A DNA stretch of 64,000 nt from Methanothrix harundinacea 6Ac (GTDB lineage: Archaea > Halobacteriota > Methanosarcinia > Methanotrichales > Methanotrichaceae): the NCBI RefSeq assembly GCF_000235565.1, contig NC_017527.1:372001-436000 (forward strand). The letters run 5' to 3'. Made by a program: the position numbers and the translations under genes. The notes under the pieces were generated by a model, which saw only the letters and a list, made by a program, of their open reading frames with translations, had not been told where the DNA came from and made no database searches. This document shows, piece by piece, positions 1-64,000 of this stretch. Position 1 is the first letter of the stretch, and each line of letters starts with the position of its first letter.

Positions 1-1511
1 ACGAGCCGATGGCCAGCTATCTCCGCCGCCACCTCCTCCAGCTCCGGGAAGGAGAGGTCCCGGAAGGGGCGGGACCTGGTGACGATCTCAAAGCACCTTT
101 TGAGGGCGACCTCGCCGAAGTCGAGGGCGAGCCCCACCAGCTGGTTTGCCAGGACGTCCTTCGGCCTCTCGTGGAGCCTCGTCCCCTCCAGCACCCGAGA
201 GTTCGCCCTCCTCGCTATGGCGGCGGCTTCGGCGACGTCGTCGGGGGATGTGGCTATGATCGTCCCCGCCGAGGTCCTCCCCACCCGGTGGCCGGACCTT
301 CCCACCCGCTGGACGAGGCGGGATACCTCCCTGGGGGAGCTGTACTGGATGACGTGCTCCACGTCTCCTATGTCTATCCCCAGCTCCATCGACGAGGTGC
401 AGATCAGCCCCCGGAGCCTCCCCGCCTTGAAGGCCTCCTCCGCCTCGATCCTCGCCTCTTTCGAGAGGCTCCCGTGGTGGACCCCGATCCTCTCGCCGAG
501 GATCCTGAAGCTCGACCCCAGGACCTCGGCGGCCTGGCGGGTGTTGACGAAGACGAGGCACCTCTCCCTCCGAACAGCCTCCCGGATCACCCGGATCTGG
601 GCGGCGAGGCTCGGGTCGCACTCCAGCTCCTTTGCGAGGGCATAGTCGCCTGCCTCCGGCTGGGGGGATATCACCCGAAACCTCGCCTCCCTCTCCACGT
701 CGGTCTGGACGATCCGGCACCTCCGGCGGGGGCCGACGAGGAACTCGGCGACGACCTCCGGGGACCCGACGGTCGCGGAGAGGCCGACCCTCTGGAACTC
801 CCCCGCCACTTCCGCCATCCTCTCCAGGACGAGCGCGAGCTGAGACCCCCGCTTTGAGGCCGCCAGCTCGTGGACCTCGTCGATGACGACGGTCCTGACG
901 CCCCGGAGGGACTCCCGGAGCCGCTTTCCGGTGAGCATCACCTGGAGGGTCTCCGGCGTCGTGATGAGCAGGTCGGGAGGCCGCAAGGATTGGGCCCTCC
1001 GCTCCGCCTGGGTCGTATCGCCGTGGCGGACGGCGACGGATACCCCCAGCTCTTCTCCCCAGGACCGGAGGCGGGAGAGCATGTCCCTGTTGAGGGCCCG
1101 GAGGGGGGTGACGTAGATGGCGGAGATCCGGCCGGGGCCCTCATCCTCGTCGGTTCCGGGGCGTTCTCTTCCCTGCATGCGTCCCCTGGACCTCGTCTCC
1201 CACCGCATCCCGTCGCCGTCTCCGGGGGAGGACCTCTCCTCGCCCCTCGGGCGGCCCCCCCCCGCCTCCATCCCGGCGGTCCCGGCCCGGGGCCTGGCCC
1301 TATCCCGGAGGATTCTGTTGAATAGGGGGAGGGCGGCAGCCTCGGTCTTGCCGGTCCCGGTGGGGGCGATGAGGAGGAGGTGCTCTCCGGCCAGGATCAG
1401 GGGTATCGCCCTCTCCTGGGGAGCCGTCGGCTCCGCTATCCCCTGGCGGGCGAGCATCCCCCGGATCTCCGGCCGGAGCCTCGAGAAGGCGGTCACAACC
1501 CATAAGTCCAC
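1..1511 (-). CDS. lhr: Lhr-type superfamily 2 DNA/RNA helicase (3' part missing)
   Basis: The frame is open from about 1511 down to base 1, so the C-terminal part lies outside the window. Visible SF2 motifs in order are Walker A APTGTGKTEAA, TPLRALNRDM, TTPETL, the Walker B box VVIDEVHELAASKRG, LSATVGSP, VHHGSLSKEAR, CTSSMELGIDIGDV and QRVGRSGHRVG, the order of Lhr-core helicases that act in DNA repair. About 57 hydrophilic Gly/Arg/Glu-rich residues are inserted between Walker A and motif Ia. The start is tentative: GTG at 1511 (VDLWVVTAFSRL) or GTG at 1496. It is divergent from the gene at 1548. The family call is firm, the start is not. Confidence 0.9.
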   Translation of the reverse strand, partial: MDLWVVTAFSRLRPEIRGMLARQGIAEPTAPQERAIPLILAGEHLLLIAPTGTGKTEAAALPLFNRILRDRARPRAGTAGMEAGGGRPRGEERSSPGDGDGMRWETRSRGRMQGRERPGTDEDEGPGRISAIYVTPLRALNRDMLSRLRSWGEELGVSVAVRHGDTTQAERRAQSLRPPDLLITTPETLQVMLTGKRLRESLRGVRTVVIDEVHELAASKRGSQLALVLERMAEVAGEFQRVGLSATVGSPEVVAEFLVGPRRRCRIVQTDVEREARFRVISPQPEAGDYALAKELECDPSLAAQIRVIREAVRRERCLVFVNTRQAAEVLGSSFRILGERIGVHHGSLSKEARIEAEEAFKAGRLRGLICTSSMELGIDIGDVEHVIQYSSPREVSRLVQRVGRSGHRVGRTSAGTIIATSPDDVAEAAAIARRANSRVLEGTRLHERPKDVLANQLVGLALDFGEVALKRCFEIVTRSRPFRDLSFPELEEVAAEIAGHRL

Positions 1512-1547
1512 CCTGCTCTAATAATAGCCTCGCGTGGAGGAGTTTTT

Positions 1548-2003
1548 TTGCAGGTGGCGGTAGTCGGAGCCGGAGATTACGAGGAGAGGAGGTGCTCCCT
1601 CGCGATGGAGCTGGGGAGAAAGATCGCCGAGGGCGGCCACGTTCTGATCACCGGGGGCCTGGGCGGTGTGATGGAGGCGGCCTGCCAGGGGGCGCGGGAG
1701 GCGGGAGGCGTCACCGTCGGGGTCCTGCCGGGGGAGAAGGAGGCGGCCAACCCCTTCGTCGCGGTGGCGATCGGGACCGGGATGGGCCACGGGAGGAACG
1801 CCATCCTCGTCCGGAGCGCCGACGTCGTCATCGCCCTTCCGGGGCTTTACGGCACCCTCTCCGAGATCGCCCTCGCCCTGAAGATGGGAAAGCTGGTCAT
1901 CGACCTCGGCGACTGGAACGTCGATGGGATGCGGAAAGCCGAGAGCCCCGAGGAGGCTATGCGGATCGCGGAGGGGAGGGGGGGCGAGGGGTCGAGGAGA
2001 TGA
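1548..2003 (+). CDS. TIGR00725/LOG-like Rossmann nucleotide-binding protein
   Basis: A 151-residue single-domain protein with the SLOG-type pattern GGLGGVMEAACQGAREAGG near residues 38-56 and LPGLYGTLSEI near 99-109, the equivalent of the PGGxGTxxE box of LOG/lysine-decarboxylase-like proteins. Relatives bind nucleotides, and some LOG proteins release cytokinin bases, but the substrate here is unknown. The start is TTG at 1548, chosen because GGAGGAG (1536-1542) sits just upstream and the protein then begins directly with the first beta strand (QVAVVGAG). It diverges from lhr with only about 36 bases between starts. Confidence 0.8.
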   Translation: MQVAVVGAGDYEERRCSLAMELGRKIAEGGHVLITGGLGGVMEAACQGAREAGGVTVGVLPGEKEAANPFVAVAIGTGMGHGRNAILVRSADVVIALPGLYGTLSEIALALKMGKLVIDLGDWNVDGMRKAESPEEAMRIAEGRGGEGSRR

Positions 2004-2160
2004 GCTCTCCGGCGGAGGGGAGCTTCGGGGCGAATGGGCCTTCCATCTTCTCCGCCGGGAAGGGGGAAGGCCCCGGCCCTCGTCCCCCAAGCCCCGGATC
2101 CTCGGGGGCCGGCCCTCCCCTCTCGGAATCCTTATAAAGTCATCCGACGATCGGCCGTCC

Positions 2161-2592
2161 ATGTCCAGATACAACTGGGTTTTGGCGCTCTTCCTCGTCT
2201 TTGCCGCAGCCTTCGCCTGCGGCTGCGTCGGCGAGGATGGGGCGGAAGAGGCAGTTCATGGCGCCGAGGGCGTTGCCGCCGAGGCTGCGGGTGCGGCTGA
2301 AGAGGCAGTTCACGGCGCCGAGGGCGTTGCCGCCGAGGCTGCGGGTGCGGCTGAAGAGGCAGTTCATGGCGCCGAGGGCGTTGCCGCCGAGGCTGCGGGT
2401 GCGGCTGAAGAGGCAGTTCACGGCGCCGAGGGCGTTGCCGCCGAGGCTGCGGGTGCGGCTGAAGAGGCAGTTCATGGCGCCGAGGGCGTTGCCGCCGAGG
2501 CTGCGGGTGCGGCTGAAGAGGCAGTTCATGGCGCCGAGGGCGCTGCCGCCGAGGCTGCGGGTGCGGCGGAAGAGACCGCAAGCGGTCACTGA
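2161..2592 (+). CDS. Repeat-built lipoprotein, function unknown
   Basis: A 143-residue protein. Residues 1-21 form a signal sequence ending in a lipobox-like FACGCVGE, so it is probably exported and lipid-anchored. After a short linker it consists of six tandem 18-residue repeats, EEAVHGAEGVAAEAAGAA, then EETASGH. It is Ala/Glu-rich and probably helical; one His per repeat is the only obvious ligand residue. I chose ATG 2161 because the signal peptide begins there; a longer reading from 1924 would bury it. A TATA-like CTTATAAAG lies about 30 bases upstream. No family recognised. Confidence 0.75.
   Translation: MSRYNWVLALFLVFAAAFACGCVGEDGAEEAVHGAEGVAAEAAGAAEEAVHGAEGVAAEAAGAAEEAVHGAEGVAAEAAGAAEEAVHGAEGVAAEAAGAAEEAVHGAEGVAAEAAGAAEEAVHGAEGAAAEAAGAAEETASGH
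2245..2568 (+). repeat. Six tandem copies of a 54-bp repeat
   Basis: Perfect-length 54-bp units begin at 2245, 2299, 2353, 2407, 2461 and 2515. They are nearly identical. The His codon alternates CAT, CAC, CAT, CAC, CAT, CAT, which suggests growth by duplication of a 108-bp pair. Because the unit is a multiple of three and lacks stops, other frames on both strands also stay open as repeat-bearing reading frames. I treat those as by-products. Confidence 0.95.
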
Positions 2593-2692
2593 TTCAGAAC
2601 CTCGTTCAGAAGCACGAGTTGAAGCCTCCCCTTTTATCCTATTTTTCCGCATCGTTCTCAAAAGGCCCCAATCTCCATCGCAAGATATTCTT

Positions 2693-2947
2693 CTACCGTC
2701 TCCAGTAAGGCGGCTCTACCCCCTGCACCGGTCTCTTCGATCTTCCGGACGGCAGCTCAGGACGGCTCGCCTTCACCTCCACCTTCCAAATCCTCTCCTC
2801 CTGGGCGATGACCGCCTCCTCCAGATACTGGAGGATCTCGGCCTGGTGCACCATCTTCAGCCTCGACTCGATGCTCAGCTGGAAGGCGATGGTGCTGAAG
2901 ATCAGGGTAAGAAGGGCGATGGCCATCGCGCAAGCTGCGGCGATCAT
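2693..2947 (-). CDS. Small membrane protein with coiled-coil-like tail
   Basis: An 84-residue reading frame starting MIAAACAMAIALLTLIF. Residues 2-25 form one transmembrane segment, followed by a charged heptad-like stretch (residues 28-58) and a basic C-terminus. An in-frame stop four codons upstream makes ATG 2947 the natural start. No strong ribosome binding site is visible. The pattern of a membrane anchor plus short coiled coil is common in archaeal hypotheticals. No family recognised; a spurious ORF is possible in this GC-rich DNA. Confidence 0.5.
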   Translation of the reverse strand: MIAAACAMAIALLTLIFSTIAFQLSIESRLKMVHQAEILQYLEEAVIAQEERIWKVEVKASRPELPSGRSKRPVQGVEPPYWRR

Positions 2948-3157
2948 GATGGCCCCGCGTCAATCTCCACCGCCACCATTCCATCTCACCGATAAAATAA
3001 ATGATCGCCGGCCCATAAGGTCAGTCGCTTTATATCACAATTCTTCGCGCGGGCGCTACCTGCTGACTACGTCCGGCGGAATAAGGGAGTTTTCCGGGAG
3101 AGGGAAATGAAGGGGGATTTTGGGGGCCTCTCCCGGCCTCGGTCATATCATGGCAAC

Positions 3158-3252
3158 TGAGGCCGCGCCCTTTGGGCTTTTGCCTCACAACCCATACTTC
3201 TACTCCGCCCTACAAAAGGTCTGACCCCGGGCGGCGAAAGTATTCCCGGGGT
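3158..3252. promoter_or_regulatory. Inverted repeats upstream of the hisS promoter
   Basis: Two separate dyads lie in the 3001-3295 intergenic stretch. One is nested: TGAGGC at 3158-3163 pairs with GCCTCA at 3182-3187 and encloses GCCC-TTT-GGGC (3167-3177) followed by four T. The second is ACCCCGGG (3224-3231) against CCCGGGGT (3245-3252) with a 13-base spacer, ending a few bases before the TATA-like AAAAGCTATAAGG (3257-3269) of hisS. The first could be a terminator or cruciform, the second an operator. Nothing else was recognised in 3001-3295. Confidence 0.5.
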
Positions 3253-3295
3253 TCCCAAAAGCTATAAGGGGCCTTGAGGCAAGGGCGGAGGTGGC

Positions 3296-4657
3296 ATGAC
3301 GATCCAGAGACCGAGAGGGACGAGGGACTTCCTCCCGATGGACTCCTTCAGGAGGAACGCCGTCAGGAGGAGGATGCAGGAAATCCTGGAACAGTGGGGC
3401 TACTCCGAGGTATCGACCCCCACCTTCGAGCATCTGGAGCTCTTCACCATAAAGTCGGGGCCTTCGATCATCGATGAGATCTACGCCTTCCAGGACAAGG
3501 GCGGCCGCGACCTCGCCCTCCGGCCGGAGCTGACGGCTTCGGTGATGAGGATGTACGTCGGGGAGCTCCAGAAGGCGGCAAAGCCCCTCCGCCTCCACTA
3601 CTTCGGAAACTGCTTCCGGTATGAGCGCCCCCAGCGGGGCCGGTTCCGGGAGTTCTGGCAGCTGGGGGCGGAGCTCGTCGGAAGCGACCGCCCCGACGCC
3701 GAAGCGGAGGCGATTGCCCTGGCGCAGGAGCTGATAAAGAGCGCCGGAGTCTCGGGAGACCTCCACCTCGGCTACCTCGGCCTGATCCGGGCTATGATGA
3801 GGACGATCCCCGCCTCCGAGCGGCCGACGTTGATGAGGTTCATCGACAAGAAGGAACGGACCCTTCTGGCCGAGAAGCTCCAGGAGATTGGAAGAGACCA
3901 CCTCGGCCTTCTGGAGCTTATCGACCTCAAAGGGCGACGGGCCCTGGATCGGGCGGCCGAGATGGCCGAAGACCTGGCCAAGATGTCAGACGCCCTCCTG
4001 GACGATGGGGTGGCAGCAGGCGATTCGGATACTGCATCCGCTGCCGGGGATCGCGCCGCAAGGTCGGATAGGGCCGCGCCAGCAGACCTGGATTTAGCTC
4101 ACTTCGCAGAGCTGGTGGACCTTCTCGCTACCTACGGCGTCGAGGCTACGGTGGACTTCGAGATCGTCCGGGGTCTCGAGTACTACACAGGAACCGTCTT
4201 TGAGATCTACGCGACGGGGCTCGGCGCCCAAAATCAGATCTGTGGCGGCGGGACCTACAGCCTCGCGGCCCTCCTCGGCGGCCAGGAGACGAGGTCGACG
4301 GGCTTTGGGATCGGCTTTGATCGGATCATGGAGATCGTCACCCTGGAGGAGAGGCCGCCGGCGCCCGTGGCCGTCGTCTTCGTCCCCCAGGTCCGGGCCG
4401 AGGCTATCAGGGCGGCTAGGGCCCTCCGGTCCTCCGTCCCCCAGCCCATCGTCCTGGACGTGATGGGCCGGGGGCTCGGCGCCCAGCTGAAGCAGGCCTC
4501 CGCCATCGGGGCGAGCTTCGCCGTCATCGTCGGCCCGAAGGAGGTGGAGGAGGGGAGGCTCACCCTGAGGGAGATGTCGACGGGATCTCAGGAGAGCCTC
4601 CGCCTCGGAGAGGTGGCGGAGAGGCTGGCCCGGCGGAAGGAAGGCGGAGTCCCCTGA
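3296..4657 (+). CDS. hisS: Histidine--tRNA ligase
   Basis: A 453-residue class II synthetase that charges tRNA-His. Visible are the N-terminal RPRGTRDFLP, motif 2 FRYERPQRGRFREFWQLGAE, the histidine-specific loop LEYYTGTVFEIY, motif 3-like STGFGIGFDRIMEI, and a C-terminal anticodon-binding domain from about residue 360. ATG 3296 follows a GGAGGTGG-like site. Residues about 237-264 (DNA 4004-4090) are an unusual Ala/Asp/Arg-rich insert using codons such as GCA, GAT and TCG that are rare in the rest of the gene. It converges on tbp. Confidence 0.97.
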   Translation: MTIQRPRGTRDFLPMDSFRRNAVRRRMQEILEQWGYSEVSTPTFEHLELFTIKSGPSIIDEIYAFQDKGGRDLALRPELTASVMRMYVGELQKAAKPLRLHYFGNCFRYERPQRGRFREFWQLGAELVGSDRPDAEAEAIALAQELIKSAGVSGDLHLGYLGLIRAMMRTIPASERPTLMRFIDKKERTLLAEKLQEIGRDHLGLLELIDLKGRRALDRAAEMAEDLAKMSDALLDDGVAAGDSDTASAAGDRAARSDRAAPADLDLAHFAELVDLLATYGVEATVDFEIVRGLEYYTGTVFEIYATGLGAQNQICGGGTYSLAALLGGQETRSTGFGIGFDRIMEIVTLEERPPAPVAVVFVPQVRAEAIRAARALRSSVPQPIVLDVMGRGLGAQLKQASAIGASFAVIVGPKEVEEGRLTLREMSTGSQESLRLGEVAERLARRKEGGVP

Positions 4658-4754
4658 ATGGGGGTGCCCGGGGGAGGAGGCCCAACCTCAGGGGTGCTGG
4701 CCCTCCTGCCGGACCGATGAGAGACGGCCCCGGCCTGGATAAGGGAGGAGAATA

Positions 4755-5306
4755 TCAGAGGAGCCCCAGGTTCTCCAGCTGGACCCGGACGATCTTGACG
4801 CCCTCCTCGCACTCCTCGGGGGACTTTCCTCCGGTCACCACCAGTTTTCCGGAGCTGAATATGAGGACCACCACCTTCGGCGTCTTGATCCGATATACGA
4901 GACCCGGGAACTGCTCCGGCTCGTACTCGATGTTCTCCAGGCCGAGGCCGAGGGCGATGGCGTTCGGGTTCAAATCGGTCTTGAGGTCGGCGGAGGCGAC
5001 GATGTTCTGGACGTGGATCTCGGGGTCGAGGTTGACGTCCTCAAACCCGATGGACTTGAGGGTCTGGGCCATGTTGGTGATCACCGTCCTCACGTCCTCG
5101 ACGTTCTTTGCGCCGGTGCATACCACCTTCCCCGAGGTGAAGATCAGAAAGGCCGCCCGGGGCGATTTGACCCTGTAGACGAGCCCCGGAAACTTCTCCT
5201 TGTTGTATTCGGCGCCCTCCAGCTCCGCCTCGATCTTGATCAGATCGAACTCCTCGGCGAGCTTCGTCGAGGCGACGACGTTCTCTATGTTGATGGTGGA
5301 CTCCAT
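4755..5306 (-). CDS. tbp: TATA-box-binding protein TBP
   Basis: A 183-residue protein made of two imperfect direct repeats of about 90 residues. Each contains the TBP pattern: NVVAST...[12 protein letters not shown]...[10 protein letters not shown] and NIVASA...[12 protein letters not shown]...[10 protein letters not shown]. This is the general initiation factor that recruits TFB and RNA polymerase to TATA boxes. The start at 5306 fits the family length. Its own TATA box lies at 5345-5354. It is transcribed alone, convergent with hisS and downstream of tRNA-Thr on the same strand. Confidence 0.98.
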
Positions 5307-5342
5307 AATCGCGTCTCTCCGGAACGCCCCTTTTTAAACTGA

Positions 5343-5354
5343 GGGTATATAAAG
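5343..5354 (-). promoter_or_regulatory. TATA box of tbp
   Basis: Minus-strand CTTTATATACCC lies about 40 bases upstream of the tbp ATG and predicts a transcription start near 5320 with a leader of roughly 15 bases. Confidence 0.7.
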
Positions 5355-5476
5355 TATTGTGGAGTTGACAGAACGCCGGAAGGTGGAGGTCGAGGACGAC
5401 AACGGCATCCCCCTTTTCCTCCAGAGGAGGTAGGTTGCGGCAGTCCCGCCTTCGAAGAGGGGGATAAAATAGAGAA

Positions 5477-5570
5477 GCCGCCGATGGGATTCGAACCCAT
5501 GACCTGCTGATATATCGGGCCAAAACCAGCCTTACGAATCAGCCGCTTTACCGGGCTAAGCCACGGCGGC
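5477..5570 (-). tRNA. tRNA-Thr(CGT) with 21-nt intron
   Basis: Acceptor arms GCCGCCG (5570-5564) and CGGCGGC (5483-5477) pair at all seven positions. The D arm and a T arm with GGTTCGAATCC are present, and the anticodon stem GCTGA/TCAGC encloses TTCGTAA, giving anticodon CGT (5536-5534). A 21-base insertion at about 5511-5531 follows the anticodon loop at the canonical archaeal intron site (37/38). The discriminator base is T, as expected for archaeal tRNA-Thr. CCA is not encoded. The mature length is 73 bases. Confidence 0.93.
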
Positions 5571-5625
5571 ACAGACCCCGCGGCCCTATTAGCGGCCGCT
5601 CTCAATTTAAGCGTTGCGATCTTCC

Positions 5626-6864
5626 TCAAGCCCCGGAGGCATCTGCCTCCCCGGCGAGGCATGAGATCTCTTCGGCCAGCCTGGGGAGGAATATGCCTAT
5701 ATCGGTGACCAGGCCGATCGCCTGGGCCGTCCCCCGGTCCATCAGCTTCGTCACCGTCGAGGGGTTGATGTCGACGCAGATCGTCTTCACCCGGGAGGGG
5801 AGGAGGTTTCCGGTGGCGATGGAGTGGAGCATCGTCGCCATCATGATCACCATGTCCACCCCCCGGAGGGCCTCGAACATCGCCTTCTGGGCGAGGACGG
5901 TGTCGGTGATGACGTCGGGGAGGGGGCCGTCGTCCCGGATCGACCCCGCGAGGACGAAGGGGATGTCTCGCCGGATGCACTCGTACATGATCCCGCCCTT
6001 CAACTTTCCGTCCTCCACCGCTTGGCGGATGGAGCCGCTGGCTATCACCTCGCTGATGGCGTAGATGTGGTTTCGATGGCCTGCGGAGGTGAGGTTGCCG
6101 TGAGGGTCCATCCCCAGGCTCGTCCCGAAGAGCTGCCGCTCGATGTCGTGGACGGCGAGGGCGTTTCCCGCCAGGAGGAGGTCGACGTACCCGTCCCGGA
6201 TCAGCCCCGCCAGGGCCTCCGCGGCTCCGGTGTGGATTATGCCGGGACCGCCGACGACGGCGATCTTCCCCCCCGCCCTCTTCGTCGCCAGGATCTCCTC
6301 GGCCAGCTGCTTGACGATCTCCCCCGAGGGCCTCTCCGAGGAGACCTCGTTGGACATGAACTCGAAGAAGGTCTTCTCCCGGGGGCGCTCCGGCGGGACG
6401 ACCCTCACCCCGGCGGTCCCGACGACGACGGCATTCCCCTTCTCGATCTGCCCTATGGGGACGCATACCGCCCGGCCGTCCTTGACGACGATGAGGCAGT
6501 CCATCTGGATGTCCTCCACCTCCAGCCAGGCGCCGCGGTGGCGGACGTGGGTGAGGTGGTTGGTGGTGGAGTAGAAGCCCCGGGGGACGACCCGGTCCTG
6601 GGGCGCGATCTCGAGGTGGACGTCCTCGGCCTCGATCACCCGGGCCCCCAGGGGGTGGAGGGCGAGGAGGATCCGGTCGAGGTGGTCGGAGTCCTCCCCT
6701 GAGATCGCGATCATCACGTAGCTGGTATCGTGCTTCTTCTTGCCCACCCTGAACTTCTTGATCTCAAACTCGCCGCCCATGCTCATGATCTTGTCCAGAG
6801 CCTTGGTCAGGGTCAGGGAGTCGATGAGGTGTCCTTCCATCTCTATATCGCAGGTTTCGCTCAT
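5626..6864 (-). CDS. Archaeal ornithine cyclodeaminase (TIGR00300, LOR/SDH domain)
   Basis: A 412-residue protein of the LOR/SDH-type family found in methanogens and as the C-terminal part of cyanobacterial ArgZ. The N-terminal 100 residues form the LOR/SDH domain (MEGHLIDSLTLTKALDKI). The rest carries the nucleotide-binding pattern VVGGPGIIHTGAAEAL and ATMLHSIATGNLLPS near the C-terminus. Characterised archaeal members convert ornithine to proline with loss of ammonia, using NAD. It lies 76 bases downstream of the RNA ligase on the same strand and may belong to the end of the CBS operon. Family firm; activity inferred. Confidence 0.85.
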   Translation of the reverse strand: MSETCDIEMEGHLIDSLTLTKALDKIMSMGGEFEIKKFRVGKKKHDTSYVMIAISGEDSDHLDRILLALHPLGARVIEAEDVHLEIAPQDRVVPRGFYSTTNHLTHVRHRGAWLEVEDIQMDCLIVVKDGRAVCVPIGQIEKGNAVVVGTAGVRVVPPERPREKTFFEFMSNEVSSERPSGEIVKQLAEEILATKRAGGKIAVVGGPGIIHTGAAEALAGLIRDGYVDLLLAGNALAVHDIERQLFGTSLGMDPHGNLTSAGHRNHIYAISEVIASGSIRQAVEDGKLKGGIMYECIRRDIPFVLAGSIRDDGPLPDVITDTVLAQKAMFEALRGVDMVIMMATMLHSIATGNLLPSRVKTICVDINPSTVTKLMDRGTAQAIGLVTDIGIFLPRLAEEISCLAGEADASGA

Positions 6865-6940
6865 GGTGACCAGCCTTTAATTTGGATCTATTACCCTAAT
6901 AACCATTCCATCCGATCCGAAGATCTTGGCCGTCGCGGGG

Positions 6941-8062
6941 TCACCAGAGCTGACCCTCGACGATCGACTCCGTCTTGTCGTTGGTGCTCAAGACGAGCCT
7001 CTTTATCTTCACCAGGTGGCCCCCCCGAGAGTTCCGAGGCGGGTCGAAGATCGCCCTGACCCCCATCCTCCGAAAGTGCTCTTCGAAGTCCCGGGCCGTC
7101 TGGAGGTCTCTCACCAAAATCTCCACCTCCTGGACTATCGGCTCCCCCACCATCTTCGCCTCCACCGTCTCCCTCATGGGGGTGAGCATCGACCTTCCGA
7201 GCCGGAGGCACCTCTCCAGGAACTCGGCCTCCCCCTCGGCCCACTCCGCCGCCTGGAACCCCTCCCGGACGACCCGGGAGAAGAAGAAGTCCTGGCCGTA
7301 GTCGTTGTAGTAGCGGAAGGCGTACTCCAGGTCCCGGCAGTTGCTCTCGGAGCTGGTGTACTTGATGGGGCGTGCGAGGTTCTCCGGGTCCTTGACGATC
7401 ACCCCCTCCCGACCCCGGGCCCCCAGATCCCGGACGATCTCTCTTATCTCGGCCGCTGCCTGCTGGAGGCCGAACTCGCCGAAGAGCCGGACGGCCCGGA
7501 TCCCGTACTCCTCGGCGAGGGCATGGGTCCGGAGGGGACCCTCGAGATCCCTCCTCCCCTTCCGGGAGGTGTCGAAGAGGTAGAAGTCCATCGCCTCAGC
7601 AGGGTAGACCTCCTTCGGGACGTAGGGGTTCTTCGGCCCCACCATCTCCCCGGAGAGGACCAGGTCCGGGTGGTCCCTGAAGATCTCGGGGGGTATCTGC
7701 TCCCGGGCCACCTCCGTCGAGTAGGGGCAGATGAACCCCCCCCGGGTTAGGGCGACGGTACTTTCCCCCACCCTTGCCACCCGGACGTTGTGGCCGTTCA
7801 TCTTCTCCTCGACGAGGACCCCGGAGGAGAAATGTCTCCGGAGGGCGGGGTCGAGCATCATCGCCCGCCTGATCTTGGGGTAGCCGAAGACGATCTCGTC
7901 CTCGTCGAAGACGACCGTCCCCGCCTCGATCCCGGCGACGGCCTTGTCGAACCTGAGGAGGCGGGGCGGCGGCCAGTCGGAGGGGCGGACGATCCGTCCT
8001 AGGATCTTCTCCATCCTCTCCGCTGAGATCCCGAGCCTCTCCGCCACGGCCCCGAGGTTCAT
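6941..8062 (-). CDS. ATP-dependent RNA ligase, archaeal Rnl3 (Pab1020/MthRnl) type
   Basis: A 373-residue nucleotidyltransferase. The adenylation motif EEKMNGHNVR places the catalytic lysine at residue 87. Downstream are the motif III-like VLSGEMVGPKNPY, the motif IV-like REGVIVKDPE and the motif V-like RPIKYTSSESN, then a C-terminal helical domain. Relatives join or circularise single-stranded RNA through a ligase-AMP intermediate. ATG 8062 overlaps the stop of the preceding CBS gene as ATGA, so translation is coupled to it. A longer reading upstream of 8062 is only a shadow of that CBS gene. Confidence 0.9.
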   Translation of the reverse strand: MNLGAVAERLGISAERMEKILGRIVRPSDWPPPRLLRFDKAVAGIEAGTVVFDEDEIVFGYPKIRRAMMLDPALRRHFSSGVLVEEKMNGHNVRVARVGESTVALTRGGFICPYSTEVAREQIPPEIFRDHPDLVLSGEMVGPKNPYVPKEVYPAEAMDFYLFDTSRKGRRDLEGPLRTHALAEEYGIRAVRLFGEFGLQQAAAEIREIVRDLGARGREGVIVKDPENLARPIKYTSSESNCRDLEYAFRYYNDYGQDFFFSRVVREGFQAAEWAEGEAEFLERCLRLGRSMLTPMRETVEAKMVGEPIVQEVEILVRDLQTARDFEEHFRRMGVRAIFDPPRNSRGGHLVKIKRLVLSTNDKTESIVEGQLW

Positions 8063-8835
8063 TTCGGCTTCACCAGGTAGTCGAAGAAGCACCTCCTGGT
8101 CAGCATCCCCACCAGCTCGTTGTTCTGGTTCAGGACCGGCATCCCGCCCAGGTCCTCCTCCAGCATCATCTTCCTCGCCTCCTCCAGGGGGGTGTCGATC
8201 ATGATCGACTTGACGCCCCGGCTCATGACGTCCGAGACGAGGAGGTTCTTGATCCTCGCCTCCTGCTGGCTGCTGGGGACGAGGTCCCGGAAGGCCCGGA
8301 GCGACTTTGCCACGTCCCGCTCTGATATGATCCCCACCAGCTTCCCGTTCTCCATCACCGGGAGCCTCCCGACGTCCCGGTCGAGCATCACCCTCCGGAC
8401 GTGGATCAGCCGGTCGGAGGGGGTGGCGGTGAGGGGAGTCCTCATGGCGTCTGCGGCGAGCCCCGTCATCCGGAGGGCCTTCAGCATATCCTTCGGCCTC
8501 ACCCATCCCAGGATCTCCTCTTCTTCCATCACCACCAGGACCGAGGTCTTCTGGAGGAGGACGACCGCCTCCTCCACCTTCATCTCGGGGTGGACTTTGG
8601 TCACCGTATCCGAGGTGGCGGCGGTGACGTGAAGGGACGAGGCTGGCATCCCCATCCTCTGTCTCGTTCCCAGGACCCTCGCGATCTGTCTCATGGTGAT
8701 GGTGCCGGCGAGCTTGCCGTCGGAGGTGACGAGAAGCCTCCGGAGGTCGTTCTTCTCCATGACGTCCAGAGCGTGGGCGATCCTCTCCGACTTGTCTATG
8801 GTCACCGGCGTCGACATGATATCTTTTACCAACAT
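8059..8835 (-). CDS. Four-CBS-domain protein (1 of 5)
   Basis: A 258-residue protein made of four CBS motifs: residues about 1-58 (VKDIMSTPVTI...TITMRQIA), 75-128, 130-188 (DAMRTPLTA...GIISERDVAKSL) and 200-256 (VSDVMSRGVKS...GMLTRRCFF). CBS pairs form Bateman modules that bind adenosyl ligands such as AMP, ATP or SAM; the ligand here is unknown. I start it at ATG 8835, two bases after the previous stop, rather than further upstream, because the first CBS motif begins immediately. Its stop overlaps the RNA ligase start. Confidence 0.88.
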   Translation of the reverse strand: MLVKDIMSTPVTIDKSERIAHALDVMEKNDLRRLLVTSDGKLAGTITMRQIARVLGTRQRMGMPASSLHVTAATSDTVTKVHPEMKVEEAVVLLQKTSVLVVMEEEEILGWVRPKDMLKALRMTGLAADAMRTPLTATPSDRLIHVRRVMLDRDVGRLPVMENGKLVGIISERDVAKSLRAFRDLVPSSQQEARIKNLLVSDVMSRGVKSIMIDTPLEEARKMMLEEDLGGMPVLNQNNELVGMLTRRCFFDYLVKPK

Positions 8836-8837
8836 GA

Positions 8838-9695
8838 TTACGACCACCTGGCCACTTCTGCGGTTATGTCCCGGGTCGAGAAGAACCCCACCACCTTCCC
8901 GTCGTCCACCACCGGGAGGCCGCATATCTCCTTCTCCAGGAGGATCTTGGCGGCATCTATGGCTTTGACCTCGGGGCCGGTGAAGATGATCGGGTAGGAC
9001 ATGACGTCCTCCGCCACCAAGGGCACCACCTTGACGTACCTGTACTCCTTCCTCCCGGCGGTGCTCTCCTTCCTCGTCATCTTGATGTTCTTACTCTTCA
9101 GCTCGTCTTTTGCGTCGGACAATCCCGATATTGCGAGGTTGGTGTGGGTTATCACCCCTACGGGGGTGGCGTTGTCCTCACAGACAACGACCCTGTCGAC
9201 GCCGTTCTCCACCATCTCATCGAGGACGTGGTCGATGGTGTGGTGCCTGTGGACGCTGACGACGCCCTGGGCCATCAGGTCGCCCACCTTCGAATCGGGG
9301 ATCTTACCCACAAAGTATGATAAGAGATCCCTCGAGGTTATTATGCCCACGATCTCTCCCTCGTCCCTCTCGACGGGCAGGCCGTCGATGCCGTTCTCGG
9401 CCATGATCTCCGCGGCCTGCTCTACGGTGGCCCCGGGGTAGATGGTGATGGGACGTTCGGTCATCACCAGCCTGACGGGTACTTTGCTGATGGGCCTCCT
9501 CCGCCATTCGGGGGCTGCCTGGCTCAGTCGGTGTGAAATGTCGTGTTTTGTCACAATCCCCGCCAGCCTGTCTCCGTCCATCACGAGGAGCCTGCTGATG
9601 TAGTGCTTCAGCATCAGGTTCCTCGCCCTCTGGACCGGCTCCTCTTTATCGATGACGTAGACGGGAGATTGCATGTAGTCTTTTACCTTGCTCAT
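8838..9695 (-). CDS. Four-CBS-domain protein (2 of 5)
   Basis: A 285-residue protein of four CBS motifs: VKDYMQSPVYV...GIVTKHDIS (1-58), VRLVMTERPITI...GIITSRDLL (74-126), VGDLMAQGVVSV...GVITHTNLA (136-190), then a charged linker of about 35 residues and a fourth, AEDVMSYPIIF...GFFSTRDIT (228-280). It overlaps the preceding CBS gene by ATGA. No catalytic domain is attached, so a ligand-sensing or scaffold role is likely. Confidence 0.88.
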   Translation of the reverse strand: MSKVKDYMQSPVYVIDKEEPVQRARNLMLKHYISRLLVMDGDRLAGIVTKHDISHRLSQAAPEWRRRPISKVPVRLVMTERPITIYPGATVEQAAEIMAENGIDGLPVERDEGEIVGIITSRDLLSYFVGKIPDSKVGDLMAQGVVSVHRHHTIDHVLDEMVENGVDRVVVCEDNATPVGVITHTNLAISGLSDAKDELKSKNIKMTRKESTAGRKEYRYVKVVPLVAEDVMSYPIIFTGPEVKAIDAAKILLEKEICGLPVVDDGKVVGFFSTRDITAEVARWS

Positions 9696-10648
9696 GGAAT
9701 GATCCCTCGTTTCTCCTCAGCAAATGCCCTGATGAAATCCCTCTTGGTGATGATCCCCAGGAGGGATCCCCTGTCCATGACCGGAAGGGCGCCGACGCCC
9801 TTATCCATCATCGTCTCCGCCGCCCAGCCGAGATCCGCATCCTTCTCCGTGGAGACGATGTCCCTCCGCACCAGGACCTTTATGGGCTGGCTCATCACAT
9901 CGCCGATGTCGCCGGTCACCACCTTCTCGAACGCCTCGCCGCTCCCCAGGTATCTCATGATGTCGGAGGCGGTCACCATCCCGATCAGGATGGAGTCCTG
10001 GACGACCGGGAGCTTTCTGAAGCCTCCTGGCTGGACCATGATCTTCGTCGTCTTCTCGATCGAGATCTGGCCGTTGGCGGTGATGACCGAGGGGCTCATG
10101 AACTCCTCCACCTTGATCCCGGTGTTCACCCCGGCGACGAGCTTGGCGAAGTCGTGCTCGGTGACCAGGGCCTTTATCCTCCCCTCATCGTCGACGACCG
10201 GAAGACCTCCCACGTTCTTCTCGTACATCAGCCTCAGGGCTTCCTCCACGGAGGCCTTCTCCCCGATGGATATGAGCCTGGGGCTCATGATCTCCCGGAT
10301 GTCGGCGTTGATGGCGGCGAGGATATTTCTCTCGTACTTCTTCTTCAGGAGGTTGTGCCTTATGCCGCCTCCGAGGAAGTCTACGACGTCCACGCCGGTG
10401 ACGAAGCCCAGGAGCCGTCGGGTTCCGGCATCGGCTATCGGCAGCCTCCCGAAGCCGTAAGACGTCATGATCTTTATGGCGCCGATGATGGTGGTGGTGG
10501 GAGGAGCCGTCACCACCTCATTGGTTGCTATGGTGAGAACGTCCCCTGCGCGCTTGGCAACTCTGGAATCGAACTGGACCGGTCCCCTGTCCATCGCTCC
10601 CGGCATTCTTATCTTGGAATCCTTCCGATCCTCTGAATGTCTCTTCAT
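9692..10648 (-). CDS. Four-CBS-domain protein (3 of 5)
   Basis: A 318-residue protein. A basic N-terminal stretch of about 35 residues precedes four CBS motifs: GDVLTIATNEVVTA...GFVTGVDVV, IREIMSPRLIS...ALVTEHDFA, VEEFMSPSVIT...GMVTASDIM and IGDVMSQPIKV...GIITKRDFI. Each has the usual MSxxxxxxxxxxxxxxA start and a G(I/M)(I/V)T(x)xD end. Both ends overlap neighbours by four bases, so it is translated as part of the same unit. Function beyond ligand binding cannot be read. Confidence 0.88.
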   Translation of the reverse strand: MKRHSEDRKDSKIRMPGAMDRGPVQFDSRVAKRAGDVLTIATNEVVTAPPTTTIIGAIKIMTSYGFGRLPIADAGTRRLLGFVTGVDVVDFLGGGIRHNLLKKKYERNILAAINADIREIMSPRLISIGEKASVEEALRLMYEKNVGGLPVVDDEGRIKALVTEHDFAKLVAGVNTGIKVEEFMSPSVITANGQISIEKTTKIMVQPGGFRKLPVVQDSILIGMVTASDIMRYLGSGEAFEKVVTGDIGDVMSQPIKVLVRRDIVSTEKDADLGWAAETMMDKGVGALPVMDRGSLLGIITKRDFIRAFAEEKRGIIP

Positions 10649-11421
10649 TGTCCCTCACCAAAGATGGCTTTGATCACGTCGTATCTGTCGATTATTCCGA
10701 CGAGCTTTCCGTCCTCCACCACGGATATCCTCCCTATCTCGCGGTCGAGCATCAGCTTCGAGGCGTCGCGGAGGCTCGACTCCGGAGCTACGGTGAAGAG
10801 GGGGGTGCTCATCAGCTTCTCCACCTTCATCACGTCCTTGGTGTCTCTCCCCATCCGGGCGCCCCCCGTCTTTATTATGTCGAACCGGGTGATCATCCCC
10901 AGGGGCCTTTCCCTCTCGTCCACCACCGGCATCCCGGTGAAGTCGGAATCGACCATGGCGTCCCAGACCTTCGTCACCGGGTCCTGGGGAGAGCAGGTCT
11001 TCGTCTCCCTGCTCATGGCATCCTTCGCCCTCTTTCCGGCGAGCTTCTCCGGGTCGATCTTCTTGAAGATGTCGATGGGGCTGACCACCCCCAGGAGCCG
11101 GCGGTCCTCCGAGGACGGGACGACTGGGAGTATCGCATAATTGGCCGAAAGGAGGAGCTTCGCTGCCTCTGCCATATCCGTCTTTGGGGTGACCAGGGGG
11201 GCCTCCACGGAGAAGCCGGAGACGGTGACGTTAGACCTGGTGGACGGTACCTTCAGCATATCCCGGTCGGTGACTATCCCGACGACTCGCCCCTCGCCGT
11301 TGAGGATCGGCAGCCCCCTGAGCTGGTTGTCGCGTATAAGCTGTCGCGCCCGGGTGACGAAGTCTCCTTCCTCTACGCTGACCGGGTCCTTTGACATGAT
11401 CTCTTCAACTGAAACTCCCAT
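10645..11421 (-). CDS. Four-CBS-domain protein (4 of 5)
   Basis: A 258-residue protein with four CBS motifs: VEEIMSKDPVSV...GIVTDRDML, a degenerate second (VSGFSVEAPLVT...GVVSPIDIF), AKDAMSRETKTC...GMITRFDII and VEKLMSTPLFTV...GIIDRYDVI. ATG 11421 is preceded by a purine run rich in GGAGG (about 11429-11439), the strongest ribosome binding site in the operon. A 43-base gap separates it from the first gene. Confidence 0.88.
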   Translation of the reverse strand: MGVSVEEIMSKDPVSVEEGDFVTRARQLIRDNQLRGLPILNGEGRVVGIVTDRDMLKVPSTRSNVTVSGFSVEAPLVTPKTDMAEAAKLLLSANYAILPVVPSSEDRRLLGVVSPIDIFKKIDPEKLAGKRAKDAMSRETKTCSPQDPVTKVWDAMVDSDFTGMPVVDERERPLGMITRFDIIKTGGARMGRDTKDVMKVEKLMSTPLFTVAPESSLRDASKLMLDREIGRISVVEDGKLVGIIDRYDVIKAIFGEGQ

Positions 11422-11464
11422 ATCTAACCCTCCTCCTCCTCAATTCCGGATGACTCCAATAAGC

Positions 11465-12025
11465 TCATCTATTCCCGTCTCTGCAGCTCCAGCAGAGGAG
11501 CTCGCCGTTCACCGACTCCAGAGAGTCTGATATCTGGCCGCACCGCTCGCAGATCCCTCTTATCATCTCCCTCTGCTCCTCGAAATGGACGCTGTCCCTG
11601 TGCATCTCGATGAGATGGCTGAGGATCTCGCCCATCCCGATGGAGGCCGACCCGGAGACGAGGTCGGTGTCGGTGATGATCCCCACCAGCTTTCCGTCGC
11701 TGGATATCACCGGGAGCCTCTTCACCCCCGATTTGAGCATCTTTATCGCGGCTTCGCTCAGGCTCACGTCTGGATGGACGGTGATCAGGGGCGAGGACAT
11801 CACGTCCCTCACCTTCACTTCTCTGGGGTTTGCGGCTCTGGCGACTATCTTCCCGACCAGGTCCCGCTCAGTTATGATTCCCATCGGCTGGTCGTCGTGA
11901 ATCACGATCAAGCTGCCCACGTTTGCGGAGAACATCTTGTTCGCAGCCTTCACCACATCAACCTTGGAATCGATGGTGATCACAGGTCGGGCCATTATAT
12001 CCCGCACCGGAATCTCTGTTTCCAT
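11465..12025 (-). CDS. Two-CBS protein with C-terminal zinc ribbon (5 of 5, first in operon)
   Basis: A 186-residue protein. Two CBS motifs (VRDIMARPVITI...GIITERDLV and VRDVMSSPLITV...GIITDTDLV) form one Bateman module. About 40 residues later comes a rubredoxin-like knuckle, CERC...CWSC, likely to bind zinc. I prefer ATG 12025 (METEIPV) to the GTG three codons upstream because the GTG lies inside the GGAGGTGAG ribosome binding site. It is promoter-proximal in the five-gene CBS operon. Confidence 0.88.
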   Translation of the reverse strand: METEIPVRDIMARPVITIDSKVDVVKAANKMFSANVGSLIVIHDDQPMGIITERDLVGKIVARAANPREVKVRDVMSSPLITVHPDVSLSEAAIKMLKSGVKRLPVISSDGKLVGIITDTDLVSGSASIGMGEILSHLIEMHRDSVHFEEQREMIRGICERCGQISDSLESVNGELLCWSCRDGNR

Positions 12026-12071
12026 GGTACTCACCTCCGCGGCAGATCGCCGCTCTTATTAAAGAGATTCC

Positions 12072-12099
12072 CCCTATAAAAGGATCACTGCATCCTTTT
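12072..12099 (-). promoter_or_regulatory. CBS-operon promoter with inverted repeat over the TATA box
   Basis: The perfect inverted repeat AAAAGGAT (12078-12085), six-base spacer, ATCCTTTT (12092-12099) overlaps the minus-strand TATA sequence TTTTATAGG (12081-12073). The predicted transcript starts near 12050 with a leader of about 25 bases. A dyad on the TATA/BRE is typical of an archaeal repressor operator, but its binding protein is unknown. Confidence 0.6.
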
Positions 12100-12130
12100 C
12101 TCTCAAATTTAAAATGTATTATAATTTTCG

Positions 12131-12607
12131 TCATTCTGAAATGTGGTGGAGGATGTGATCGACCTCGGCGAGGATCAGGTCGATCCCGAGGCTGGCCGCC
12201 GACGGCGACCCCGGGAGGCAGAAGACGGGAACGCCGCCGACCACCCCGGCCGCCGCCCTGGTGAGGATCGCCCTCGTCCCCACCTCCTCCTGGCTCCTCT
12301 GCCTGAAGATCTCCCCGAATCCGGGGATCGTCTTATCGAAGAGGGGCTCCGCCCCCTCGATCGTCATGTCGCCGGGGGCGAGGCCGGTCCCGCCGCAGAG
12401 GACGACGACGTCCGCCTCCGACTCGAGGATCGCCCTCCTCACCTCCTCCGCCCCATCGGGGATGAGCCTGTAGGTGAAGCTCCTGCCGGCGGCCTCAAGC
12501 CGGTCCAGGATCGCCCTCCCCGAGAGGTCCTCCGCCCCCTTCGGCTCTGCTGCCGCCCCAAACCTCCGAAATCGGGAGGTGCTCACGACGACGACATCTA
12601 TGATCAC
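12131..12607 (-). CDS. moaB: Molybdenum cofactor biosynthesis protein MoaB/MogA
   Basis: A 158-residue MPT-binding (MoCF) domain protein with VVVLCGGTGLAPGDMTIE at about residues 67-84 and the loop PVFCLPGSPSAASLG. It adenylates molybdopterin before metal insertion by MoeA. It is monocistronic in this window; moeA (35605) and moaC (59358) lie elsewhere. Molybdopterin is needed for the W/Mo-dependent Fwd enzyme encoded at 18628-21999. Confidence 0.92.
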   Translation of the reverse strand: MIIDVVVVSTSRFRRFGAAAEPKGAEDLSGRAILDRLEAAGRSFTYRLIPDGAEEVRRAILESEADVVVLCGGTGLAPGDMTIEGAEPLFDKTIPGFGEIFRQRSQEEVGTRAILTRAAAGVVGGVPVFCLPGSPSAASLGIDLILAEVDHILHHISE

Positions 12608-12786
12608 GATCAGTTATCCGTCCTGGAAGGATAAAGCTCTTCTCTCCAGCACCAGGGGTCTCCTCTGGGAGGGTCGGCCCGGTCCGGCCGCTCCCTCCCC
12701 CGGGATGCCCAAAGGATATAAGGGGAGGATCTCCAAGATCTCATCCCGCCAAAGGCCGGAAGGGAAGGCCAGAAGGATGCGGGTTG

Positions 12787-13125
12787 ATGCAATTGACCAG
12801 AATTGGGCTCATCCGATGTGAAAGTGCTATGAGAACATGCCCCGGCACCTCTTGCTTTCGAGCAATAAAGGAGAGATCAGGGAACTTTGCTCCTTATTCG
12901 GGCGAGGAGATCGATATAATCGGAATGGCCTCGTGTGGAGGATGCCCCGGGAGAGACGCCGTCCGCCAGGCGAAGGAGATGGTGCGGAGGGGCGCCGAGG
13001 TGATCTTCCTATCCACCTGCATGACGAAGCCGATACCCTCGGAGCCGGCGTGCAGGTACTCTGAGGAGATCGCCGGGGCCATAAGGAAGAACGCCGGCGT
13101 TCCGGTGGTGATGGGCACCCACTGA
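12787..13125 (+). CDS. CGGC-domain protein, putative metal binding
   Basis: A 112-residue protein with the defining MASCGGCPGRDAV motif and further cysteines in IRCESAMRTCPGTSCFR and STCMTKPIP, plus a C-terminal CRYSEEI. CGGC-domain proteins (PF08821) are small, probably metal- or cluster-binding, of unknown function. A TTG directly precedes ATG 12787; either could start. An upstream GGATATAAGGGG (12716-12727) resembles a TATA box. It is followed by bud32 after 84 bases. Confidence 0.85.
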   Translation: MQLTRIGLIRCESAMRTCPGTSCFRAIKERSGNFAPYSGEEIDIIGMASCGGCPGRDAVRQAKEMVRRGAEVIFLSTCMTKPIPSEPACRYSEEIAGAIRKNAGVPVVMGTH

Positions 13126-13209
13126 CTTGGCGAGACGGGTCAGAGCCGCCGCCGGAGATAATAAACGATCCAGAGGATGCAGAGATAGAGATGGGGGGAT
13201 TGGCGGTAG

Positions 13210-13788
13210 ATGGCTGAGGAGATCGGGAGGGGCGCCGAGGCGGTGATCACCAAGGCGGGGGAGAGGGTGACGAAGTGGAGGCTTCCCAAGGGGTACAGGA
13301 TGGCGGCCCTCGACGAGAGGATCCGGCGGGAGAGGACGGTGATGGAGTCCCGGATCATCTCCGAGGCCCGCAGGTGCGGCGTCCCGACGCCGATCGTCCT
13401 GGATGTCGATTCGTTCAGCCTCACCATGGAGCACGTGGAGGGGGTGAAGCTGAAGGATCGGATCGATCCGGCCCTCACCGAGGGGGTGGGGGAGCTGGTG
13501 GGAAGGCTCCACGCCTGCGGGATCGTCCACGGCGACCTCACCACCTCCAACATGATCCTCCAGGGGGAGAAGATCTACTTCATCGACTTCGGCCTCGCCT
13601 TCCACGACCAGGGGATCGAGGCCCAGGGGGTGGATGTCCACGTATTTTTTCAGACCGTCAGGAGCTGCCACGACCGGCCCGAGGAGCTGATCTCTGCCTT
13701 CGGCCGGGGCTACGCCCGAACCTATGCCCGGGCCGGGGAGGTTTTAAGGAGGGTCGGGGAGATCGAGGCCCGGGGTCGGTATCTCTGA
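13210..13788 (+). CDS. bud32: Bud32/PRPK-type atypical kinase of the KEOPS complex
   Basis: A 192-residue stand-alone piD261/Bud32 kinase. RGAEAVI is the glycine-rich-loop equivalent, KWRLPKGYR follows, HGDLTTSNMI is the catalytic loop and YFIDFGLAF the DFG segment. It works with Kae1 in making the t6A modification of tRNA. In many archaea Bud32 is fused to Kae1; here no Kae1 domain precedes it. Protein length matches the free-standing form. Confidence 0.93.
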   Translation: MAEEIGRGAEAVITKAGERVTKWRLPKGYRMAALDERIRRERTVMESRIISEARRCGVPTPIVLDVDSFSLTMEHVEGVKLKDRIDPALTEGVGELVGRLHACGIVHGDLTTSNMILQGEKIYFIDFGLAFHDQGIEAQGVDVHVFFQTVRSCHDRPEELISAFGRGYARTYARAGEVLRRVGEIEARGRYL

Positions 13789-13865
13789 CCAAATCATTAA
13801 CTTTATGTAGTAAACGATCCCTATCAACCTCCGCAGTGCTATTAGTTCCCAAGTGGTGATGGTAC

Positions 13866-14135
13866 ATGGCAGAAGATGATGTGGTATTCGTCGGCAGCAA
13901 ACCAGTGATGAACTACGTACTGGCGGTGGTCACCCAGTTCAACAGCGGCGCCGGAGAGGTGAAGATCATGGCCAGGGGACGAGCGATATCAAGAGCAGTG
14001 GACGTGGCAGAGGTCTCAAGGAGCCGCTTCCTCGGCGACGTCAAGGTCAAGGACATCCAGATCTCCACCGAGACCCTGAATACCGATCGTGGAGAGACGA
14101 ACGTCTCGGCCATCGAGATCACCCTCTCGAAGTGA
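13866..14135 (+). CDS. albA: Alba DNA/RNA-binding protein
   Basis: An 89-residue Alba protein: [17 protein letters not shown], the lysine-containing segment [27 protein letters not shown] and a C-terminal beta hairpin. It coats chromosomal DNA and RNA as dimers. A TATA-like AACTTTATG lies near 13799-13807. It is the first gene of a close set with purN and a HIT protein. Confidence 0.96.
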
Positions 14136-14158
14136 AGTTCTTCCCTCCTGGAGCGCGG

Positions 14159-14782
14159 TTGGCGTTGACCACCAGGATCGGGGTCATATCCTCGGGGCGG
14201 GGGGAGAACCTCCGCCACATAATCGAGGCCATAAGCTCGGGACGCCTCCCCGCGGAGGTGGCGGTCGTCCTCGCGGACCAGCCCGAGGCCGGAGCCCTCA
14301 GGATCGCCCGGGGAGCCGGGATCGAGGCCGCCTTCGTCGACCCAACGGGCCTCGGCCGGGCCGAGTACGACGCCAGGCTCGCGGAGCATCTCGACCGGGC
14401 GGGGGTGGACCTCGTCGTCCTCACCGGGTACATGAGGATCCTCACCCCGGAGTTCGTGCGGCGCTTCCGGGGCAGGACGATCAACATTCATCCCGCCCTT
14501 CTGCCGTCGTTTCCGGGGCTGGACGCCTTCCAGCAGGCCCTCGACTACGGCGTCAAGGTGACGGGGACGACGGTCCACCTCGTCGACGAGGAGGTCGACC
14601 ACGGCCCCATCATCCACCAGGTCGCAGTGGAGGTGAGGGAGGACGACACCCACGAAAGCCTCAAGGCGAGGATCCAGGAGGCGGAGTATCGGGCCTACCC
14701 CGAGGCTCTGAGGCTCTTCATCGAGAGGAGGCCGAAGGTCTTGGGAAGGAAGGTCGTATTTGGAGGAAAGGAGGTCGAGTGA
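14159..14782 (+). CDS. purN: Phosphoribosylglycinamide formyltransferase PurN
   Basis: About 207 residues with the GART signature: ISSGRGENLRHIIEAI at the start, NIHPALLPSFPGLDAF holding the catalytic Asn and His, TGTTVHLVDEEVDHGPII with the catalytic Asp. It forms FGAR from GAR in purine synthesis. I chose TTG 14159 because GGAG lies five bases upstream. GTG 14132, which overlaps the alba stop as GTGA, is an alternative that adds nine residues. Its own stop overlaps the HIT gene start. Confidence 0.92.
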   Translation: MALTTRIGVISSGRGENLRHIIEAISSGRLPAEVAVVLADQPEAGALRIARGAGIEAAFVDPTGLGRAEYDARLAEHLDRAGVDLVVLTGYMRILTPEFVRRFRGRTINIHPALLPSFPGLDAFQQALDYGVKVTGTTVHLVDEEVDHGPIIHQVAVEVREDDTHESLKARIQEAEYRAYPEALRLFIERRPKVLGRKVVFGGKEVE

Positions 14783-15273
14783 AGTTGAGGACTTTATGGG
14801 CTCCCTGGAGGATGGAGTACATCCGGAGCGAGAAGGCGGGGGCTTGCATCTTCTGCGAGAAGATCGATGAGGACCGGGATGCTGAGAACCTGATCCTTCA
14901 CCGGGGCGTCCATCACTTCATCATCATGAACGCCTACCCCTACAACAACGGCCACCTGATGGTCGTCCCCCGCCGCCATACCTCGACCCTCGCAGGCTGG
15001 AGCTCCGAGGAGAGGGCGGAGTTCCTGGAGCTCGCCGACCTCGCCGTCGCCATTCTAAAAAAGACGATGAACCCCGACGGCTTCAACATCGGGATCAACA
15101 TGGGCGAGTGCGCCGGGGCGGGGATCGCAAGCCACATACACCTCCACGTCGTTCCCCGCTGGTCGGGAGACTGCAACTTCATGCCCGTCTTTGCGGATAC
15201 GAGGGTGATCCCCGAGCACATCCAGGAGACCCGGGAGAAGCTGGCGGCCGCCCTCGGCGAAGTACTGGGATGA
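14779..15273 (+). CDS. HIT-family nucleotide hydrolase/transferase
   Basis: A 164-residue protein starting MKLRTLWAPWRMEYI, with a zinc knuckle start CIFCEK and the HIT signature SHIHLHVVPRW near residues 116-126. Proteins of this length and N-terminus resemble the FHIT/Ap4A-processing branch. GTG 14779 overlaps the purN stop (GTGA) and is preceded by AAGGAGG, so the start is well supported. The substrate is not known. Confidence 0.9.
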   Translation: MKLRTLWAPWRMEYIRSEKAGACIFCEKIDEDRDAENLILHRGVHHFIIMNAYPYNNGHLMVVPRRHTSTLAGWSSEERAEFLELADLAVAILKKTMNPDGFNIGINMGECAGAGIASHIHLHVVPRWSGDCNFMPVFADTRVIPEHIQETREKLAAALGEVLG

Positions 15274-15368
15274 CCGTCTCTCCCGAATAGGCCCACCGTC
15301 CAGGATCGAGCCTATCGATATAGAAAGTATTTTATCGGCAAGGCGGCAGATTAAACCTGGTGATCTCC

Positions 15369-15644
15369 ATGGTCAGCATAAACGGAAGGCTCGGCAAATC
15401 CAAGGGAAGCCCCACGGGCGGAGAGAAGTTCGAGCAGGAGTTCTACATGACCGCCGCCGAGGTGGCGGCCACCCTCCGGAGCCTCGCCGATGAGATCGAG
15501 GGCCTCGGAAGGGTGGAGGCCTCCACCGGGGATTGGACCCTGGGCGTGAGCCCGGCGGATCCGATGAAGCTCGAGGTGCAGTACAAGCACGATCCGGCGA
15601 GGAGGGAGCTGGAGTTTCAGCTGAAGCTCAAAGAGAACCCCTAG
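15369..15644 (+). CDS. Amphi-Trp domain protein
   Basis: A 91-residue protein that fits the amphi-Trp family (TIGR04354): KFEQEFYMTAAEVAATLRSLADEI, then the DWTLG beta segment and alternating hydrophobic beta strands. The function of this family is unknown. I start at ATG 15369 because GGTGATC lies six to eight bases upstream. It is transcribed alone, 95 bases after the HIT gene, with an AT-rich GAAAGTATTTTATCG upstream. Confidence 0.8.
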   Translation: MVSINGRLGKSKGSPTGGEKFEQEFYMTAAEVAATLRSLADEIEGLGRVEASTGDWTLGVSPADPMKLEVQYKHDPARRELEFQLKLKENP

Positions 15645-15720
15645 CCTTCGGTCAAAGCCGGAAACTGCATCTGATCTCGCTGCCTATTCGGGGCTGTCCG
15701 GCAGGGCGGCCCCGGGGGTC

Positions 15721-16167
15721 TCACTCTCCACCGCCCGCCTCTCGGAGGCGGAAGGGGACGCCCCTTTTTCCAAGCTCCAGAGCCACCTCCTCCATGAAGA
15801 TCCCCATGCCGGAGACGTGGTCGTGCTCCTGAGGCCGGATTCTTCCGCCGGTGTAGCCCTCCGTCGTCGAGGCTGCGCCGCAGCTGGGGCTCTTCGCGAC
15901 GCCGACGACCTCGATCTTGTGCCCCTTCTTCGCGAGGAGCTCGATCAGGTCCGCCTGGTGGGCGAAGACCTGGCGGCAGTATCGCCGGTAAGAGGGGACG
16001 TCGATCTGGTTTTTCGTGACCTCCCACCGGTCGAGGCCGAGGTGTCCGGCCTCGGGGCAGGGGAGCTGGATGATCGGCGGCTCAGGGGCGAAGGGGACGG
16101 GCGGAAGGCCCCGAAGCCTCGTTTCGGGGTTGAGGAGGCAGTGGGCGACGACCCGGATCGTCGTCAT
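15721..16167 (-). CDS. TudS/DUF523-related putative desulfidase
   Basis: A 148-residue protein with cysteines arranged as in TudS-like desulfidases: AHCLLNPETR near the N-terminus, QLPCPEAGHLGLDRW near 35-49 and SPSCGAAST near 93-101. Three cysteines of this set would ligate a [4Fe-4S] cluster, and TudS enzymes remove sulfur from thiouracil-type substrates. This is a distant, short member. It overlaps the upstream gene by ATGA. Confidence 0.75.
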   Translation of the reverse strand: MTTIRVVAHCLLNPETRLRGLPPVPFAPEPPIIQLPCPEAGHLGLDRWEVTKNQIDVPSYRRYCRQVFAHQADLIELLAKKGHKIEVVGVAKSPSCGAASTTEGYTGGRIRPQEHDHVSGMGIFMEEVALELGKRGVPFRLREAGGGE

Positions 16168-16607
16168 CCTTCCTTTCCCGCCTCTTTTCTCAGGTCCCGC
16201 TCATCGAGGGCGGCTTTGATGTGGCGGTAGAACCGCACCCCTTCAATCTCGTGGTAGAACCGGACGGCTTCGGCGGCCTCGCCGATCCTGATCTTCAGGG
16301 TGTTGTCCTGGAACTCCTTGACGTACTCGATCCCCGTTATGCGAGGGAGGGAGAACCGGTCGACCCTGTTTCTTATGAGGCCGGCCCGGATGAAGACGAC
16401 CTCCCCCTCCGTGGCCACGATCCAGGAGGAGATCTTCGCCTCGTCGAAGGCCCCCATCCGCGCGAAGGCCTTCGCCTTCTCGTCCTGGTACCTCTGCGGG
16501 ACCGCCGGAAAGGCCATGACGGGGGCCTCCCCGCTCTGCTCCAGCCTCTCCAGCTCCTTCCTGACCCTCTTGGGCAGCCTCTCCGGGATCATCTCTCCTT
16601 CAGTCAT
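16164..16607 (-). CDS. PH-like (YokE/bPH-type) domain protein
   Basis: A 147-residue protein. A charged N-terminal helix (RLPKRVRKELERLEQ) precedes a beta-rich segment, SWIVATEGEVVFIRAGLIRNRVDRFSL...IRIGEAAEAVRFYHEI, that reads like a bacterial-type PH domain. The final helix is HIKAALDERDLRK. Such domains usually mediate binding. It is translationally coupled to the TudS-like gene. Assignment is by pattern only. Confidence 0.6.
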   Translation of the reverse strand: MTEGEMIPERLPKRVRKELERLEQSGEAPVMAFPAVPQRYQDEKAKAFARMGAFDEAKISSWIVATEGEVVFIRAGLIRNRVDRFSLPRITGIEYVKEFQDNTLKIRIGEAAEAVRFYHEIEGVRFYRHIKAALDERDLRKEAGKEG

Positions 16608-16635
16608 ACCGGATCATATTCCTTCGGCGGTCCGA

Positions 16636-17778
16636 CTAGGTCACGATCTTCTCGAGGGCGTCCTTCTCCAGGGCGATCCTCACCTCTCGCATCAGCCTCC
16701 TCCCCGTGCTCATGGAGGTCCTCCAGAGGGCGTTCCCGTAGGGGTGGCCGACGGCCATGTGGACGTTCGTCCCGCCGCCGATCCGGGGAGCGACGTCGTA
16801 GATGGAGAAGTTCAGGTCCTTGTCGACGCAGGTCTGGAGGCAGAAGGGGCCTATGATCCCGGGGCTGTAGTGGACCTTCGTGGCCTCGACGTATTTTTCG
16901 GCGAGATCGAAGGCCTTCTCCAGGAGGGATTCGCGGAGGGTGGCGGAGTTGTGGCCGCAGACGGTGTACTCGGGGCTGACCTGGGCCTCGTTGAGGGTCA
17001 GCTGCTGGGGGGCGGGGATCCGGACGTGGCCGTCGAGGGAGGACTCAAACCGCCAGTCAATCCCGAGGAGCTCTACCTGGTCCAGGATCGGGGAGTAGAA
17101 GAAGTCGAGGTTGAAGACGGGGCCGATGACGTACCTCTCGATCCGCGCGAGGTCGAGGCCGTCCTGATCGATCACCCCGTGCTTGAGGAGGAGCTCCGAC
17201 TTCTCCCGGTACTCTTCGCTGCTCGCGGCGGTGAAGAACCCCCTCTCCAGGGTCTTGACGGCATGGGGCAGCTTCACCATCACCAGCTCGTCGATCTCCT
17301 CCGGCTCCACCGTCTCGGGGAAGGGGAGGCCCGCCTTCTCCAGGATCCAGTAGTAGTCCTGCTCCTCCCCCCGCTCCTCGGACCGGAGGAGGTTTCTGCT
17401 CCCCAGGAGGGGAACCTCGAACTCGTCCTCCACCGAGTCGATCCCGCAGTAGGAGGTGAAGGACCGGTTGGGGACGAAGAGGACGTTCTTCGAGATGAGG
17501 GCGTCCTGCTGCTCGCTCCGGACCAGGTCAGAAAACCTGTTCAGGATCCGGACCTCGTCGACGACGCCGCTTGCGACCCGGCCGCCGACCCTCGTCGTCC
17601 TGAAGTACTTGGCGTAGGTCTTCTCCCTCCCCTTCTGGCATACTGCGAGGGTTCGAAACCCCTCCTCCACCGCCCCGTCACAGGTGTCCAGGGCGGAGTG
17701 GGAGGCGACAACCCCTATCATAGGGTCGCGGAGGTCGTACCCCTCCAAAACCTCCAAAATTTTGCTCCGGTCTATCAA
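16636..17778 (-). CDS. purP: FAICAR synthetase PurP (ATP-grasp)
   Basis: A 380-residue archaeal purine enzyme that makes FAICAR from AICAR and formate with ATP, replacing the folate-dependent PurH step. Visible are the N-terminal IGVVASHSALDTCDGAVEEG, RTLAVCQKGREKTYAKYF, a central ATP-grasp region and the C-terminal DVAPRIGGGTNVHMAVGHPY. Paralogues of PurP exist in some methanogens, so the exact paralogue is inferred. It sits 79 bases downstream of fwdC. Confidence 0.9.
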   Translation of the reverse strand: MIDRSKILEVLEGYDLRDPMIGVVASHSALDTCDGAVEEGFRTLAVCQKGREKTYAKYFRTTRVGGRVASGVVDEVRILNRFSDLVRSEQQDALISKNVLFVPNRSFTSYCGIDSVEDEFEVPLLGSRNLLRSEERGEEQDYYWILEKAGLPFPETVEPEEIDELVMVKLPHAVKTLERGFFTAASSEEYREKSELLLKHGVIDQDGLDLARIERYVIGPVFNLDFFYSPILDQVELLGIDWRFESSLDGHVRIPAPQQLTLNEAQVSPEYTVCGHNSATLRESLLEKAFDLAEKYVEATKVHYSPGIIGPFCLQTCVDKDLNFSIYDVAPRIGGGTNVHMAVGHPYGNALWRTSMSTGRRLMREVRIALEKDALEKIVT

Positions 17779-17856
17779 TTCTCAGCACCCCAAAATAATC
17801 TCGATCTCAATTCTGGACTAGAGAGGTACTCACTTATCAAGGTGACTGTCATGGCC

Positions 17857-18627
17857 TCAGGCCTCCAGGGAGGCGACGTAGAGCTCCCCCTTACCGCCGT
17901 CGACGAGGTCCCCCAAAAACTTCTTGAGACTCCTGCCGTCGATATCCACCGTATCTTGGTACTGGTAGGATGGGAGGACCCGGGCGCGGCCGAAGACTGT
18001 GATGGTCCCGCTCGCCATCTCCGCCCCGGGGAGGTGGGCATCGCCGCCGATGATGATCACCCCTCCCCGGTTGGCGATCCCAGGGAAGTCCCCGGCATCC
18101 CCGAGGACGGTGATCTTCCCGCCGCAGAGGTGCTCTCCGAGGTAGTCCCCGGCGTCCCCCTCGATCCGGATCTCGCCGCCGCGCATCCCGCAGCTTTCGC
18201 CCCGGTATCCGGCGCCGACGTAGTCGCCGGCGTCGCCGGAGACGTTGATCAAGCCTCCCCGCATCTCCCGGCCGAGCCAGTCTCCGGCTCCGCCCCTTAT
18301 CGAGATCTCGCCGCCGGCCATGCCGTTTCCGGCGTGCATCCCCAGGTCTCCATCGACCTCAATCATGCCGCAGGTCATCTTCTCCCCGATTCGCTTCACC
18401 CGGGAGAAGTCCCCGCGGAGGAGGAGATAAGCATCCTCCGCCTCCCCGGGGCCGTCGTCCCCCTCGATGGCGAAGAGGTCGGATAGCCTCGACCGCCGGT
18501 TCCCCTCCCAGACCTCCAGCCTCTCGATATCTTCGAGGGTCAACGGCGCGAGGACGTCGGGGCTGATCCCCTCCGCCTCTACAGGGACCAGAAACCTCCG
18601 CCGCGGCTTTATCCTGATCTCCCTCAT
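17857..18627 (-). CDS. fwdC: Formylmethanofuran dehydrogenase subunit C
   Basis: A 256-residue subunit whose C-terminal two thirds is a right-handed beta-helix of GDAGDYxG-type repeats (GDLGMHAGNGM, GGAGDWLGREM, GDAGDYVGAGY, GDAGDYLGEHL, GDAGDFPGIAN), homologous to glutamate synthase alpha domains. It is structural in the Fwd complex. ATG 18627 directly abuts the fwdA stop, making it the last gene of fwdDBAC. Confidence 0.96.
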   Translation of the reverse strand: MREIRIKPRRRFLVPVEAEGISPDVLAPLTLEDIERLEVWEGNRRSRLSDLFAIEGDDGPGEAEDAYLLLRGDFSRVKRIGEKMTCGMIEVDGDLGMHAGNGMAGGEISIRGGAGDWLGREMRGGLINVSGDAGDYVGAGYRGESCGMRGGEIRIEGDAGDYLGEHLCGGKITVLGDAGDFPGIANRGGVIIIGGDAHLPGAEMASGTITVFGRARVLPSYQYQDTVDIDGRSLKKFLGDLVDGGKGELYVASLEA

Positions 18628-20313
18628 CTAGACCACCCCCGCCCTGACGACCCTCGGCCGGGTGACGTAGGCGTCCTGGACCATGTAGTTGGAGAGCTGG
18701 ACGCTGTAGTACCTGGTGAACTTATCGACGAGGTCTGCCCTGACCTTGGCAGCCTCGTCCTCCGGAACCGAGGCGTCGACCCAGTAGGTCCTCCCCTGGG
18801 GGACGGCGACGATCTCCCCGTCCCGGACGACGACCTCGCCTCCCTTGATGGTGTACTTCGCCCTCGAGAGGGCCGCCTTCACCCTTTCGTGATCCTTCGA
18901 GGGGTCTAACTTTTTCGGGTCGATGTCGTAGATCGAGACGTCCCCATCCGCCCCGAAGCCCAGGTGCCCCTTCTCGGGGAGCCCCAGGATCCTGGCGGGG
19001 CCGGCCCTGGTGACGATGGCGATATCCTCCCAGCCCATCTCCCTCTCTATGGAGGGGAGGGACGACCTCGAGCTCGCAAGCTCGTGCAAGCTCGCAAGCT
19101 CCTCCTCCCTCTTCGCCCGGCTCATCAGGAGGGCTATCACCTCCGGGTAGTTGACAAAGGGCCCGCCGTTGGGGTGGTCGGTGGTCATGATCACCTGCCA
19201 GGGGTCCTCCGTCAGGAGGGCGAGCTCCAGGCCTATCGCCCACTGGATGGCGTTGATCGGCATCTTCCTCCCGTAGACGAGGGGGACGACCCCGCTCGAC
19301 TCCTCCAGCTCTATGTCGTGGTTCGACCACTTCGCCTTGAGGAGGCGGGCGTTCCCGTACTCCAGGGGGGCGTCGGCGGTCATGGTGGTGGCGGACCCGA
19401 AGATCAGCTGGCCCATGTCCATGGTGAACTGCTGGTGTCTATTGAAATAACCGGCGATCTCGGGGGCCTTCGACTCGAAGTCTTTCCAACCTGTACCGCC
19501 GTAGGCGGAGAACTGCATGTGGGTGACGTGGAGGACCTGCCGGTCCCGGCTGGCAGCGATATCCTCGACGGCCCGGAGGGTCTCGAGGGTCGTCTCGTAG
19601 TTTCCGGGCTTCCCCAGGTTGTTCGTATGGAGGTGGACGGAGTGGGGGAGGCCGAGGGCCTCGTTCGCCCTCATGAGGCCCCTTATGATCTCCCGGGGGG
19701 TGACCCCGAAGTTCGGGACGGGATCGTCGATCCCCTTGACGTTTCCGCCGAAGCCCCAGGCCTCGCCGCCGCCGGGGTTGACCACCTTGACCCCGTAGCC
19801 GCGGCTGGCGCGGAGCCCCCAGGCGACGAAGGCCGCGAGCTTCCCGAGGTCGCCGTCCCGGACGCACTCCAGCACCTCCCAGTTGTTCCCGAAGAGGGTG
19901 AGGGCCCCCTTGTCGACGATGGGGATCTCCTCCAGCTCCTCGTGGGTATGCCTCGCCTCCAGGATCGGGGTCGCCGCCTCGAAGGCGGTGGTGTAGCCGA
20001 GCCGAGCGTAGCGGTAGCCTATGGCGTAGCAGTTCGGGACGGTGTATCCGCTCTGGGGCCGGAGGAGCTTCGTCCTCGCCTCAGCCCCCCGCCTCCCGTC
20101 CTCGGGGCGCATGATCCTCCCGGTGTTCACCTTCGCCCCCGCGATGTGGGCGTGGGCGTCGAGGCCCCCCGGCATCACCAGCATACCCCGGGCGTCGATC
20201 TTGTCGCCATCCCGGGACTCTTCGACGACTCTGCCGTCCTCGATGGAGATATCCATCTCCTCGCCGAGGACCCCGTTCCTTGGATCGTAGACGATCCCGC
20301 CCTCAATTATCAT
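18628..20313 (-). CDS. fwdA: Formylmethanofuran dehydrogenase subunit A
   Basis: A 561-residue amidohydrolase-fold subunit that condenses formate with methanofuran (or the reverse). Metal-ligand motifs are DAHAHIAG, KVVNPGGGEAWG containing the probable carboxylated lysine, HLHTNNLG, HVTHMQFSAYGG and TTDHPNGG. It overlaps the end of fwdB by 11 bases and abuts fwdC. A short AGCTCGCA direct repeat near 19070-19100 encodes an ELASLHELAS stretch. Confidence 0.97.
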   Translation of the reverse strand: MIIEGGIVYDPRNGVLGEEMDISIEDGRVVEESRDGDKIDARGMLVMPGGLDAHAHIAGAKVNTGRIMRPEDGRRGAEARTKLLRPQSGYTVPNCYAIGYRYARLGYTTAFEAATPILEARHTHEELEEIPIVDKGALTLFGNNWEVLECVRDGDLGKLAAFVAWGLRASRGYGVKVVNPGGGEAWGFGGNVKGIDDPVPNFGVTPREIIRGLMRANEALGLPHSVHLHTNNLGKPGNYETTLETLRAVEDIAASRDRQVLHVTHMQFSAYGGTGWKDFESKAPEIAGYFNRHQQFTMDMGQLIFGSATTMTADAPLEYGNARLLKAKWSNHDIELEESSGVVPLVYGRKMPINAIQWAIGLELALLTEDPWQVIMTTDHPNGGPFVNYPEVIALLMSRAKREEELASLHELASSRSSLPSIEREMGWEDIAIVTRAGPARILGLPEKGHLGFGADGDVSIYDIDPKKLDPSKDHERVKAALSRAKYTIKGGEVVVRDGEIVAVPQGRTYWVDASVPEDEAAKVRADLVDKFTRYYSVQLSNYMVQDAYVTRPRVVRAGVV

Positions 20314-21595
20314 CGCCGAGCCTCCTCACTCGATCGAGGATCTCCCGCACCGCCTCCTCGTCCGTCGGATAGGGGGAGTCCACCACCTTCTTCATCCGCA
20401 GGGATAAGCCGTCCATCCGGTAGGCGGTCCCCTCCGCCTCGATCCCGCAGACCGCCGTGGGGATGACCACGTCGGCTAGGAGGGTCGTGGGGTTGGGGAA
20501 GGGGTCGATCTGGATCACCGGGATCTCCGCCATAGCCTCCACCGTCGCCCTCGGGAAGTTTGAGGCGGGGTCGGCGGCGACGACCATCAGGGCGTCCGCC
20601 TCCTTCCTCGCCAGGAGGTCGCAGGCCGCCGTCTCCCCGGGGTTGAAGTAGGGAGCCCCCCGGGAGAGGTCTACGGCCATGGGAAAGCCCGTCGACCAGG
20701 CGCAGACCTGGCCGAAGCCTGCGACGTTGTAGTGCCCCCTCATCGCCATCACCACGAACTTGGTGAAGCCGTTGAGGTCCGCCACCAGGGAGAGGGCGTT
20801 GTCGACGTTCTTGTACCTGCCCCGGCTGTGGGTCAGGCCGAGGCCTATGAGGACGACCCCGAACTTCGCGGCCATCATCATCGCCGCCGCCTCTTCCAGG
20901 TCGGATTTGGCGACCCCCGCCACCGTCTCCGGGACGATCTCGCCCTTCCCTTTGACGATCATCCGGAGGGCGGAGAGGACCTCGTAGTCGGTCCCGGGCC
21001 TTATGAGGATGAACTTATCGGCGTTCTTCGCCGTCCTCGTCTCCCGGACGTCGACGACTATCACCTTCCTCCCCCCTCTCCCCTCGGGGGTGAACATCCC
21101 TCGAGCGTTGGAGGAGTAGCGGCCGGTGTGGCGGGGATGGGCCTCCGCGGGGTTTGCGCCCCAGAAGACGATCAGGTCGGCCCGGTTCTTAATCTGGCCG
21201 AGGGTCGCCCCCGCCATCCCCTTCTCCTCGATCCCTATGATGGAGGGGCCGTGGCAGACGGTGGCGGTGGAGTCGACGACCCCTCCCACCTCCTCCGCGA
21301 GAAGGATCCCCAGCTTGGCGGTCTCGCAGACCGTCGAGCACCAGCCGTAGAGGAGGGGCCTCTTCGCCTCCTTCAGGATCCGGGCGGCCCGGTCGTACGC
21401 CTCCTCGTAGGTCGTCTCCACCAGCTCACCGTCCCCTCGGACCATGGGGGCCGCCGTCCTCTCGTGCCCCAGGATCTTGCTCGAGCCGAGCCTGCAGGCC
21501 CTCTTCACCCCGACGATCTTTCCCTCCTCCACCTCGACCTTGACGTCGTCGCAGAGGCAGCCGCAGAAGGGACAGAGGACGTCCTCGACGATCAT
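20303..21595 (-). CDS. fwdB: Formylmethanofuran dehydrogenase subunit B (catalytic, Mo/W-bis-MGD)
   Basis: A 430-residue member of the molybdopterin oxidoreductase family that reduces CO2 to formate or oxidises formate. CPFCGCLCDDVKV at residues 8-20 supplies the [4Fe-4S] ligands and ATVCHGPS carries the metal-ligating residue as Cys, not selenocysteine. Later segments DLIVFWGANPAEAHPRH and MVVAADPASNFPR bind MGD. It overlaps fwdD by ATGA. Whether tungsten or molybdenum is used cannot be read. Confidence 0.97.
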   Translation of the reverse strand: MIVEDVLCPFCGCLCDDVKVEVEEGKIVGVKRACRLGSSKILGHERTAAPMVRGDGELVETTYEEAYDRAARILKEAKRPLLYGWCSTVCETAKLGILLAEEVGGVVDSTATVCHGPSIIGIEEKGMAGATLGQIKNRADLIVFWGANPAEAHPRHTGRYSSNARGMFTPEGRGGRKVIVVDVRETRTAKNADKFILIRPGTDYEVLSALRMIVKGKGEIVPETVAGVAKSDLEEAAAMMMAAKFGVVLIGLGLTHSRGRYKNVDNALSLVADLNGFTKFVVMAMRGHYNVAGFGQVCAWSTGFPMAVDLSRGAPYFNPGETAACDLLARKEADALMVVAADPASNFPRATVEAMAEIPVIQIDPFPNPTTLLADVVIPTAVCGIEAEGTAYRMDGLSLRMKKVVDSPYPTDEEAVREILDRVRRLGDDN

Positions 21596-21999
21596 GCCGG
21601 CCCCTCCGGCGCCAGGTCGGCGAAGAGCTCCCGGACGCCCTTCACCCTCCGATCCGTCCTCGCCACCTCCACCTCGACTCCCTTGAAGAGGGGGGTCCCG
21701 CAGCCGCCCGTCTCCGGCCCCACGACGGCGTTAGCCCAGGGGCCCATCGGTATGAAGATGAGCCCCGGGGGGAGGCCCCCGTCCCTCTTAGCCGAGACGA
21801 CGACCTCGCCGAACCCGTTCCTCACCAGGACGTTCCCGTCCTCGGGTATTCCCAGGGCGTCGTAGTCCGAGTCGGCGAGGGAGCAGGTGGATGTGGCCCT
21901 GAAGAACTCGGGGGACATCTTCGCCTCACAGGTGGCACCCTGGCCGAGGGTGCGCCCGGATATCATGATCGCCTTCAAACTGATCACCATCAGATTCAA
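21592..21999 (-). CDS. fwdD: Formylmethanofuran dehydrogenase subunit D
   Basis: A 135-residue molybdopterin-dinucleotide-binding subunit: GRTLGQGATCEAKMSPEFF, DALGIPEDGNVLVRNGFGEVVV and IPMGPWANAVVGPETGGCGTP. It completes the active-site fold of FwdB. The start is uncertain between TTG 21999, which is well spaced from GGAGGGG, and ATG 21990. It is first in fwdDBAC and divergent from leuD; AATATTTAG near 22023-22035 may be its TATA box. Confidence 0.93.
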   Translation of the reverse strand: MNLMVISLKAIMISGRTLGQGATCEAKMSPEFFRATSTCSLADSDYDALGIPEDGNVLVRNGFGEVVVSAKRDGGLPPGLIFIPMGPWANAVVGPETGGCGTPLFKGVEVEVARTDRRVKGVRELFADLAPEGPA

Positions 22000-22060
22000 A
22001 CTCTATCCCCTCCCCTCCCCAGGGCTAAATATTGTGCGGTCGTACCCTGGGGACGGTCAC

Positions 22061-22072
22061 TTTAATATACTG
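22061..22072 (+). promoter_or_regulatory. TATA box of leuD-leuB
   Basis: CTTTAATATACT lies about 40 bases upstream of the leuD ATG in the 110-base region shared with the divergent fwd operon. It predicts a short leader of about 20 bases. Confidence 0.6.
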
Positions 22073-22109
22073 CATTGGCATTCTTTGCTAGTCCACAGAC
22101 GTTTGGGGG

Positions 22110-22604
22110 ATGGCTTTGGCAGGCAGGGCTTGGAAGTTCAAGGATGACGTCGACACCGACGCGATCATACCCGGTCGCTACCTGGTGATCAACGACCCAG
22201 AAGGGCTCGCTAGATACGTCTTCGAGGGGGTCCGTCCCGAGTTCGCCGGGGGGGCGGAGCCCGGCGACTTTGTGGTGGCGGGAAGAAACTTCGGCTGCGG
22301 CTCCTCCCGGGAGCACGCCCCCCTCGGCCTCAAAGGCGCGGGGGTGAAGGCGGTCGTCGCCAGGTCCTTCGCCCGGATATTCTTCCGAAACGCCATCAAC
22401 ATCGGTTTACCCCTCTTCATCTCCCCTGACGTGGAGCGGATCCGCGACGGCGACGAGATCGAGATCGACGCCGACGCCGGGGTCATATTCAACCGGTCCC
22501 GCGGCGAGAATTATCCGACGACGCCCCTCCCTCCCTTCCTCCAGGAGATCGTCGAGGCGGGGGGGCTCGTAGAGTATACTAAAAGGATGGTGAGGTCTGC
22601 TTGA
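22110..22604 (+). CDS. leuD: 3-isopropylmalate/2-methylmalate dehydratase small subunit
   Basis: A 164-residue aconitase swivel-domain subunit: [17 protein letters not shown] and the signature [11 protein letters not shown]. The substrate-loop motif here reads YLVI rather than YLRT; in methanogens YLRT marks homoaconitase (coenzyme B synthesis), so I favour the isopropylmalate/citramalate isomerase of leucine and isoleucine synthesis. The large subunit is not in the window. Its stop overlaps the leuB start. Confidence 0.88.
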
Positions 22605-23728
22605 AGTACAAAGTCCCCGTCATTCCCGGCGACGGGATAGGACCCGAGATTGTGGCTGAGGGGCAGAAGGTAGCCGAGGCCGCGGCGGAAAAGCACGGTT
22701 TTGAGATAGAATGGACGACGTTCTCCCTGGGAGCAGACCATTATCTTGAGACGGGAGAGCTCGTCGGCGAGGACACCCTCAAAGACCTCTCCCGGTATCG
22801 GGCGATATATCTGGGCTCCATAGGCGACCCTCGGGTGAAGCCCGGGGTGCTGGAGAAGGGGGTCCTCCTAGCCATGCGGTTCTACTTCGACCAGTACGTC
22901 AACCTCCGCCCCGTCAAGCTTCTGGAGGGGGTCTGGACCCCCCTCAAGGATAAAGGGCCGAAAGATATCGACTTTGTCGTCGTCCGGGAGAACACCGAGG
23001 ACTTCTACATCGGGATCGGAAGCCGGGCCCGGGCGGGGAGGAGCCGCGCCGAGTTCGAGGTGATCCGGACCCTGTACCAGGTCAAGTTCGGCCTGGACGT
23101 GGACTCCGAGAGCGACGAGATCGCCTACCAGATAGGGATGATCTCGAAGGAGGGGACCCGGAGGGTGATCAAGTACGCCTTCGACCTCGCCACGGCGCGG
23201 AGAAAGCACCTCTCCAGCGTCGACAAGGCGAACGTCCTCTCCGACATCTACGGCTTCTGGAGGGAGGAGTTCGAGGCCCTCGCGACCGAGTATCCGGAGG
23301 TATCGACCGACTTCAACTTCGTCGACGCCATCACCATGTGGTTTGTCAAGAATCCGGAGTGGTTCGACGTCGTCGTCGCCCCCAACATGTTCGGCGACAT
23401 CATCACCGACCTCGGCGCCATGATCCAGGGCGGCCTCGGCCTCGCCCCCGGGGCCAACATCAACCCCGAAGGGACGAGCATGTTCGAGCCGATCCACGGC
23501 TCCGCCCCCAAGTACAAGGGGCAGAACAAGGTCAACCCCATCGCCACCATCTGGGCGGGGGCTATGCTCCTGGAGCACTTGGGCGAAGGCGAGGCCGCCG
23601 AGGACGTGGTGAGGGCGATCGAGACGAACATAAAGCGGGGTAAGGTCAGGACCTACGACATGGGCGGGAGCGCCACGACCTCGGAGGTCGGCGACGACAT
23701 CGCGGCGATCGTCCTCGGAGAGATCTGA
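22601..23728 (+). CDS. leuB: 3-isopropylmalate dehydrogenase-family enzyme
   Basis: A 375-residue beta-decarboxylating dehydrogenase: [11 protein letters not shown] at the N-terminus, [28 protein letters not shown] binding Mg and substrate, and the NAD site [12 protein letters not shown]. Coupling to leuD (TTG 22601 within GCTTGA) supports isopropylmalate as substrate; homoisocitrate dehydrogenase (AksF) is the main alternative in methanogens. The TTG start gives the family-typical [12 protein letters not shown]. Confidence 0.9.
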
Positions 23729-23798
23729 TCGGAAGGCGAAAAGGTTTTATGCCGGATGACCATCTCTTGAACAGTGGTATGGGCTGATCTGCTCATGG

Positions 23799-23890
23799 GG
23801 GCTCGTAGCTCAGTTAGGCAGAGCGTCTGGCTTTTAAGTTTTTTGAACGGAGATACCAGGTGGTCGAGGGTTCAAATCCCTTCGAGCCCG
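23799..23890 (+). tRNA. tRNA-Lys(TTT) with 18-nt intron
   Basis: Acceptor arms GGGCTCG (23799-23805) and CGAGCCC (23883-23889) pair fully, and the discriminator is G. The D arm TAGCTCAGTTAGGCAGAGC and T arm GAGGGTTCAAATCCCTT are intact. The anticodon stem TCTGG/CCAGG encloses CTTTTAA, giving TTT (23833-23835). An 18-base intron follows at about 23838-23855. The mature length is 74 bases; CCA is not encoded. A TATA-like GGTTTTATG (23743-23751) lies upstream. Confidence 0.95.
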
Positions 23891-23919
23891 CTTATCGCAT
23901 AATTCTGGGAAGTGGCTGT

Positions 23920-24156
23920 ATGAAGAAGTTCGCACTGCAGGATCACGATCTGGTGCCGGAACACATCCTCCTCACCCCCGAGGAGGCGGAGGAGGTATTC
24001 AGGGCGTATGGCGTCGATTCTGCTCAGCTCCCGAAGATCCACGCCACCGATCCGGTGGTGAAGGAGATCGGAGGAAAGGTGGGCGACGTGGTGAAGATCA
24101 AGAGGAATAGTCCCACGTCGGGGGAATCGGTCTTTTACAGGCTGGTAATCGATTAA
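23920..24156 (+). CDS. rpoH: RNA polymerase subunit H (RPB5 homologue)
   Basis: A 78-residue protein matching the archaeal Rpo5 C-terminal domain: HDLVPEHILLTPEEAEEVF, LPKIHATDPVVKEIGGKVGDVVKI and the terminal SGESVFYRLVI. It joins the lower jaw of RNA polymerase. I start at ATG 23920 and not further upstream, where the frame would run into tRNA-Lys. It is first in the rpoH-B2-B1-A1-A2-rpl30e-nusA-rps12-rps7 unit. Confidence 0.96.
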   Translation: MKKFALQDHDLVPEHILLTPEEAEEVFRAYGVDSAQLPKIHATDPVVKEIGGKVGDVVKIKRNSPTSGESVFYRLVID

Positions 24157-24171
24157 GGGGTGTTTTAAAGT

Positions 24172-25662
24172 TTGCTGGACAGAGAAGTTCTATACAAGGC
24201 CTATTTTACCAAAGATAAGCTGGTTCACCATCACATAAACTCTTTCAACGATTTCATCGACTCGGGCCTCCAGAAGGTGATCGACGAGGTGGGGATCATC
24301 GAGACGAACATCGAGGAGACCTACGTCAAGCTCGGCTCGATCCGGGTGGAGAACCCCACGGTCACCGAGGCCGACGGCTCAGTGGAGCGGCTCTACCCCA
24401 ACGACGCCCGCCTACGAAACCTCACCTATGCATCCCCCCTCCGGCTGGAGATGACGATCGTCGAGGGGGAGACGGAGAAGGAGCCGGTGGAGGCGATGAT
24501 CGGGATGCTGCCAATCATGATCATGTCCCAGGTCTGCAACCTATCGGGGCTGTCTCGCGACGAGATGATCGAGTTCGGCGAGGACCCCCTCGACCCCGGC
24601 GGATACTTCGTCGTCAACGGTTCCGAGAGGGTGATCATGACCCTGGAGGACCTCTCCCCCAACAAGATCCTGGTGGAGTACAACCAGAGGTACGACGACT
24701 TCATCGAGGTGGCGAAGGTCTTCTCCCAGAGGCAGGGGTATCGATCTCTGGTGATCGTCGAGCGAGGCCGAAGGTCGATTCTGGAGGTCTCCTTCCCCTC
24801 CGTCAGCGGGAGGCTCAACTTCGTCACCCTGGCGAGGGCCCTGGGCCTCGAGACGGATATGGAGATCGTCCAGGCCGTCTCCGAGAACCCCGAGATCATC
24901 AAGTTCATGCTCGAGAACCTGGAGGAGGCGGAGGTGGCGACCAAAGAGGAGGCCCTGGAGAAGATCGGAGGCCGGGTCGCCGCCGGCCAGGCGAAGGAGT
25001 ACCAGAAGAAGAGGGCGGCCTACGTCCTCGATCGGTACCTCCTACCCCACATCGGCGTCGATGAGGGGGACAGGTACGCTAAAGGGCTCTTCCTCGCGAG
25101 GATGGCGGAGGCCTGCTTCGAGCTCGCCCTGGGGAAGCGGGGCGAGGACGACAAGGACCACTACGCCAATAAACGTCTGAAGCTCTCCGGGGACCTGATG
25201 GAGGACCTCTTCCGGGTCGCTTTCAGTCGGCTGACGAGGGACATCAAGTACCAGCTCGAGCGGGCGAGCATGAGGAACCGGGAGCTGAACGTCATCACCA
25301 CCGTCAGGGCCGACGTCCTCACCGAGAGGATGATCCATCCCCTGGCCACGGGGAACTGGGTCGGCGGCAGGACGGGGGTATCCCAGCTCCTGGATCGGAC
25401 CGACTACATGGCAAGCTTAAGCCACCTCCGGAGGGTCATATCCCCCCTCTCCCGGTCCCAGCCCCACTTCGAGGCGAGGGACCTCCACCCCACCCAGTGG
25501 GGCCGGATCTGTCCCAGCGAGACCCCGGAGGGGCCGAACTGCGGCCTCGTCAAGAACTTCGCCCAGGGGGTAGAGCTCTCGACGGGGGTCGAGGATTACG
25601 AGGACGTGAAGAGGATGCTTCTGGATCTGGAGGTCGCTCCTGTAGGTGGTCGGTATGAGTAG
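24172..25662 (+). CDS. rpoB2: RNA polymerase subunit B'' (beta, N-terminal half)
   Basis: A 496-residue subunit that is the front half of the split beta subunit. Visible are [19 protein letters not shown], the lobe region, and the C-terminal [25 protein letters not shown]. The start is TTG 24172 after GGGGTG. It overlaps rpoB1 by eight bases. The split into B'' and B' is typical of methanogens. Confidence 0.97.
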
Positions 25663-27469
25663 CGCGAGGGTATTTGTCAACGGGGAGTTCGTGGGGACCA
25701 ATTCCGACCCCATCAGCCTCGCCAAGGAGATGAGGCGGCTCCGGCGGGGCGGCAAGATCAGCAACCAGATCAACGTATCTTACTTCGCGAGGACTAACGA
25801 GATCCTGATCAACACCGACTCCGGCCGAGCCCGGAGGCCCCTCATAGTGGTGGAGGGCGGCTCCGCCCTCGTCACCGAGGAGCACGTAGAGAAGGTCCGG
25901 CGGGGCGAGATCACCTTCGACGATCTCGTAAGAGAGGGGCTCGTCGAGTACCTCGACGCCGAGGAGGAGGAGAACGCCCTGGTGGCGATCGAGGAGATGG
26001 AGATAACCCCCGACCACACCCACATGGAGGTGGACCCCTCCCTCGTCCTGGGGATCTGCACCGGTCTCGTCCCCTACCCCGAGCACAACGCCAGCCCCCG
26101 AAACACCATGGGCGCGGGCATGATCAAGCAGTGCCTGGGGACGCCGCTGGCCAATACTAAGCTACGACCGGATACCCGGGGCCACTACCTCCACTACCCC
26201 CAGAGGGCCCTCTGCAGGTCCAGGACCGCCGACGCCGTCGGCTTCGACGAGAGGCCCGCGGGCCAGAACTTCGTCGTCGCCGTCCTCGTCTACGAGGGGT
26301 ACAACATCGAGGACGCCCTCATCCTCAACCGCGGCTCCATCGAGCGGGGCCTAGGCCGGAGCCACTTCTTCCGGGTATCGGAGGCGGAGGAGCGGAAGTA
26401 CCCCGGCGGCCAGGAGGACAAGTTCGAGATCCCCGACATGGAGGTCCGGGGCGCCCGGGGGACGGAGGCCTACTCGCAGCTGGATGACGACGGCCTCGTC
26501 AACCCCAACGCCGTCGTCGCCCCCAACGACGTCCTGATAGGGAAGACTTCGCCGCCCCGGTTCCTGGAGGAGCCGACGGAGTTTGGGATCACCCCTCAGC
26601 AGAGGCGCGAGACCTCCGTGACGATGAGGTCGAACGAGAAGGGGGTGGTGGACACGGTCATCCTCACCGAGTCCTCGAACGGAAACCGGCTCGCCAAGGT
26701 TAAGACGAGGGACCAGAGGGTCCCGGAGCTGGGGGACAAGTTCGCGTCGCGCCACGGCCAGAAGGGGGTGATCGGCCTGATCGTCCCCCCGGCGGACATG
26801 CCCTTCACCGAGGCCGGCCAGGTCCCCGACCTGATCGTCAACCCCCACGCCATCCCCTCGCGGATGACCGTCGGCCACGTCCTGGAGATGATCGGGGGCA
26901 AGATGGGATCCCTCGAGGGGAGGTTCGTAGACGCCACCGCCTTCCTGGGGGAGGAGGAGACCGACATGAGGGCCGCCCTCACCAAGTTCGGCTTCTCCCA
27001 CACCGGGAGGGAGGTGATGTACAACGGGATCAACGGGGAGCAGATCATGGCCGACGTCTTCGTCGGAGTGATCCTCTACCAGAAGCTCTACCACATGGTC
27101 GCCGGAAAGATGCACGCAAGGTCGAGGGGACCCGTCCAGGTCCTCACCCGGCAGCCGACGGAGGGTCGGGCCCGGGAGGGGGGGCTCCGGTTCGGAGAGA
27201 TGGAGCGCGACGTCCTCATCGCCCACGGGGCGGCCCTCGCCCTCAAGGAGCGGCTCGTCGACGAGTCCGACAAGGTGACGGAGCTCGTCTGCAGCCGCTG
27301 TGGGATGATCGCCATCCACGATAAGAGGAGGAACGTCGACTACTGCTCGGTCTGCGGCTCGGACACCGAGATATACCCCGTGGAGATGAGCTACGCCTTC
27401 AAGCTCCTGCTGGACGAGATCAAATCTCTCGGCGTCGCCCCTCGGCTGGTTCTGGAGGACGCAGTTTAG
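25655..27469 (+). CDS. rpoB1: RNA polymerase subunit B' (beta, C-terminal half)
   Basis: A 604-residue subunit carrying [71 protein letters not shown] and the zinc finger CSRCGMIA...CSVCG. It contributes most of the hybrid-binding wall and catalytic surroundings. I use ATG 25655 (MSSARVF) because AGGTGG lies five bases upstream, rather than GTG 25646. Confidence 0.97.
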
Positions 27470-27477
27470 GTGTGAAC

Positions 27478-31241
<3,764 letters not shown>

Positions 31242-31250
31242 GGTAAAAGG

Positions 31251-31562
31251 ATGATAAACATTGATAGAGCGCTCAGAAGTTCGATAAGAACCGGCAAAGT
31301 TGTTCTCGGCTCAAATCTCGCCCTGGAAGCCGGGGCCAAGGGGCAGGCTAAGCTCATCATCAGCGCCGTCGACTGTCCGGAAGAGGTGGCTGCCGAGCTG
31401 AAGAGGGCAGAGGTCCCCGTATACAGCTATTCGGGCCGGGGGAAGGATCTCGGCTCTGCCTGCGGAAAACCCTTCTCAGTCGCGGCTCTGGCGGTGATAG
31501 AGCCCGGCGAATCGGAGATCATGGCGCTTCTGAGGGAGATCAGGGGTAACGAGGATGAGTGA
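31251..31562 (+). CDS. rpl30e: Ribosomal protein eL30 (L30e)
   Basis: A 103-residue L7Ae/L30e-fold protein: LRSSIRTGKVVLGSNLALEAGAKGQAKLI, VPVYSYSGRGKDLGSACGKPFSVAALAV. Its place between rpoA2 and nusA is conserved in euryarchaea. Start ATG 31251 follows GAGGTAAAAGG. It overlaps nusA by eight bases. Confidence 0.96.
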   Translation: MINIDRALRSSIRTGKVVLGSNLALEAGAKGQAKLIISAVDCPEEVAAELKRAEVPVYSYSGRGKDLGSACGKPFSVAALAVIEPGESEIMALLREIRGNEDE

Positions 31563-31986
31563 GTTCAAGCTTACCACCGAAGGGATCAGGTATATCGCCC
31601 TCTTCGAAAGCTTGACCGGCGGCGTCGCGAGAGACTGCATCATCGACGATGAGAACGACCGGATTATATTCGTCATCAAGAAGGGTGACATGGGGGCTGC
31701 CATCGGGAGGAAGGGCAGCAACATCAACCGGGTCAAGAAGTCGATAGGAAAGCAGATCGAGATCGTGGAGCACAGCGACGACGTCAAGGAGTTCCTGGAG
31801 AACGTCTTCCAGCCCGCCTCGATCAAGAACGTGACGATCGTCTCGAAAAACAATAAGCGATTGGCTTATGTAGAAGTAGCAAATAGGGACAAGGGCATCG
31901 CCATAGGCCGGGATGGCCGCAACATATTAAAGGCCAAGATGCTCTCTTCGAGGCATCACGGCGTTGATGACATCATCATCCAGTAA
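31555..31986 (+). CDS. nusA: NusA-like KH-domain transcription factor
   Basis: A 143-residue archaeal NusA consisting of two KH domains without the bacterial S1 or N-terminal domain: FVIKKGDMGAAIGRKGSNINRV and VANRDKGIAIGRDGRNILKAK, each with a GxxG loop. It probably binds nascent RNA in elongation or termination. It overlaps rpl30e. Confidence 0.96.
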   Translation: MSEFKLTTEGIRYIALFESLTGGVARDCIIDDENDRIIFVIKKGDMGAAIGRKGSNINRVKKSIGKQIEIVEHSDDVKEFLENVFQPASIKNVTIVSKNNKRLAYVEVANRDKGIAIGRDGRNILKAKMLSSRHHGVDDIIIQ

Positions 31987-32063
31987 AAAATTAGCCGACG
32001 CTCGACTGAGGTCGGATTTGGCCAACGGTTGGCGATGGACATAGCATTCAACTAGGTGAAATA

Positions 32064-32492
32064 ATGGGAAAGGGAATGTACGCGGCCAGGAAACTGGAGA
32101 GCGACCGCAAGAGCTTCCGGTGGAGTGATATGAACTACAGCCGGAGGGCACTGAAGCTGAACGTCAAGGCAGACCCCCTGGGTGGCGCGCCGCGAGCCCG
32201 AGGCATAGTCCTGGAGAAGGTCGGCGTCGAGGCCAAACAGCCGAACTCCGCGATCAGGAAGTGCGTCCGCATACAGCTTATCAAGAACGGTAGACAGGTC
32301 ACCGCCTTCTGTCCGGGGGACGGTGCCATCGGGTTCATCGACGAGCACGACGAGGTCGTAGTGGAGAGGATCGGCGGCAGGATGGGCGGGGCGAAGGGGG
32401 ATATCCCCGGAGTCCGGTTCCAGGTCGTCGCCGTCAACAACGTGGCCTTGAACGAGATGGTCTCGGGACGGAAGGAGAAGCCCGTAAGGTGA
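32064..32492 (+). CDS. rps12: Ribosomal protein uS12
   Basis: A 142-residue archaeal S12: [20 protein letters not shown], the conserved loop [19 protein letters not shown], and [15 protein letters not shown]. It is a decoding-centre protein. AGGTGA precedes ATG 32064. A 77-base gap follows nusA, so an internal promoter is possible. Confidence 0.97.
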
Positions 32493-32496
32493 TACC

Positions 32497-33060
32497 GTGA
32501 ACGTGAAGATCTTCAACAAATGGGACCCCGAGGAGATCGAGGTGGGGGACCTGAGCATAAAGCGCTATTTTAACCTCCGCCCGACGGTCGTCATGCATTC
32601 GGGCGGGAGGCACGCCAGGCAGCAGTTCAAGAAGTCCGAGCAGCACATCGTCGAACGGCTCATCAACAAGATGATGCAGGGTGAGGACAACACCGGCAAG
32701 AAGATGAAGACCTACAAGATCGTAGAAGAGGCCTTAGACATAGTCCACCAGAGGACGAAGGAGAACCCCCTCTCGGTCTTGGCGAAGGCGATCTCCAACG
32801 CCGGCCCCCGCGAAGAGGTGGTCCGTCTCAAGTACGGAGGCATCACCGTCCCCAAGGCCGTCGACACCGCCCCCCAGCGGAGGGTCGACGTCGCCCTGAA
32901 CTTCATCGCCACCGGAGCCCAGAGGTCGGCCTTCAAGTCCAAGCGGTCGGCGGCCAGCTGCCTCGCCGACGAGATCATCGCCGCCTCGAAGGGCGACGTC
33001 CGGTCCTTCGCCATGAACAGGAAAGACAGCGTCGAGAGGGTCGCCAAGGCGGCCCGGTGA
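32497..33060 (+). CDS. rps7: Ribosomal protein uS7
   Basis: A 187-residue archaeal S7: [44 protein letters not shown] and the C-terminal [21 protein letters not shown] 32497 follows GGTGAT that overlaps the rps12 stop. In many euryarchaea fusA and tuf follow; here the operon ends with rps7. Confidence 0.97.
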
Positions 33061-33082
33061 GGGGTCTTTGCGAGGGACCGTT

Positions 33083-33133
33083 CCCCGCCCGGAGCGGGGC
33101 GCGGCCTTCCGCCCCCTCATCCTCTCATCTTTT
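33083..33133 (+). terminator. Possible terminator after rps7
   Basis: CCCCGC (33083-33088) and GCGGGG (33094-33099) form a short hairpin 23 bases after the rps7 stop, followed some 30 bases later by the pyrimidine-rich ATCTTTTCTCT. Archaeal termination mostly uses T-runs, so the T-rich part may matter more. Confidence 0.35.
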
Positions 33134-33209
33134 CTCTCCGCCCCCCCCCTGGGGCCGGGGTTTTCATCCTTCAAGCCCGCTGGGACGTTGCCGCCCCCGG
33201 ACCGGCCTC

Positions 33210-34322
33210 TCACTTGAACCGTTTGACGAAGGACTTGTCGATCCAGCTCTTGAAGGTGTAGATGATCCTCTTGGGGATGGGGACGCAGAGGTCTCCGTAT
33301 ATACCGACGGCGCAGCCGCACCCCGTCGAGATGAGGGCGACGGGGCTATCGGTGGACGCCCTGACCGAGTAGGGCTTGAGGGGCGCCCCCCTCGCGAGCC
33401 GAGCCAGGTTTCTCGCGGTGTGCTTCGCCTGGATCTCCGCCTCCATACCCGTCTTGGTGGCGAGCTTGCCGTCGATCTCGATCCAGGCGCCGTCTCCGAA
33501 GGCGAAGACGTCCTCTCGCCCCTGGACCCGGAGGTACTGGTCGGTGAGGAGCCATCCTTTCTTCTTCGGCAGGTCGAGCCCCTCGATCAGGGGGGCGGGC
33601 CGGATTCCGGCGGTCCAGATAGTCATCTCGCAGTCCAGGGAGGTGCCGTCGGCGAAGGCGACGCCCCCCTCCCGGATCGAGGAGACCCTCTTTCCCGTCA
33701 GCACCTCCACCCCCTTCCCCGAGAGGATCTTCTCCATCAGGATCGAGCTGTTCTTCGAGAGGGTGGGGAGGAGCCGGTCCATCATCTCGACGATGGAGAT
33801 CTTGGAGCCGGGCCGGGCCGCCAGGAAGCAGACCGTCTCTACCCCGGTGGGCCCCGACCCGATCACGGCGATCCTCTCCGGGCGGGCCCTCTCGATGAAC
33901 CTCCTCGCCCTCACCGTCTCCTCCAGGGTGTTGATGGTGAAGGCCTTCTCCGCCCCTTCGACCCCGAAGTAGTTCTGGACCGCCCCGGGGACGAGGACCA
34001 GGATGTCGTAGTCGAGGTCGTTCTTCTCGCAGGTCACCCTCCTGTCGGCGAAGTCGACCCGGAGGGCCCGGTCCCTGAGGTGGGCGGCCCCCATCCTCCT
34101 GCAGAAGGGGTCGAGGGGGGCGGTCATCTCCTCGACCCCGATCTCGCCGCCGAGGTAGTCGGGGTAGAGGGCCTGGCACTCGATCCTATCCTTCGGCTCG
34201 ACGAGGACCAGCTCCAGCCCCTCCTTGGTGGCGGCGTTCCTCAGGAGCTCCGCTCCGCCGATGCCGCCGCCGACGACGACGACCCGCAGGAGGTCCCGCC
34301 TCTTCAGGTCCATCCGCCTCAT
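33210..34322 (-). CDS. FAD-dependent pyridine nucleotide oxidoreductase (NDH-2-like)
   Basis: A 370-residue two-dinucleotide-fold flavoprotein. RVVVVGGGIGGAELLR binds FAD, IAVIGSGPTGVETVCFLA binds NAD(P)H, and GREDVFAFGDGAWIEI is the C-terminal FAD motif. The C-terminal 50 residues include STGCGCAVGIYGD and IIYTFKSWIDK, an amphipathic tail that may touch the membrane as in NDH-2. I use ATG 34322, where GGGGTGG precedes it, rather than an earlier start. It diverges from aroC. The electron acceptor is unknown. Confidence 0.85.
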   Translation of the reverse strand: MRRMDLKRRDLLRVVVVGGGIGGAELLRNAATKEGLELVLVEPKDRIECQALYPDYLGGEIGVEEMTAPLDPFCRRMGAAHLRDRALRVDFADRRVTCEKNDLDYDILVLVPGAVQNYFGVEGAEKAFTINTLEETVRARRFIERARPERIAVIGSGPTGVETVCFLAARPGSKISIVEMMDRLLPTLSKNSSILMEKILSGKGVEVLTGKRVSSIREGGVAFADGTSLDCEMTIWTAGIRPAPLIEGLDLPKKKGWLLTDQYLRVQGREDVFAFGDGAWIEIDGKLATKTGMEAEIQAKHTARNLARLARGAPLKPYSVRASTDSPVALISTGCGCAVGIYGDLCVPIPKRIIYTFKSWIDKSFVKRFK

Positions 34323-34468
34323 AACCACCCCTGACTGATCCGGACTTACCCTCTGGTCAATGGTCATAAGCCCTTCGATGGGCCCCCGCCAGAACCCGGC
34401 GGAGCGGGCCTGCCGGCCCCATCACCGGAACCAAAGATGGATATCCCTTCGGGTCGGAGGGTATCGGC

Positions 34469-35560
34469 ATGGCAGGGAACTCTTTCGGCACCGTCTTCAG
34501 GATCACCACCTGGGGCGAGAGCCATGGCAGCGGGGTTGGGGTCGTCGTCGACGGCTGCCCCGCCGGGCTCGCCCTCTCCGAGGAAGTCGTCCAGGGAGAG
34601 CTGGACCGGAGGAGGCCGGGGCAGAGCTCCATCTCGACCCAGCGGAAGGAGGAGGATCGAGTCGAGATTCTGAGCGGCACCTTCGATGGGGTTACGACGG
34701 GAACTCCCATCTCGATGCTCGTCTGGAACAGGGACGCGAAATCGAGCGCCTACGACGCCCTGCGAGACCGGCCGAGGCCCGGCCACGCCGATTTGACGTA
34801 CCTTGCGCGTTACGGGGTCCGGGACCACCGGGGCGGGGGGCGGGCCTCGGCGAGGGAGACGGTGGGGCGGGTTGCCGCCGGAGCCGTCGCGAAGAGGCTC
34901 CTGGCCGAGAGGGGGATTCTGGTCGCCGGCTACGTCCTGGAGCTCGGGGGGGTCCGGGCCGACCTTCTCGAGGGCCTCGATCTATCGGCCCTGAGGGAGG
35001 GGGCGGAGAAGAACCCCGTCCGCTGCCCTGATCAGATCGCCGCAGCGAAGATGGTCCGGGCCATCGAGGCGGCCCGCGAGGCGGGCGACAGCCTCGGGGG
35101 GATCGCCGAGATCGTCGCCGTCGGCGTTCCCCCGGGGCTGGGGGAGCCGGTCTTCGATAAGCTCGACGGAGACCTCGCCCGCGCCCTCATGGGGATCGGG
35201 GCGGTCAAGGCCGTCGAGATCGGGGCGGGGGTCGAGGCGGCCCGGATGCGCGGAAGCGATATGAACGACCCCATCCTCCCCGGGCCGGAGGGACCGAGGT
35301 TTGAGACTAACAACGCCGGCGGGATCCTCGGCGGGATCTCTACGGGGGCGCCGATAGTCTGCAGGATCGCCGTCAAGCCGACGCCATCGATTTCCAGACC
35401 CCAGAGGACGGTGGACTTATCAAGAGGCGAGGCGGTCGAGATCGAGATCAAGGGACGGCACGATCCCGTGATCCCCCCCAGGATCGTCCCCGTCGCGGAG
35501 GCGATGGTCGCCCTGGTCCTCGCAGATCACCTTCTGAGGCTCCGGGCCGCCAGGATCTGA
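34469..35560 (+). CDS. aroC: Chorismate synthase
   Basis: A 363-residue enzyme that converts EPSP to chorismate with reduced FMN. It shows [55 protein letters not shown] and [16 protein letters not shown]. The length is standard. No other shikimate gene lies in the window. It is divergent from the flavoprotein with 146 bases between starts. Confidence 0.97.
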
Positions 35561-35570
35561 GATCCCGGCC

Positions 35571-35582
35571 AAATTTTATATC
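35571..35582 (+). promoter_or_regulatory. TATA box of the moeA fusion gene
   Basis: AAATTTTATATC ends 22 bases before the ATG at 35605. The spacing puts the transcription start at or beside the start codon, so the mRNA is probably leaderless. Confidence 0.6.
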
Positions 35583-35604
35583 GGCTGCCAAAAGATCGAC
35601 GGTC

Positions 35605-37416
35605 ATGCAGAAGGAGTTTCATTCCCTCCTCTCCCTCGACGAGGCGATAGAGATCGTCCTCGCCGCCGTGCCGGAGGCGGGAGCGGAGGCCGTCCCCCTG
35701 GAGAGGGCCCTCGGCCGGGTCCTGGCCGAGAGGGTGGCTTCGGGGATCGACGTCCCGGGCTTTCACCGGGCTGCCATGGACGGCTACGCCCTCAGGTCCG
35801 CCGAGACGGTGGCGGCGAGGGAGGACCGGCCCATCGCCTTCGCCCTAGTCGGCCGGGTCCCCATGGGACGGGAGCCGGAGGTGGTCGTCGGCGAGGGGGA
35901 GGCGGTGGAGGTCTCCACCGGCTCGATGATGCCCGGAGGGTCGGACGCCGTCGTCATGGTAGAGCACTCCGAGGTCGACGGCTCATCTCTCCTCATAAGG
36001 AGGCCGGTCCACTTCGGGGAGAACACCCACCGGGCGGGGGGAGACGTCGCCATGGGCGAGACGGTCCTCCTCCCCGGAAGGAGGCTCTCGGCCCGGGAGA
36101 TCGGCCTCTTGGCGGCGGTGGGGCGGAGGGACGTGAGGGTCCGATCTCTGACGGTGGGGGTCGCCTCATCCGGAAACGAGCTCGTCCCTCCCGGCTTCGG
36201 CTCGGAGCTTTCGCTGGGCCAGATCTACGACATAAACTCTTACTCGATAGCAGCGGCCGTGGAAGATTGCGGCGGGACGCCCCGGATATATGGGATCCTC
36301 CCCGACGATCCCGACTCCATGGCCGAGGGGCTCCTCGCGATGGCCGAAGAGTCCGATCTCGTCCTCGTCTCCGGCAGCACATCCGCGGGGATCGGCGACA
36401 TGGTCTACAGGGTAGTCGAGGAGTTCGGGGAGGTGGTATTTCACGGGATCAACCTCAAGCCCGGAAAGCCGACCCTCTTCGGGTCCGTCGGAGGAAAGCC
36501 CTTCATCGGCCTTCCCGGATACCCGACCAGCGCCCTCACCGTCTTCGGCCTCCTGGCGGCCCCGGCCATCCGGAGGGCGGTGGGGACGGAGCACCTCGCG
36601 CCTTCGGCGGCCGGCAGGCTCGCAAGGCCCGTCCGGTCCGAAGGCCGGCGTCAGATGCTGGCGGTGGCGGTCGTCGGGGATTGGGTGTACCCGGTCGACA
36701 AGGGGAGCGGCTCCATCACCACCCTCGCCGCCGCCGACGGGGTCGTCGACATCCCGAGCTCCGTCGAGCTCCTCGACCGGGGGGAGGAGGTGACGGTCCA
36801 TCTATTCGGCGACGTCCAGAAGGCCTCCCTCCTCCTGGAGGGGGAGGACTGCCCCCGGCTCGAAACTATCCTCGCCGCCCTCCCCTTCCCGGTCAGGTTC
36901 GTCCCCACCGGGAGCCGCCGCGGAGCCATCTCGGCGGAGGATGGCGTCGCTGAAGTAGCCGTCGTATCGAGATCGGTGGGGCAGGAGCCCGGCTGGGATG
37001 AGTCGGTCCTTGAGCCCGTCGGCGGCTATAGCCGGGAGCTGGTGATGATGGCAAAAGATCCGGAGATCCTCGACCTCGCCGGGGCCGAGGATTCCAAGGT
37101 CGTCGGCTGGTCCAGGGATTCGGAGATGAGCCGGATCTTGGGCCGGGTCCTGGCGGAGTCGGGCTCAGAAAAGGCGAAGCTCGTCGGCACTGCCCGGACC
37201 CACGCCGCCGTCGCAGCCGCTGTCAAAGCCGGTCGCGCAGACCTCGGCCTCGCCGTCCGGGAGGCGGCGGAGGAGGAGGGGCTCGCCGCGAGGAAGGTGG
37301 CGGAGGACGAGATCCTCTTCCTGGTCCGGCCGGAGAGGATGGGAAGAGAGGCAGTTCGGGCCTTCCTCGAGGCATTGGGGGAGGGAGAGCTTTGGCGGCC
37401 CTGCCCCAAGAACTGA
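35605..37416 (+). CDS. moeA: MoeA fused to a periplasmic-binding-protein-like domain
   Basis: A 603-residue fusion. Residues 1-395 are MoeA, which inserts Mo or W into adenylated molybdopterin: GFHRAAMDGYALRS, STGSMMPGGSDAVVMVEH, ASSGNELV, SGSTSAGIGDM and GLPGYPTSALTVF. Residues about 405-595 form a type-2 PBP-like fold (GAISAEDGVAEVAVVSRSVG, TRTHAAVAAAVKAGRADLGLA) as seen on some archaeal MoeA proteins. The extra domain may sense a metal oxyanion or ligand; this is inference. Confidence 0.93.
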   Translation: MQKEFHSLLSLDEAIEIVLAAVPEAGAEAVPLERALGRVLAERVASGIDVPGFHRAAMDGYALRSAETVAAREDRPIAFALVGRVPMGREPEVVVGEGEAVEVSTGSMMPGGSDAVVMVEHSEVDGSSLLIRRPVHFGENTHRAGGDVAMGETVLLPGRRLSAREIGLLAAVGRRDVRVRSLTVGVASSGNELVPPGFGSELSLGQIYDINSYSIAAAVEDCGGTPRIYGILPDDPDSMAEGLLAMAEESDLVLVSGSTSAGIGDMVYRVVEEFGEVVFHGINLKPGKPTLFGSVGGKPFIGLPGYPTSALTVFGLLAAPAIRRAVGTEHLAPSAAGRLARPVRSEGRRQMLAVAVVGDWVYPVDKGSGSITTLAAADGVVDIPSSVELLDRGEEVTVHLFGDVQKASLLLEGEDCPRLETILAALPFPVRFVPTGSRRGAISAEDGVAEVAVVSRSVGQEPGWDESVLEPVGGYSRELVMMAKDPEILDLAGAEDSKVVGWSRDSEMSRILGRVLAESGSEKAKLVGTARTHAAVAAAVKAGRADLGLAVREAAEEEGLAARKVAEDEILFLVRPERMGREAVRAFLEALGEGELWRPCPKN

Positions 37417-37448
37417 ATAAATAATAAATATCAGAAACTATGATCAAA

Positions 37449-37472
37449 GCCTGGAATGGACTTTTTCCAGGC
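37449..37472 (+). promoter_or_regulatory. Perfect 8-bp inverted repeat in leader of the secreted-protein gene
   Basis: GCCTGGAA (37449-37456) and TTCCAGGC (37465-37472) are exact complements around an 8-base loop. They end 12 bases before ATG 37485 and next to the GGGAT ribosome-binding region. An AT-rich AATAAATAATAAATATC (37415-37431) upstream is the probable TATA region, so the dyad lies in the leader or at the transcription start. Confidence 0.55.
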
Positions 37473-37484
37473 AGGGATCTCGAT

Positions 37485-38000
37485 ATGGGAAAATTGTATC
37501 AGGCTTCAGCTTGCTTATGCATCGCGGTCTTGGTCTTGGCTGCCACCCTTCCCGCCCTGGGCCAGGACGGCGAGAGGACCGAGACGGGCACCTTCATCAA
37601 GGACTCGGAGAGGGACGGCCACGGCGTTCTCGTGGTGGAGAACAACAACCCGTTGAATGATAACGAAACCAGGGACGCTGTCGCCATCCTCATCGATGCA
37701 AATGATACTCCAACCTTTGCCGTCTATGTCCGGGAGGGCGAATCCTTCGAGGTCCAGGGTATCGAGGACGGGGTCTACGACTTTTACTTCACCGTCGGGG
37801 AGGTCTGGGACGGCGAGCTGGCCGCGTTCTTGGAGCCGGAGTTCTATCGGACCGAGAACCCCCTCCCCTTCGAGACGGAGATCAAGGATGGCCAGGTGAT
37901 ATACACCCAGTGGACCCTCACCCTCGAAGAGGTCCCCGGCGGGGATGAAGAGAAGATTCCCGTCCCCGAAGAGCTCTTCCCGAGTCTGAAGGAGGACTGA
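37485..38000 (+). CDS. Secreted protein of unknown function
   Basis: A 171-residue protein with a signal peptide (residues 1-25, hydrophobic ACLCIAVLVLAATLPALG) and a likely cleavage site before QDGERTE. The mature part is acidic and beta-rich (VLVVENNNPLNDNETRDAVAI, DGVYDFYFTVG) with a Pro/Glu-rich tail. An earlier ATG at 37440 would place 15 residues before the signal and span the dyad. No family recognised. Its 3' end overlaps the convergent GNAT gene by 83 bases. Confidence 0.75.
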   Translation: MGKLYQASACLCIAVLVLAATLPALGQDGERTETGTFIKDSERDGHGVLVVENNNPLNDNETRDAVAILIDANDTPTFAVYVREGESFEVQGIEDGVYDFYFTVGEVWDGELAAFLEPEFYRTENPLPFETEIKDGQVIYTQWTLTLEEVPGGDEEKIPVPEELFPSLKED

Positions 38001-38487
38001 GGGGTGGATCTCTATCCCCCCTCAATACCCCAAGGTAGAGGACCATAGGGATAAGACGGCAGTGGCCTGTAGCTACCTCATCCCCCGACTTCCGAAACCC
38101 GAGCCTCTCATAGATCGCGACGGCCTTCGGCGAGGAGTTGACGGTGGCCTTGGTGAGGTCCGGCCTTCTCCTCCTAGAGATCGAAAGGCTCCTCCTCAGA
38201 AGCTCGCCTCCGACCCCTTCGCCCTGGTGCTCGCCCTCCACGAAGAAGAGGGCGACGTGGCCGTCGTCCCTCACCTCGATCATCCCCGCGATGGCGTCTT
38301 CGGCGACGGCCAGGAGGACGAGATGGTTCCACCGGGACCGGAATCGGAGGAGGAGGGGGTCGGAGTAGCTTTGAAACTCTCGCCGAGCCTGGGGGGATAG
38401 CTGGTCCGCGACGAAGCCGTCATAGACCCGGAGGGCGAGTTCGGATACCGCCCTCTCCTCGCCGGGCCTCATCAGCCGAAACTCCAT
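37918..38487 (-). CDS. GNAT-family N-acetyltransferase
   Basis: A 189-residue protein. EFRLMRPGEERAVSELALRV starts the fold, FFVEGEHQGEGVGGELLRRSL is the acetyl-CoA loop (motif A) and AIYERLGFRKSGDE is motif B. The GNAT fold ends near MVLYLGVL. The last 35 or so residues are basic, low-complexity and overlap the convergent secreted-protein gene, so they may be a run-on. Its ATG directly abuts the priL stop. The substrate is unknown. Confidence 0.8.
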   Translation of the reverse strand: MEFRLMRPGEERAVSELALRVYDGFVADQLSPQARREFQSYSDPLLLRFRSRWNHLVLLAVAEDAIAGMIEVRDDGHVALFFVEGEHQGEGVGGELLRRSLSISRRRRPDLTKATVNSSPKAVAIYERLGFRKSGDEVATGHCRLIPMVLYLGVLRGDRDPPLSPPSDSGRALRGRESSLHPRRGPLRG

Positions 38488-39489
38488 TCATCCGCCCCTG
38501 TCCCGCTTCACCTTCTTCTCGTAGTAGCTCAAGGGGTGGCTCACCCACCGGCAGAGGCCGTCCATCCCGGGGCAGTTGCCGTAGGTGGCCATGGTGGCGC
38601 AGGAGGGGGGCTTGTAAGCAGTCCCGCCCTTCCCCGCGATGTGCTCGACCTGGTAGCGGGTCTTCTCCTCGTCGAAGTCGGGGCTTCTGCCGAAGACCCC
38701 GACCACCTCGTCCACGTTCATCCCCACGGCGAGGAGGAAGGTCGTCAGGGCGAACCGGGCGGTGTGGGCGAGGTTTGCACCATTCGCCACCGCGGCGAGG
38801 AAGCCGCGGATGCAAGGGGGGAAGGCCCCCTCCGTCACCTCCCCCAGGTCGACCCTCTCCTCCGCCCTCCTCTCCCGGAGCTCCTCCACCACCTCGGCGA
38901 GGTCCGGCCGGAGCTTCTCGCATACATCCGGGGATACCTTAAGGGGGAGCCCCCTCGCGACCCGGTCCCTGGCCCTCTCCTCCAGGAGGCGGGCTAGCTC
39001 GGAGCCGGTGACGGCAACCCAGCCAGCCTCCAGGGAGCGGTTGACGAGCTTCCAGCCGGGGCTCTTCATCCTAGCTGCCGCCTTAAGGTAGTCGGAGAAG
39101 GGGACGCGGAGGCCTTCCTGATCGGTCCGGGGATCGACCTCCAGGTCCCGGGCGAGGAGGATCAGGCCGGGGAGATCCTCCCGGGCCATCTTCCGGCTTG
39201 CGAGCTTCGCCTCGGCGAGGGCGTACCTCCTCGCCAGGAGGTCGTCGTCGAGGCAGGAGACCATAACCCTAGCCAGGGGGTAGGATAGAAGCTCCGCCAG
39301 GGGGTGGGTCCTCTCCTCGGGGATCTCCCCCCTCACCGCCCCCAAGACCCTCTCTTTCGCCCTCCTCCTCACGAGGCGGGAGAGCCTGGGCTCCCGGTTC
39401 GGCTCCGCCAGGATCCCCTCCAGGGAGTAGCCCGCCTCCTTCACCCGGGCCGCCGCCTCTCGGGAGAAGGGGTAGTCGGCGAGGCTCAT
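38488..39489 (-). CDS. priL: DNA primase large subunit PriL
   Basis: A 333-residue subunit with an N-terminal helical domain and a C-terminal iron-sulfur domain. Four cysteines are visible in FPPCIRG, PPSCATMATYGNCPG and GLCRWVSHPLSYYEKK, matching the [4Fe-4S] primase pattern. It works with PriS, which is not in the window. ATGA overlap with the upstream pcn gene places replication genes in one operon. Confidence 0.95.
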   Translation of the reverse strand: MSLADYPFSREAAARVKEAGYSLEGILAEPNREPRLSRLVRRRAKERVLGAVRGEIPEERTHPLAELLSYPLARVMVSCLDDDLLARRYALAEAKLASRKMAREDLPGLILLARDLEVDPRTDQEGLRVPFSDYLKAAARMKSPGWKLVNRSLEAGWVAVTGSELARLLEERARDRVARGLPLKVSPDVCEKLRPDLAEVVEELRERRAEERVDLGEVTEGAFPPCIRGFLAAVANGANLAHTARFALTTFLLAVGMNVDEVVGVFGRSPDFDEEKTRYQVEHIAGKGGTAYKPPSCATMATYGNCPGMDGLCRWVSHPLSYYEKKVKRDRGG

Positions 39490-40229
39490 TCCTGCTCTAT
39501 TCTCGGTGCGAGGAGGTAGTTGATCTCGACGCCCTGGCCGAGCTTGAAGCTGATCCTCAGGGGGTAGTCGACCCCCATCTCCAGCTTCACCTCCTGGGCC
39601 TTGCCGATAGCCTTGCTCATGTCGGCGAGGTAGTCCAAAGAGAAGAGAGACCTCGCTTTTCCTGGCTTCAGCCCCAAGAGCTCCGCCCCCGGCATCTTCA
39701 GCTTGAGGGAGTCGATATCCCCCTTCGCCTCCATGTAGAACTGGTCCTCGGGGTCGTCGGTGACGCCCAAAACTACGTGGTCGGAGACCTTCTCGGCGGC
39801 CCTGACCGCCTTCCGGAGGTGGGCTCCGGGAAGGATGACGTGGGCTGGGAGGTCCAGCTCCGGCACCCGGGGCTCTTTTCTTATGGCGCTCGGGTCGATG
39901 AGGCTCAAGGTGTACGAGAGGGAGTTCACCCCTATCTTTAGCTTGTGGTTCTCCTCGTCCAGCTCGAGGGTGACGTTCTCGCCCCGGTCGGCCATGGAGA
40001 GGACGTCGGCGAGCCTCACCAGGTCGACGCCGATCTCGCCGGGGGTCGCCTTGAAGTACTCGAAGGCCTCGGAGTTGAGCCGGAAGGAGACCATGGCCAC
40101 GTTGGCGGGGTCCACAGCCTTCAGCTCAACGCCGTTCTCTGACAGGGTGAACTTCACCTCGTCGACAAGAGACGAAACCGCCTCCACAGCATCCCGCAGG
40201 GTTTCTGCGCTTATCACTGCCTTGAACAT
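39486..40229 (-). CDS. pcn: DNA polymerase sliding clamp PCNA
   Basis: A 247-residue clamp: FKAVISAETLRDAVEAVSSL, the DPANVAMVSFRL loop, the interdomain region and the C-terminal VDYPLRISFKLGQGVEINYLLAPRIEQE. It tethers polymerases, ligase and Fen1. A TATA-like CTATATTTAAG lies near 40266-40277 and a GGAGGGG site precedes the ATG. It is first in pcn-priL-GNAT. Confidence 0.97.
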   Translation of the reverse strand: MFKAVISAETLRDAVEAVSSLVDEVKFTLSENGVELKAVDPANVAMVSFRLNSEAFEYFKATPGEIGVDLVRLADVLSMADRGENVTLELDEENHKLKIGVNSLSYTLSLIDPSAIRKEPRVPELDLPAHVILPGAHLRKAVRAAEKVSDHVVLGVTDDPEDQFYMEAKGDIDSLKLKMPGAELLGLKPGKARSLFSLDYLADMSKAIGKAQEVKLEMGVDYPLRISFKLGQGVEINYLLAPRIEQE

Positions 40230-40284
40230 CCTCGTAGCCCCTCCTTCGGAGAGAACAATTTTATCTTAAATATAGATTATCCCC

Positions 40285-40596
40285 TCAGTCGTACTCTCTC
40301 CAGGTGAAATTGCACTTTGTGCATCTGAAGAAGCGGACCTCGCTCTCGTCGGCGGACCGGAGCTGCCGGAGCCACCAGTAGGCGGTGTCGTTGCCGCACT
40401 CAGGACACTTGTACTTGGTGGTGGGAAGGCCCGCCCCCTCGGAATCCTCGATCACCGTCATGGTCCGCCCTCTCTGCTCGGTCCTGCTGACGAGGCTCTC
40501 GCTCCTCTTCATCTCCAGCCTCTTGCCGCACCTCCGGCAGATCAGGACCCCCTCTGACGGGACCATTATGCTCTTACAATCGGGACAAAACTCCAT
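40285..40596 (-). CDS. tfs: Transcription factor S (TFIIS-like cleavage factor)
   Basis: A 103-residue protein with two zinc ribbons: CPDCKSIM...CRRCGK at the N-terminus and CPECGNDTAYWWLRQLRSADE...CTKCNFTWRE. The catalytic DE pair in RSADESEVRFFRC is intact, so it should stimulate transcript cleavage by backtracked polymerase. I use ATG 40596 (MEFCPDC), the family-typical start, over GTG 40614. The leader would be only a few bases. Confidence 0.95.
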   Translation of the reverse strand: MEFCPDCKSIMVPSEGVLICRRCGKRLEMKRSESLVSRTEQRGRTMTVIEDSEGAGLPTTKYKCPECGNDTAYWWLRQLRSADESEVRFFRCTKCNFTWREYD

Positions 40597-40601
40597 CAGA
40601 G

Positions 40602-40619
40602 GACGAGTACTCACTCGTC
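40602..40619. promoter_or_regulatory. Palindrome between divergent tfs and DUF5612 genes
   Basis: GACGAGT (40602-40608) and ACTCGTC (40613-40619) are perfect complements around ACTC. The dyad lies between the tfs start codon and its TATA-like sequence (minus-strand CTTTAATATG, about 40620-40629), a position where a bound repressor would block initiation. Confidence 0.5.
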
Positions 40620-40697
40620 ATATTAAAGTTTACCAGTTGAGTAATGGGGGAGGATGGCGAAGGGATTCGCCGGAGCGGCTTCATCTGCGAGGTGATC

Positions 40698-41354
40698 ATG
40701 AGCACTGCATTGAACTTGATCTGCGAGAACAGGCCCGGGGTGCTGAGGGACATAGCCGGGGTCGTCGCCAGCCTCGGCGGGAACATCGAGTACACCCAAC
40801 AGTTCGTCCTGGAGCGGGGCGTCCATAGGGGGAAGGCCACCGTATACATGGAGATCGACCAGCTGGCTGCGGGGATGGTGGAGGACCTGGAGGCCCTCCC
40901 CTCGGTGATGGAGGTCACCGTCCATCAGTCCTTCGACGAGATCTACGGCTCGAGGGTGATCATCATAGGGGGCGGAGCCCAGGTCGCCCAGGCGGCGGTC
41001 GGGGCCGTCAACGAGGCGGACCGGCACAACCTCCGGGGGGAGAGGATCAGCGTCGATACGATCCCCCTGGTGGGAGAAGATCCCATAGCCGACGCCGTCA
41101 ACGCCGTCGGCAGGCTCCACAGGGCCTCGGTCCTGGTCCTGGCGGGAGCCCTCATGGGCGGCAGGATCTCCGACGAGGTCCAGAGGCTCCAGGAGGAGGG
41201 GATCCCGGTGATCGCCCTCAAGATGGCGGGCTCTGTGCCCCGTCGCGCAGACCTGGTGGTCACCGACCCGATCCAGGCCGGGACCTTCGCGGTGATGCAC
41301 GTCGCCAAGACTGCGATCTTCGATATAAACAGGGTCCGGGGGATGGAGTTCTGA
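40698..41354 (+). CDS. ACT-domain protein with DUF5612
   Basis: A 218-residue protein. Residues 1-75 are an ACT ligand-binding domain (LNLICENRPGVLRDIAGVVASLGGNIEYTQQF), and residues 76-218 are DUF5612 (VIIIGGGAQVAQAAVGAVNEADRHNLRGE...VLAGALMGGRISDE). ACT domains sense amino acids; the DUF is methanogen-typical and uncharacterised. I use ATG 40698 after GAGGTGATC. A regulatory role is plausible but unproven. Confidence 0.85.
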   Translation: MSTALNLICENRPGVLRDIAGVVASLGGNIEYTQQFVLERGVHRGKATVYMEIDQLAAGMVEDLEALPSVMEVTVHQSFDEIYGSRVIIIGGGAQVAQAAVGAVNEADRHNLRGERISVDTIPLVGEDPIADAVNAVGRLHRASVLVLAGALMGGRISDEVQRLQEEGIPVIALKMAGSVPRRADLVVTDPIQAGTFAVMHVAKTAIFDINRVRGMEF

Positions 41355-41406
41355 GGGAGAAGGGCGGGATGGTGAGGATCAGATAAAATGGGCCAAACGG
41401 GGCCGG

Positions 41407-41664
41407 TCATCCCCGGAGGCCCATAGCCTCCAGGTCCCTGATGGCATCGCCATCGAAGAGCTCCTCCACGGTGTAGAACTCCTCCCCCGCCATGAGGACG
41501 GGGGCGCTGAGGGTGAAGACCCCGTTGACCCGCAGCTCCGTCAGGGCCTCAGCGGTGGCCATATCCACCGTATCGAACTCGGCCCCCCAGCCAGCGAGGA
41601 CCCTCTTGACCTGCTCGCACCGGGGACAGTCGGCGGTGGTGTATACGACGTACTTCAGATGCAT
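41407..41664 (-). CDS. Glutaredoxin/NrdH-like thiol protein
   Basis: An 85-residue thioredoxin-fold protein with YTTADCPRCEQVKRVL, a CPRC redox pair at residues 13-16, and the cis-proline region FTLSAPVLMAGEEFYTVEELFDG. It probably reduces disulfides. The next gene upstream on the same strand (41699-42046) is a cysteine-rich protein 34 bases away, suggesting a shared redox task. Confidence 0.88.
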   Translation of the reverse strand: MHLKYVVYTTADCPRCEQVKRVLAGWGAEFDTVDMATAEALTELRVNGVFTLSAPVLMAGEEFYTVEELFDGDAIRDLEAMGLRG

Positions 41665-41698
41665 CCCTCCTTCTCCGAAACCAGGGCCTTCAGCCGGC

Positions 41699-42046
41699 TC
41701 ATCTCAACACCATCGGGTAACCCTTCTCCGCCCGGACGGCGTAACCCTCGTCGACGGCCCGGTCGGCGCACTCTCGGCAGCAGGAGAAGTTGGCGAGGTA
41801 GGTCACCCCCCCCATCTCGTGCTCGAAGATGTTGTTGCAGCTGAGCCCCATCACCCTCCTGCAGTCCAGACCCCGGCAGAACTCGTGGTCTTCGGCGACG
41901 ATCGGAAACTCGTCCTCAAACCAGATCTTCGGGAGGAGGACCGGGAGTATCGCCATGTCCATGCCGCATCCGCAGGGGCCGTAGGTATCCTCGGGGCCGT
42001 CATAGACGACGGCCCTCTCCATCTTATGGTCCATATATTCCGCCAC
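41699..42046 (-). CDS. Cysteine-rich protein of unknown function
   Basis: A 115-residue protein with cysteines in YGPCGCGMD, HEFCRGLDCRRV, GLSCNNIF and SCCRECADRAVDEGY. The spacing suggests metal or cluster binding. No family recognised. GTG 42046 follows GGGGTGG; ATG 42034 (MDHKMER) is an alternative. The minus-strand AGGTTATTTAGG near 42076-42087 may be its TATA box. It is probably co-transcribed with the glutaredoxin-like gene. Confidence 0.7.
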   Translation of the reverse strand: MAEYMDHKMERAVVYDGPEDTYGPCGCGMDMAILPVLLPKIWFEDEFPIVAEDHEFCRGLDCRRVMGLSCNNIFEHEMGGVTYLANFSCCRECADRAVDEGYAVRAEKGYPMVLR

Positions 42047-42418
42047 CCCATCTCAACCACCATCACAGCCAGAAACCTAAATAACCTTTTTCGTCTCTGG
42101 ACCGGCGGAAGGGGATCGGCGATTGAAGGGGGGGCCGGAATGAAAAATCGGCTCGGCCGAGACCGTTCCGCTCCGTCCCCGTCGGGGCGCTCTCGGAACG
42201 AAAAATAAGGCGTCGTCATGGGGATTTTGGCCGAATATGCTTATAAATTCATTTTTCTTTGATTTATCGGTATAATATTGCCTCTGAGTTTACGAAAATT
42301 ATATATAGAGACCTGATGGACAACCTGGTATCTAATAGGCTCTTTGGTCGGAGAAGAACGGGTTTTAATCCTTTTTCTGACTGTAAGGGCCGCATTCGAT
42401 CGGAGGAGAGGATCAAAA
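42047..42418. other. 372-base intergenic region: dyads and histone promoter
   Basis: The left part holds nested dyads: CGGAA (42136-42140) with TTCCG (42166-42170), the perfect palindrome CTCGGCCGAG (42152-42161), and CCCC-GTC-GGGG (42177-42187). GGAAYGAAAAAT occurs twice (from about 42138 and 42195). The right part is AT-rich with TTATAAATTC (42241-42250) and AAAATTATATATAG (42296-42309), the likely TATA box of the histone gene, which would leave a leader of about 90 bases. No gene seen. Confidence 0.5.
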
Positions 42419-42652
42419 ATGCCGATACTTCCAGTGGCACCGGTCAGCAGACTCATCCGCGAGGCCGGAGCAAAACGGGTCAGCGAGGGGGCGAGGGACG
42501 CCCTGGCAGAGGTTCTGGAGAGCTACGGGATGGAGGTGGCCGAGGAGGCCGTCGAATGGGCGAACCACGCCAAGAGGAAGACGGTGAAGGCCGAGGACAT
42601 CCGGGAGGCGGTCAAGAGGGTGAGGCCCCCCCGGGCCCCGGGGACCGACTGA
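42419..42652 (+). CDS. Archaeal histone
   Basis: A 77-residue single histone fold: PVSRLIREAGAKRVSEGARDAL, VLESYGMEVAEEAVEWANHAKRKTV and KAEDIREAVKRV, with a short RPPRAPGTD tail beyond the core. It packages DNA as dimers and multimers. ATG 42419 is preceded by GGAGGAGAGG. The stop lies directly beside the gatE TATA box. Confidence 0.96.
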   Translation: MPILPVAPVSRLIREAGAKRVSEGARDALAEVLESYGMEVAEEAVEWANHAKRKTVKAEDIREAVKRVRPPRAPGTD

Positions 42653-42662
42653 AATTATATAA
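42653..42662 (+). promoter_or_regulatory. TATA box of gatE
   Basis: AATTATATAA begins right after the histone stop and lies 24-34 bases before the gatE ATG, predicting an almost leaderless transcript. Confidence 0.55.
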
Positions 42663-42686
42663 CCCTGGAGGTAGGGTCGTCCATCT

Positions 42687-44579
42687 ATGCCTGGAAGCTT
42701 AGACTACGCCTCCCTGGGTCTGGTCTGCGGCATCGAGATCCACCAGCAGCTCGATACCGCGGCCAAGCTCTTCTGCGGCTGTCCCACCAGGATCCGAGAG
42801 GTGGAGGAGTCGGACCATCAGTTCTTCAGGTACCTGCGACCGGCGCGAAGCGAGCTGGGCGAGATCGACAGGGCCGCCCTGGAGGAGGTTCTGGTCACCC
42901 GGAAGTTCATCTACAAATCTTACGATTCTACCTGCCTTGTGGAGGCGGACGAGGAGCCCCCAGGGGAGCTGAACCCTGAGGCCCTGGAGATAGGGCTCAT
43001 CGTATCGAGGCTCCTCTCGATGAAGATCGCGGACGAGGTCCATACCATGAGGAAGATCGTCATCGACGGCTCCAACACCTCGGGCTTCCAGAGGACCGCC
43101 TACCTCGCCTCTCACGGCTCGATCGATACCTCCTGCGGGAGGGTAGGGATGGAGACGATCTGCCTCGAGGAGGAGGCGGCCCGGATCGTCGAGGACCGGG
43201 GCGACGAGGTAGTCTACTCCCTCGACCGGCTGGGGATACCCCTCGTCGAGATCTGCACCTCCCCCGACATCGTCTCCCCCGCCCACGCCCGGGAGGTCGC
43301 CGGCCGGCTCGGGATGATCCTCCGGTCGACGGGGAGGGTGAAGAGGGGGCTGGGGACGATCCGCCAGGACGTCAACGTCTCCATCCGGGGCGGGGCCCGG
43401 GTGGAGATCAAGGGGGTCCAGGACCTGAACCTGATCGAGACTATCGTGGCGGTGGAGGCGGAGAGGCAGCACCTCCTCCTGGAGATAAGGGACGAGCTCC
43501 TCCGGCGGGGGGCGATGGTCAGCGACCGGGTCGCGGACGTCACCGGGATATTCGGGCCCACCGAGTCGAAGGTGATCCGGAGTGCCCTCCGGAAGGGGGG
43601 GGCCGTCCTGGCGGTGAAGCTGGCTGGCTTCGCCGACCTCATCGGGGCGGAGATCCAGCCCGGCCGGAGGCTCGGCTCGGAGCTATCGGACCGGGCGAAG
43701 AGGGCGGGGGTCGGCGGGATCTTCCACTCCGATGAGCTTCCAGCCTACGGGATCACCACGAAGGAGGTGGAGGCGGTCCGCTCCGAGCTCGGAGCCGGGG
43801 AGGGGGACGGCTTCGCGATGGTGGCCGCACCCCTGGACCGGGCGGAGGCGGCGATGAAGGCGGTCCTGGAGAGGGCGGCGGAGGCCCTGGTGGGGGTCCC
43901 CGAGGAGACGAGGCGGGCCCTCCCCGAGGGGACGAGCGAGTACATGAGACCCCTTCCCGGATCGGCCAGGATGTACCCGGAGACGGACGTCCCCCCGGTG
44001 GTGGTATCCCCCGAAGATGTGGCGTCCCTTCTCCTCCCCGAGCTCTTCGACGAGAGGGCGGCGAGATACGAAGGAGAGTACGGCTTAAACCGCGAGTTTG
44101 CGACCCTTATGGCCCAATCGCCGTACAACCGCCTCTTCGAGGAGGCGGTCCGGGATCTATCCCTCCCCCCGGCTCTGGTGGTGAGAACCCTGGAGATGAT
44201 ACCGAGGGAGCTGGAGGGGGTCGGGGTCCCCGTATCGAGGCTGCCGGAGTCCAGGCTCAAAGAGGCCCTCGCCCTCGTCGCGGGGAGGAGGGTCGCCAAG
44301 GAGGGGATCCCGAAGCTTCTGGAGGCGATGGCGATGAACCCCGGCCTCTCCGCCTCGGAGGCGGCGTCAGCCACCGGCCTATCGGGCGTCGGCGAAGGGG
44401 ATGTGGAGGCGGTCGTCGCCGCCATCGTCGCCGGCCGGGAAGAGTTCGTCCGGGAGAGGGGCGAGGCGGCCCTGGGACCCCTGATGGGCCTCGTCATGAA
44501 GGAGCTTCGGGGGAAGGCCGACGGAGCCCTCATCAGCGCCGCCCTGAGGCGGGAGATCGAACGGCTTTTGGCCGATTGA
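42687..44579 (+). CDS. gatE: Glutamyl-tRNA(Gln) amidotransferase subunit E
   Basis: A 630-residue subunit of the archaeal GatDE amidotransferase that converts Glu-tRNA-Gln to Gln-tRNA-Gln. It has the GatB-like core (GLVCGIEIHQQLDTAAKLFCGC, NTSGFQRTAYLA, GTIRQDVNVSI, RVEIKGVQDLNLI), an AspRS-like insertion, and a C-terminal YqeY-like tail. GatD is not in the window. Confidence 0.97.
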   Translation: MPGSLDYASLGLVCGIEIHQQLDTAAKLFCGCPTRIREVEESDHQFFRYLRPARSELGEIDRAALEEVLVTRKFIYKSYDSTCLVEADEEPPGELNPEALEIGLIVSRLLSMKIADEVHTMRKIVIDGSNTSGFQRTAYLASHGSIDTSCGRVGMETICLEEEAARIVEDRGDEVVYSLDRLGIPLVEICTSPDIVSPAHAREVAGRLGMILRSTGRVKRGLGTIRQDVNVSIRGGARVEIKGVQDLNLIETIVAVEAERQHLLLEIRDELLRRGAMVSDRVADVTGIFGPTESKVIRSALRKGGAVLAVKLAGFADLIGAEIQPGRRLGSELSDRAKRAGVGGIFHSDELPAYGITTKEVEAVRSELGAGEGDGFAMVAAPLDRAEAAMKAVLERAAEALVGVPEETRRALPEGTSEYMRPLPGSARMYPETDVPPVVVSPEDVASLLLPELFDERAARYEGEYGLNREFATLMAQSPYNRLFEEAVRDLSLPPALVVRTLEMIPRELEGVGVPVSRLPESRLKEALALVAGRRVAKEGIPKLLEAMAMNPGLSASEAASATGLSGVGEGDVEAVVAAIVAGREEFVRERGEAALGPLMGLVMKELRGKADGALISAALRREIERLLAD

Positions 44580-44592
44580 GGGGCAATGAAGC

Positions 44593-44619
44593 GGTCCGAA
44601 CCCCTTGGGGGTTCGGACC
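44593..44619. terminator. Perfect 12-bp hairpin after gatE
   Basis: GGTCCGAACCCC (44593-44604), loop TTG or TTGG, GGGGTTCGGACC (44608-44619): 12 of 12 pairs, starting 14 bases after the gatE stop. The following sequence is AGGGAACCCTATTTATTTC, with only short T-runs. It may terminate gatE, or act as an operator for orc1/cdc6, whose probable TATA box (CTATTTATTTC) is just downstream. Confidence 0.55.
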
Positions 44620-44762
44620 AGGGAACCCTATTTATTTCTGACCGATCCAACTAACATTTTGTCTGTTGAGATCAGCCTCTGGGGGCTTGAGATACGAAAC
44701 GGGAGATCCTCCTCTGGGACGAGACGATCTTCAAGGACCGGGAGGTCCTGGAGTTCGACCAC

Positions 44763-45842
44763 ATGCCGGAGCACTTCGCTCACCGCGAGTCGCAGATGGA
44801 GGCCCTCAAGTTCTGCGTCAGGCCCGCCCTCCAGGGGGGGCGCCCCGTCAGCGCCCTCTGCCTCGGCCCCCCGGGGACGGGGAAGACGACGGCGATCTTC
44901 AAGCTCTTTTCCGAGATGGAGGCCCACTCCTCGAAGGTGGTCCCCGTCCACGTCAACTGCCAGATGGACCATACGAGGCATGCCATATTCCTGCGGATCT
45001 ACAGCAAGCTCCTCGGCCACTCCCCCCCGGCGAGCGGCGTATCCTTCAAGAGGGTCCTGGAGAGGATAGCGAAGACGCTGGCCAAGGATAACCGGGTCCT
45101 GGTGGTGGCCTTGGACGACGTCAACTACCTCTTCCCCGAAAAGGAGGTGGACCGGGTTCTATACACCCTCCTCCGGGGCCACGAGGCCTTCCCCGGGTTC
45201 CGGGCGGGGGTGATCGCCGTCCTCAGCGAGCCGGCCTTGAACTACGTCTTCGATCCCCGGGTGGGGTCGGTCTTCCAGGCGGAGGAGGTGTCTTTTCCCC
45301 TCTACACCCTGGAGGAGATCCGGGACATCCTGGGGCGGCGGGCGGGAATCGGCTTCTACCCGGGGGTGGCTTCTGGGGAGATCCTCGACAAGGTCGCAGA
45401 CCTCACCGAGCGGGCCGGGGACCTCCGGGTCGGGATCGACCTCCTCAAGAGGGCGGGGATGGAGGCGGAGAGGAGGGCCTCCCGGAGGATATCCGACGAG
45501 GACGTCGACCGGGCCTACGAGAGGTCGAGGCTCGTCCACCTATCGAGCGCCCTCAAGCCCCTCCGGGAGGAGGAGCTCCTCCTCCTAGGCCTTGCGGCGG
45601 AGATGGAGTCTGCGAGGGCGGGGGACCTCTATGAGCGGTTTCAGGCCTCCACCGGATCGGGGTACACCCGGTTCCACGAGATTCTGAATAAGCTGGACGC
45701 CGCCAGGCTCGTCGACACCGACTTCAGCGGCCCGGGTCACCGGGGGCGGTCCCGGGTCGTCCGGATCAGGTACGATCCGAAAGAGGTGCTGGCGAGGGTG
45801 AAGAAGGAGAGAGATCCACCGGGCGACGGAGAAAGTATATAG
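44763..45842 (+). CDS. Orc1/Cdc6 replication initiator (N-terminus probably begins upstream)
   Basis: 359 residues from ATG 44763: Walker A LCLGPPGTGKTTAIFKLF, Walker B-like VVALDDVNYLFPEKEVDRVL, sensor VIAVLSEPAL, and a C-terminal winged helix. This DDVN form matches the Cdc6-2-like branch of Methanosarcinales. In-frame codons before 44763 read REILLWDETIFKDREVLEF, the family's normal N-terminus, but no ATG, GTG or TTG exists between them and a stop at 44688. ACG at 44694 sits where ATG is expected, eight bases after GGGGG. The stop overlaps the pstS promoter box. Confidence 0.92.
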   Translation: MPEHFAHRESQMEALKFCVRPALQGGRPVSALCLGPPGTGKTTAIFKLFSEMEAHSSKVVPVHVNCQMDHTRHAIFLRIYSKLLGHSPPASGVSFKRVLERIAKTLAKDNRVLVVALDDVNYLFPEKEVDRVLYTLLRGHEAFPGFRAGVIAVLSEPALNYVFDPRVGSVFQAEEVSFPLYTLEEIRDILGRRAGIGFYPGVASGEILDKVADLTERAGDLRVGIDLLKRAGMEAERRASRRISDEDVDRAYERSRLVHLSSALKPLREEELLLLGLAAEMESARAGDLYERFQASTGSGYTRFHEILNKLDAARLVDTDFSGPGHRGRSRVVRIRYDPKEVLARVKKERDPPGDGESI

Positions 45843-45911
45843 AATATATAATGAACAATAGTGTAATCTGGGATAATGTAGTCTATTTATCCTATTGTCA
45901 TAAATCTTATA
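45835..45911 (+). promoter_or_regulatory. Pho-type promoter of pstS (copy 1)
   Basis: Box GTATATAGAATATAT (45835-45849) overlaps the orc1/cdc6 stop codon. The TATA box CTATTTAT is at 45883-45890 (48 bases from box start) and TTATA at 45907-45911, exactly 24 bases after the TATA start and so near the predicted transcription start. The remaining leader is about 28 bases. Confidence 0.65.
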
Positions 45912-45939
45912 GCAGATACCTGTAAGCAGATCTTCCCTG

Positions 45940-46800
45940 ATGAATAGATCGTCATTTGTCCTTTTGGTCGCCCTCTTGGCGACGGGATCGATCCTGGGAT
46001 TATCGGGATGCATAGGCGGGGATGAGGGCGGCGCTCCCGCCCCGAAGGCGGCCGGCGTGACCGTCGCCGGATCCACCACGGTGATGCCCCTGGTGGAGGC
46101 CGCCGCCGAGGAGTTCAACCGGATCCAGAAGGAGGTCCGGGTCTCCGTCACCGGTGGAGGCACCGGGGTCGGGATCAAGAACGTCGCCGGGGGGACGGCG
46201 GATATCGCCATGGCCTCCCGGGATGTAAAGCCCGAGGAGATCGCCGCCTACGGCGACGGCTTCCAGGAGCATCTCGTCGCCTACGACGCCATAGCGGTGG
46301 TCGTCAGCCAGCCGATATACGAGGGCGGGATCACCGACCTCTCTCGGGAGGAGGTGCTGGCGATCTACAGCGGAGATATAACAAACTGGAAGGGGCTGGG
46401 GGGCCCCGACGAGAGGATTTACGTGGCAGCGAGGGAGGTGGGCTCCGGGACTAGGGACACCTTCAACGAGATGGTGATGGGGACTGTCGAGGCCGAGACC
46501 CCCGGGGTCACCACCTATCACGGGAGCAACGCCGAGGTGAAGACCGCGGTGACGGGGAGCAGCAGGGCCATCGGATACCTGGGGCTGAACTACCTCGAAG
46601 GCGGTGCCCTCCGGGCAGTGGCCCTCGGGGGTGTGACCCCCTCCCCGGAGACGATCAAGGATGGCCAGTACCCGCTTTCGAGGGCCCTGAAACTCTACAC
46701 CTTCGGCGATCCGGCCCCCGGGGCCGAGAAGTTCATAGACTTCCTCCAGAGCGCCGAGGGGCAGAGGATCGTGGCGGAGTCGGGTTTCGTTCCGGTCTGA
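45940..46800 (+). CDS. pstS: Phosphate ABC transporter substrate-binding lipoprotein PstS (copy 1)
   Basis: A 286-residue PstS. The signal peptide ends in a lipobox, LGLSGCIGG (Cys near residue 26), so it is lipid-anchored. Phosphate-binding loops are VAGSTTVMPLVEAAAEEF, TGGGTGVGIKNVAGGTADIAMASR, GREVGSGT-like AREVGSGTRDTFNEMV and the hinge SSRAIGYLGLNYL. It captures phosphate outside the membrane for PstCA. It shares promoter architecture with pstS copy 2, phoA and pstC. Confidence 0.94.
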   Translation: MNRSSFVLLVALLATGSILGLSGCIGGDEGGAPAPKAAGVTVAGSTTVMPLVEAAAEEFNRIQKEVRVSVTGGGTGVGIKNVAGGTADIAMASRDVKPEEIAAYGDGFQEHLVAYDAIAVVVSQPIYEGGITDLSREEVLAIYSGDITNWKGLGGPDERIYVAAREVGSGTRDTFNEMVMGTVEAETPGVTTYHGSNAEVKTAVTGSSRAIGYLGLNYLEGGALRAVALGGVTPSPETIKDGQYPLSRALKLYTFGDPAPGAEKFIDFLQSAEGQRIVAESGFVPV

Positions 46801-47034
46801 TGACCCGGTAGAGAATCAAAGGCTACAAGTTAGGCTGGCTTCGTAGGCCGGCCTATTAATCCCCTTTCCATCCTTCATCAGAAAGCCCGGGAACCCAAGG
46901 CCCGCCGCTGATGAAGATGGGCGGCTCTTGGTCCTAGGTCTTCATCCGCCTCGATCTCGATAGCCCTGCTGGGGGCGGGCCGCCGCATTATAGCTCAATC
47001 TTCGCTCCTCTACATCGTCTTTCGATCACCGAGA
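46801..47034. other. 234-base convergent intergenic region with overlapping inverted repeats
   Basis: CTTCATCAG (46873-46881) pairs with CTGATGAAG (46908-46916). The right arm also contains GATGAAGA, which can pair with TCTTCATC about 20 bases further on. AGGCTGGC and GCCGGCCT flank TTCGTAG near 46830-46852. This may be a terminator cluster between the convergent pstS and PHP genes, or a structured RNA. No ORF seen. Confidence 0.4.
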
Positions 47035-48033
47035 TCAAAGGAGCCTCGCCATCATGAAATCCTCAATCTGGGGGACGATGGAGTTCTCCATCCTGAGGTA
47101 GATGGAGGCGGGAATTCCAGTGTTCGAGAGCCGTCGGCTGAGCCTCTCGAGGGTCCCGTAAACCCGGGGGCATCCCCTCAGCCTATCGCTGGTGAGGGCC
47201 CTGATCAGCCGGTCGAGGTTGCCGAAGCCGGTCGAGAAGTCGGATATGTCGATCCTAGCCAGATCGAGGTTGAAGATGAGCTCGATCCAGGCGTTCACCT
47301 CGTCGATGAGATCCTGCATGGTGAGGTCGCTGGTCACTATGTGGGAGTTGCCCTCGGCGATGTTCCTGAAGTACTCCCTGAAGGAGTCGCCCTTTGAGAG
47401 GGTAAGGACCTTTCCGATCATCCCCGAATGGGTATCGGTCACGGCCACTAGACCCTTCTCGTATCTCTGGGCCATCGCCATCGCGAGCTCGTTTTTTTTC
47501 GTCACTCGATGCATATTGTACTCCACCACGGGGAATAGCTCGACGATCTCGGGTATCGCCCTCAGGTTTGGCCTCTCCCCAGGTTCGAACCAGAAGGGAT
47601 GGTTGTATGTGAAGGGAAGCCCTCTCCTCTTGAGTAAGCCTACAAAGGCCCTCAAATCACCCTCCAACTCCGCTATCTCCTCCAGCTCCGCAAACTCCTC
47701 CTCATCGAGGTCGTAGACGTTTACGTGGACGGTGTGGCCTACCAGCTCTGGATCCATGATCCTGATCTCGACCCCTGTCACCAGCCCGTCCCTATCCCCC
47801 AGGACCTGGTGAGCCCTCATGGTATCGTGATCCGTGAAGGTGACGTATCCCATCCCCATCTTTTTGGCCTTCCTGTATAGCGCTTCTGGGTGAAGGGACG
47901 GAACGGGGAGGACGTCGTGAGAGAAGAGGGTGTGGACGTGAAGGTCCGCCGAACGCCATCCCTGATCCTCCAGCTCTGCCTCCTCCATCCGGGCGAAGGT
48001 CCCATCATCAAAGCCCTGTAGCTCGAACTTCAT
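47035..48033 (-). CDS. PHP-domain metal-dependent phosphoesterase
   Basis: A 332-residue protein. Metal-ligand motifs of the PHP fold are SADLHVHTLFSHD, YVTFTDHDTM, GVEIR, TYNHPFWF and VTDTHSGM. Relatives hydrolyse phosphoesters; the substrate here is unknown. Location between pstS copies and the Pho-type promoters suggests organophosphate use. Minus-strand CTATATAC (48093-48086) is its probable TATA box. The C-terminal 90 residues match no recognised domain. Confidence 0.85.
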   Translation of the reverse strand: MKFELQGFDDGTFARMEEAELEDQGWRSADLHVHTLFSHDVLPVPSLHPEALYRKAKKMGMGYVTFTDHDTMRAHQVLGDRDGLVTGVEIRIMDPELVGHTVHVNVYDLDEEEFAELEEIAELEGDLRAFVGLLKRRGLPFTYNHPFWFEPGERPNLRAIPEIVELFPVVEYNMHRVTKKNELAMAMAQRYEKGLVAVTDTHSGMIGKVLTLSKGDSFREYFRNIAEGNSHIVTSDLTMQDLIDEVNAWIELIFNLDLARIDISDFSTGFGNLDRLIRALTSDRLRGCPRVYGTLERLSRRLSNTGIPASIYLRMENSIVPQIEDFMMARLL

Positions 48034-48208
48034 CCTGATCGGTCCGCTTAAAGATGTGCAAAATCATATACCTTCCCCACTTTTTGTATATAGCGGTCGG
48101 GGATGTATTGTCCTAAATGGGGGATCGGGATCCCCCCCTCAACCATCGCCTTTCAATAGCTTCCGTTAAGGCGGATCCCATCTTTGGCGCGGGCTATGAT
48201 GCTGCGGG

Positions 48209-48275
48209 ATATATAGACTATATTTGAAGGGTATACCTTTGTAGCTCTATTTATTATATGGTGAAAAATTTTATA
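48209..48275 (+). promoter_or_regulatory. Pho-type promoter in front of a small orphan ORF
   Basis: Box-like ATATATAGACTATAT (48209-48223; 13/15 to GTATATAGAATATAT), TATA box CTATTTAT (48247-48254, 38 bases from box start) and TTATA (48271-48275, 24 bases after the TATA start). From the TATA box to the start codon it aligns with the pstS copy 2 leader without gaps, both ending GGCTGTATGA. Confidence 0.55.
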
Positions 48276-48302
48276 TCTGCTCTGGTTTCTGGTGTAGGCT
48301 GT

Positions 48303-48440
48303 ATGATTGAGTCAATAAATATGGGGAAGGATGGCGGACTCGGCCATTTATCAGAAGATTCGGAGCTGGAGCCGATCAGGGTTCAAGGGAGAGCAGAGCC
48401 TCAGATAGACCCGGTTGACCGCTGGTGGCTCGACGCCTGA
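48303..48440 (+). CDS. Small ORF of 45 codons behind a Pho-type promoter
   Basis: A short reading frame starting MIESINMGKDGGLG and ending PVDRWWLDA. It is hydrophilic and has no signal peptide or known motif. ATG 48303 is at the same position relative to the promoter as the pstS copy 2 start codon. It might be a small regulatory protein, a remnant of a lost pst gene, or non-coding. The rest of 48034-48535 shows no other gene. Confidence 0.35.
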   Translation: MIESINMGKDGGLGHLSEDSELEPIRVQGRAEPQIDPVDRWWLDA

Positions 48441-48535
48441 AACCTGATGATCATCGAGGACTTCAAAGCCCGATCACAGAATTCCGGCGTCCATAAATGT
48501 TGGTAGAGGAGAATTGATTCAACTCCGGAGGATCT

Positions 48536-48907
48536 ATGTTGCGAAAGCAGTTCACCATGAGGCCTTCTGTTTATCAGGCTCTTCTGATCGAAGCTCGGCA
48601 TAGGCAGCAGGACCTCGGGGCGGTCCTGGAGGATATGATCCTGACGTCCATCAGTCAGGAGTCCCGAGAAGCTCTTGAGAGATGGAGGCGAGATATGGAG
48701 TCCAGGCCTCCCCTGGAGGAAGACCCGGAGGCGATGGAGGCGATCAAAGATTTATGGGCCAGCTATCCGAGGCTATCCACTTTAGAGATAGGAGAGCGGA
48801 TAGGTTATCCTTACGAGGCGGTCAGCGGCGCCATCAAACGGATGCTCCAAAAGGGCGATCTTGAGCCCAGGGGGCATTTGGCATCAAAGCCAAAGAAGGG
48901 AGTATGA
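48536..48907 (+). CDS. Putative ribbon-helix-helix/winged-helix regulator
   Basis: A 123-residue protein. The N-terminus MLRKQFTMRPSVYQALLIEARH resembles a ribbon-helix-helix strand and helix. Residues 72-112 (LWASYPRLSTLEIGERIGYPYEAVSGAIKRMLQKGDL) read as a winged helix-turn-helix. CGGAGGATCT precedes ATG 48536. No named family recognised. Its place among Pho-type promoters makes it a candidate local regulator; this is inference. Confidence 0.6.
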   Translation: MLRKQFTMRPSVYQALLIEARHRQQDLGAVLEDMILTSISQESREALERWRRDMESRPPLEEDPEAMEAIKDLWASYPRLSTLEIGERIGYPYEAVSGAIKRMLQKGDLEPRGHLASKPKKGV

Positions 48908-49189
48908 AATCTATCGGCAATTTATCATCATAATCATAAGGCACTGGGGCCAATCCGGGGATCTATACTACCGAGATGCGGCGGGAGCATCCGGCTTTAT
49001 CGGATTTGTCGGGATAATCGCCTCGAAAAGCGGCCTCGAAGCATCTAATTTACGAGATATCACCTCTGGTGGTTACGATATCAGGCGGCAGGATATGGCG
49101 GAGCATTGGCTTTCCCAGCGGTATTATGAAGCCGAAAATCGGAGGGAGCAGCGCTGGCGCAAAAAGTGCCAGCGCGACTCTGCTTATCG
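48908..49189. other. 282-base intergenic region with terminator hairpin
   Basis: Less GC-rich than the flanks. A weak reading frame (48861-49217, plus) overlaps the regulator gene and the terminator, and I do not accept it. The clear element is the hairpin at 49151-49175. Nothing else recognised. Confidence 0.5.
49151..49175 (-). terminator. Hairpin terminator of the secreted-protein pair
   Basis: GCGCTGGC (49151-49158) and GCCAGCGC (49168-49175) pair perfectly and extend by a C:G and a G:T pair around an AAAAA loop (TTTTT on the minus strand). It begins 15 bases past the stop of the minus-strand gene at 49190. Confidence 0.6.
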
Positions 49190-50161
49190 TCAAGATTTGA
49201 GAGGATATCTTCCGTAATTTGGCATATTGAGGGACTGTTCTCTGGATTTGTCCCCCCAAGACTTCCCCCACGCAACGTCGCGACAGGTGCAGTCGAAGAT
49301 CCCCTTCTCGTCCCATAACTTGTCGTCTCCGTCCATGGAGCCGTAGCCGCCTATGCAGCAGGAGAGCCAGTCAGCCCTCAAACTCGATTTGGGCTTGCAG
49401 GCTAAATATTCCATGTTCTTCTGGATCTTGAAGGTGCCCACATAGTTCTCATCGATCTCGATCTTGGGATTCTTCCATCCATTGTTGCCCTTACAATCGT
49501 CCCCTGTACCTGCCACCAGCTCGCCGATGTGGACAGTACCTTCTGTAACCTCTTCTTCGATCCTCATCCTGGCAAGGCCGTAGCCGTCTTCAGGCGATGA
49601 GGTGTAACCTGCTTTAGATCCGACCACATCCCTACATTGGAGATCGACGCCGATGTCCTTCACGAAGGCTGAAGCGTACTCGATCTGGTGATGCATCGAG
49701 ACCCCCATCCCATCCTGGCGGTTCTTCCCCCAAGTCTTCTCCTTCAGCTTCGAGTTGTAGATTATGGGGTTCTCAGCGTAGTAGCCGGTCCCATAAGCCA
49801 TAGCCACGGGGGCGTATACCATCTCGTTCTGCTCCAGGAAGGAGATGTTGTTGCTATACGCTTTCTGTTTATCACCCAGATAGACGTGGGAAATTCTATC
49901 CTGCTTACAATATTCGTTCATGCTCTTGTTCGAGCTGATCAGCGTTGCAGCGTCTATGGTGCCGCTTCCGTGCATATAGTTCAGAAGCTGGAGGTTTTCT
50001 GCGTTGACGCTATGGCGGACCATGGCGAAGCCCTCTCCTTCTACGTCCTGCTGGAAAGTGTGTTCGTATTGTTTATCCCAGGCCGCGGATGCGGATGCTG
50101 CCATTAGTAGCAGCAGGGCGACCGAAATACCAGCTTTGATAATCTCTTCAAACTTTCTCAT
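49190..50161 (-). CDS. Secreted protein of unknown function, cysteine-containing
   Basis: A 323-residue protein with a signal peptide (residues 1-27, ISVALLLLMAASASAA) and no later transmembrane segment. The mature part begins WDKQYEHTFQQDVEGEGFA and is rich in Tyr, Asn and Gly, with cysteines concentrated in the C-terminal third (CKPKSSLRADWLSCCIGG, FDCTCRDVAWG). Base composition is visibly less GC-rich than neighbouring genes, hinting at transfer or special selection. No family recognised. ATGA overlap couples it to the gene at 50158. Confidence 0.75.
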   Translation of the reverse strand: MRKFEEIIKAGISVALLLLMAASASAAWDKQYEHTFQQDVEGEGFAMVRHSVNAENLQLLNYMHGSGTIDAATLISSNKSMNEYCKQDRISHVYLGDKQKAYSNNISFLEQNEMVYAPVAMAYGTGYYAENPIIYNSKLKEKTWGKNRQDGMGVSMHHQIEYASAFVKDIGVDLQCRDVVGSKAGYTSSPEDGYGLARMRIEEEVTEGTVHIGELVAGTGDDCKGNNGWKNPKIEIDENYVGTFKIQKNMEYLACKPKSSLRADWLSCCIGGYGSMDGDDKLWDEKGIFDCTCRDVAWGKSWGDKSREQSLNMPNYGRYPLKS

Positions 50162-50460
50162 ACAATCCCTCCTGACCCGGCGGGACTGGGGGACGGTGGG
50201 CCTTCGGCACCGCTCCGATCCTCTGAGGCGAGGGGGGCCTCTGAAAAAGAGATTGTTAAGGGTGCATCGAAGTCGTCATATACTTCGTTGGGTGCCGATC
50301 GACAGCCTCCTCCAGCCCATTCGAGATCGAGGCGGTGGCCGTCATGATCAACGGCGGCCAAGGATGGGGCCGAGGCCATCAGCCCCACCATCAGGCCCGC
50401 CCAGATCACCATCAGGCCTGCCCAGATCTTCATCATCGTCCCTAAACCCCTCATAAACAT
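50158..50460 (-). CDS. Small secreted protein coupled to the larger one
   Basis: Up to 100 residues. The N-terminus MKIWAGLMVIWAGLMVGLMASAPSLA is a signal peptide in which IWAGLMV is duplicated by a 21-bp tandem repeat (50391-50432). The mature part (AVDHDGHRLDLEWAGGGC...) is acidic with a Ser/Pro-rich tail. The start could be the first ATG at 50460 or an internal ATG at 50433. Its stop overlaps the next start, so both are probably made together. Confidence 0.6.
   Translation of the reverse strand: MFMRGLGTMMKIWAGLMVIWAGLMVGLMASAPSLAAVDHDGHRLDLEWAGGGCRSAPNEVYDDFDAPLTISFSEAPLASEDRSGAEGPPSPSPAGSGGIV
50391..50432. repeat. Two tandem copies of a 21-bp repeat
   Basis: Two adjacent 21-base units, each starting ACCATCAGGC and ending GCCCAGATC, differ at one base. 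They duplicate seven residues inside the signal peptide of the gene at 50158. Confidence 0.85.
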
Positions 50461-50762
50461 CCCAGTTGACGGATCTGCCCCCTCGAATCCCGACCATCGA
50501 GCCGGCAGATACTCCCCCCGGGCGGGGTTACAATATAAAATTAATCACAATAATATAAATAGATCTACAGGCCAGGAGTATCGAACTTTCCTGTATATAT
50601 CGACAATTTAAGTATATATTCTCAATACCATGCTCCCGATCCGGCTTTAGTATATAGAATATATGTCGAATCATCGTCTATATACGCGAAAGTTGGGTGG
50701 GGGCATCTATTTATTTTATTGCGAATAAGTTTATACGGCAATCCAGCAGGGTGGGGGGCTGT
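50461..50762. other. 302-base AT-rich regulatory region upstream of pstS copy 2
   Basis: Besides the main promoter (50650-50735) it holds GTATATAT (50593-50600) and an inverted box copy, ATATATTCTCAATAC (50614-50628; 13/15 to the reverse complement of GTATATAGAATATAT). CTATATAC (50678-50685) is the mirror of GTATATAG (50650-50657) across 20 bases. The left part may serve the minus-strand secreted genes. No ORF accepted. Confidence 0.55.
50650..50735 (+). promoter_or_regulatory. Pho-type promoter of pstS (copy 2)
   Basis: Box GTATATAGAATATAT (50650-50664), TATA box CTATTTAT (50707-50714, 57 bases from box start) and TTATA (50731-50735, 24 bases after the TATA start). The leader to ATG 50763 is about 28 bases and contains GGTGGGGGG. 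Confidence 0.65.
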
Positions 50763-51590
50763 ATGAGCATCAAGTCAAAATCCGTCTTGACCGGCGTCCT
50801 CGTGGCGGCCTTGCTTTTGGCCGCCGGAACCGCCGCAGCTCTGTCGGTATCGGGGTCGACCACCGTCCTGCCCTTCGGCGCCTCCTGCGCCGAGGAGTTC
50901 AACGCCGCCCAGAGCGCCGTCCAGGTCTCCGTCACCGGGGGCGGCTCCGGCGTGGGGATCAAGAACGTAGCCGAGGGGATCAGCGACGTCGCCATGGCCT
51001 CGAGGCCCGTCAAGGACTCCGAGAAGGAGGCTTACCCTGACGAGGAGTTCGTCGAGGTTCTGGCGGCCTACGATGCAGTCTGCATCGCCGTCAGCCAGGC
51101 GGTATACGACGCCGGCGTCACTGAGCTCTCCGCGGAGGAGGTCCGGGCTATCTACAACGGCGAGATCACCAGCTGGGCCCAGCTCGGAGGCGATGATGAG
51201 AAGATCTACGTCCTCGGCCGCGAGGTCGGCTCCGGAACGAGGGACACCTTCAACGAGATCGTGATGGGGAGCGACAAGGCCGAGACCCCGGGGGTCACCA
51301 CCAGCCACGGCAGCAACGCTGAGGTGAAGACCGCCCTGACCAAGAGCGACCGCGCCATCGGCTACCTCGGCCTCAACTACATCATGGATGGAGCCCTTGC
51401 TGCCATCGCCTTCGAGGGTGTTGAGCCTTCGGCTGAGACGATAAAGGACGGGTCCTATCCCCTGGCAAGAGAGCTCTACATGGTAACCTATGGCGAGCCG
51501 ACCGAGGACGCCCAGGCCTTCCTGGACTTCGTCACCGGTGATGATGGTCAGGCCATCGCCGAGGAGCTCGGCTTCGTCTCGATACTCTGA
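50763..51590 (+). CDS. pstS: Phosphate-binding protein PstS (copy 2)
   Basis: A 275-residue PstS with a signal peptide, SVLTGVLVAALLLAAGTAAAL, and no lipobox cysteine, so it may be released or held by other means. Binding loops are VSGSTTVLPFGASCAEEF, TGGGSGVGIKNVAEGISDVAMASR, GREVGSGTRDTFNEIV and SDRAIGYLGLNYI. It is more similar to copy 1 than to copy 3. Its own Pho-type promoter and a strong terminator make it monocistronic. Confidence 0.94.
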   Translation: MSIKSKSVLTGVLVAALLLAAGTAAALSVSGSTTVLPFGASCAEEFNAAQSAVQVSVTGGGSGVGIKNVAEGISDVAMASRPVKDSEKEAYPDEEFVEVLAAYDAVCIAVSQAVYDAGVTELSAEEVRAIYNGEITSWAQLGGDDEKIYVLGREVGSGTRDTFNEIVMGSDKAETPGVTTSHGSNAEVKTALTKSDRAIGYLGLNYIMDGALAAIAFEGVEPSAETIKDGSYPLARELYMVTYGEPTEDAQAFLDFVTGDDGQAIAEELGFVSIL

Positions 51591-51613
51591 TCTTGAATAG
51601 ACGATGATCGCCA

Positions 51614-51644
51614 GCCCGGGGCCTCTTGGGCTTGGGCCCCGGGC
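51614..51644 (+). terminator. Perfect 10-bp hairpin after pstS copy 2
   Basis: GCCCGGGGCC (51614-51623) and GGCCCCGGGC (51635-51644) pair exactly around 11 bases, 24 bases past the stop. A GTTTTTTCTT run follows at about 51664-51673. Together they make a convincing terminator. Confidence 0.65.
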
Positions 51645-51787
51645 CCTCCCTCTGCATGGAGCCGTTTTTTCTTGATTCTCGCAAAGTCAATCCATCTCTC
51701 CGAGCCGACGATCCGGTGCTTCTTCCGATGGGTGAAGGGCGGTGGCGGGGAAAGATTGATATTATTTTGAGAGAGGTCTTGAAGAGG

Positions 51788-52645
51788 ATGACGAGGCCCG
51801 AATCGGTCTTGACCTGGGTTGTGGTGGCCGTCTTCGTCGCGGCCGGGGCGGTCTTATACCTCATCGCCGGGGATGAGCTCCTCCGCGACCACCTTGAGGG
51901 GGCATCTTCGACCATATCGGTGGCGGGCTCGACCACCGTCCTTCCTTTGGCCGAGGCCTGCGCCCGGGAGTTCCATAAAGGTCAGAGGGACGCCGTCGTC
52001 ACCGTCGCCGGGGGCGGGACCGATGCGGGGATCGAGGAGCTGGCGGCGGGGAAGATCGATATCGCCATGGCATCCCGAAAGGTCGGAGAGGGCGAGATGG
52101 AGGGGCTGGGCGCCAGCTTTGAAGAGCACCCCATAGCCCTGGACGGCGTGGCCATAGTCGTCAGCCGGCCCATCTTCGAGGCGGGAGTGGATGAGCTGAG
52201 CCGCCACCAGGTCTCGGCGATCTACAGCGGAGATGTCGCCAGCTGGAAGGATCTTGGCGGCCCCGACCTGGAGATCGTCGCCGTATCGAGGTCTCATGGG
52301 TCTGGGACCGGCGAGATCTTCAGCGAGAGGGTGGCAACCCCCGGAGTCTCAATATACCTCGATAGCGGCGCCGATGTGGAGCGGTATGTGGCAAGAAGCG
52401 ACAGGGCGATAGGGTATATCGGATTGAACCTCGCCTTTGACGACGAGCTCGGGGTCATAGCCTACGAGGGGGTCGTCCCCTCGGCGGCATCGGTGAGGGA
52501 TGGTTCTTACCCCCTCGCGAGGACCCTCTACATGTACACCCTGGGGGAGGCCGACCCGGAGGAGGTGGCGTTTCTGGAGTTCGTCACCGGAGAGGGGGGC
52601 CGATCGATCGCCGAGGATCTGGGCTTCGTCCCGATCTCGGCGTAG
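51788..52645 (+). CDS. PstS-like phosphate-binding protein with N-terminal membrane anchor (copy 3)
   Basis: A 285-residue diverged PstS. Residues 8-28 (LTWVVVAVFVAAGAVLYLIAG) form an uncleaved-looking signal anchor without lipobox. Binding loops are VAGSTTVLPLAEACAREF, AGGGTDAGIEELAAGKIDIAMASR, SRSHGSGTGEIF and SDRAIGYIGLNLA. I use ATG 51788, which opens the anchor; a longer frame from 51626 would cross the leader. No Pho-type box is seen upstream; GATATTATTTTGAG near 51758-51771 may be its TATA region. Confidence 0.85.
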   Translation: MTRPESVLTWVVVAVFVAAGAVLYLIAGDELLRDHLEGASSTISVAGSTTVLPLAEACAREFHKGQRDAVVTVAGGGTDAGIEELAAGKIDIAMASRKVGEGEMEGLGASFEEHPIALDGVAIVVSRPIFEAGVDELSRHQVSAIYSGDVASWKDLGGPDLEIVAVSRSHGSGTGEIFSERVATPGVSIYLDSGADVERYVARSDRAIGYIGLNLAFDDELGVIAYEGVVPSAASVRDGSYPLARTLYMYTLGEADPEEVAFLEFVTGEGGRSIAEDLGFVPISA

Positions 52646-52695
52646 CCTCGGCTGGAGCACTCCCCCCCCAATTAATCCGATCGGCGAACCCCGAT

Positions 52696-52959
52696 TCAGC
52701 AGGCCTCCGTTCCTGGGGGGCCGCACCTCTCGAAGGCGTGGGCGAGGATCGTCCTGGTGGCGACGACCCCCTCCACCTCCCGGACTGTATCGACGAGGCC
52801 GTTGAGGGCCAGAAGTCCCTCCACCTGGACGTCCAGCAATAGATCGAAGTCTCCAAAGAGGATGTACATCCTATTGATCCCGGAGAGGCCCCGGAGGGCG
52901 GCGTGGACCCTCCTCTCGTGGCCGGGGACCGTCTTCAACATGATTATGCCGTTTACCAT
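52696..52959 (-). CDS. Lrp/AsnC ligand-binding (RAM) domain protein
   Basis: An 87-residue stand-alone RAM domain: NGIIMLKTVPGHERRVHAAL, MYILFGDFDLLLDVQVEGLLAL and the final ATRTILAHAFERCG. No helix-turn-helix is present, so it cannot bind DNA alone; such proteins can sense amino acids or pair with full-length Lrp regulators. It lies downstream of phoA on the same strand. Confidence 0.85.
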   Translation of the reverse strand: MVNGIIMLKTVPGHERRVHAALRGLSGINRMYILFGDFDLLLDVQVEGLLALNGLVDTVREVEGVVATRTILAHAFERCGPPGTEAC

Positions 52960-53074
52960 TTTTCATCCACCTCAATGTGAAATAATCTGAAGATAGACCC
53001 TTTTTGTGAACCCTTAATCCCTTCTCCTCCCAAAATCGAGGGCCTCAAAAAGGGGAGATCCGGCGAGGAGCTCT

Positions 53075-54334
53075 TCAGAGCCCCATCGCCGCTTTCAAGA
53101 TTTCGAAGACCTCGGTGTTGTCGATGAGCCCCCGGGAAAATTCGATCGCCCCAGGGCCGCTCGCGAAGATGGGGACGTCGGTGGCGGTGTGGGATGCCTC
53201 CTCCAGGATCTGGAGGTCGGCGTAGGAGTCGCTGACGGGGTAGGCTCCGGATCCGAAGTTGGGGGCCCAGCCCTCGATGTACTCGCTGCTGTTGGCTCCC
53301 AGAACCAGGCCTCCGCACTCGTGGTCAGCGGTGACGACCACCAGGGTCTCAGGGTTTTCGGCCGCGTAGTCCAGGGCTACCTTGACGGCCTCGTCGAAGG
53401 CTAGGGTGTCACCGACCGCCCTCTTGTAGTCCCGGGCGTGGCCGGCGTGGTCTATCCTCGCCCCCTCCACAATGAGGAAGAAGCCGTCATCGTCCCTGGA
53501 GAGGATTTCGATGGCCTTCTCGGTCATCTCCGCCAGGCTCGGCTCGGCGGCGGGGTCTCGATCCAGCTCGTAGGACATATGGGAGTCGGTGAAGATTCCG
53601 AGGAGCCTATCGGTGGAGGCGGGGTCCACCGCTGAAAGCTCCCTCCCGTTTCTGACCACAGTCCATCCCAGGGAGGGTGCCTCTTCCAGGAGGCTTCTGT
53701 TGTCGAAGGAGAACTTGCTCGCGCCGCCTCCCATGGCCACCTCCATATCGCTCTCGATGCACTGCTCTGCGATCTCATCCTCCCAGTCCCGGAAGGCGAC
53801 GTGGGAGTAGTATCCGGCAGGGGTGGCGTGGGTGATCCTGGAGGTGCTGACGACGCCGGTGGCCTTTCCTGCCTCATCGGCCATCTCCAGGATCGTCTTC
53901 AGGGGAACGGCGTACAGAGTGGCGTTATTCCGTCCCATGATCTCGCCATGAGCTGTGATGTTGCCGACGCTGATGACGTCGTTGTAGGTCTTCTGGCCGG
54001 TGGCCATGGCCGTCACCGCGGCGGCGGAGTCGGTGATCCAGCTGTCCAGGGAGTGGGTGGAGATGTGCCCAGCATACTCCATCCCGTCCATGTACAGCCT
54101 GGTAGTCTGGTAGTTGTCCAGGGTGGGCTGGTAGCCGGGCTGGTCTCCGCCGGCCTTCTCCCATCGCGCGGCGGTGAGCTGGGCGTATCCCATGCCGTCG
54201 CCGATCAGGAATATGACGCTCTTTGCACCGTCTGCTGTTTCCTCTCCAACCTCCGCTCCCATGGCCGTCATGGGAAGCGAAGCTGTAGCGAACAATATCG
54301 CCAAAACCCAGAGGGTTGAATGGTTCCTTCTCAT
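53075..54334 (-). CDS. phoA: Alkaline phosphatase
   Basis: A 419-residue secreted enzyme. A signal peptide (residues 1-26, STLWVLAILFATASLPMTAMG) precedes IFLIGDGMGYAQLTAAR. The nucleophile is Ser in WITDSAAAVTAMATG; zinc and magnesium ligands lie in VEGARIDHAGHARD, VTADHECGGLVLG and EASHTATDVPIFASGPG. It releases phosphate from organic esters outside the cell. A Pho-type promoter 157-171 bases upstream implies a leader of about 105 bases. GAGGTATAGGG precedes the ATG. Confidence 0.95.
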   Translation of the reverse strand: MRRNHSTLWVLAILFATASLPMTAMGAEVGEETADGAKSVIFLIGDGMGYAQLTAARWEKAGGDQPGYQPTLDNYQTTRLYMDGMEYAGHISTHSLDSWITDSAAAVTAMATGQKTYNDVISVGNITAHGEIMGRNNATLYAVPLKTILEMADEAGKATGVVSTSRITHATPAGYYSHVAFRDWEDEIAEQCIESDMEVAMGGGASKFSFDNRSLLEEAPSLGWTVVRNGRELSAVDPASTDRLLGIFTDSHMSYELDRDPAAEPSLAEMTEKAIEILSRDDDGFFLIVEGARIDHAGHARDYKRAVGDTLAFDEAVKVALDYAAENPETLVVVTADHECGGLVLGANSSEYIEGWAPNFGSGAYPVSDSYADLQILEEASHTATDVPIFASGPGAIEFSRGLIDNTEVFEILKAAMGL

Positions 54335-54438
54335 CCCTATACCTCATCAGTCAGTTTTCGCGGCGTTTCTGCGGCACAAGTCAGTCATTTCAGAAGGGGG
54401 CTCCGCCATCGCCGCGATCGACTGAAGGAGATGGGTCT

Positions 54439-54505
54439 ATGTAAGAGTTGCACAAATATAATAAATAGTCTTACTTATTTCATAGTCTCCATATTTTCTA
54501 TATAG
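54439..54505 (-). promoter_or_regulatory. Pho-type promoter of phoA
   Basis: Reading the minus strand: box CTATATAGAAAATAT (54505-54491; 13/15 to the identical box of the pst genes), TATA box CTATTTAT (54468-54461, 37 bases from box start) and TTACAT (54444-54439), 24 bases after the TATA start. Confidence 0.6.
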
Positions 54506-54587
54506 ATCGGGCCCCCTGGACCTGTAACCGGGTCGCCCTCCTCCCCCTGAGCAGAGGTTGGATAAAGGTCAGCCCAGCCCACGTATT

Positions 54588-54646
54588 GTATATAGAATAT
54601 ATTCCCGAATTTTCTCTATATATTTAATGTGGGCAAGTTGCTTATA
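54588..54646 (+). promoter_or_regulatory. Pho-type promoter of pstC (copy 1)
   Basis: Box GTATATAGAATATAT (54588-54602) is identical to those of pstS copies 1 and 2. CTATATAT (54616-54623) serves as TATA box, 28 bases from the box start, and TTATAGCAG (54642-54650), also present in the pstS copy 1 leader, follows 26 bases later. Confidence 0.65.
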
Positions 54647-54668
54647 GCAGGGGGCCCTCGACGCCTCC

Positions 54669-55586
54669 ATGGATCTTTCGAAGAAGAGAAGAGGACCAAT
54701 CCGCCGCCAGGTCGGCGAGCGGATCATCGAGTCCTCCTTCTTCTTCGCCGCCATCGCCTCGATCCTGGTGATGGTCCTCATCTTCTACTTCCTGATCCGC
54801 GAGAGCCTTGTAGCCTTCCAGGAGGTGGGTGTATTCGACCTCGTCTTCGGGATGAAGTGGCACTCCGCCGGGGAGATCTTCGGTATGACCCCCATCATCG
54901 TGGGATCGATCATGGTGACCCTCCTCGCCCTCATCATCAACATCGCCGTGGGGGTTCCCCTGGCGGTGTACCTCTCGGAGCTGGCCGGACCCAGGAGCCG
55001 CTCGATATTGAAGCCGGCGATAGAGCTCTTGGCCGGGGTCCCCTCCATCGTATACGGCTTCCTCGGGGTCCTCATTCTCGTCGCCTACCTGGAGCGGAGC
55101 TTCGATATGCTGACGGGCCGGTCGATCCTGGCGGGGTCGATCCTCCTTGGGATCATGTTCATCCCCGCCCTGACGACGATCTGCGAGGACGCCCTCCGGG
55201 CCGTCCCCCGGGAGTTCAAGGAGGGGTCCCTGGCTCTGGGGGCGACCCGGTGGCAGACGGTCCGGCGGGTCACCCTCCCGGCCGCCTCCTCCGGGATCAT
55301 CGCCGCCGTCGTCCTCAACGTCGGGAACATCATCGGTGAGACGATGGCCGCCCTCCTGGTGGTGGGGAACGTGGCGCGGCTGCCTTCCCCCATCTTCGAC
55401 GTCTTCGACCCCAGCGCCATCTTCACCTCCGTCATCGCCGGGGAGATGGGGGAGGTTCCCCACGGATCGATCCACTACCATGCCCTCTTCGCCGTCGGTT
55501 TCGTCCTCCTCGCCATCGTCACCCTCCTCAACATCTCGGCGGACCTGGTCAGGGCTGCCATCAAGAAGAAGTTCGGTGGATATTGA
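54669..55586 (+). CDS. pstC: Phosphate ABC transporter permease PstC (copy 1)
   Basis: A 305-residue permease with about six transmembrane segments. The conserved region near the cytoplasmic loop reads EDALRAVPREFKEGSLALGATRWQT, the EAA motif that contacts the ATPase. ELLAGVPSIVYGFLGV and the C-terminal HALFAVGFVLLAIV are PstC-typical. With PstA it forms the phosphate channel. It is nearly duplicated by the next gene. Confidence 0.93.
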   Translation: MDLSKKRRGPIRRQVGERIIESSFFFAAIASILVMVLIFYFLIRESLVAFQEVGVFDLVFGMKWHSAGEIFGMTPIIVGSIMVTLLALIINIAVGVPLAVYLSELAGPRSRSILKPAIELLAGVPSIVYGFLGVLILVAYLERSFDMLTGRSILAGSILLGIMFIPALTTICEDALRAVPREFKEGSLALGATRWQTVRRVTLPAASSGIIAAVVLNVGNIIGETMAALLVVGNVARLPSPIFDVFDPSAIFTSVIAGEMGEVPHGSIHYHALFAVGFVLLAIVTLLNISADLVRAAIKKKFGGY

Positions 55587-55622
55587 CGGAGCTGCCGACG
55601 ATCTCCGCCGATCGGGACCCAG

Positions 55623-55670
55623 ATATATAGCGGTACCTACCCTATATAGTGAATATAGATAAGTGCTTTA
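55623..55670 (+). promoter_or_regulatory. Weak Pho-type promoter of pstC (copy 2)
   Basis: Half-box ATATATAG (55623-55630), TATA-like CTATATAG (55642-55649, 19 bases from half-box start) and CTTTAAG beginning 24 bases after the TATA start. It is the most degenerate member of the set. Confidence 0.4.
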
Positions 55671-55690
55671 AGCGATGAAAGATCGGTCAG

Positions 55691-56617
55691 ATGAATAGCA
55701 TGGACCACCCAGAGAAGCGGAGGCCGCCCCGGTCTCGCAGATACGGCGATCGCTTTGTGGAGGCGCTCCTATTCTCTGCCGCCATCACCTCCATCCTGGC
55801 GATGCTTCTGATCTTCTACTTCCTCACCTTCGAGAGCTTCCTCGCCTTCCGGGAGGTGGGGGTCTTCGATATGCTCCTGGGGCAGAAGTGGCATCCCGCC
55901 GGGGAGGTCTTCGGGATGGCGCCGATCATAGCGGGCTCAGTCCTCATCACCACCATCGCCCTCATCATAAACATCCTGGTGGGGGTGCCCCTGGCGATAT
56001 ACCTCTCGGAGCTCGCGGGCCGCCGGTCCCGGGAGTTTCTAAAGCCGGCGATAGAGCTCTTGGCCGGGGTCCCCTCCATCGTCTACGGCTTCCTCGGAGT
56101 CCTCGTCCTGGTGGTTTACCTGGAGCGGAGCTTCAACATGCTGACGGGCCGGTCGATCCTGGCGGGGGCGATCCTCCTCGGGATCATGTTCATCCCCGCC
56201 CTGACGACGATCTGCGAGGACGCCCTCAGGGCCGTCCCCAAGGAGTTCAAGGAGGGGTCTCTGGCCCTGGGGGCGACCCGCTGGCAGACGGTCCGGCGGG
56301 TCACCCTCCCGGCCGCCTCCTCGGGGATCATAGCCGCCGTCATCCTCAACGTCGGCCGGATCATCGGGGAGACGATGGCCGCCCTCCTGGTGGTGGGGAA
56401 TGTGGCCCGTCTGCCGTCCCCCATCTTCGACGCCTTCGACCGGGGCGCCATCTTCACCTCGGTCATCGCCGGGGAGATGGGGGAGGTGGCCCACGGATCG
56501 ATCCACTACCACGCCCTCTTCGCCGTCGGTTTCGTCCTCCTCGCCATCGTCACCATCCTGAACATCTCGGCGGACCTCGTCAGGGCGGCGATCCAGAAGC
56601 GGTTTGGAGGGTACTGA
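55691..56617 (+). CDS. pstC: Phosphate ABC transporter permease PstC (copy 2)
   Basis: A 308-residue near-duplicate of the preceding permease, with the same EAA loop (EDALRAVPKEFKEGSLALGATRWQT) and membrane pattern. The N-terminal 40 residues differ most. Long blocks of DNA are identical to copy 1. It is followed after one base by pstA. ATG 55691 or the ATG three codons later could start. Confidence 0.92.
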   Translation: MNSMDHPEKRRPPRSRRYGDRFVEALLFSAAITSILAMLLIFYFLTFESFLAFREVGVFDMLLGQKWHPAGEVFGMAPIIAGSVLITTIALIINILVGVPLAIYLSELAGRRSREFLKPAIELLAGVPSIVYGFLGVLVLVVYLERSFNMLTGRSILAGAILLGIMFIPALTTICEDALRAVPKEFKEGSLALGATRWQTVRRVTLPAASSGIIAAVILNVGRIIGETMAALLVVGNVARLPSPIFDAFDRGAIFTSVIAGEMGEVAHGSIHYHALFAVGFVLLAIVTILNISADLVRAAIQKRFGGY

Positions 56618-56618
56618 T

Positions 56619-57893
56619 ATGAAGAAGATCAGGCCAGTTCCCCTGGCCTCGATCGCCGTCGCCCTCGTCATCCTCACATCTTCTCTCGTCTACCTCGTCC
56701 TCCAGCCCGGCAAGATCCCCCTCGTCTCCTTCTGGATGGGGGGGCTCCTCCTCAACCTCCTCCTCATCTCCGCCTCGGCCCTCGCCCTCCGCCGGGAGGC
56801 GCAGGATGGTGCCCCCTCCCTCTGGACCGCGGGACGGCTCCTTCCGCTGTCGGCAGATCTCGTCTACATCCTGGCCGTCGTCCTTTTGATCTCCTCCGGC
56901 CGGGTCGGCCCAGACCTAAAGCTCGAGCTTCTGGGGCTGAGCGCCGTCTTCACCTACCCCATCGTCCTCCCCTTCCTCGTATTCATCGGGAGCTTCCTTG
57001 CGATAAAGGACTCCATCAACCTCCTCTACGGTTACAGCTCCCGGGGGAGGGAGGTCCTCGTCTTCTCCATGGTCCGGCTCTCAGCGGTCTTCACCCTCCT
57101 CCTTCTGGGGGGGATCATATCCGTCATCCTCTTCCGGGGGATCGGGGCGATAAGCTGGGAGTTTCTGACCCAGCCTCACTTCCGCCTCGGGACGGAGGGG
57201 GGGATCAGCACCTGCATCCAGGGTACCTTCTGGCTGGTGATGGGGGCGATGCTCATCTCCGCCCCCCTGGGGATCGGGGCCGCCATCTACCTCAACGAGT
57301 ACTCCAGGCACTCCGGGCTGAAGCGGGTCGTCACCATCGCCGTCGGCTGTCTCAACGGCGTCCCCTCCGTCGTCTACGGCCTCTTCGGCCTCGCCTTTTT
57401 GGTCGCGACCTTCGGCCTCTCGCTCTTGGCGGGGTCGATCATCCTGGGGCTGATGAACCTGCCGACGATCATCCTCACCAGCCAGGAGGCGCTGAAGAGC
57501 GTTCCAAACTCCTTGCGGGAGGGGAGCGTCGCCCTGGGGGCTAGCAGGTGGCAGACGGTGAGGAAGGTGGTCATCCCCTCGGCCCTCCCCGGGGTCCTGA
57601 CGGGGCTGATCATCGGAGTGGCGAGGGCCGCCGGCGAGACGGCCCCGATTATGTGGACCGCCGTCACCTTCTCCGCCACCCCCGTCACCATGTACTACGG
57701 CGTCGTCCCCGACGTCACCCAGCCCGTCAACAACCTCTGCTACCACCTCCTCAACCTGATCTACTTCCTGGGGGCCTGGGACGTGGAGGAGAAGGCCTGG
57801 GGGACGGCCCTCGTCCTCCTGGCCCTGGTCCTATCCATCAACATGGTGGCGATCTTCGTCAGGAACCACTACCGAAAGAAGATCTCGTGGTGA
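56619..57893 (+). CDS. pstA: Phosphate ABC transporter permease PstA with extended N-terminus
   Basis: A 424-residue protein. The C-terminal 280 residues are PstA: GGISTCIQGTFWLVMGAML, GCLNGVPSVVYGLFGLAF, the EAA loop SQEALKSVPNSLREGSVALGASRWQT and ARAAGETAPIMWTAVTF. About 135 extra N-terminal residues add four hydrophobic segments (residues about 7-27, 32-55, 70-90, 100-128), as in some long PstA forms. I use ATG 56619 after GGAGGG. pstB does not follow. Confidence 0.92.
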   Translation: MKKIRPVPLASIAVALVILTSSLVYLVLQPGKIPLVSFWMGGLLLNLLLISASALALRREAQDGAPSLWTAGRLLPLSADLVYILAVVLLISSGRVGPDLKLELLGLSAVFTYPIVLPFLVFIGSFLAIKDSINLLYGYSSRGREVLVFSMVRLSAVFTLLLLGGIISVILFRGIGAISWEFLTQPHFRLGTEGGISTCIQGTFWLVMGAMLISAPLGIGAAIYLNEYSRHSGLKRVVTIAVGCLNGVPSVVYGLFGLAFLVATFGLSLLAGSIILGLMNLPTIILTSQEALKSVPNSLREGSVALGASRWQTVRKVVIPSALPGVLTGLIIGVARAAGETAPIMWTAVTFSATPVTMYYGVVPDVTQPVNNLCYHLLNLIYFLGAWDVEEKAWGTALVLLALVLSINMVAIFVRNHYRKKISW

Positions 57894-57940
57894 GCCCCCA
57901 CCCCAGAACTTTTATCATTTCAGCGGCATAAGAGTCGGGC

Positions 57941-59335
57941 ATGATACCGATCTCTCCCGACGAGATGAGAGCCGTCGACGCCAACTGCACCTACTTTGGG
58001 CTCCTCCCAATACAGCTGATGGAGAACGCCGGGTCAGCCCTCGCCTCGGAGGCGAGGAGGAGGGCTCGCGGCAAGAAGATAGCCGTCGTCGCCGGGCGGG
58101 GGAACAATGGCGGGGACGCCCTCGTCGCCGCGCGGCACCTCGCCGACCTCGAGGTGACGGTCTTTCTCCTCGGCAGGTCGAGGGAGATCGCCACCCAGGA
58201 GGCGCGGCAGAACTGGGAGATTCTGGAGCACCTAAACTTCGACCTCCGGGAGGTCCGGTGCTCGGAGGAGCTGGAACCCCTCTCCCGCTACGACCTGATC
58301 CTGGACGCTATCTTCGGGACGGGAGTCCGCGGCCCCGTCCGGGGGCTGGAGGCGGAGGCGATCGACGCCATCAACTCCTCGGGGAGGCCCGTCCTCTCGG
58401 TGGACGTACCGAGCGGCCTTGGTACCGAGAAGGCCGTCGAACCCGACGCCACCGTCACCTTCCACCGGCCGAAGGTGGCCATCCCCGGGGAGGTGGTGGT
58501 GGCGGGGATCGGGATACCTCCGGCAGCGGAGTTCTATGTGGGGCCCGGGGACCTAGGCCTCGTCGCCCGCCGGGCCTCCGAGAGCCACAAGGGGGAGAAC
58601 GGCCGGGTCCTGGTGATCGGGGGCGGCCCCTATTCCGGGGCTCCTGCCCTGGCGGCGATGGCCGCCCTCCGGGCCGGGGCGGACCTCGCGACCGTCGCCG
58701 CCCCCAGGAACGTCGCCGGGATCATCGCCGGCCTCTCCCCAAACCTGATAGTACGCCCATTATCCGACGACCACCTCTCCCCCGGCGACCTGGACCTTAT
58801 CAGGGAGCTCTTGCCCCGCCACGACGTCGTCGTCGTCGGGATGGGGCTCGGAAGGCACCCGGAGACGAGGGAGGCCCTGGCGGAGCTGATCCCCGAGTGC
58901 GGCAAGGCGGTCATCGACGCCGACGCCCTCCTCCCGGGGATACCCCTCCAGGGGATCATCACCCCCCACGAGAGCGAGTTTAGGAGGGTGAGCACCATCA
59001 GGGTGCCGCCGGGGCGGGTCGAGAAAGAGACGTTGATGAGCTTCGCCCGGGACATGACGCTCACCGTCCTCCTCAAGGGGAAGGTCGACCTGATCACCGA
59101 CGGTTCCGTCGTCAGAGGGAATGCCACCGGCAATGCCGGCATGACGGTGGGCGGCACCGGGGACGTCCTCGCCGGGATCGCCGGAGCCTTCTACTCCAAG
59201 GCCCCGCCCCTCCGGGCCGCCGTCGCCGCCGCCTTCGTCAACGGGACCGCTGGGGATCTCGCCTTCGTCGAGAAGGGCTACTCCCTCCTCGCCACCGACG
59301 TCATAGAGAAGATCCCTGCCGCCATGAGGCTCTGA
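57941..59335 (+). CDS. nnr: Bifunctional NAD(P)H-hydrate epimerase/dehydratase
   Basis: A 464-residue fusion that repairs hydrated NAD(P)H. Residues 1-205 are the epimerase (YjeF_N): GRGNNGGDALVAARHLAD and VDVPSGLG. Residues 215-460 are the ADP- or ATP-dependent dehydratase of ribokinase fold: GRVLVIGGGPYSGAPALAAMA, ITPHESEFRR and NAGMTVGGTGDVLAGI. A TATA-like CTTTTATC at 57909-57916 suggests an almost leaderless mRNA. Confidence 0.95.
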   Translation: MIPISPDEMRAVDANCTYFGLLPIQLMENAGSALASEARRRARGKKIAVVAGRGNNGGDALVAARHLADLEVTVFLLGRSREIATQEARQNWEILEHLNFDLREVRCSEELEPLSRYDLILDAIFGTGVRGPVRGLEAEAIDAINSSGRPVLSVDVPSGLGTEKAVEPDATVTFHRPKVAIPGEVVVAGIGIPPAAEFYVGPGDLGLVARRASESHKGENGRVLVIGGGPYSGAPALAAMAALRAGADLATVAAPRNVAGIIAGLSPNLIVRPLSDDHLSPGDLDLIRELLPRHDVVVVGMGLGRHPETREALAELIPECGKAVIDADALLPGIPLQGIITPHESEFRRVSTIRVPPGRVEKETLMSFARDMTLTVLLKGKVDLITDGSVVRGNATGNAGMTVGGTGDVLAGIAGAFYSKAPPLRAAVAAAFVNGTAGDLAFVEKGYSLLATDVIEKIPAAMRL

Positions 59336-59357
59336 CTTCTGGAGATGGGATCGGATC

Positions 59358-59825
59358 ATGCCGTTCGGGGACCGGTGGGGATCAAGGGGCGGGATGGTGG
59401 AGATCACCGAGAAGCCCGTCGTTGGGCGGAGGGCCGTAGCCTCCGGCATCATCCGCCTGAAGGGGTCGACGGTCGAGTCGATAAGAGAAGGCGGGGTGAA
59501 GAAGGGGGACGTCCTCACTGTGGCGAGGGTGGCGGCGATCCAGGCGGTGAAGGAGGCGCCCCGGACTATCCCCCTGTGCCACCCGATCCCCATCACCGGG
59601 GTAGAGGTCGACTTCGTCCTCCTCCCCGCCGCCGTCAGAGCGACGGTTGCCGTCACCTCCGTCGGGAGGACCGGGGTCGAGATGGAGGCCCTCGCCGGGG
59701 TCTCGGCGGCGCTCCTCAACGTCTGGGATATGGTAAAGTACCTGGAGAAGGACGGGACGGGAAACTACCCCTCGACCTCTATCGAAGAGATCCGGGTGGT
59801 GGAGAAGAGGAAGGGGGTGGGTTGA
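59358..59825 (+). CDS. moaC: Cyclic pyranopterin monophosphate synthase MoaC
   Basis: A 155-residue enzyme forming cPMP in molybdopterin synthesis: MVEITEKPVVGRRAVASG, TIPLCHPIPITGVEVDF with the catalytic His, and GVEMEALAGVSAALLNVWDMVKYLEKD. ATG 59358 gives a normal-length N-terminus; ATG 59394 (MVEITEK) is a shorter alternative. It follows nnr after 22 bases on the same strand. Confidence 0.95.
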   Translation: MPFGDRWGSRGGMVEITEKPVVGRRAVASGIIRLKGSTVESIREGGVKKGDVLTVARVAAIQAVKEAPRTIPLCHPIPITGVEVDFVLLPAAVRATVAVTSVGRTGVEMEALAGVSAALLNVWDMVKYLEKDGTGNYPSTSIEEIRVVEKRKGVG

Positions 59826-59960
59826 GGAAGGGGTCAGGGGAGCTCTCCATCCCGGATCGTCTCCTCTTCGGATGGGGGTCCGGATATCTTCTGTCGGCGG
59901 GGATCTTCGGAATATAGATCAGGTGAAATAGATAATTATTTATAGAATTTCCTCCAAAAC

Positions 59961-60176
59961 ATGGAACTGCCGTTGGAGTCCGCCCCCTGCCGGGACGATT
60001 TATCCATCGGTTTATGGGCGGAGGGGCTGGACGGGATGAAGCTGGACGCTCAGATCCCGCCCGTCTCGTCTTTGATCCCGCGGGTCGAATCGATCTGCCC
60101 AGATGGAGGGATGTGGATCAAGCCGGCGGTGGAGGGGAGCGCTCCGCCGTCCTGCGGTCGGATGATTCGGGGGTAG
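59961..60176 (+). CDS. Small hypothetical ORF
   Basis: A 71-residue reading frame, MELPLESAPCRDDLSIGLW..., with two late cysteines and no recognised motif. There is no ribosome binding site, but AATTATTTATAG (59933-59944) lies at the right distance for a leaderless transcript beginning at the ATG. The next small gene starts five bases after its stop. Low confidence; it may simply be leader of the next gene. Confidence 0.35.
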   Translation: MELPLESAPCRDDLSIGLWAEGLDGMKLDAQIPPVSSLIPRVESICPDGGMWIKPAVEGSAPPSCGRMIRG

Positions 60177-60181
60177 AGACG

Positions 60182-60361
60182 ATGAACCCAGAGTCGGTCC
60201 TGAATAAGAGCTTAATTGCGATCTACGGGACGGTGCTGCTGATCGGCTTTTTATTGATCTTCATTCTTCCGCCGATCGGCTTCGTGATAGTACTTCTATC
60301 TGCCGTCCTCCTGGTCATCTATGCCCTCCTCTCCGGTCGAAGAGGCGGGCCTCGGCAGTGA
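60182..60361 (+). CDS. Small two-helix membrane protein
   Basis: A 59-residue protein: MNPESVLNKSLIAIYGT, then hydrophobic segments at about 11-29 (IAIYGTVLLIGFLLIFILP) and 31-50 (GFVIVLLSAVLLVIYALL), and a basic tail SGRRGGPRQ. GGGGGTAG precedes ATG 60182. No family recognised, but composition and ribosome site support a real gene. It converges on trpS. Confidence 0.65.
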   Translation: MNPESVLNKSLIAIYGTVLLIGFLLIFILPPIGFVIVLLSAVLLVIYALLSGRRGGPRQ

Positions 60362-60389
60362 TCCTCTCCCGCCGGATATTTCGTTTTTA

Positions 60390-61697
60390 TTATCCCTTAA
60401 GCCCGTACTCCGGGAGCCTCTCCCGGGCGGCCTCCCTCTCCCGCTGGTGCTCGGTCAAAAAGGCCTTGATCCTCTCCGCCGCCTCCTTCTTGCATGACCC
60501 GCAGGTTCTCGTGCCGCTCTTGCATCCATCGAAGACCTCTCCAAGCTCCGCATCGTCCTCGGAGAGGTGGAAGAGCAGAAGCTCGTAGACGGTGCACTTC
60601 TCCGGCTCGCCCCCCAGCTTCTTCTGCTCGACGAGGGACTGCCTACCGCCGGTGACCGCCTTCATCACCTTCTTTCTCGCCTCTTCGGGGTCCTCGGTGA
60701 GGGCTATGTGGCTCTCGGGCCGTGAGGAGGACATCTTGCCGCCGGTGAGGCCGGTCATGAACCGATGGTATAGAGACGCCGGAGGGACGAAGCCGTAGCC
60801 TCCCGCCTCCACCTCCAGGCTCCTCATCGCCTCCTCGACCCTCCCCGAGTCCTTCGCCAAGGCGTCGAAGACGTCGATGTGCTCCTCGTACCGCTTGACC
60901 TTCCTGTAGCCCATCTCCTTCAGGCGCGCGGCGGCGGCATCGATCAGCTCGGTCCCCGCCGCCTTCCCCCGGAGGCTGATGCGCCCCTCCCTCTCCTCCA
61001 CCAGGAACTTTCTCATCCTCCCGGCCAGGTCCCGGGTGAGCCGGATGTGGGCGTCCTGATCCGAGCCGACCGGAATCACCACGGGCTTCGGCCCCCCGTT
61101 CTCGGGGAGCTGGGGGTGGAGGATGTCGGCGCTCTGGACCATGACCGAGACCATGTGGGCGACGTTCGTCTCCCCGGAGAAGCCGTATATCGCCGCCAGC
61201 TCCGAGAACCGAGCGGCGGCCGCCAGCTCGAAGGCGAGGTCCCGGACGGCCCCGCATTCCGACTGGAAGTATATGGTCGCCGACGGCTCGAGCCCCAGGG
61301 CGATGATGCTGAGGATGTACTCCTCGATCCCCATCTCCCGACACCGCTGCCAGCTGATCCCCCGGACCGAGTGGGCCTCCATGTCGGCGATGGCGACGAA
61401 GGCGTCCCCCCCGTGCTTCTGGTGCCAGATGATCTCCTCCATCACCATCTTGCCGCCGAGATGGACCCTCCCGCTGGGCATGAACCCGCTCATCACGGCG
61501 AAGGGGCTCTTCTCCTTCATCGCCTCGACAACCCTATGATAATCGCGGTGGCCAAATATTATATGCCTCTTCATATATGCATGGGGGTCATCGATCTGGG
61601 GCAGGAGATCCTCGAAGCTCGATATCCCGAACTCCTCGAAGAGCTTCGAGTAGTCGTCTATCGAGACTGCGCCCCAGGGGTCCAGCTTCGTTGCCAT
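60390..61697 (-). CDS. trpS: Tryptophan--tRNA ligase
   Basis: A 435-residue class I synthetase of the archaeal/eukaryotic type. [18 protein letters not shown] is the HIGH-like motif and [15 protein letters not shown] the KMSKS motif. The C-terminus has [23 protein letters not shown] on the minus strand (about 61732-61720) puts the transcription start at or near ATG 61697, so it is likely leaderless. It diverges from the phosphoribosyltransferase gene. Confidence 0.96.
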
Positions 61698-61803
61698 AAG
61701 TCCAGGCGATGCAGAATATGGTATATTTACCTTCTCGTCATCCTCAGAAGGCCGGTGGTCGGGGGGGAGGGTCCCAGCTAAAATTATTTAAATCAAGGAG
61801 TCG

Positions 61804-62481
61804 ATGATACTTTCGATGGACCAAGACTCCTTCCCCTGCGATCTCGTGACCTGGAATGAGTTCTACGACCTTGCCCGGACTTTATCCAGGATCATCAAGG
61901 CTTCGGGGTGGCGCCCCGACCTGGTGGTGGCGATAGGCCGGGGCGGCTACGTCCCGGCCCGGGTCGTCTGCGACTTTCTTGTCCACGACCTCCTCACCAG
62001 CATCAAGGTCGAGCACTGGGGGATTGCGGCTCAGAGGAGGGAAAGGGCATCGGTCCGTTTCCCCCTGGCGACTGCAGCCTCCGGCCAGAGGGTCCTCGTC
62101 GTCGACGACGTCACCGACACCGGGGAGACCCTGGCGGCGGCGACGGGGTACTTGAAGAGCCTGGGGGCCGGGGAGGTGAGGACCGCGGTCCTCCAGCACA
62201 AGGCCAGCTCAACGATCGAGCCGGACTACTACGCCGAGAGGATCGATCTATGGAGGTGGATCATATACCCCTGGGCGGCCCACGAGGACCTGGTGGGTTT
62301 CACCGGACGGGTCCTCTCCGGGGCAGGTCGCCCCCTCTCGAAGGGGGATATCATCGCAGAATTGAAGAGGAGGTTTGAGATCGATCTGGATCAGGTGGAG
62401 ATGGCCGAGGTCCTGGAGGACCTCGTCTCCCTGGGGATGGCCATCAGGTCTGGATCGGTTTATACCGCCACAAGATGCTGA
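61804..62481 (+). CDS. Phosphoribosyltransferase with C-terminal winged-helix-like domain
   Basis: A 225-residue protein. The PRPP-binding motif is VLVVDDVTDTGETLAAA near residues 98-114, with AIGRGGYVPARVVCDFL earlier, as in archaeal hypoxanthine/xanthine-type PRTases. Residues 170-225 (SKGDIIAELKRRFEIDLDQVEMAEVLEDLVSLGMAI) look like a winged helix. Starts at 61804 or 61816 are both possible; AAGGAG lies just before 61804 and AATTATTTAAAT upstream. The substrate base is unknown. Confidence 0.85.
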   Translation: MILSMDQDSFPCDLVTWNEFYDLARTLSRIIKASGWRPDLVVAIGRGGYVPARVVCDFLVHDLLTSIKVEHWGIAAQRRERASVRFPLATAASGQRVLVVDDVTDTGETLAAATGYLKSLGAGEVRTAVLQHKASSTIEPDYYAERIDLWRWIIYPWAAHEDLVGFTGRVLSGAGRPLSKGDIIAELKRRFEIDLDQVEMAEVLEDLVSLGMAIRSGSVYTATRC

Positions 62482-62562
62482 TTAGATTGGGGATTTGGAT
62501 AAACAAAAATAACCTATTTATATGAGAATGATTTTGTAACCAGAAAAATAGCTGTGGTATTT

Positions 62563-62952
62563 ATGAGACAATTTTCGGTCAAAGTCTTGGACGACGACGA
62601 CCGGGAGTTCGTCGAGGTCCTCCGGGACCTGGGCATCCCCCGGAACGTCGCCAGCATGATCACCTACCTCGCCAACGTCCAGGAGGCTACCTCCCGGGAG
62701 ATCGAGATCGGATCCAACCTCCGCCAGCCCGAGGTAAGCATCGCCATGAGGGCCCTTCGGAACAACGGCTGGGTCGAGGAGCGGGAGGTCAAGAAGGACG
62801 GGAAGGGGAGGCCGATGAAGGTCTACCGGCTGATAAGATCTCTTGAGGAGATCATAACCCACTTCGAAGAGGAGAAGAGGCTGGAGTCTACACGGGTTAT
62901 GGAAGACATTGGCCGGCTGAAGGATCTGAGCGGAAGGCTCAGCAGCATCTGA
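62563..62952 (+). CDS. Winged-helix transcriptional regulator (TrmB/ArsR-like)
   Basis: A 129-residue protein. Residues 20-80 form a winged helix: VLRDLGIPRNVASMITYLANVQEATSREIEIGSNLRQPEVSIAMRALRNNGWV with wing KKDGKGRPMKVYRL. A C-terminal coiled coil (EEIITHFEEEKRLESTRV) likely dimerises. I use ATG 62563; GTG 62554 is three codons upstream. CTATTTAT (62514-62521) is its TATA box, without the TTATA element or Pho-type box. Target genes unknown. Confidence 0.82.
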   Translation: MRQFSVKVLDDDDREFVEVLRDLGIPRNVASMITYLANVQEATSREIEIGSNLRQPEVSIAMRALRNNGWVEEREVKKDGKGRPMKVYRLIRSLEEIITHFEEEKRLESTRVMEDIGRLKDLSGRLSSI

Positions 62953-62960
62953 AAATCTCC

Positions 62961-63173
62961 TCATCCAGAGGAGACGACCCGGACGATCTCCAGGTCTTTG
63001 GCCTCCACCAGATCGTCGGCGGGAACGGGGTGGCCCTCCAACAGCGCCACCACCGTCTCGGGGTTTATGTTCAGAAGCATGAAGAGCTGGTCGTAGGTCA
63101 GGTCCCTATCGAGATCGACGGTCCTCTCAGTGACGAGGCCGTCGGCGCGGATCCGGATCTTGAGGGCTCTCAC
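62961..63173 (-). CDS. MoaD/ThiS-like sulfur-carrier or ubiquitin-like protein
   Basis: A 70-residue beta-grasp protein: LKIRIRADGLVTERTVDLDRDLTYDQLFMLLNINPETVVALLEGHPVPADDLV, ending EIVRVVSSG. Relatives end in GG, which is adenylated and carries sulfur; here the end is SSG, a single glycine. GTG 63173 overlaps the stop of the small upstream ORF (GTGA) with GGAGGA before it. It could serve tRNA thiolation or molybdopterin synthesis. Confidence 0.8.
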   Translation of the reverse strand: MRALKIRIRADGLVTERTVDLDRDLTYDQLFMLLNINPETVVALLEGHPVPADDLVEAKDLEIVRVVSSG

Positions 63174-63301
63174 TCCTCCTTCTCACCGCCTGGGCCCACG
63201 AGATCGTCGAGGTTCTCCTCTATCAGCTTCTTCTCCAGGTTCTCCGTCTTCTTGTCGCCCTTCCTCTCTACGTCCCTTTTCTTGAACTTGGGCACCAGCA
63301 T
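63170..63301 (-). CDS. Tiny charged protein upstream of the sulfur carrier
   Basis: A 43-residue reading frame, MLVPKFKKRDVERKGDKKTE, then NLEKKLIEENLDDLVGPGGEKEE. It is highly charged and probably helical. GGAGGGGTG directly before ATG 63301, and stop/start overlap with the carrier gene, support translation. No family recognised. It may partner the sulfur carrier. Confidence 0.65.
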   Translation of the reverse strand: MLVPKFKKRDVERKGDKKTENLEKKLIEENLDDLVGPGGEKEE

Positions 63302-63343
63302 CACCCCTCCGTCCTTTCGATCTCGGGCGGTATTAACCTTTCG

Positions 63344-64000
63344 TCACCCTAGCCTCCGTCCTAGGAGAGCCCACTGGTCGTAGATCCCCAGGTCGTCGGG
63401 GTTCGCCGCCACCTCGGCGGCCCATCCGACGGACCCGAGGGCTTCGGCGACGATCCGGGCCTCCCTCTCGGTGTAGGTGGTGTAGATCACCATCTTCTCC
63501 GCGAGCTTCGACGAGCTGACGAGAACCTCCCTCCAGAGGGGCCAGTTGACGTCGTCGATCAGCCCCACCATGAACCCCACCACCACATCGAACCGCCGGG
63601 GAGGGAAGAACCGGTCCAGGAGCCGGGCGTCCAGGACCATCGCCCTATCGGAGTCGAGGTGGCCCGCCTTCAGGGCCATGCAGATCTCGCAGCTGTCCAG
63701 GTCCTCGGTCCAGGGCCGGAACCCGAGCCTCTTCAGGGCCTGGGTCCCCATCCCGCTCCCGCAGCAGACCTCCAGAACCTCGCTTCCGGCGGGGAGGAGG
63801 GGCCGCAGGAACCTCTCCAGGCCCTCGATCCTCTCGGGGACGAAGAGGGGGGGGCTGGCCACGGGGCAGGCGTCGCAGAAGAGCTCACTTCTGAGGGAGA
63901 TGGCGAGGGCCTCCACCACCCCCTCCAAAAACTTCTCTTCCTCCACCCGGACGACTCTGGCTGCACCGTCCTGGAGGTAGCCGTCCAGGGCCCGGGAGCC
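63344..64000 (-). CDS. SAM-dependent methyltransferase-like protein (5' end outside window)
   Basis: The frame is open to the right edge, and residues before the possible GTG at 63946 (GSRALDGYLQDGAARVVRV) look coding, so the true start is probably beyond 64000. The visible part has GSEVLEVCCGSGMGTQALKRLG, the SAM-binding motif I, then FDVVVGFMVGLIDDVNW. CDACP and VCCGSG add cysteines. The substrate is unknown. The small ORF and sulfur carrier follow on the same strand. Confidence 0.75.
   Translation of the reverse strand, partial: GSRALDGYLQDGAARVVRVEEEKFLEGVVEALAISLRSELFCDACPVASPPLFVPERIEGLERFLRPLLPAGSEVLEVCCGSGMGTQALKRLGFRPWTEDLDSCEICMALKAGHLDSDRAMVLDARLLDRFFPPRRFDVVVGFMVGLIDDVNWPLWREVLVSSSKLAEKMVIYTTYTEREARIVAEALGSVGWAAEVAANPDDLGIYDQWALLGRRLG

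What the first reader, a model, noticed from the sequence alone, without database searches (positions are those of the whole stretch)
45835..55670. A shared promoter box, GTATATAGAATATAT, marks every phosphate-scavenging transcription unit: candidate archaeal Pho box
Seen directly: the 15-mer is identical before pstS copy 1 (45835), pstS copy 2 (50650) and pstC copy 1 (54588). It recurs at 13/15 before phoA on the other strand (54505-54491) and before a small ORF (48209), with an inverted 13/15 copy at 50614-50628. In GC-rich DNA this is far from chance. All named targets act in phosphate uptake or release. No archaeal Pho-box of this form is known to me.
Basis: partly seen in the sequence, partly recalled or inferred. 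Interest (0 to 1): 0.85.

Follow-up and report, generated by a model that had tools for sequence, protein, structure and literature searches.

The report
Phosphate-starvation switch in acetate-eating methanogens
A short, nearly palindromic DNA sign sits in front of almost every phosphate-uptake gene of this methane-producing archaeon and its relatives, at distances that go up in steps of about one DNA turn, so it is very probably the binding site of a phosphate-response regulator, most likely a fused AbrB-PhoU protein whose own operon carries the most perfect copy of the sign.

Summary
The 15-mer has three exact copies in the window and three with two mismatches (0.09 expected). Genome-wide there are only three exact copies and one 1-mismatch copy. 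The fourth lies outside the window, before a pstS-pstB-phoU-[AbrB-PhoU] operon, so the four best sites of the genome all precede pst genes. The true core is a palindrome, TATATAG-N-CTATATA. In 50 Methanotrichaceae genomes this occurs about once per genome, and 29 of 30 checked copies lie directly before pstS/pstB. In Methanosarcinaceae it marks pstS promoters (17 of 30 at <=2 mismatches; 0 of 30 thermosome controls), often as tandem arrays.

The 'inverted copy' is the box of a divergent promoter. All the window promoters share a second element (CTATTTATNNTATT...TTTATA, probably an unusual TATA box plus melting region). Box-to-TATA distances form a ladder of about 9.6 bp.

Best reading: the operator of a phosphate regulon in Methanosarcinales, most likely bound by the AbrB-PhoU fusion protein and acting as a helically phased activator site. 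Regulator and sign of regulation are inferred, not shown. Pho boxes are reported in Halobacterium, so this is a new variant of a known kind.

The parts
45835..45849 (+). Pho box of pstS copy 1 (pstS_a), exact; 48 bp upstream of the TATA-like CTATTTAT. Overlaps the stop codon of the upstream Orc1/Cdc6-like gene
   Evidence: conserved in 7 genus members
45883..45911 (+). core promoter of pstS_a: CTATTTATCCTATTGTCATAAATCTTATA
   Evidence: footprint nearly invariant through the genus
45940..46800 (+). pstS_a, phosphate-binding protein
   Evidence: Pfam PBP_like_2 1.6e-44
48209..48223 (+). Pho box of small ORF E (ATATATAGACTATAT; palindromic), 38 bp from CTATTTAT
48247..48276 (+). core promoter of small ORF E
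48303..48440 (+). small ORF E, 45 aa, no family match, conserved in genus
50614..50628 (-). Pho box (degenerate) of the divergent minus-strand promoter, 66 bp from its CTATTTAT
50533..50562 (-). core promoter CTATTTATATTATTGTGATTAATTTTATAT of the minus-strand unit
50158..50460 (-). ORF X100, 100 aa, first gene of the minus-strand unit, no family match
49190..50161 (-). ORF X323, 323 aa, probably exported, no family match
50650..50664 (+). Pho box of pstS copy 2 (pstS_b), exact; 57 bp from CTATTTAT (a weaker site occupies the 38-bp position, which is the strong one in relatives)
50707..50736 (+). core promoter of pstS_b
50763..51590 (+). pstS_b (likely start 50763), NCBIfam ptsS_2
51626..52645 (+). 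pstS copy 3 (pstS_c), no box of its own, presumably co-transcribed
54491..54505 (-). Pho box of phoA (CTATATAGAAAATAT), 37 bp from CTATTTAT
54437..54468 (-). core promoter of phoA
53075..54334 (-). phoA, alkaline phosphatase
   Evidence: Pfam PF00245 1.9e-91
54588..54602 (+). Pho box of the pstC1-pstC2-pstA unit, exact; 28 bp from CTATATAT
54616..54647 (+). core promoter of pstC1 (CTATATATTTAATGTGGGCAAGTTGCTTATAG)
54669..55586 (+). pstC1 permease
   Evidence: Pfam BPD_transp_1
55691..56617 (+). pstC2 permease (named by similarity to pstC1)
56604..57893 (+). pstA-like permease (named by reading the ORF)

Best explanation
The box is the operator of a phosphate (Pho) regulon. Its core is the 7-1-7 palindrome TATATAG-N-CTATATA, probably bound by a dimer, one half per half-site. 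Most likely the binder is the AbrB/SpoVT-PhoU fusion encoded in the box-controlled operon pstS-pstB-phoU-[AbrB-PhoU] outside the window: the AbrB/MazE-type domain reads the palindrome, the PhoU domain senses phosphate-transport status, and the operon is autoregulated. When phosphate is scarce the bound regulator activates from upstream positions lying on one face of the helix (28, 37/38, 48, 57, 66 bp before CTATTTAT, a TATA box without an evident BRE that would need help). In Methanosarcinaceae several sites follow one another in the same register. Shown here: the sites, their genome specificity, conservation, palindrome, spacing register, and the fusion gene in the controlled operon. Inferred: the operator controls phosphate genes by phosphate (about 0.93); AbrB-PhoU is the binder (about 0.6); activation rather than repression at most sites (about 0.6).
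For: Six sites in the window against 0.09 expected. All 4 genome sites with <=1 mismatch precede pst genes. Orthologous promoters in 8 same-genus genomes keep the box and core as islands in otherwise diverged sequence. The exact palindrome gives 31 sites in 30 of 50 family genomes; 29 of 30 loci are directly upstream of pstS/pstB. Methanosarcinaceae pstS promoters: 17/30 with <=2 mismatches (dinucleotide shuffle 0.75) and 67 sites with <=3 (5.9); thermosome promoters 0/30 and 0 sites. Spacing ladder: six window promoters R=0.95 at 9.6 bp, p 0.003-0.008; ten promoter classes R=0.98, none of 20,000 simulations. Lineage-specific indels of 10, 19 and 29 bp keep the register. In Methanosarcinaceae, pair spacings of 9/10, 19, 28/29, 38: 30 pairs versus 0.18. 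AbrB-PhoU: MazE/AbrB domain and PhoU both above Pfam cut-offs; found in 119 of 120 class genomes; the perfect palindrome precedes its operon in several genera. A SpoVT/AbrB-PhoU protein (TK2245) was found among chromosome-associated proteins of Thermococcus (PMC7325993).
Against: No binding or expression data. AbrB-PhoU is near-universal while the box is not: thermophilic Methanothrix (genus g6) have AbrB-PhoU but no box before pstB, and several non-genus pstS promoters have only degenerate sites. Sites in the TM36 promoter overlap TATA and start, and the pstB-operon site is 24 bp from its TATA, off the ladder; both fit repression as well as activation. The ladder step is 9.6, not 10.5 bp. Part of the 9-bp spacing in arrays comes from self-overlap of the motif (19, 28 and 38 do not). 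Some turnover sites have 3 mismatches.
Confidence: 0.62

Rival explanations
1. Same phosphate operator, but bound by a different transcription factor (for example a winged-helix protein encoded elsewhere); AbrB-PhoU is only a target or a signal relay.
For: AbrB-PhoU occurs in genomes without the box. Most archaeal factors are winged-helix (73% in Pyrococcus furiosus, PMC6316755).
Against: The one DNA-binding-domain protein encoded in a box-controlled operon is AbrB-PhoU, conserved with the perfect box across genera. The only HTH gene next to a window box (48536-48907) was not found in the relatives examined.
Confidence: 0.3
2. The box is a repressor site: the regulator binds at high phosphate and shuts the promoters, as PhoU logic in bacteria would suggest.
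For: In the pstB operon the site abuts the BRE/TATA, and in the TM36 promoter it overlaps TATA and start.
Against: In the other promoters the sites end 13 or more bp upstream of the TATA box and begin up to 66 bp away, yet keep helical register, which is typical of activation. Halobacterium pho boxes are reported as essential for up-regulation (PMC6560208 citing Furtwaengler 2010).
Confidence: 0.3
3. The element is an ordinary AT-rich core promoter (TATA) sequence that stands out only because the genome is GC-rich.
For: At <=3 mismatches the motif is no more frequent than its reversed control.
Against: At <=1 mismatch all sites are pst-specific. In AT-rich Methanosarcinaceae pstS promoters have 67 sites and thermosome promoters none. 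A separate TATA-like element lies downstream of each window box.
Confidence: 0.03
4. The identical promoters are recent duplications of one pst unit, so the shared box is common descent of paralogues rather than selection.
For: The genome holds several pstS and two pstC paralogues.
Against: phoA, ORF E and the X100 unit are unrelated genes on both strands. Sequence between box and core is not visibly alike between promoters and distances differ by ladder steps. Box and core persist while flanks diverge between species.
Confidence: 0.03

Closest known systems
Pho boxes (P boxes) of the pst1 and pst2 promoters of Halobacterium salinarum (Furtwaengler et al. 2010, known here only through citing papers)
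   Same: Archaeal cis elements in promoters of phosphate ABC transporters, called binding motifs of PhoU regulators and essential for induction (PMC6560208).
   Different: That paper is not held, so the sequences could not be compared; scans of 17 loci carrying AbrB-PhoU, nearly all haloarchaeal, showed no clear TATATAGNCTATATA-type operator. Here the regulon includes phoA, exported and small proteins, with a helical spacing register.
PHO stimulon of Methanosarcina mazei
   Same: phoA and the pstSCAB-phoU operons rise 2.5-6.5-fold on phosphate starvation in a member of the same order (PMC6864096).
   Different: No promoter element or regulator was named in the passages read; here the pstS promoters of Methanosarcinaceae are shown to carry the palindrome in arrays.
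Bacterial PhoB Pho box (E. coli type, from general knowledge)
   Same: Tandem sites upstream of pst/phoA in register with the core promoter.
   Different: PhoB sites are 11-bp direct repeats of another sequence bound by a two-component response regulator; here a palindrome with a 9.5-bp register, and a one-component AbrB-PhoU candidate.
AbrB/SpoVT-PhoU fusion regulators of archaea (e.g. Haloferax PhoU2, Thermococcus TK2245)
   Same: Domain architecture, linkage to pst genes, predicted transcriptional role (PMC6267482, PMC7325993).
   Different: I found no DNA target site for this fusion family in the papers searched; this would be a candidate first one.

Membership tests
Pho box / phosphate-regulon operator | Present upstream of several physically separate phosphate-acquisition units | tested here: met
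   pstS_a, pstS_b, pstCCA, phoA, pstS-pstB-phoU
Pho box / phosphate-regulon operator | Specific to those units in the genome | tested here: met
   4/4 sites at <=1 mismatch; 29/30 perfect palindromes over 30 genomes
Pho box / phosphate-regulon operator | Conserved in orthologous promoters of relatives | tested here: met
   lost or degenerate in thermophilic Methanothrix
Pho box / phosphate-regulon operator | Required for response to phosphate | not testable with these tools
   no expression data
Halobacterium P box | Same sequence motif | not testable with these tools
   paper not held; own scan of haloarchaeal loci inconclusive
Bacterial PhoB Pho box | 11-bp direct repeats of the CTGTCAT type | tested here: not met
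   the conserved unit is TATATAGNCTATATA with a 9-10 bp register
Bacterial PhoB Pho box | PhoB/PhoR two-component pair in the genome | not tested
   not searched
AbrB/SpoVT-PhoU regulator (candidate binder) | N-terminal AbrB/MazE-type DNA-binding domain plus PhoU repeats | tested here: met
   PF04014 36.5 bits (cut-off 24.7) and PF01895 91.2 bits
AbrB/SpoVT-PhoU regulator (candidate binder) | Binds the box | not testable with these tools
   needs EMSA or footprint

The most novel reading that the evidence does not exclude
Methanosarcinales use a one-component Pho system: an AbrB-PhoU fusion protein that is phosphate-status sensor and transcription factor in one, assembling on a helically phased array of TATATAGNCTATATA sites whose last register position is the TATA box itself. 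This would be an independent archaeal counterpart of the PhoB array, also governing two previously unnoticed small proteins.
Probability: 0.4. Interest if true: 0.78.

Novelty: new variant of a known kind. Interest (0 to 1): 0.62.

Why it matters
How archaea sense phosphate and switch on scavenging genes is poorly known. Halobacterium pho boxes and the induction of M. mazei pst and phoA genes are on record, but in the papers searched I found no operator for methanogens and no DNA target for the widespread AbrB-PhoU fusion proteins. This gives a precise operator sequence, a defined regulon in the main acetate-consuming methanogens, a testable regulator, and a spacing rule (9.6-bp ladder to the TATA box) that speaks to how archaeal activators contact the basal machinery.

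Tried and rejected
(1) HTH gene at 48536-48907 next to the ORF E box as regulator: not found in the relatives' loci examined, only marginal family matches. (2) Second element TCTATTTATNNTATTG as an independent operator elsewhere: the only other <=1-mismatch site in the genome is intragenic (1763162, L064), so it belongs to these promoters. Leader and Shine-Dalgarno positions make CTATTTAT the likely TATA box and TTTATA the melting region (reading). (3) Relaxed genome scans at 3 mismatches: no signal above the reversed control. (4) Haloarchaeal AbrB-PhoU loci: no clear equivalent box. (5) phoA in Methanosarcinaceae: few genomes have it, best sites only 4-6 mismatches; inconclusive. (6) AlphaFold model of AbrB-PhoU from 6 close sequences: PhoU part confident, residues 1-130 pLDDT <50, so no support for the DNA-binding part. 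(7) Original papers on Halobacterium Pst regulation not held.
Full report
Observation. The six sites are present at the stated coordinates with the stated mismatches, against 0.09 expected for <=3 mismatches in dinucleotide shuffles of the window. The window lies at C2:372001-436000 of a 2.57 Mb, two-contig genome. Closest named relatives are Methanothrix harundinacea bins; from memory the contig size fits M. harundinacea 6Ac.

Genome specificity. Only three exact sites and one 1-mismatch site exist genome-wide; the reversed control pattern has none at <=1 mismatch. The fourth site (C2:2300417, GTATATAGACTATAT) precedes another pstS, then pstB, phoU and a phoU fused to an AbrB/MazE-type domain. 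Thus the missing pstB of the window cluster is encoded 1.87 Mb away under the same box. At 3 mismatches the pattern is no commoner than its control (87 versus 99), so loose scans are uninformative.

What the element is. The best sites reveal a palindrome TATATAG-N-CTATATA; the exact 15-mer of the window is this with the second half changed to ATATAT. In 50 Methanotrichaceae genomes the exact palindrome occurs 31 times in 30 genomes; of 30 loci inspected, 29 lie directly upstream of pstS or pstB. The exception (L262) is near an mscL-like gene. Phylogenetic footprints of the window promoters and the pstB-operon promoter show box and core as conserved islands.

Second element. Window promoters share CTATTTAT-NN-TATT...TTTATA 28-66 bp after the box start; genome-wide the only three exact TCTATTTATNNTATTG sites are the promoters of pstS_a, pstS_b and the divergent unit at 50562, with ORF E at one mismatch and phoA at two. 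pstC1 has a variant, CTATATAT...TTATAG. Because Shine-Dalgarno-like sequence follows TTTATA within about 25 nt, I read CTATTTAT as the TATA box (weak BRE) and TTTATA as the melting region. This is inference.

Spacing. Box to CTATTTAT/CTATATAT is 28 (pstC), 37 (phoA), 38 (ORF E), 48 (pstS_a), 57 (pstS_b) and 66 (X100). In relatives pstS_b uses 38, and X100 uses 47, 57, 66 or 76 through indels of 10, 19 and 29 bp. Rayleigh length is 0.95 at 9.6 bp for the six window promoters (p 0.003-0.008 against uniform placement, period free) and 0.98 for ten classes (0 of 20,000). Independent support: in Methanosarcinaceae pstS promoters, distances between neighbouring sites peak at 9, 19, 28, 38 and 48 (30 ladder pairs versus 0.18 in shuffles; 9 bp in five genera, 19 in four, 28 and 38 in three). 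The 9-bp value is partly self-overlap of the motif; the longer ones are not.

Reach. Methanosarcinaceae pstS promoters: 17/30 have a <=2-mismatch site and 67 <=3-mismatch sites, against 0.75 and 5.9 in shuffles and 1.1% of background windows; thermosome promoters of the same family have none. Thermophilic Methanothrix (genus g6) seem to have lost it before pstB.

Regulator. The AbrB-PhoU fusion is the best candidate: it is encoded in a box-controlled operon, has DNA-binding and phosphate-signalling domains, is found in 119 of 120 genomes of the class, and its N-terminus METRKVQ-TG-ST is conserved to haloarchaea. [quoted passage not shown] Its wider distribution than the box is a caution. The structure model did not resolve the DNA-binding part.

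Regulon. Seven units: pstS_a, ORF E (45 aa), X100/X323, pstS_b(-pstS_c), phoA, pstC1-C2-A, pstS_d-pstB-phoU-AbrBphoU. In addition there is TM36, a 33-36-aa single-helix membrane peptide found in all nine genus genomes, with tandem boxes overlapping TATA and start; its sign of regulation may be opposite.

Known or new. Halobacterium pho boxes exist in the literature, and M. mazei phosphate induction is measured without an operator. In the papers searched I found no description of this motif, its ladder, or a target of AbrB-PhoU. Hence a new variant of a known kind.

Noticed in passing
G000:C2:2455874 (L015:1501-1647), outside the window; orthologues L334-L342: TM36: a 33-36 aa single-TM peptide conserved in all nine genomes of the genus and not found elsewhere in the family, with two tandem boxes 17 bp apart overlapping TATA and start.
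   Followed up: partly
45831-45849: The pstS_a box overlaps the end and stop codon of the upstream Orc1/Cdc6-like ORF (44763-45842), and does so in several relatives too.
   Followed up: partly
48303-48440: A 45-aa small protein with its own box, conserved (53-56%) in the genus, function unknown.
   Followed up: partly
49190-50460 (-): X100/X323 unit under a degenerate box; X323-like genes also lie about 3 kb upstream of pstB in thermophilic Methanothrix (L116, L117, L119, L225). Possibly an exported or sheath protein.
   Followed up: no
L105:7832-8554: An endonuclease V gene follows AbrB-PhoU in the same direction, so a DNA-repair enzyme may be in the phosphate operon.
   Followed up: no
48536-48907: 123-aa protein with weak winged-helix match next to the ORF E box, not found in the relatives' loci examined.
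   Followed up: partly
62554-62952: MreA-family transcriptional regulator (NCBIfam NF053756, 2.4e-46).
   Followed up: no
L262:1501-1515: The one perfect palindrome found not next to pst genes, between a ferredoxin/CDGSH-like gene and an mscL-like gene.
   Followed up: partly
L225, L116, L117, L119: Thermophilic Methanothrix (genus g6) keep AbrB-PhoU but lack the box before pstB; how they regulate phosphate uptake is open.
   Followed up: partly
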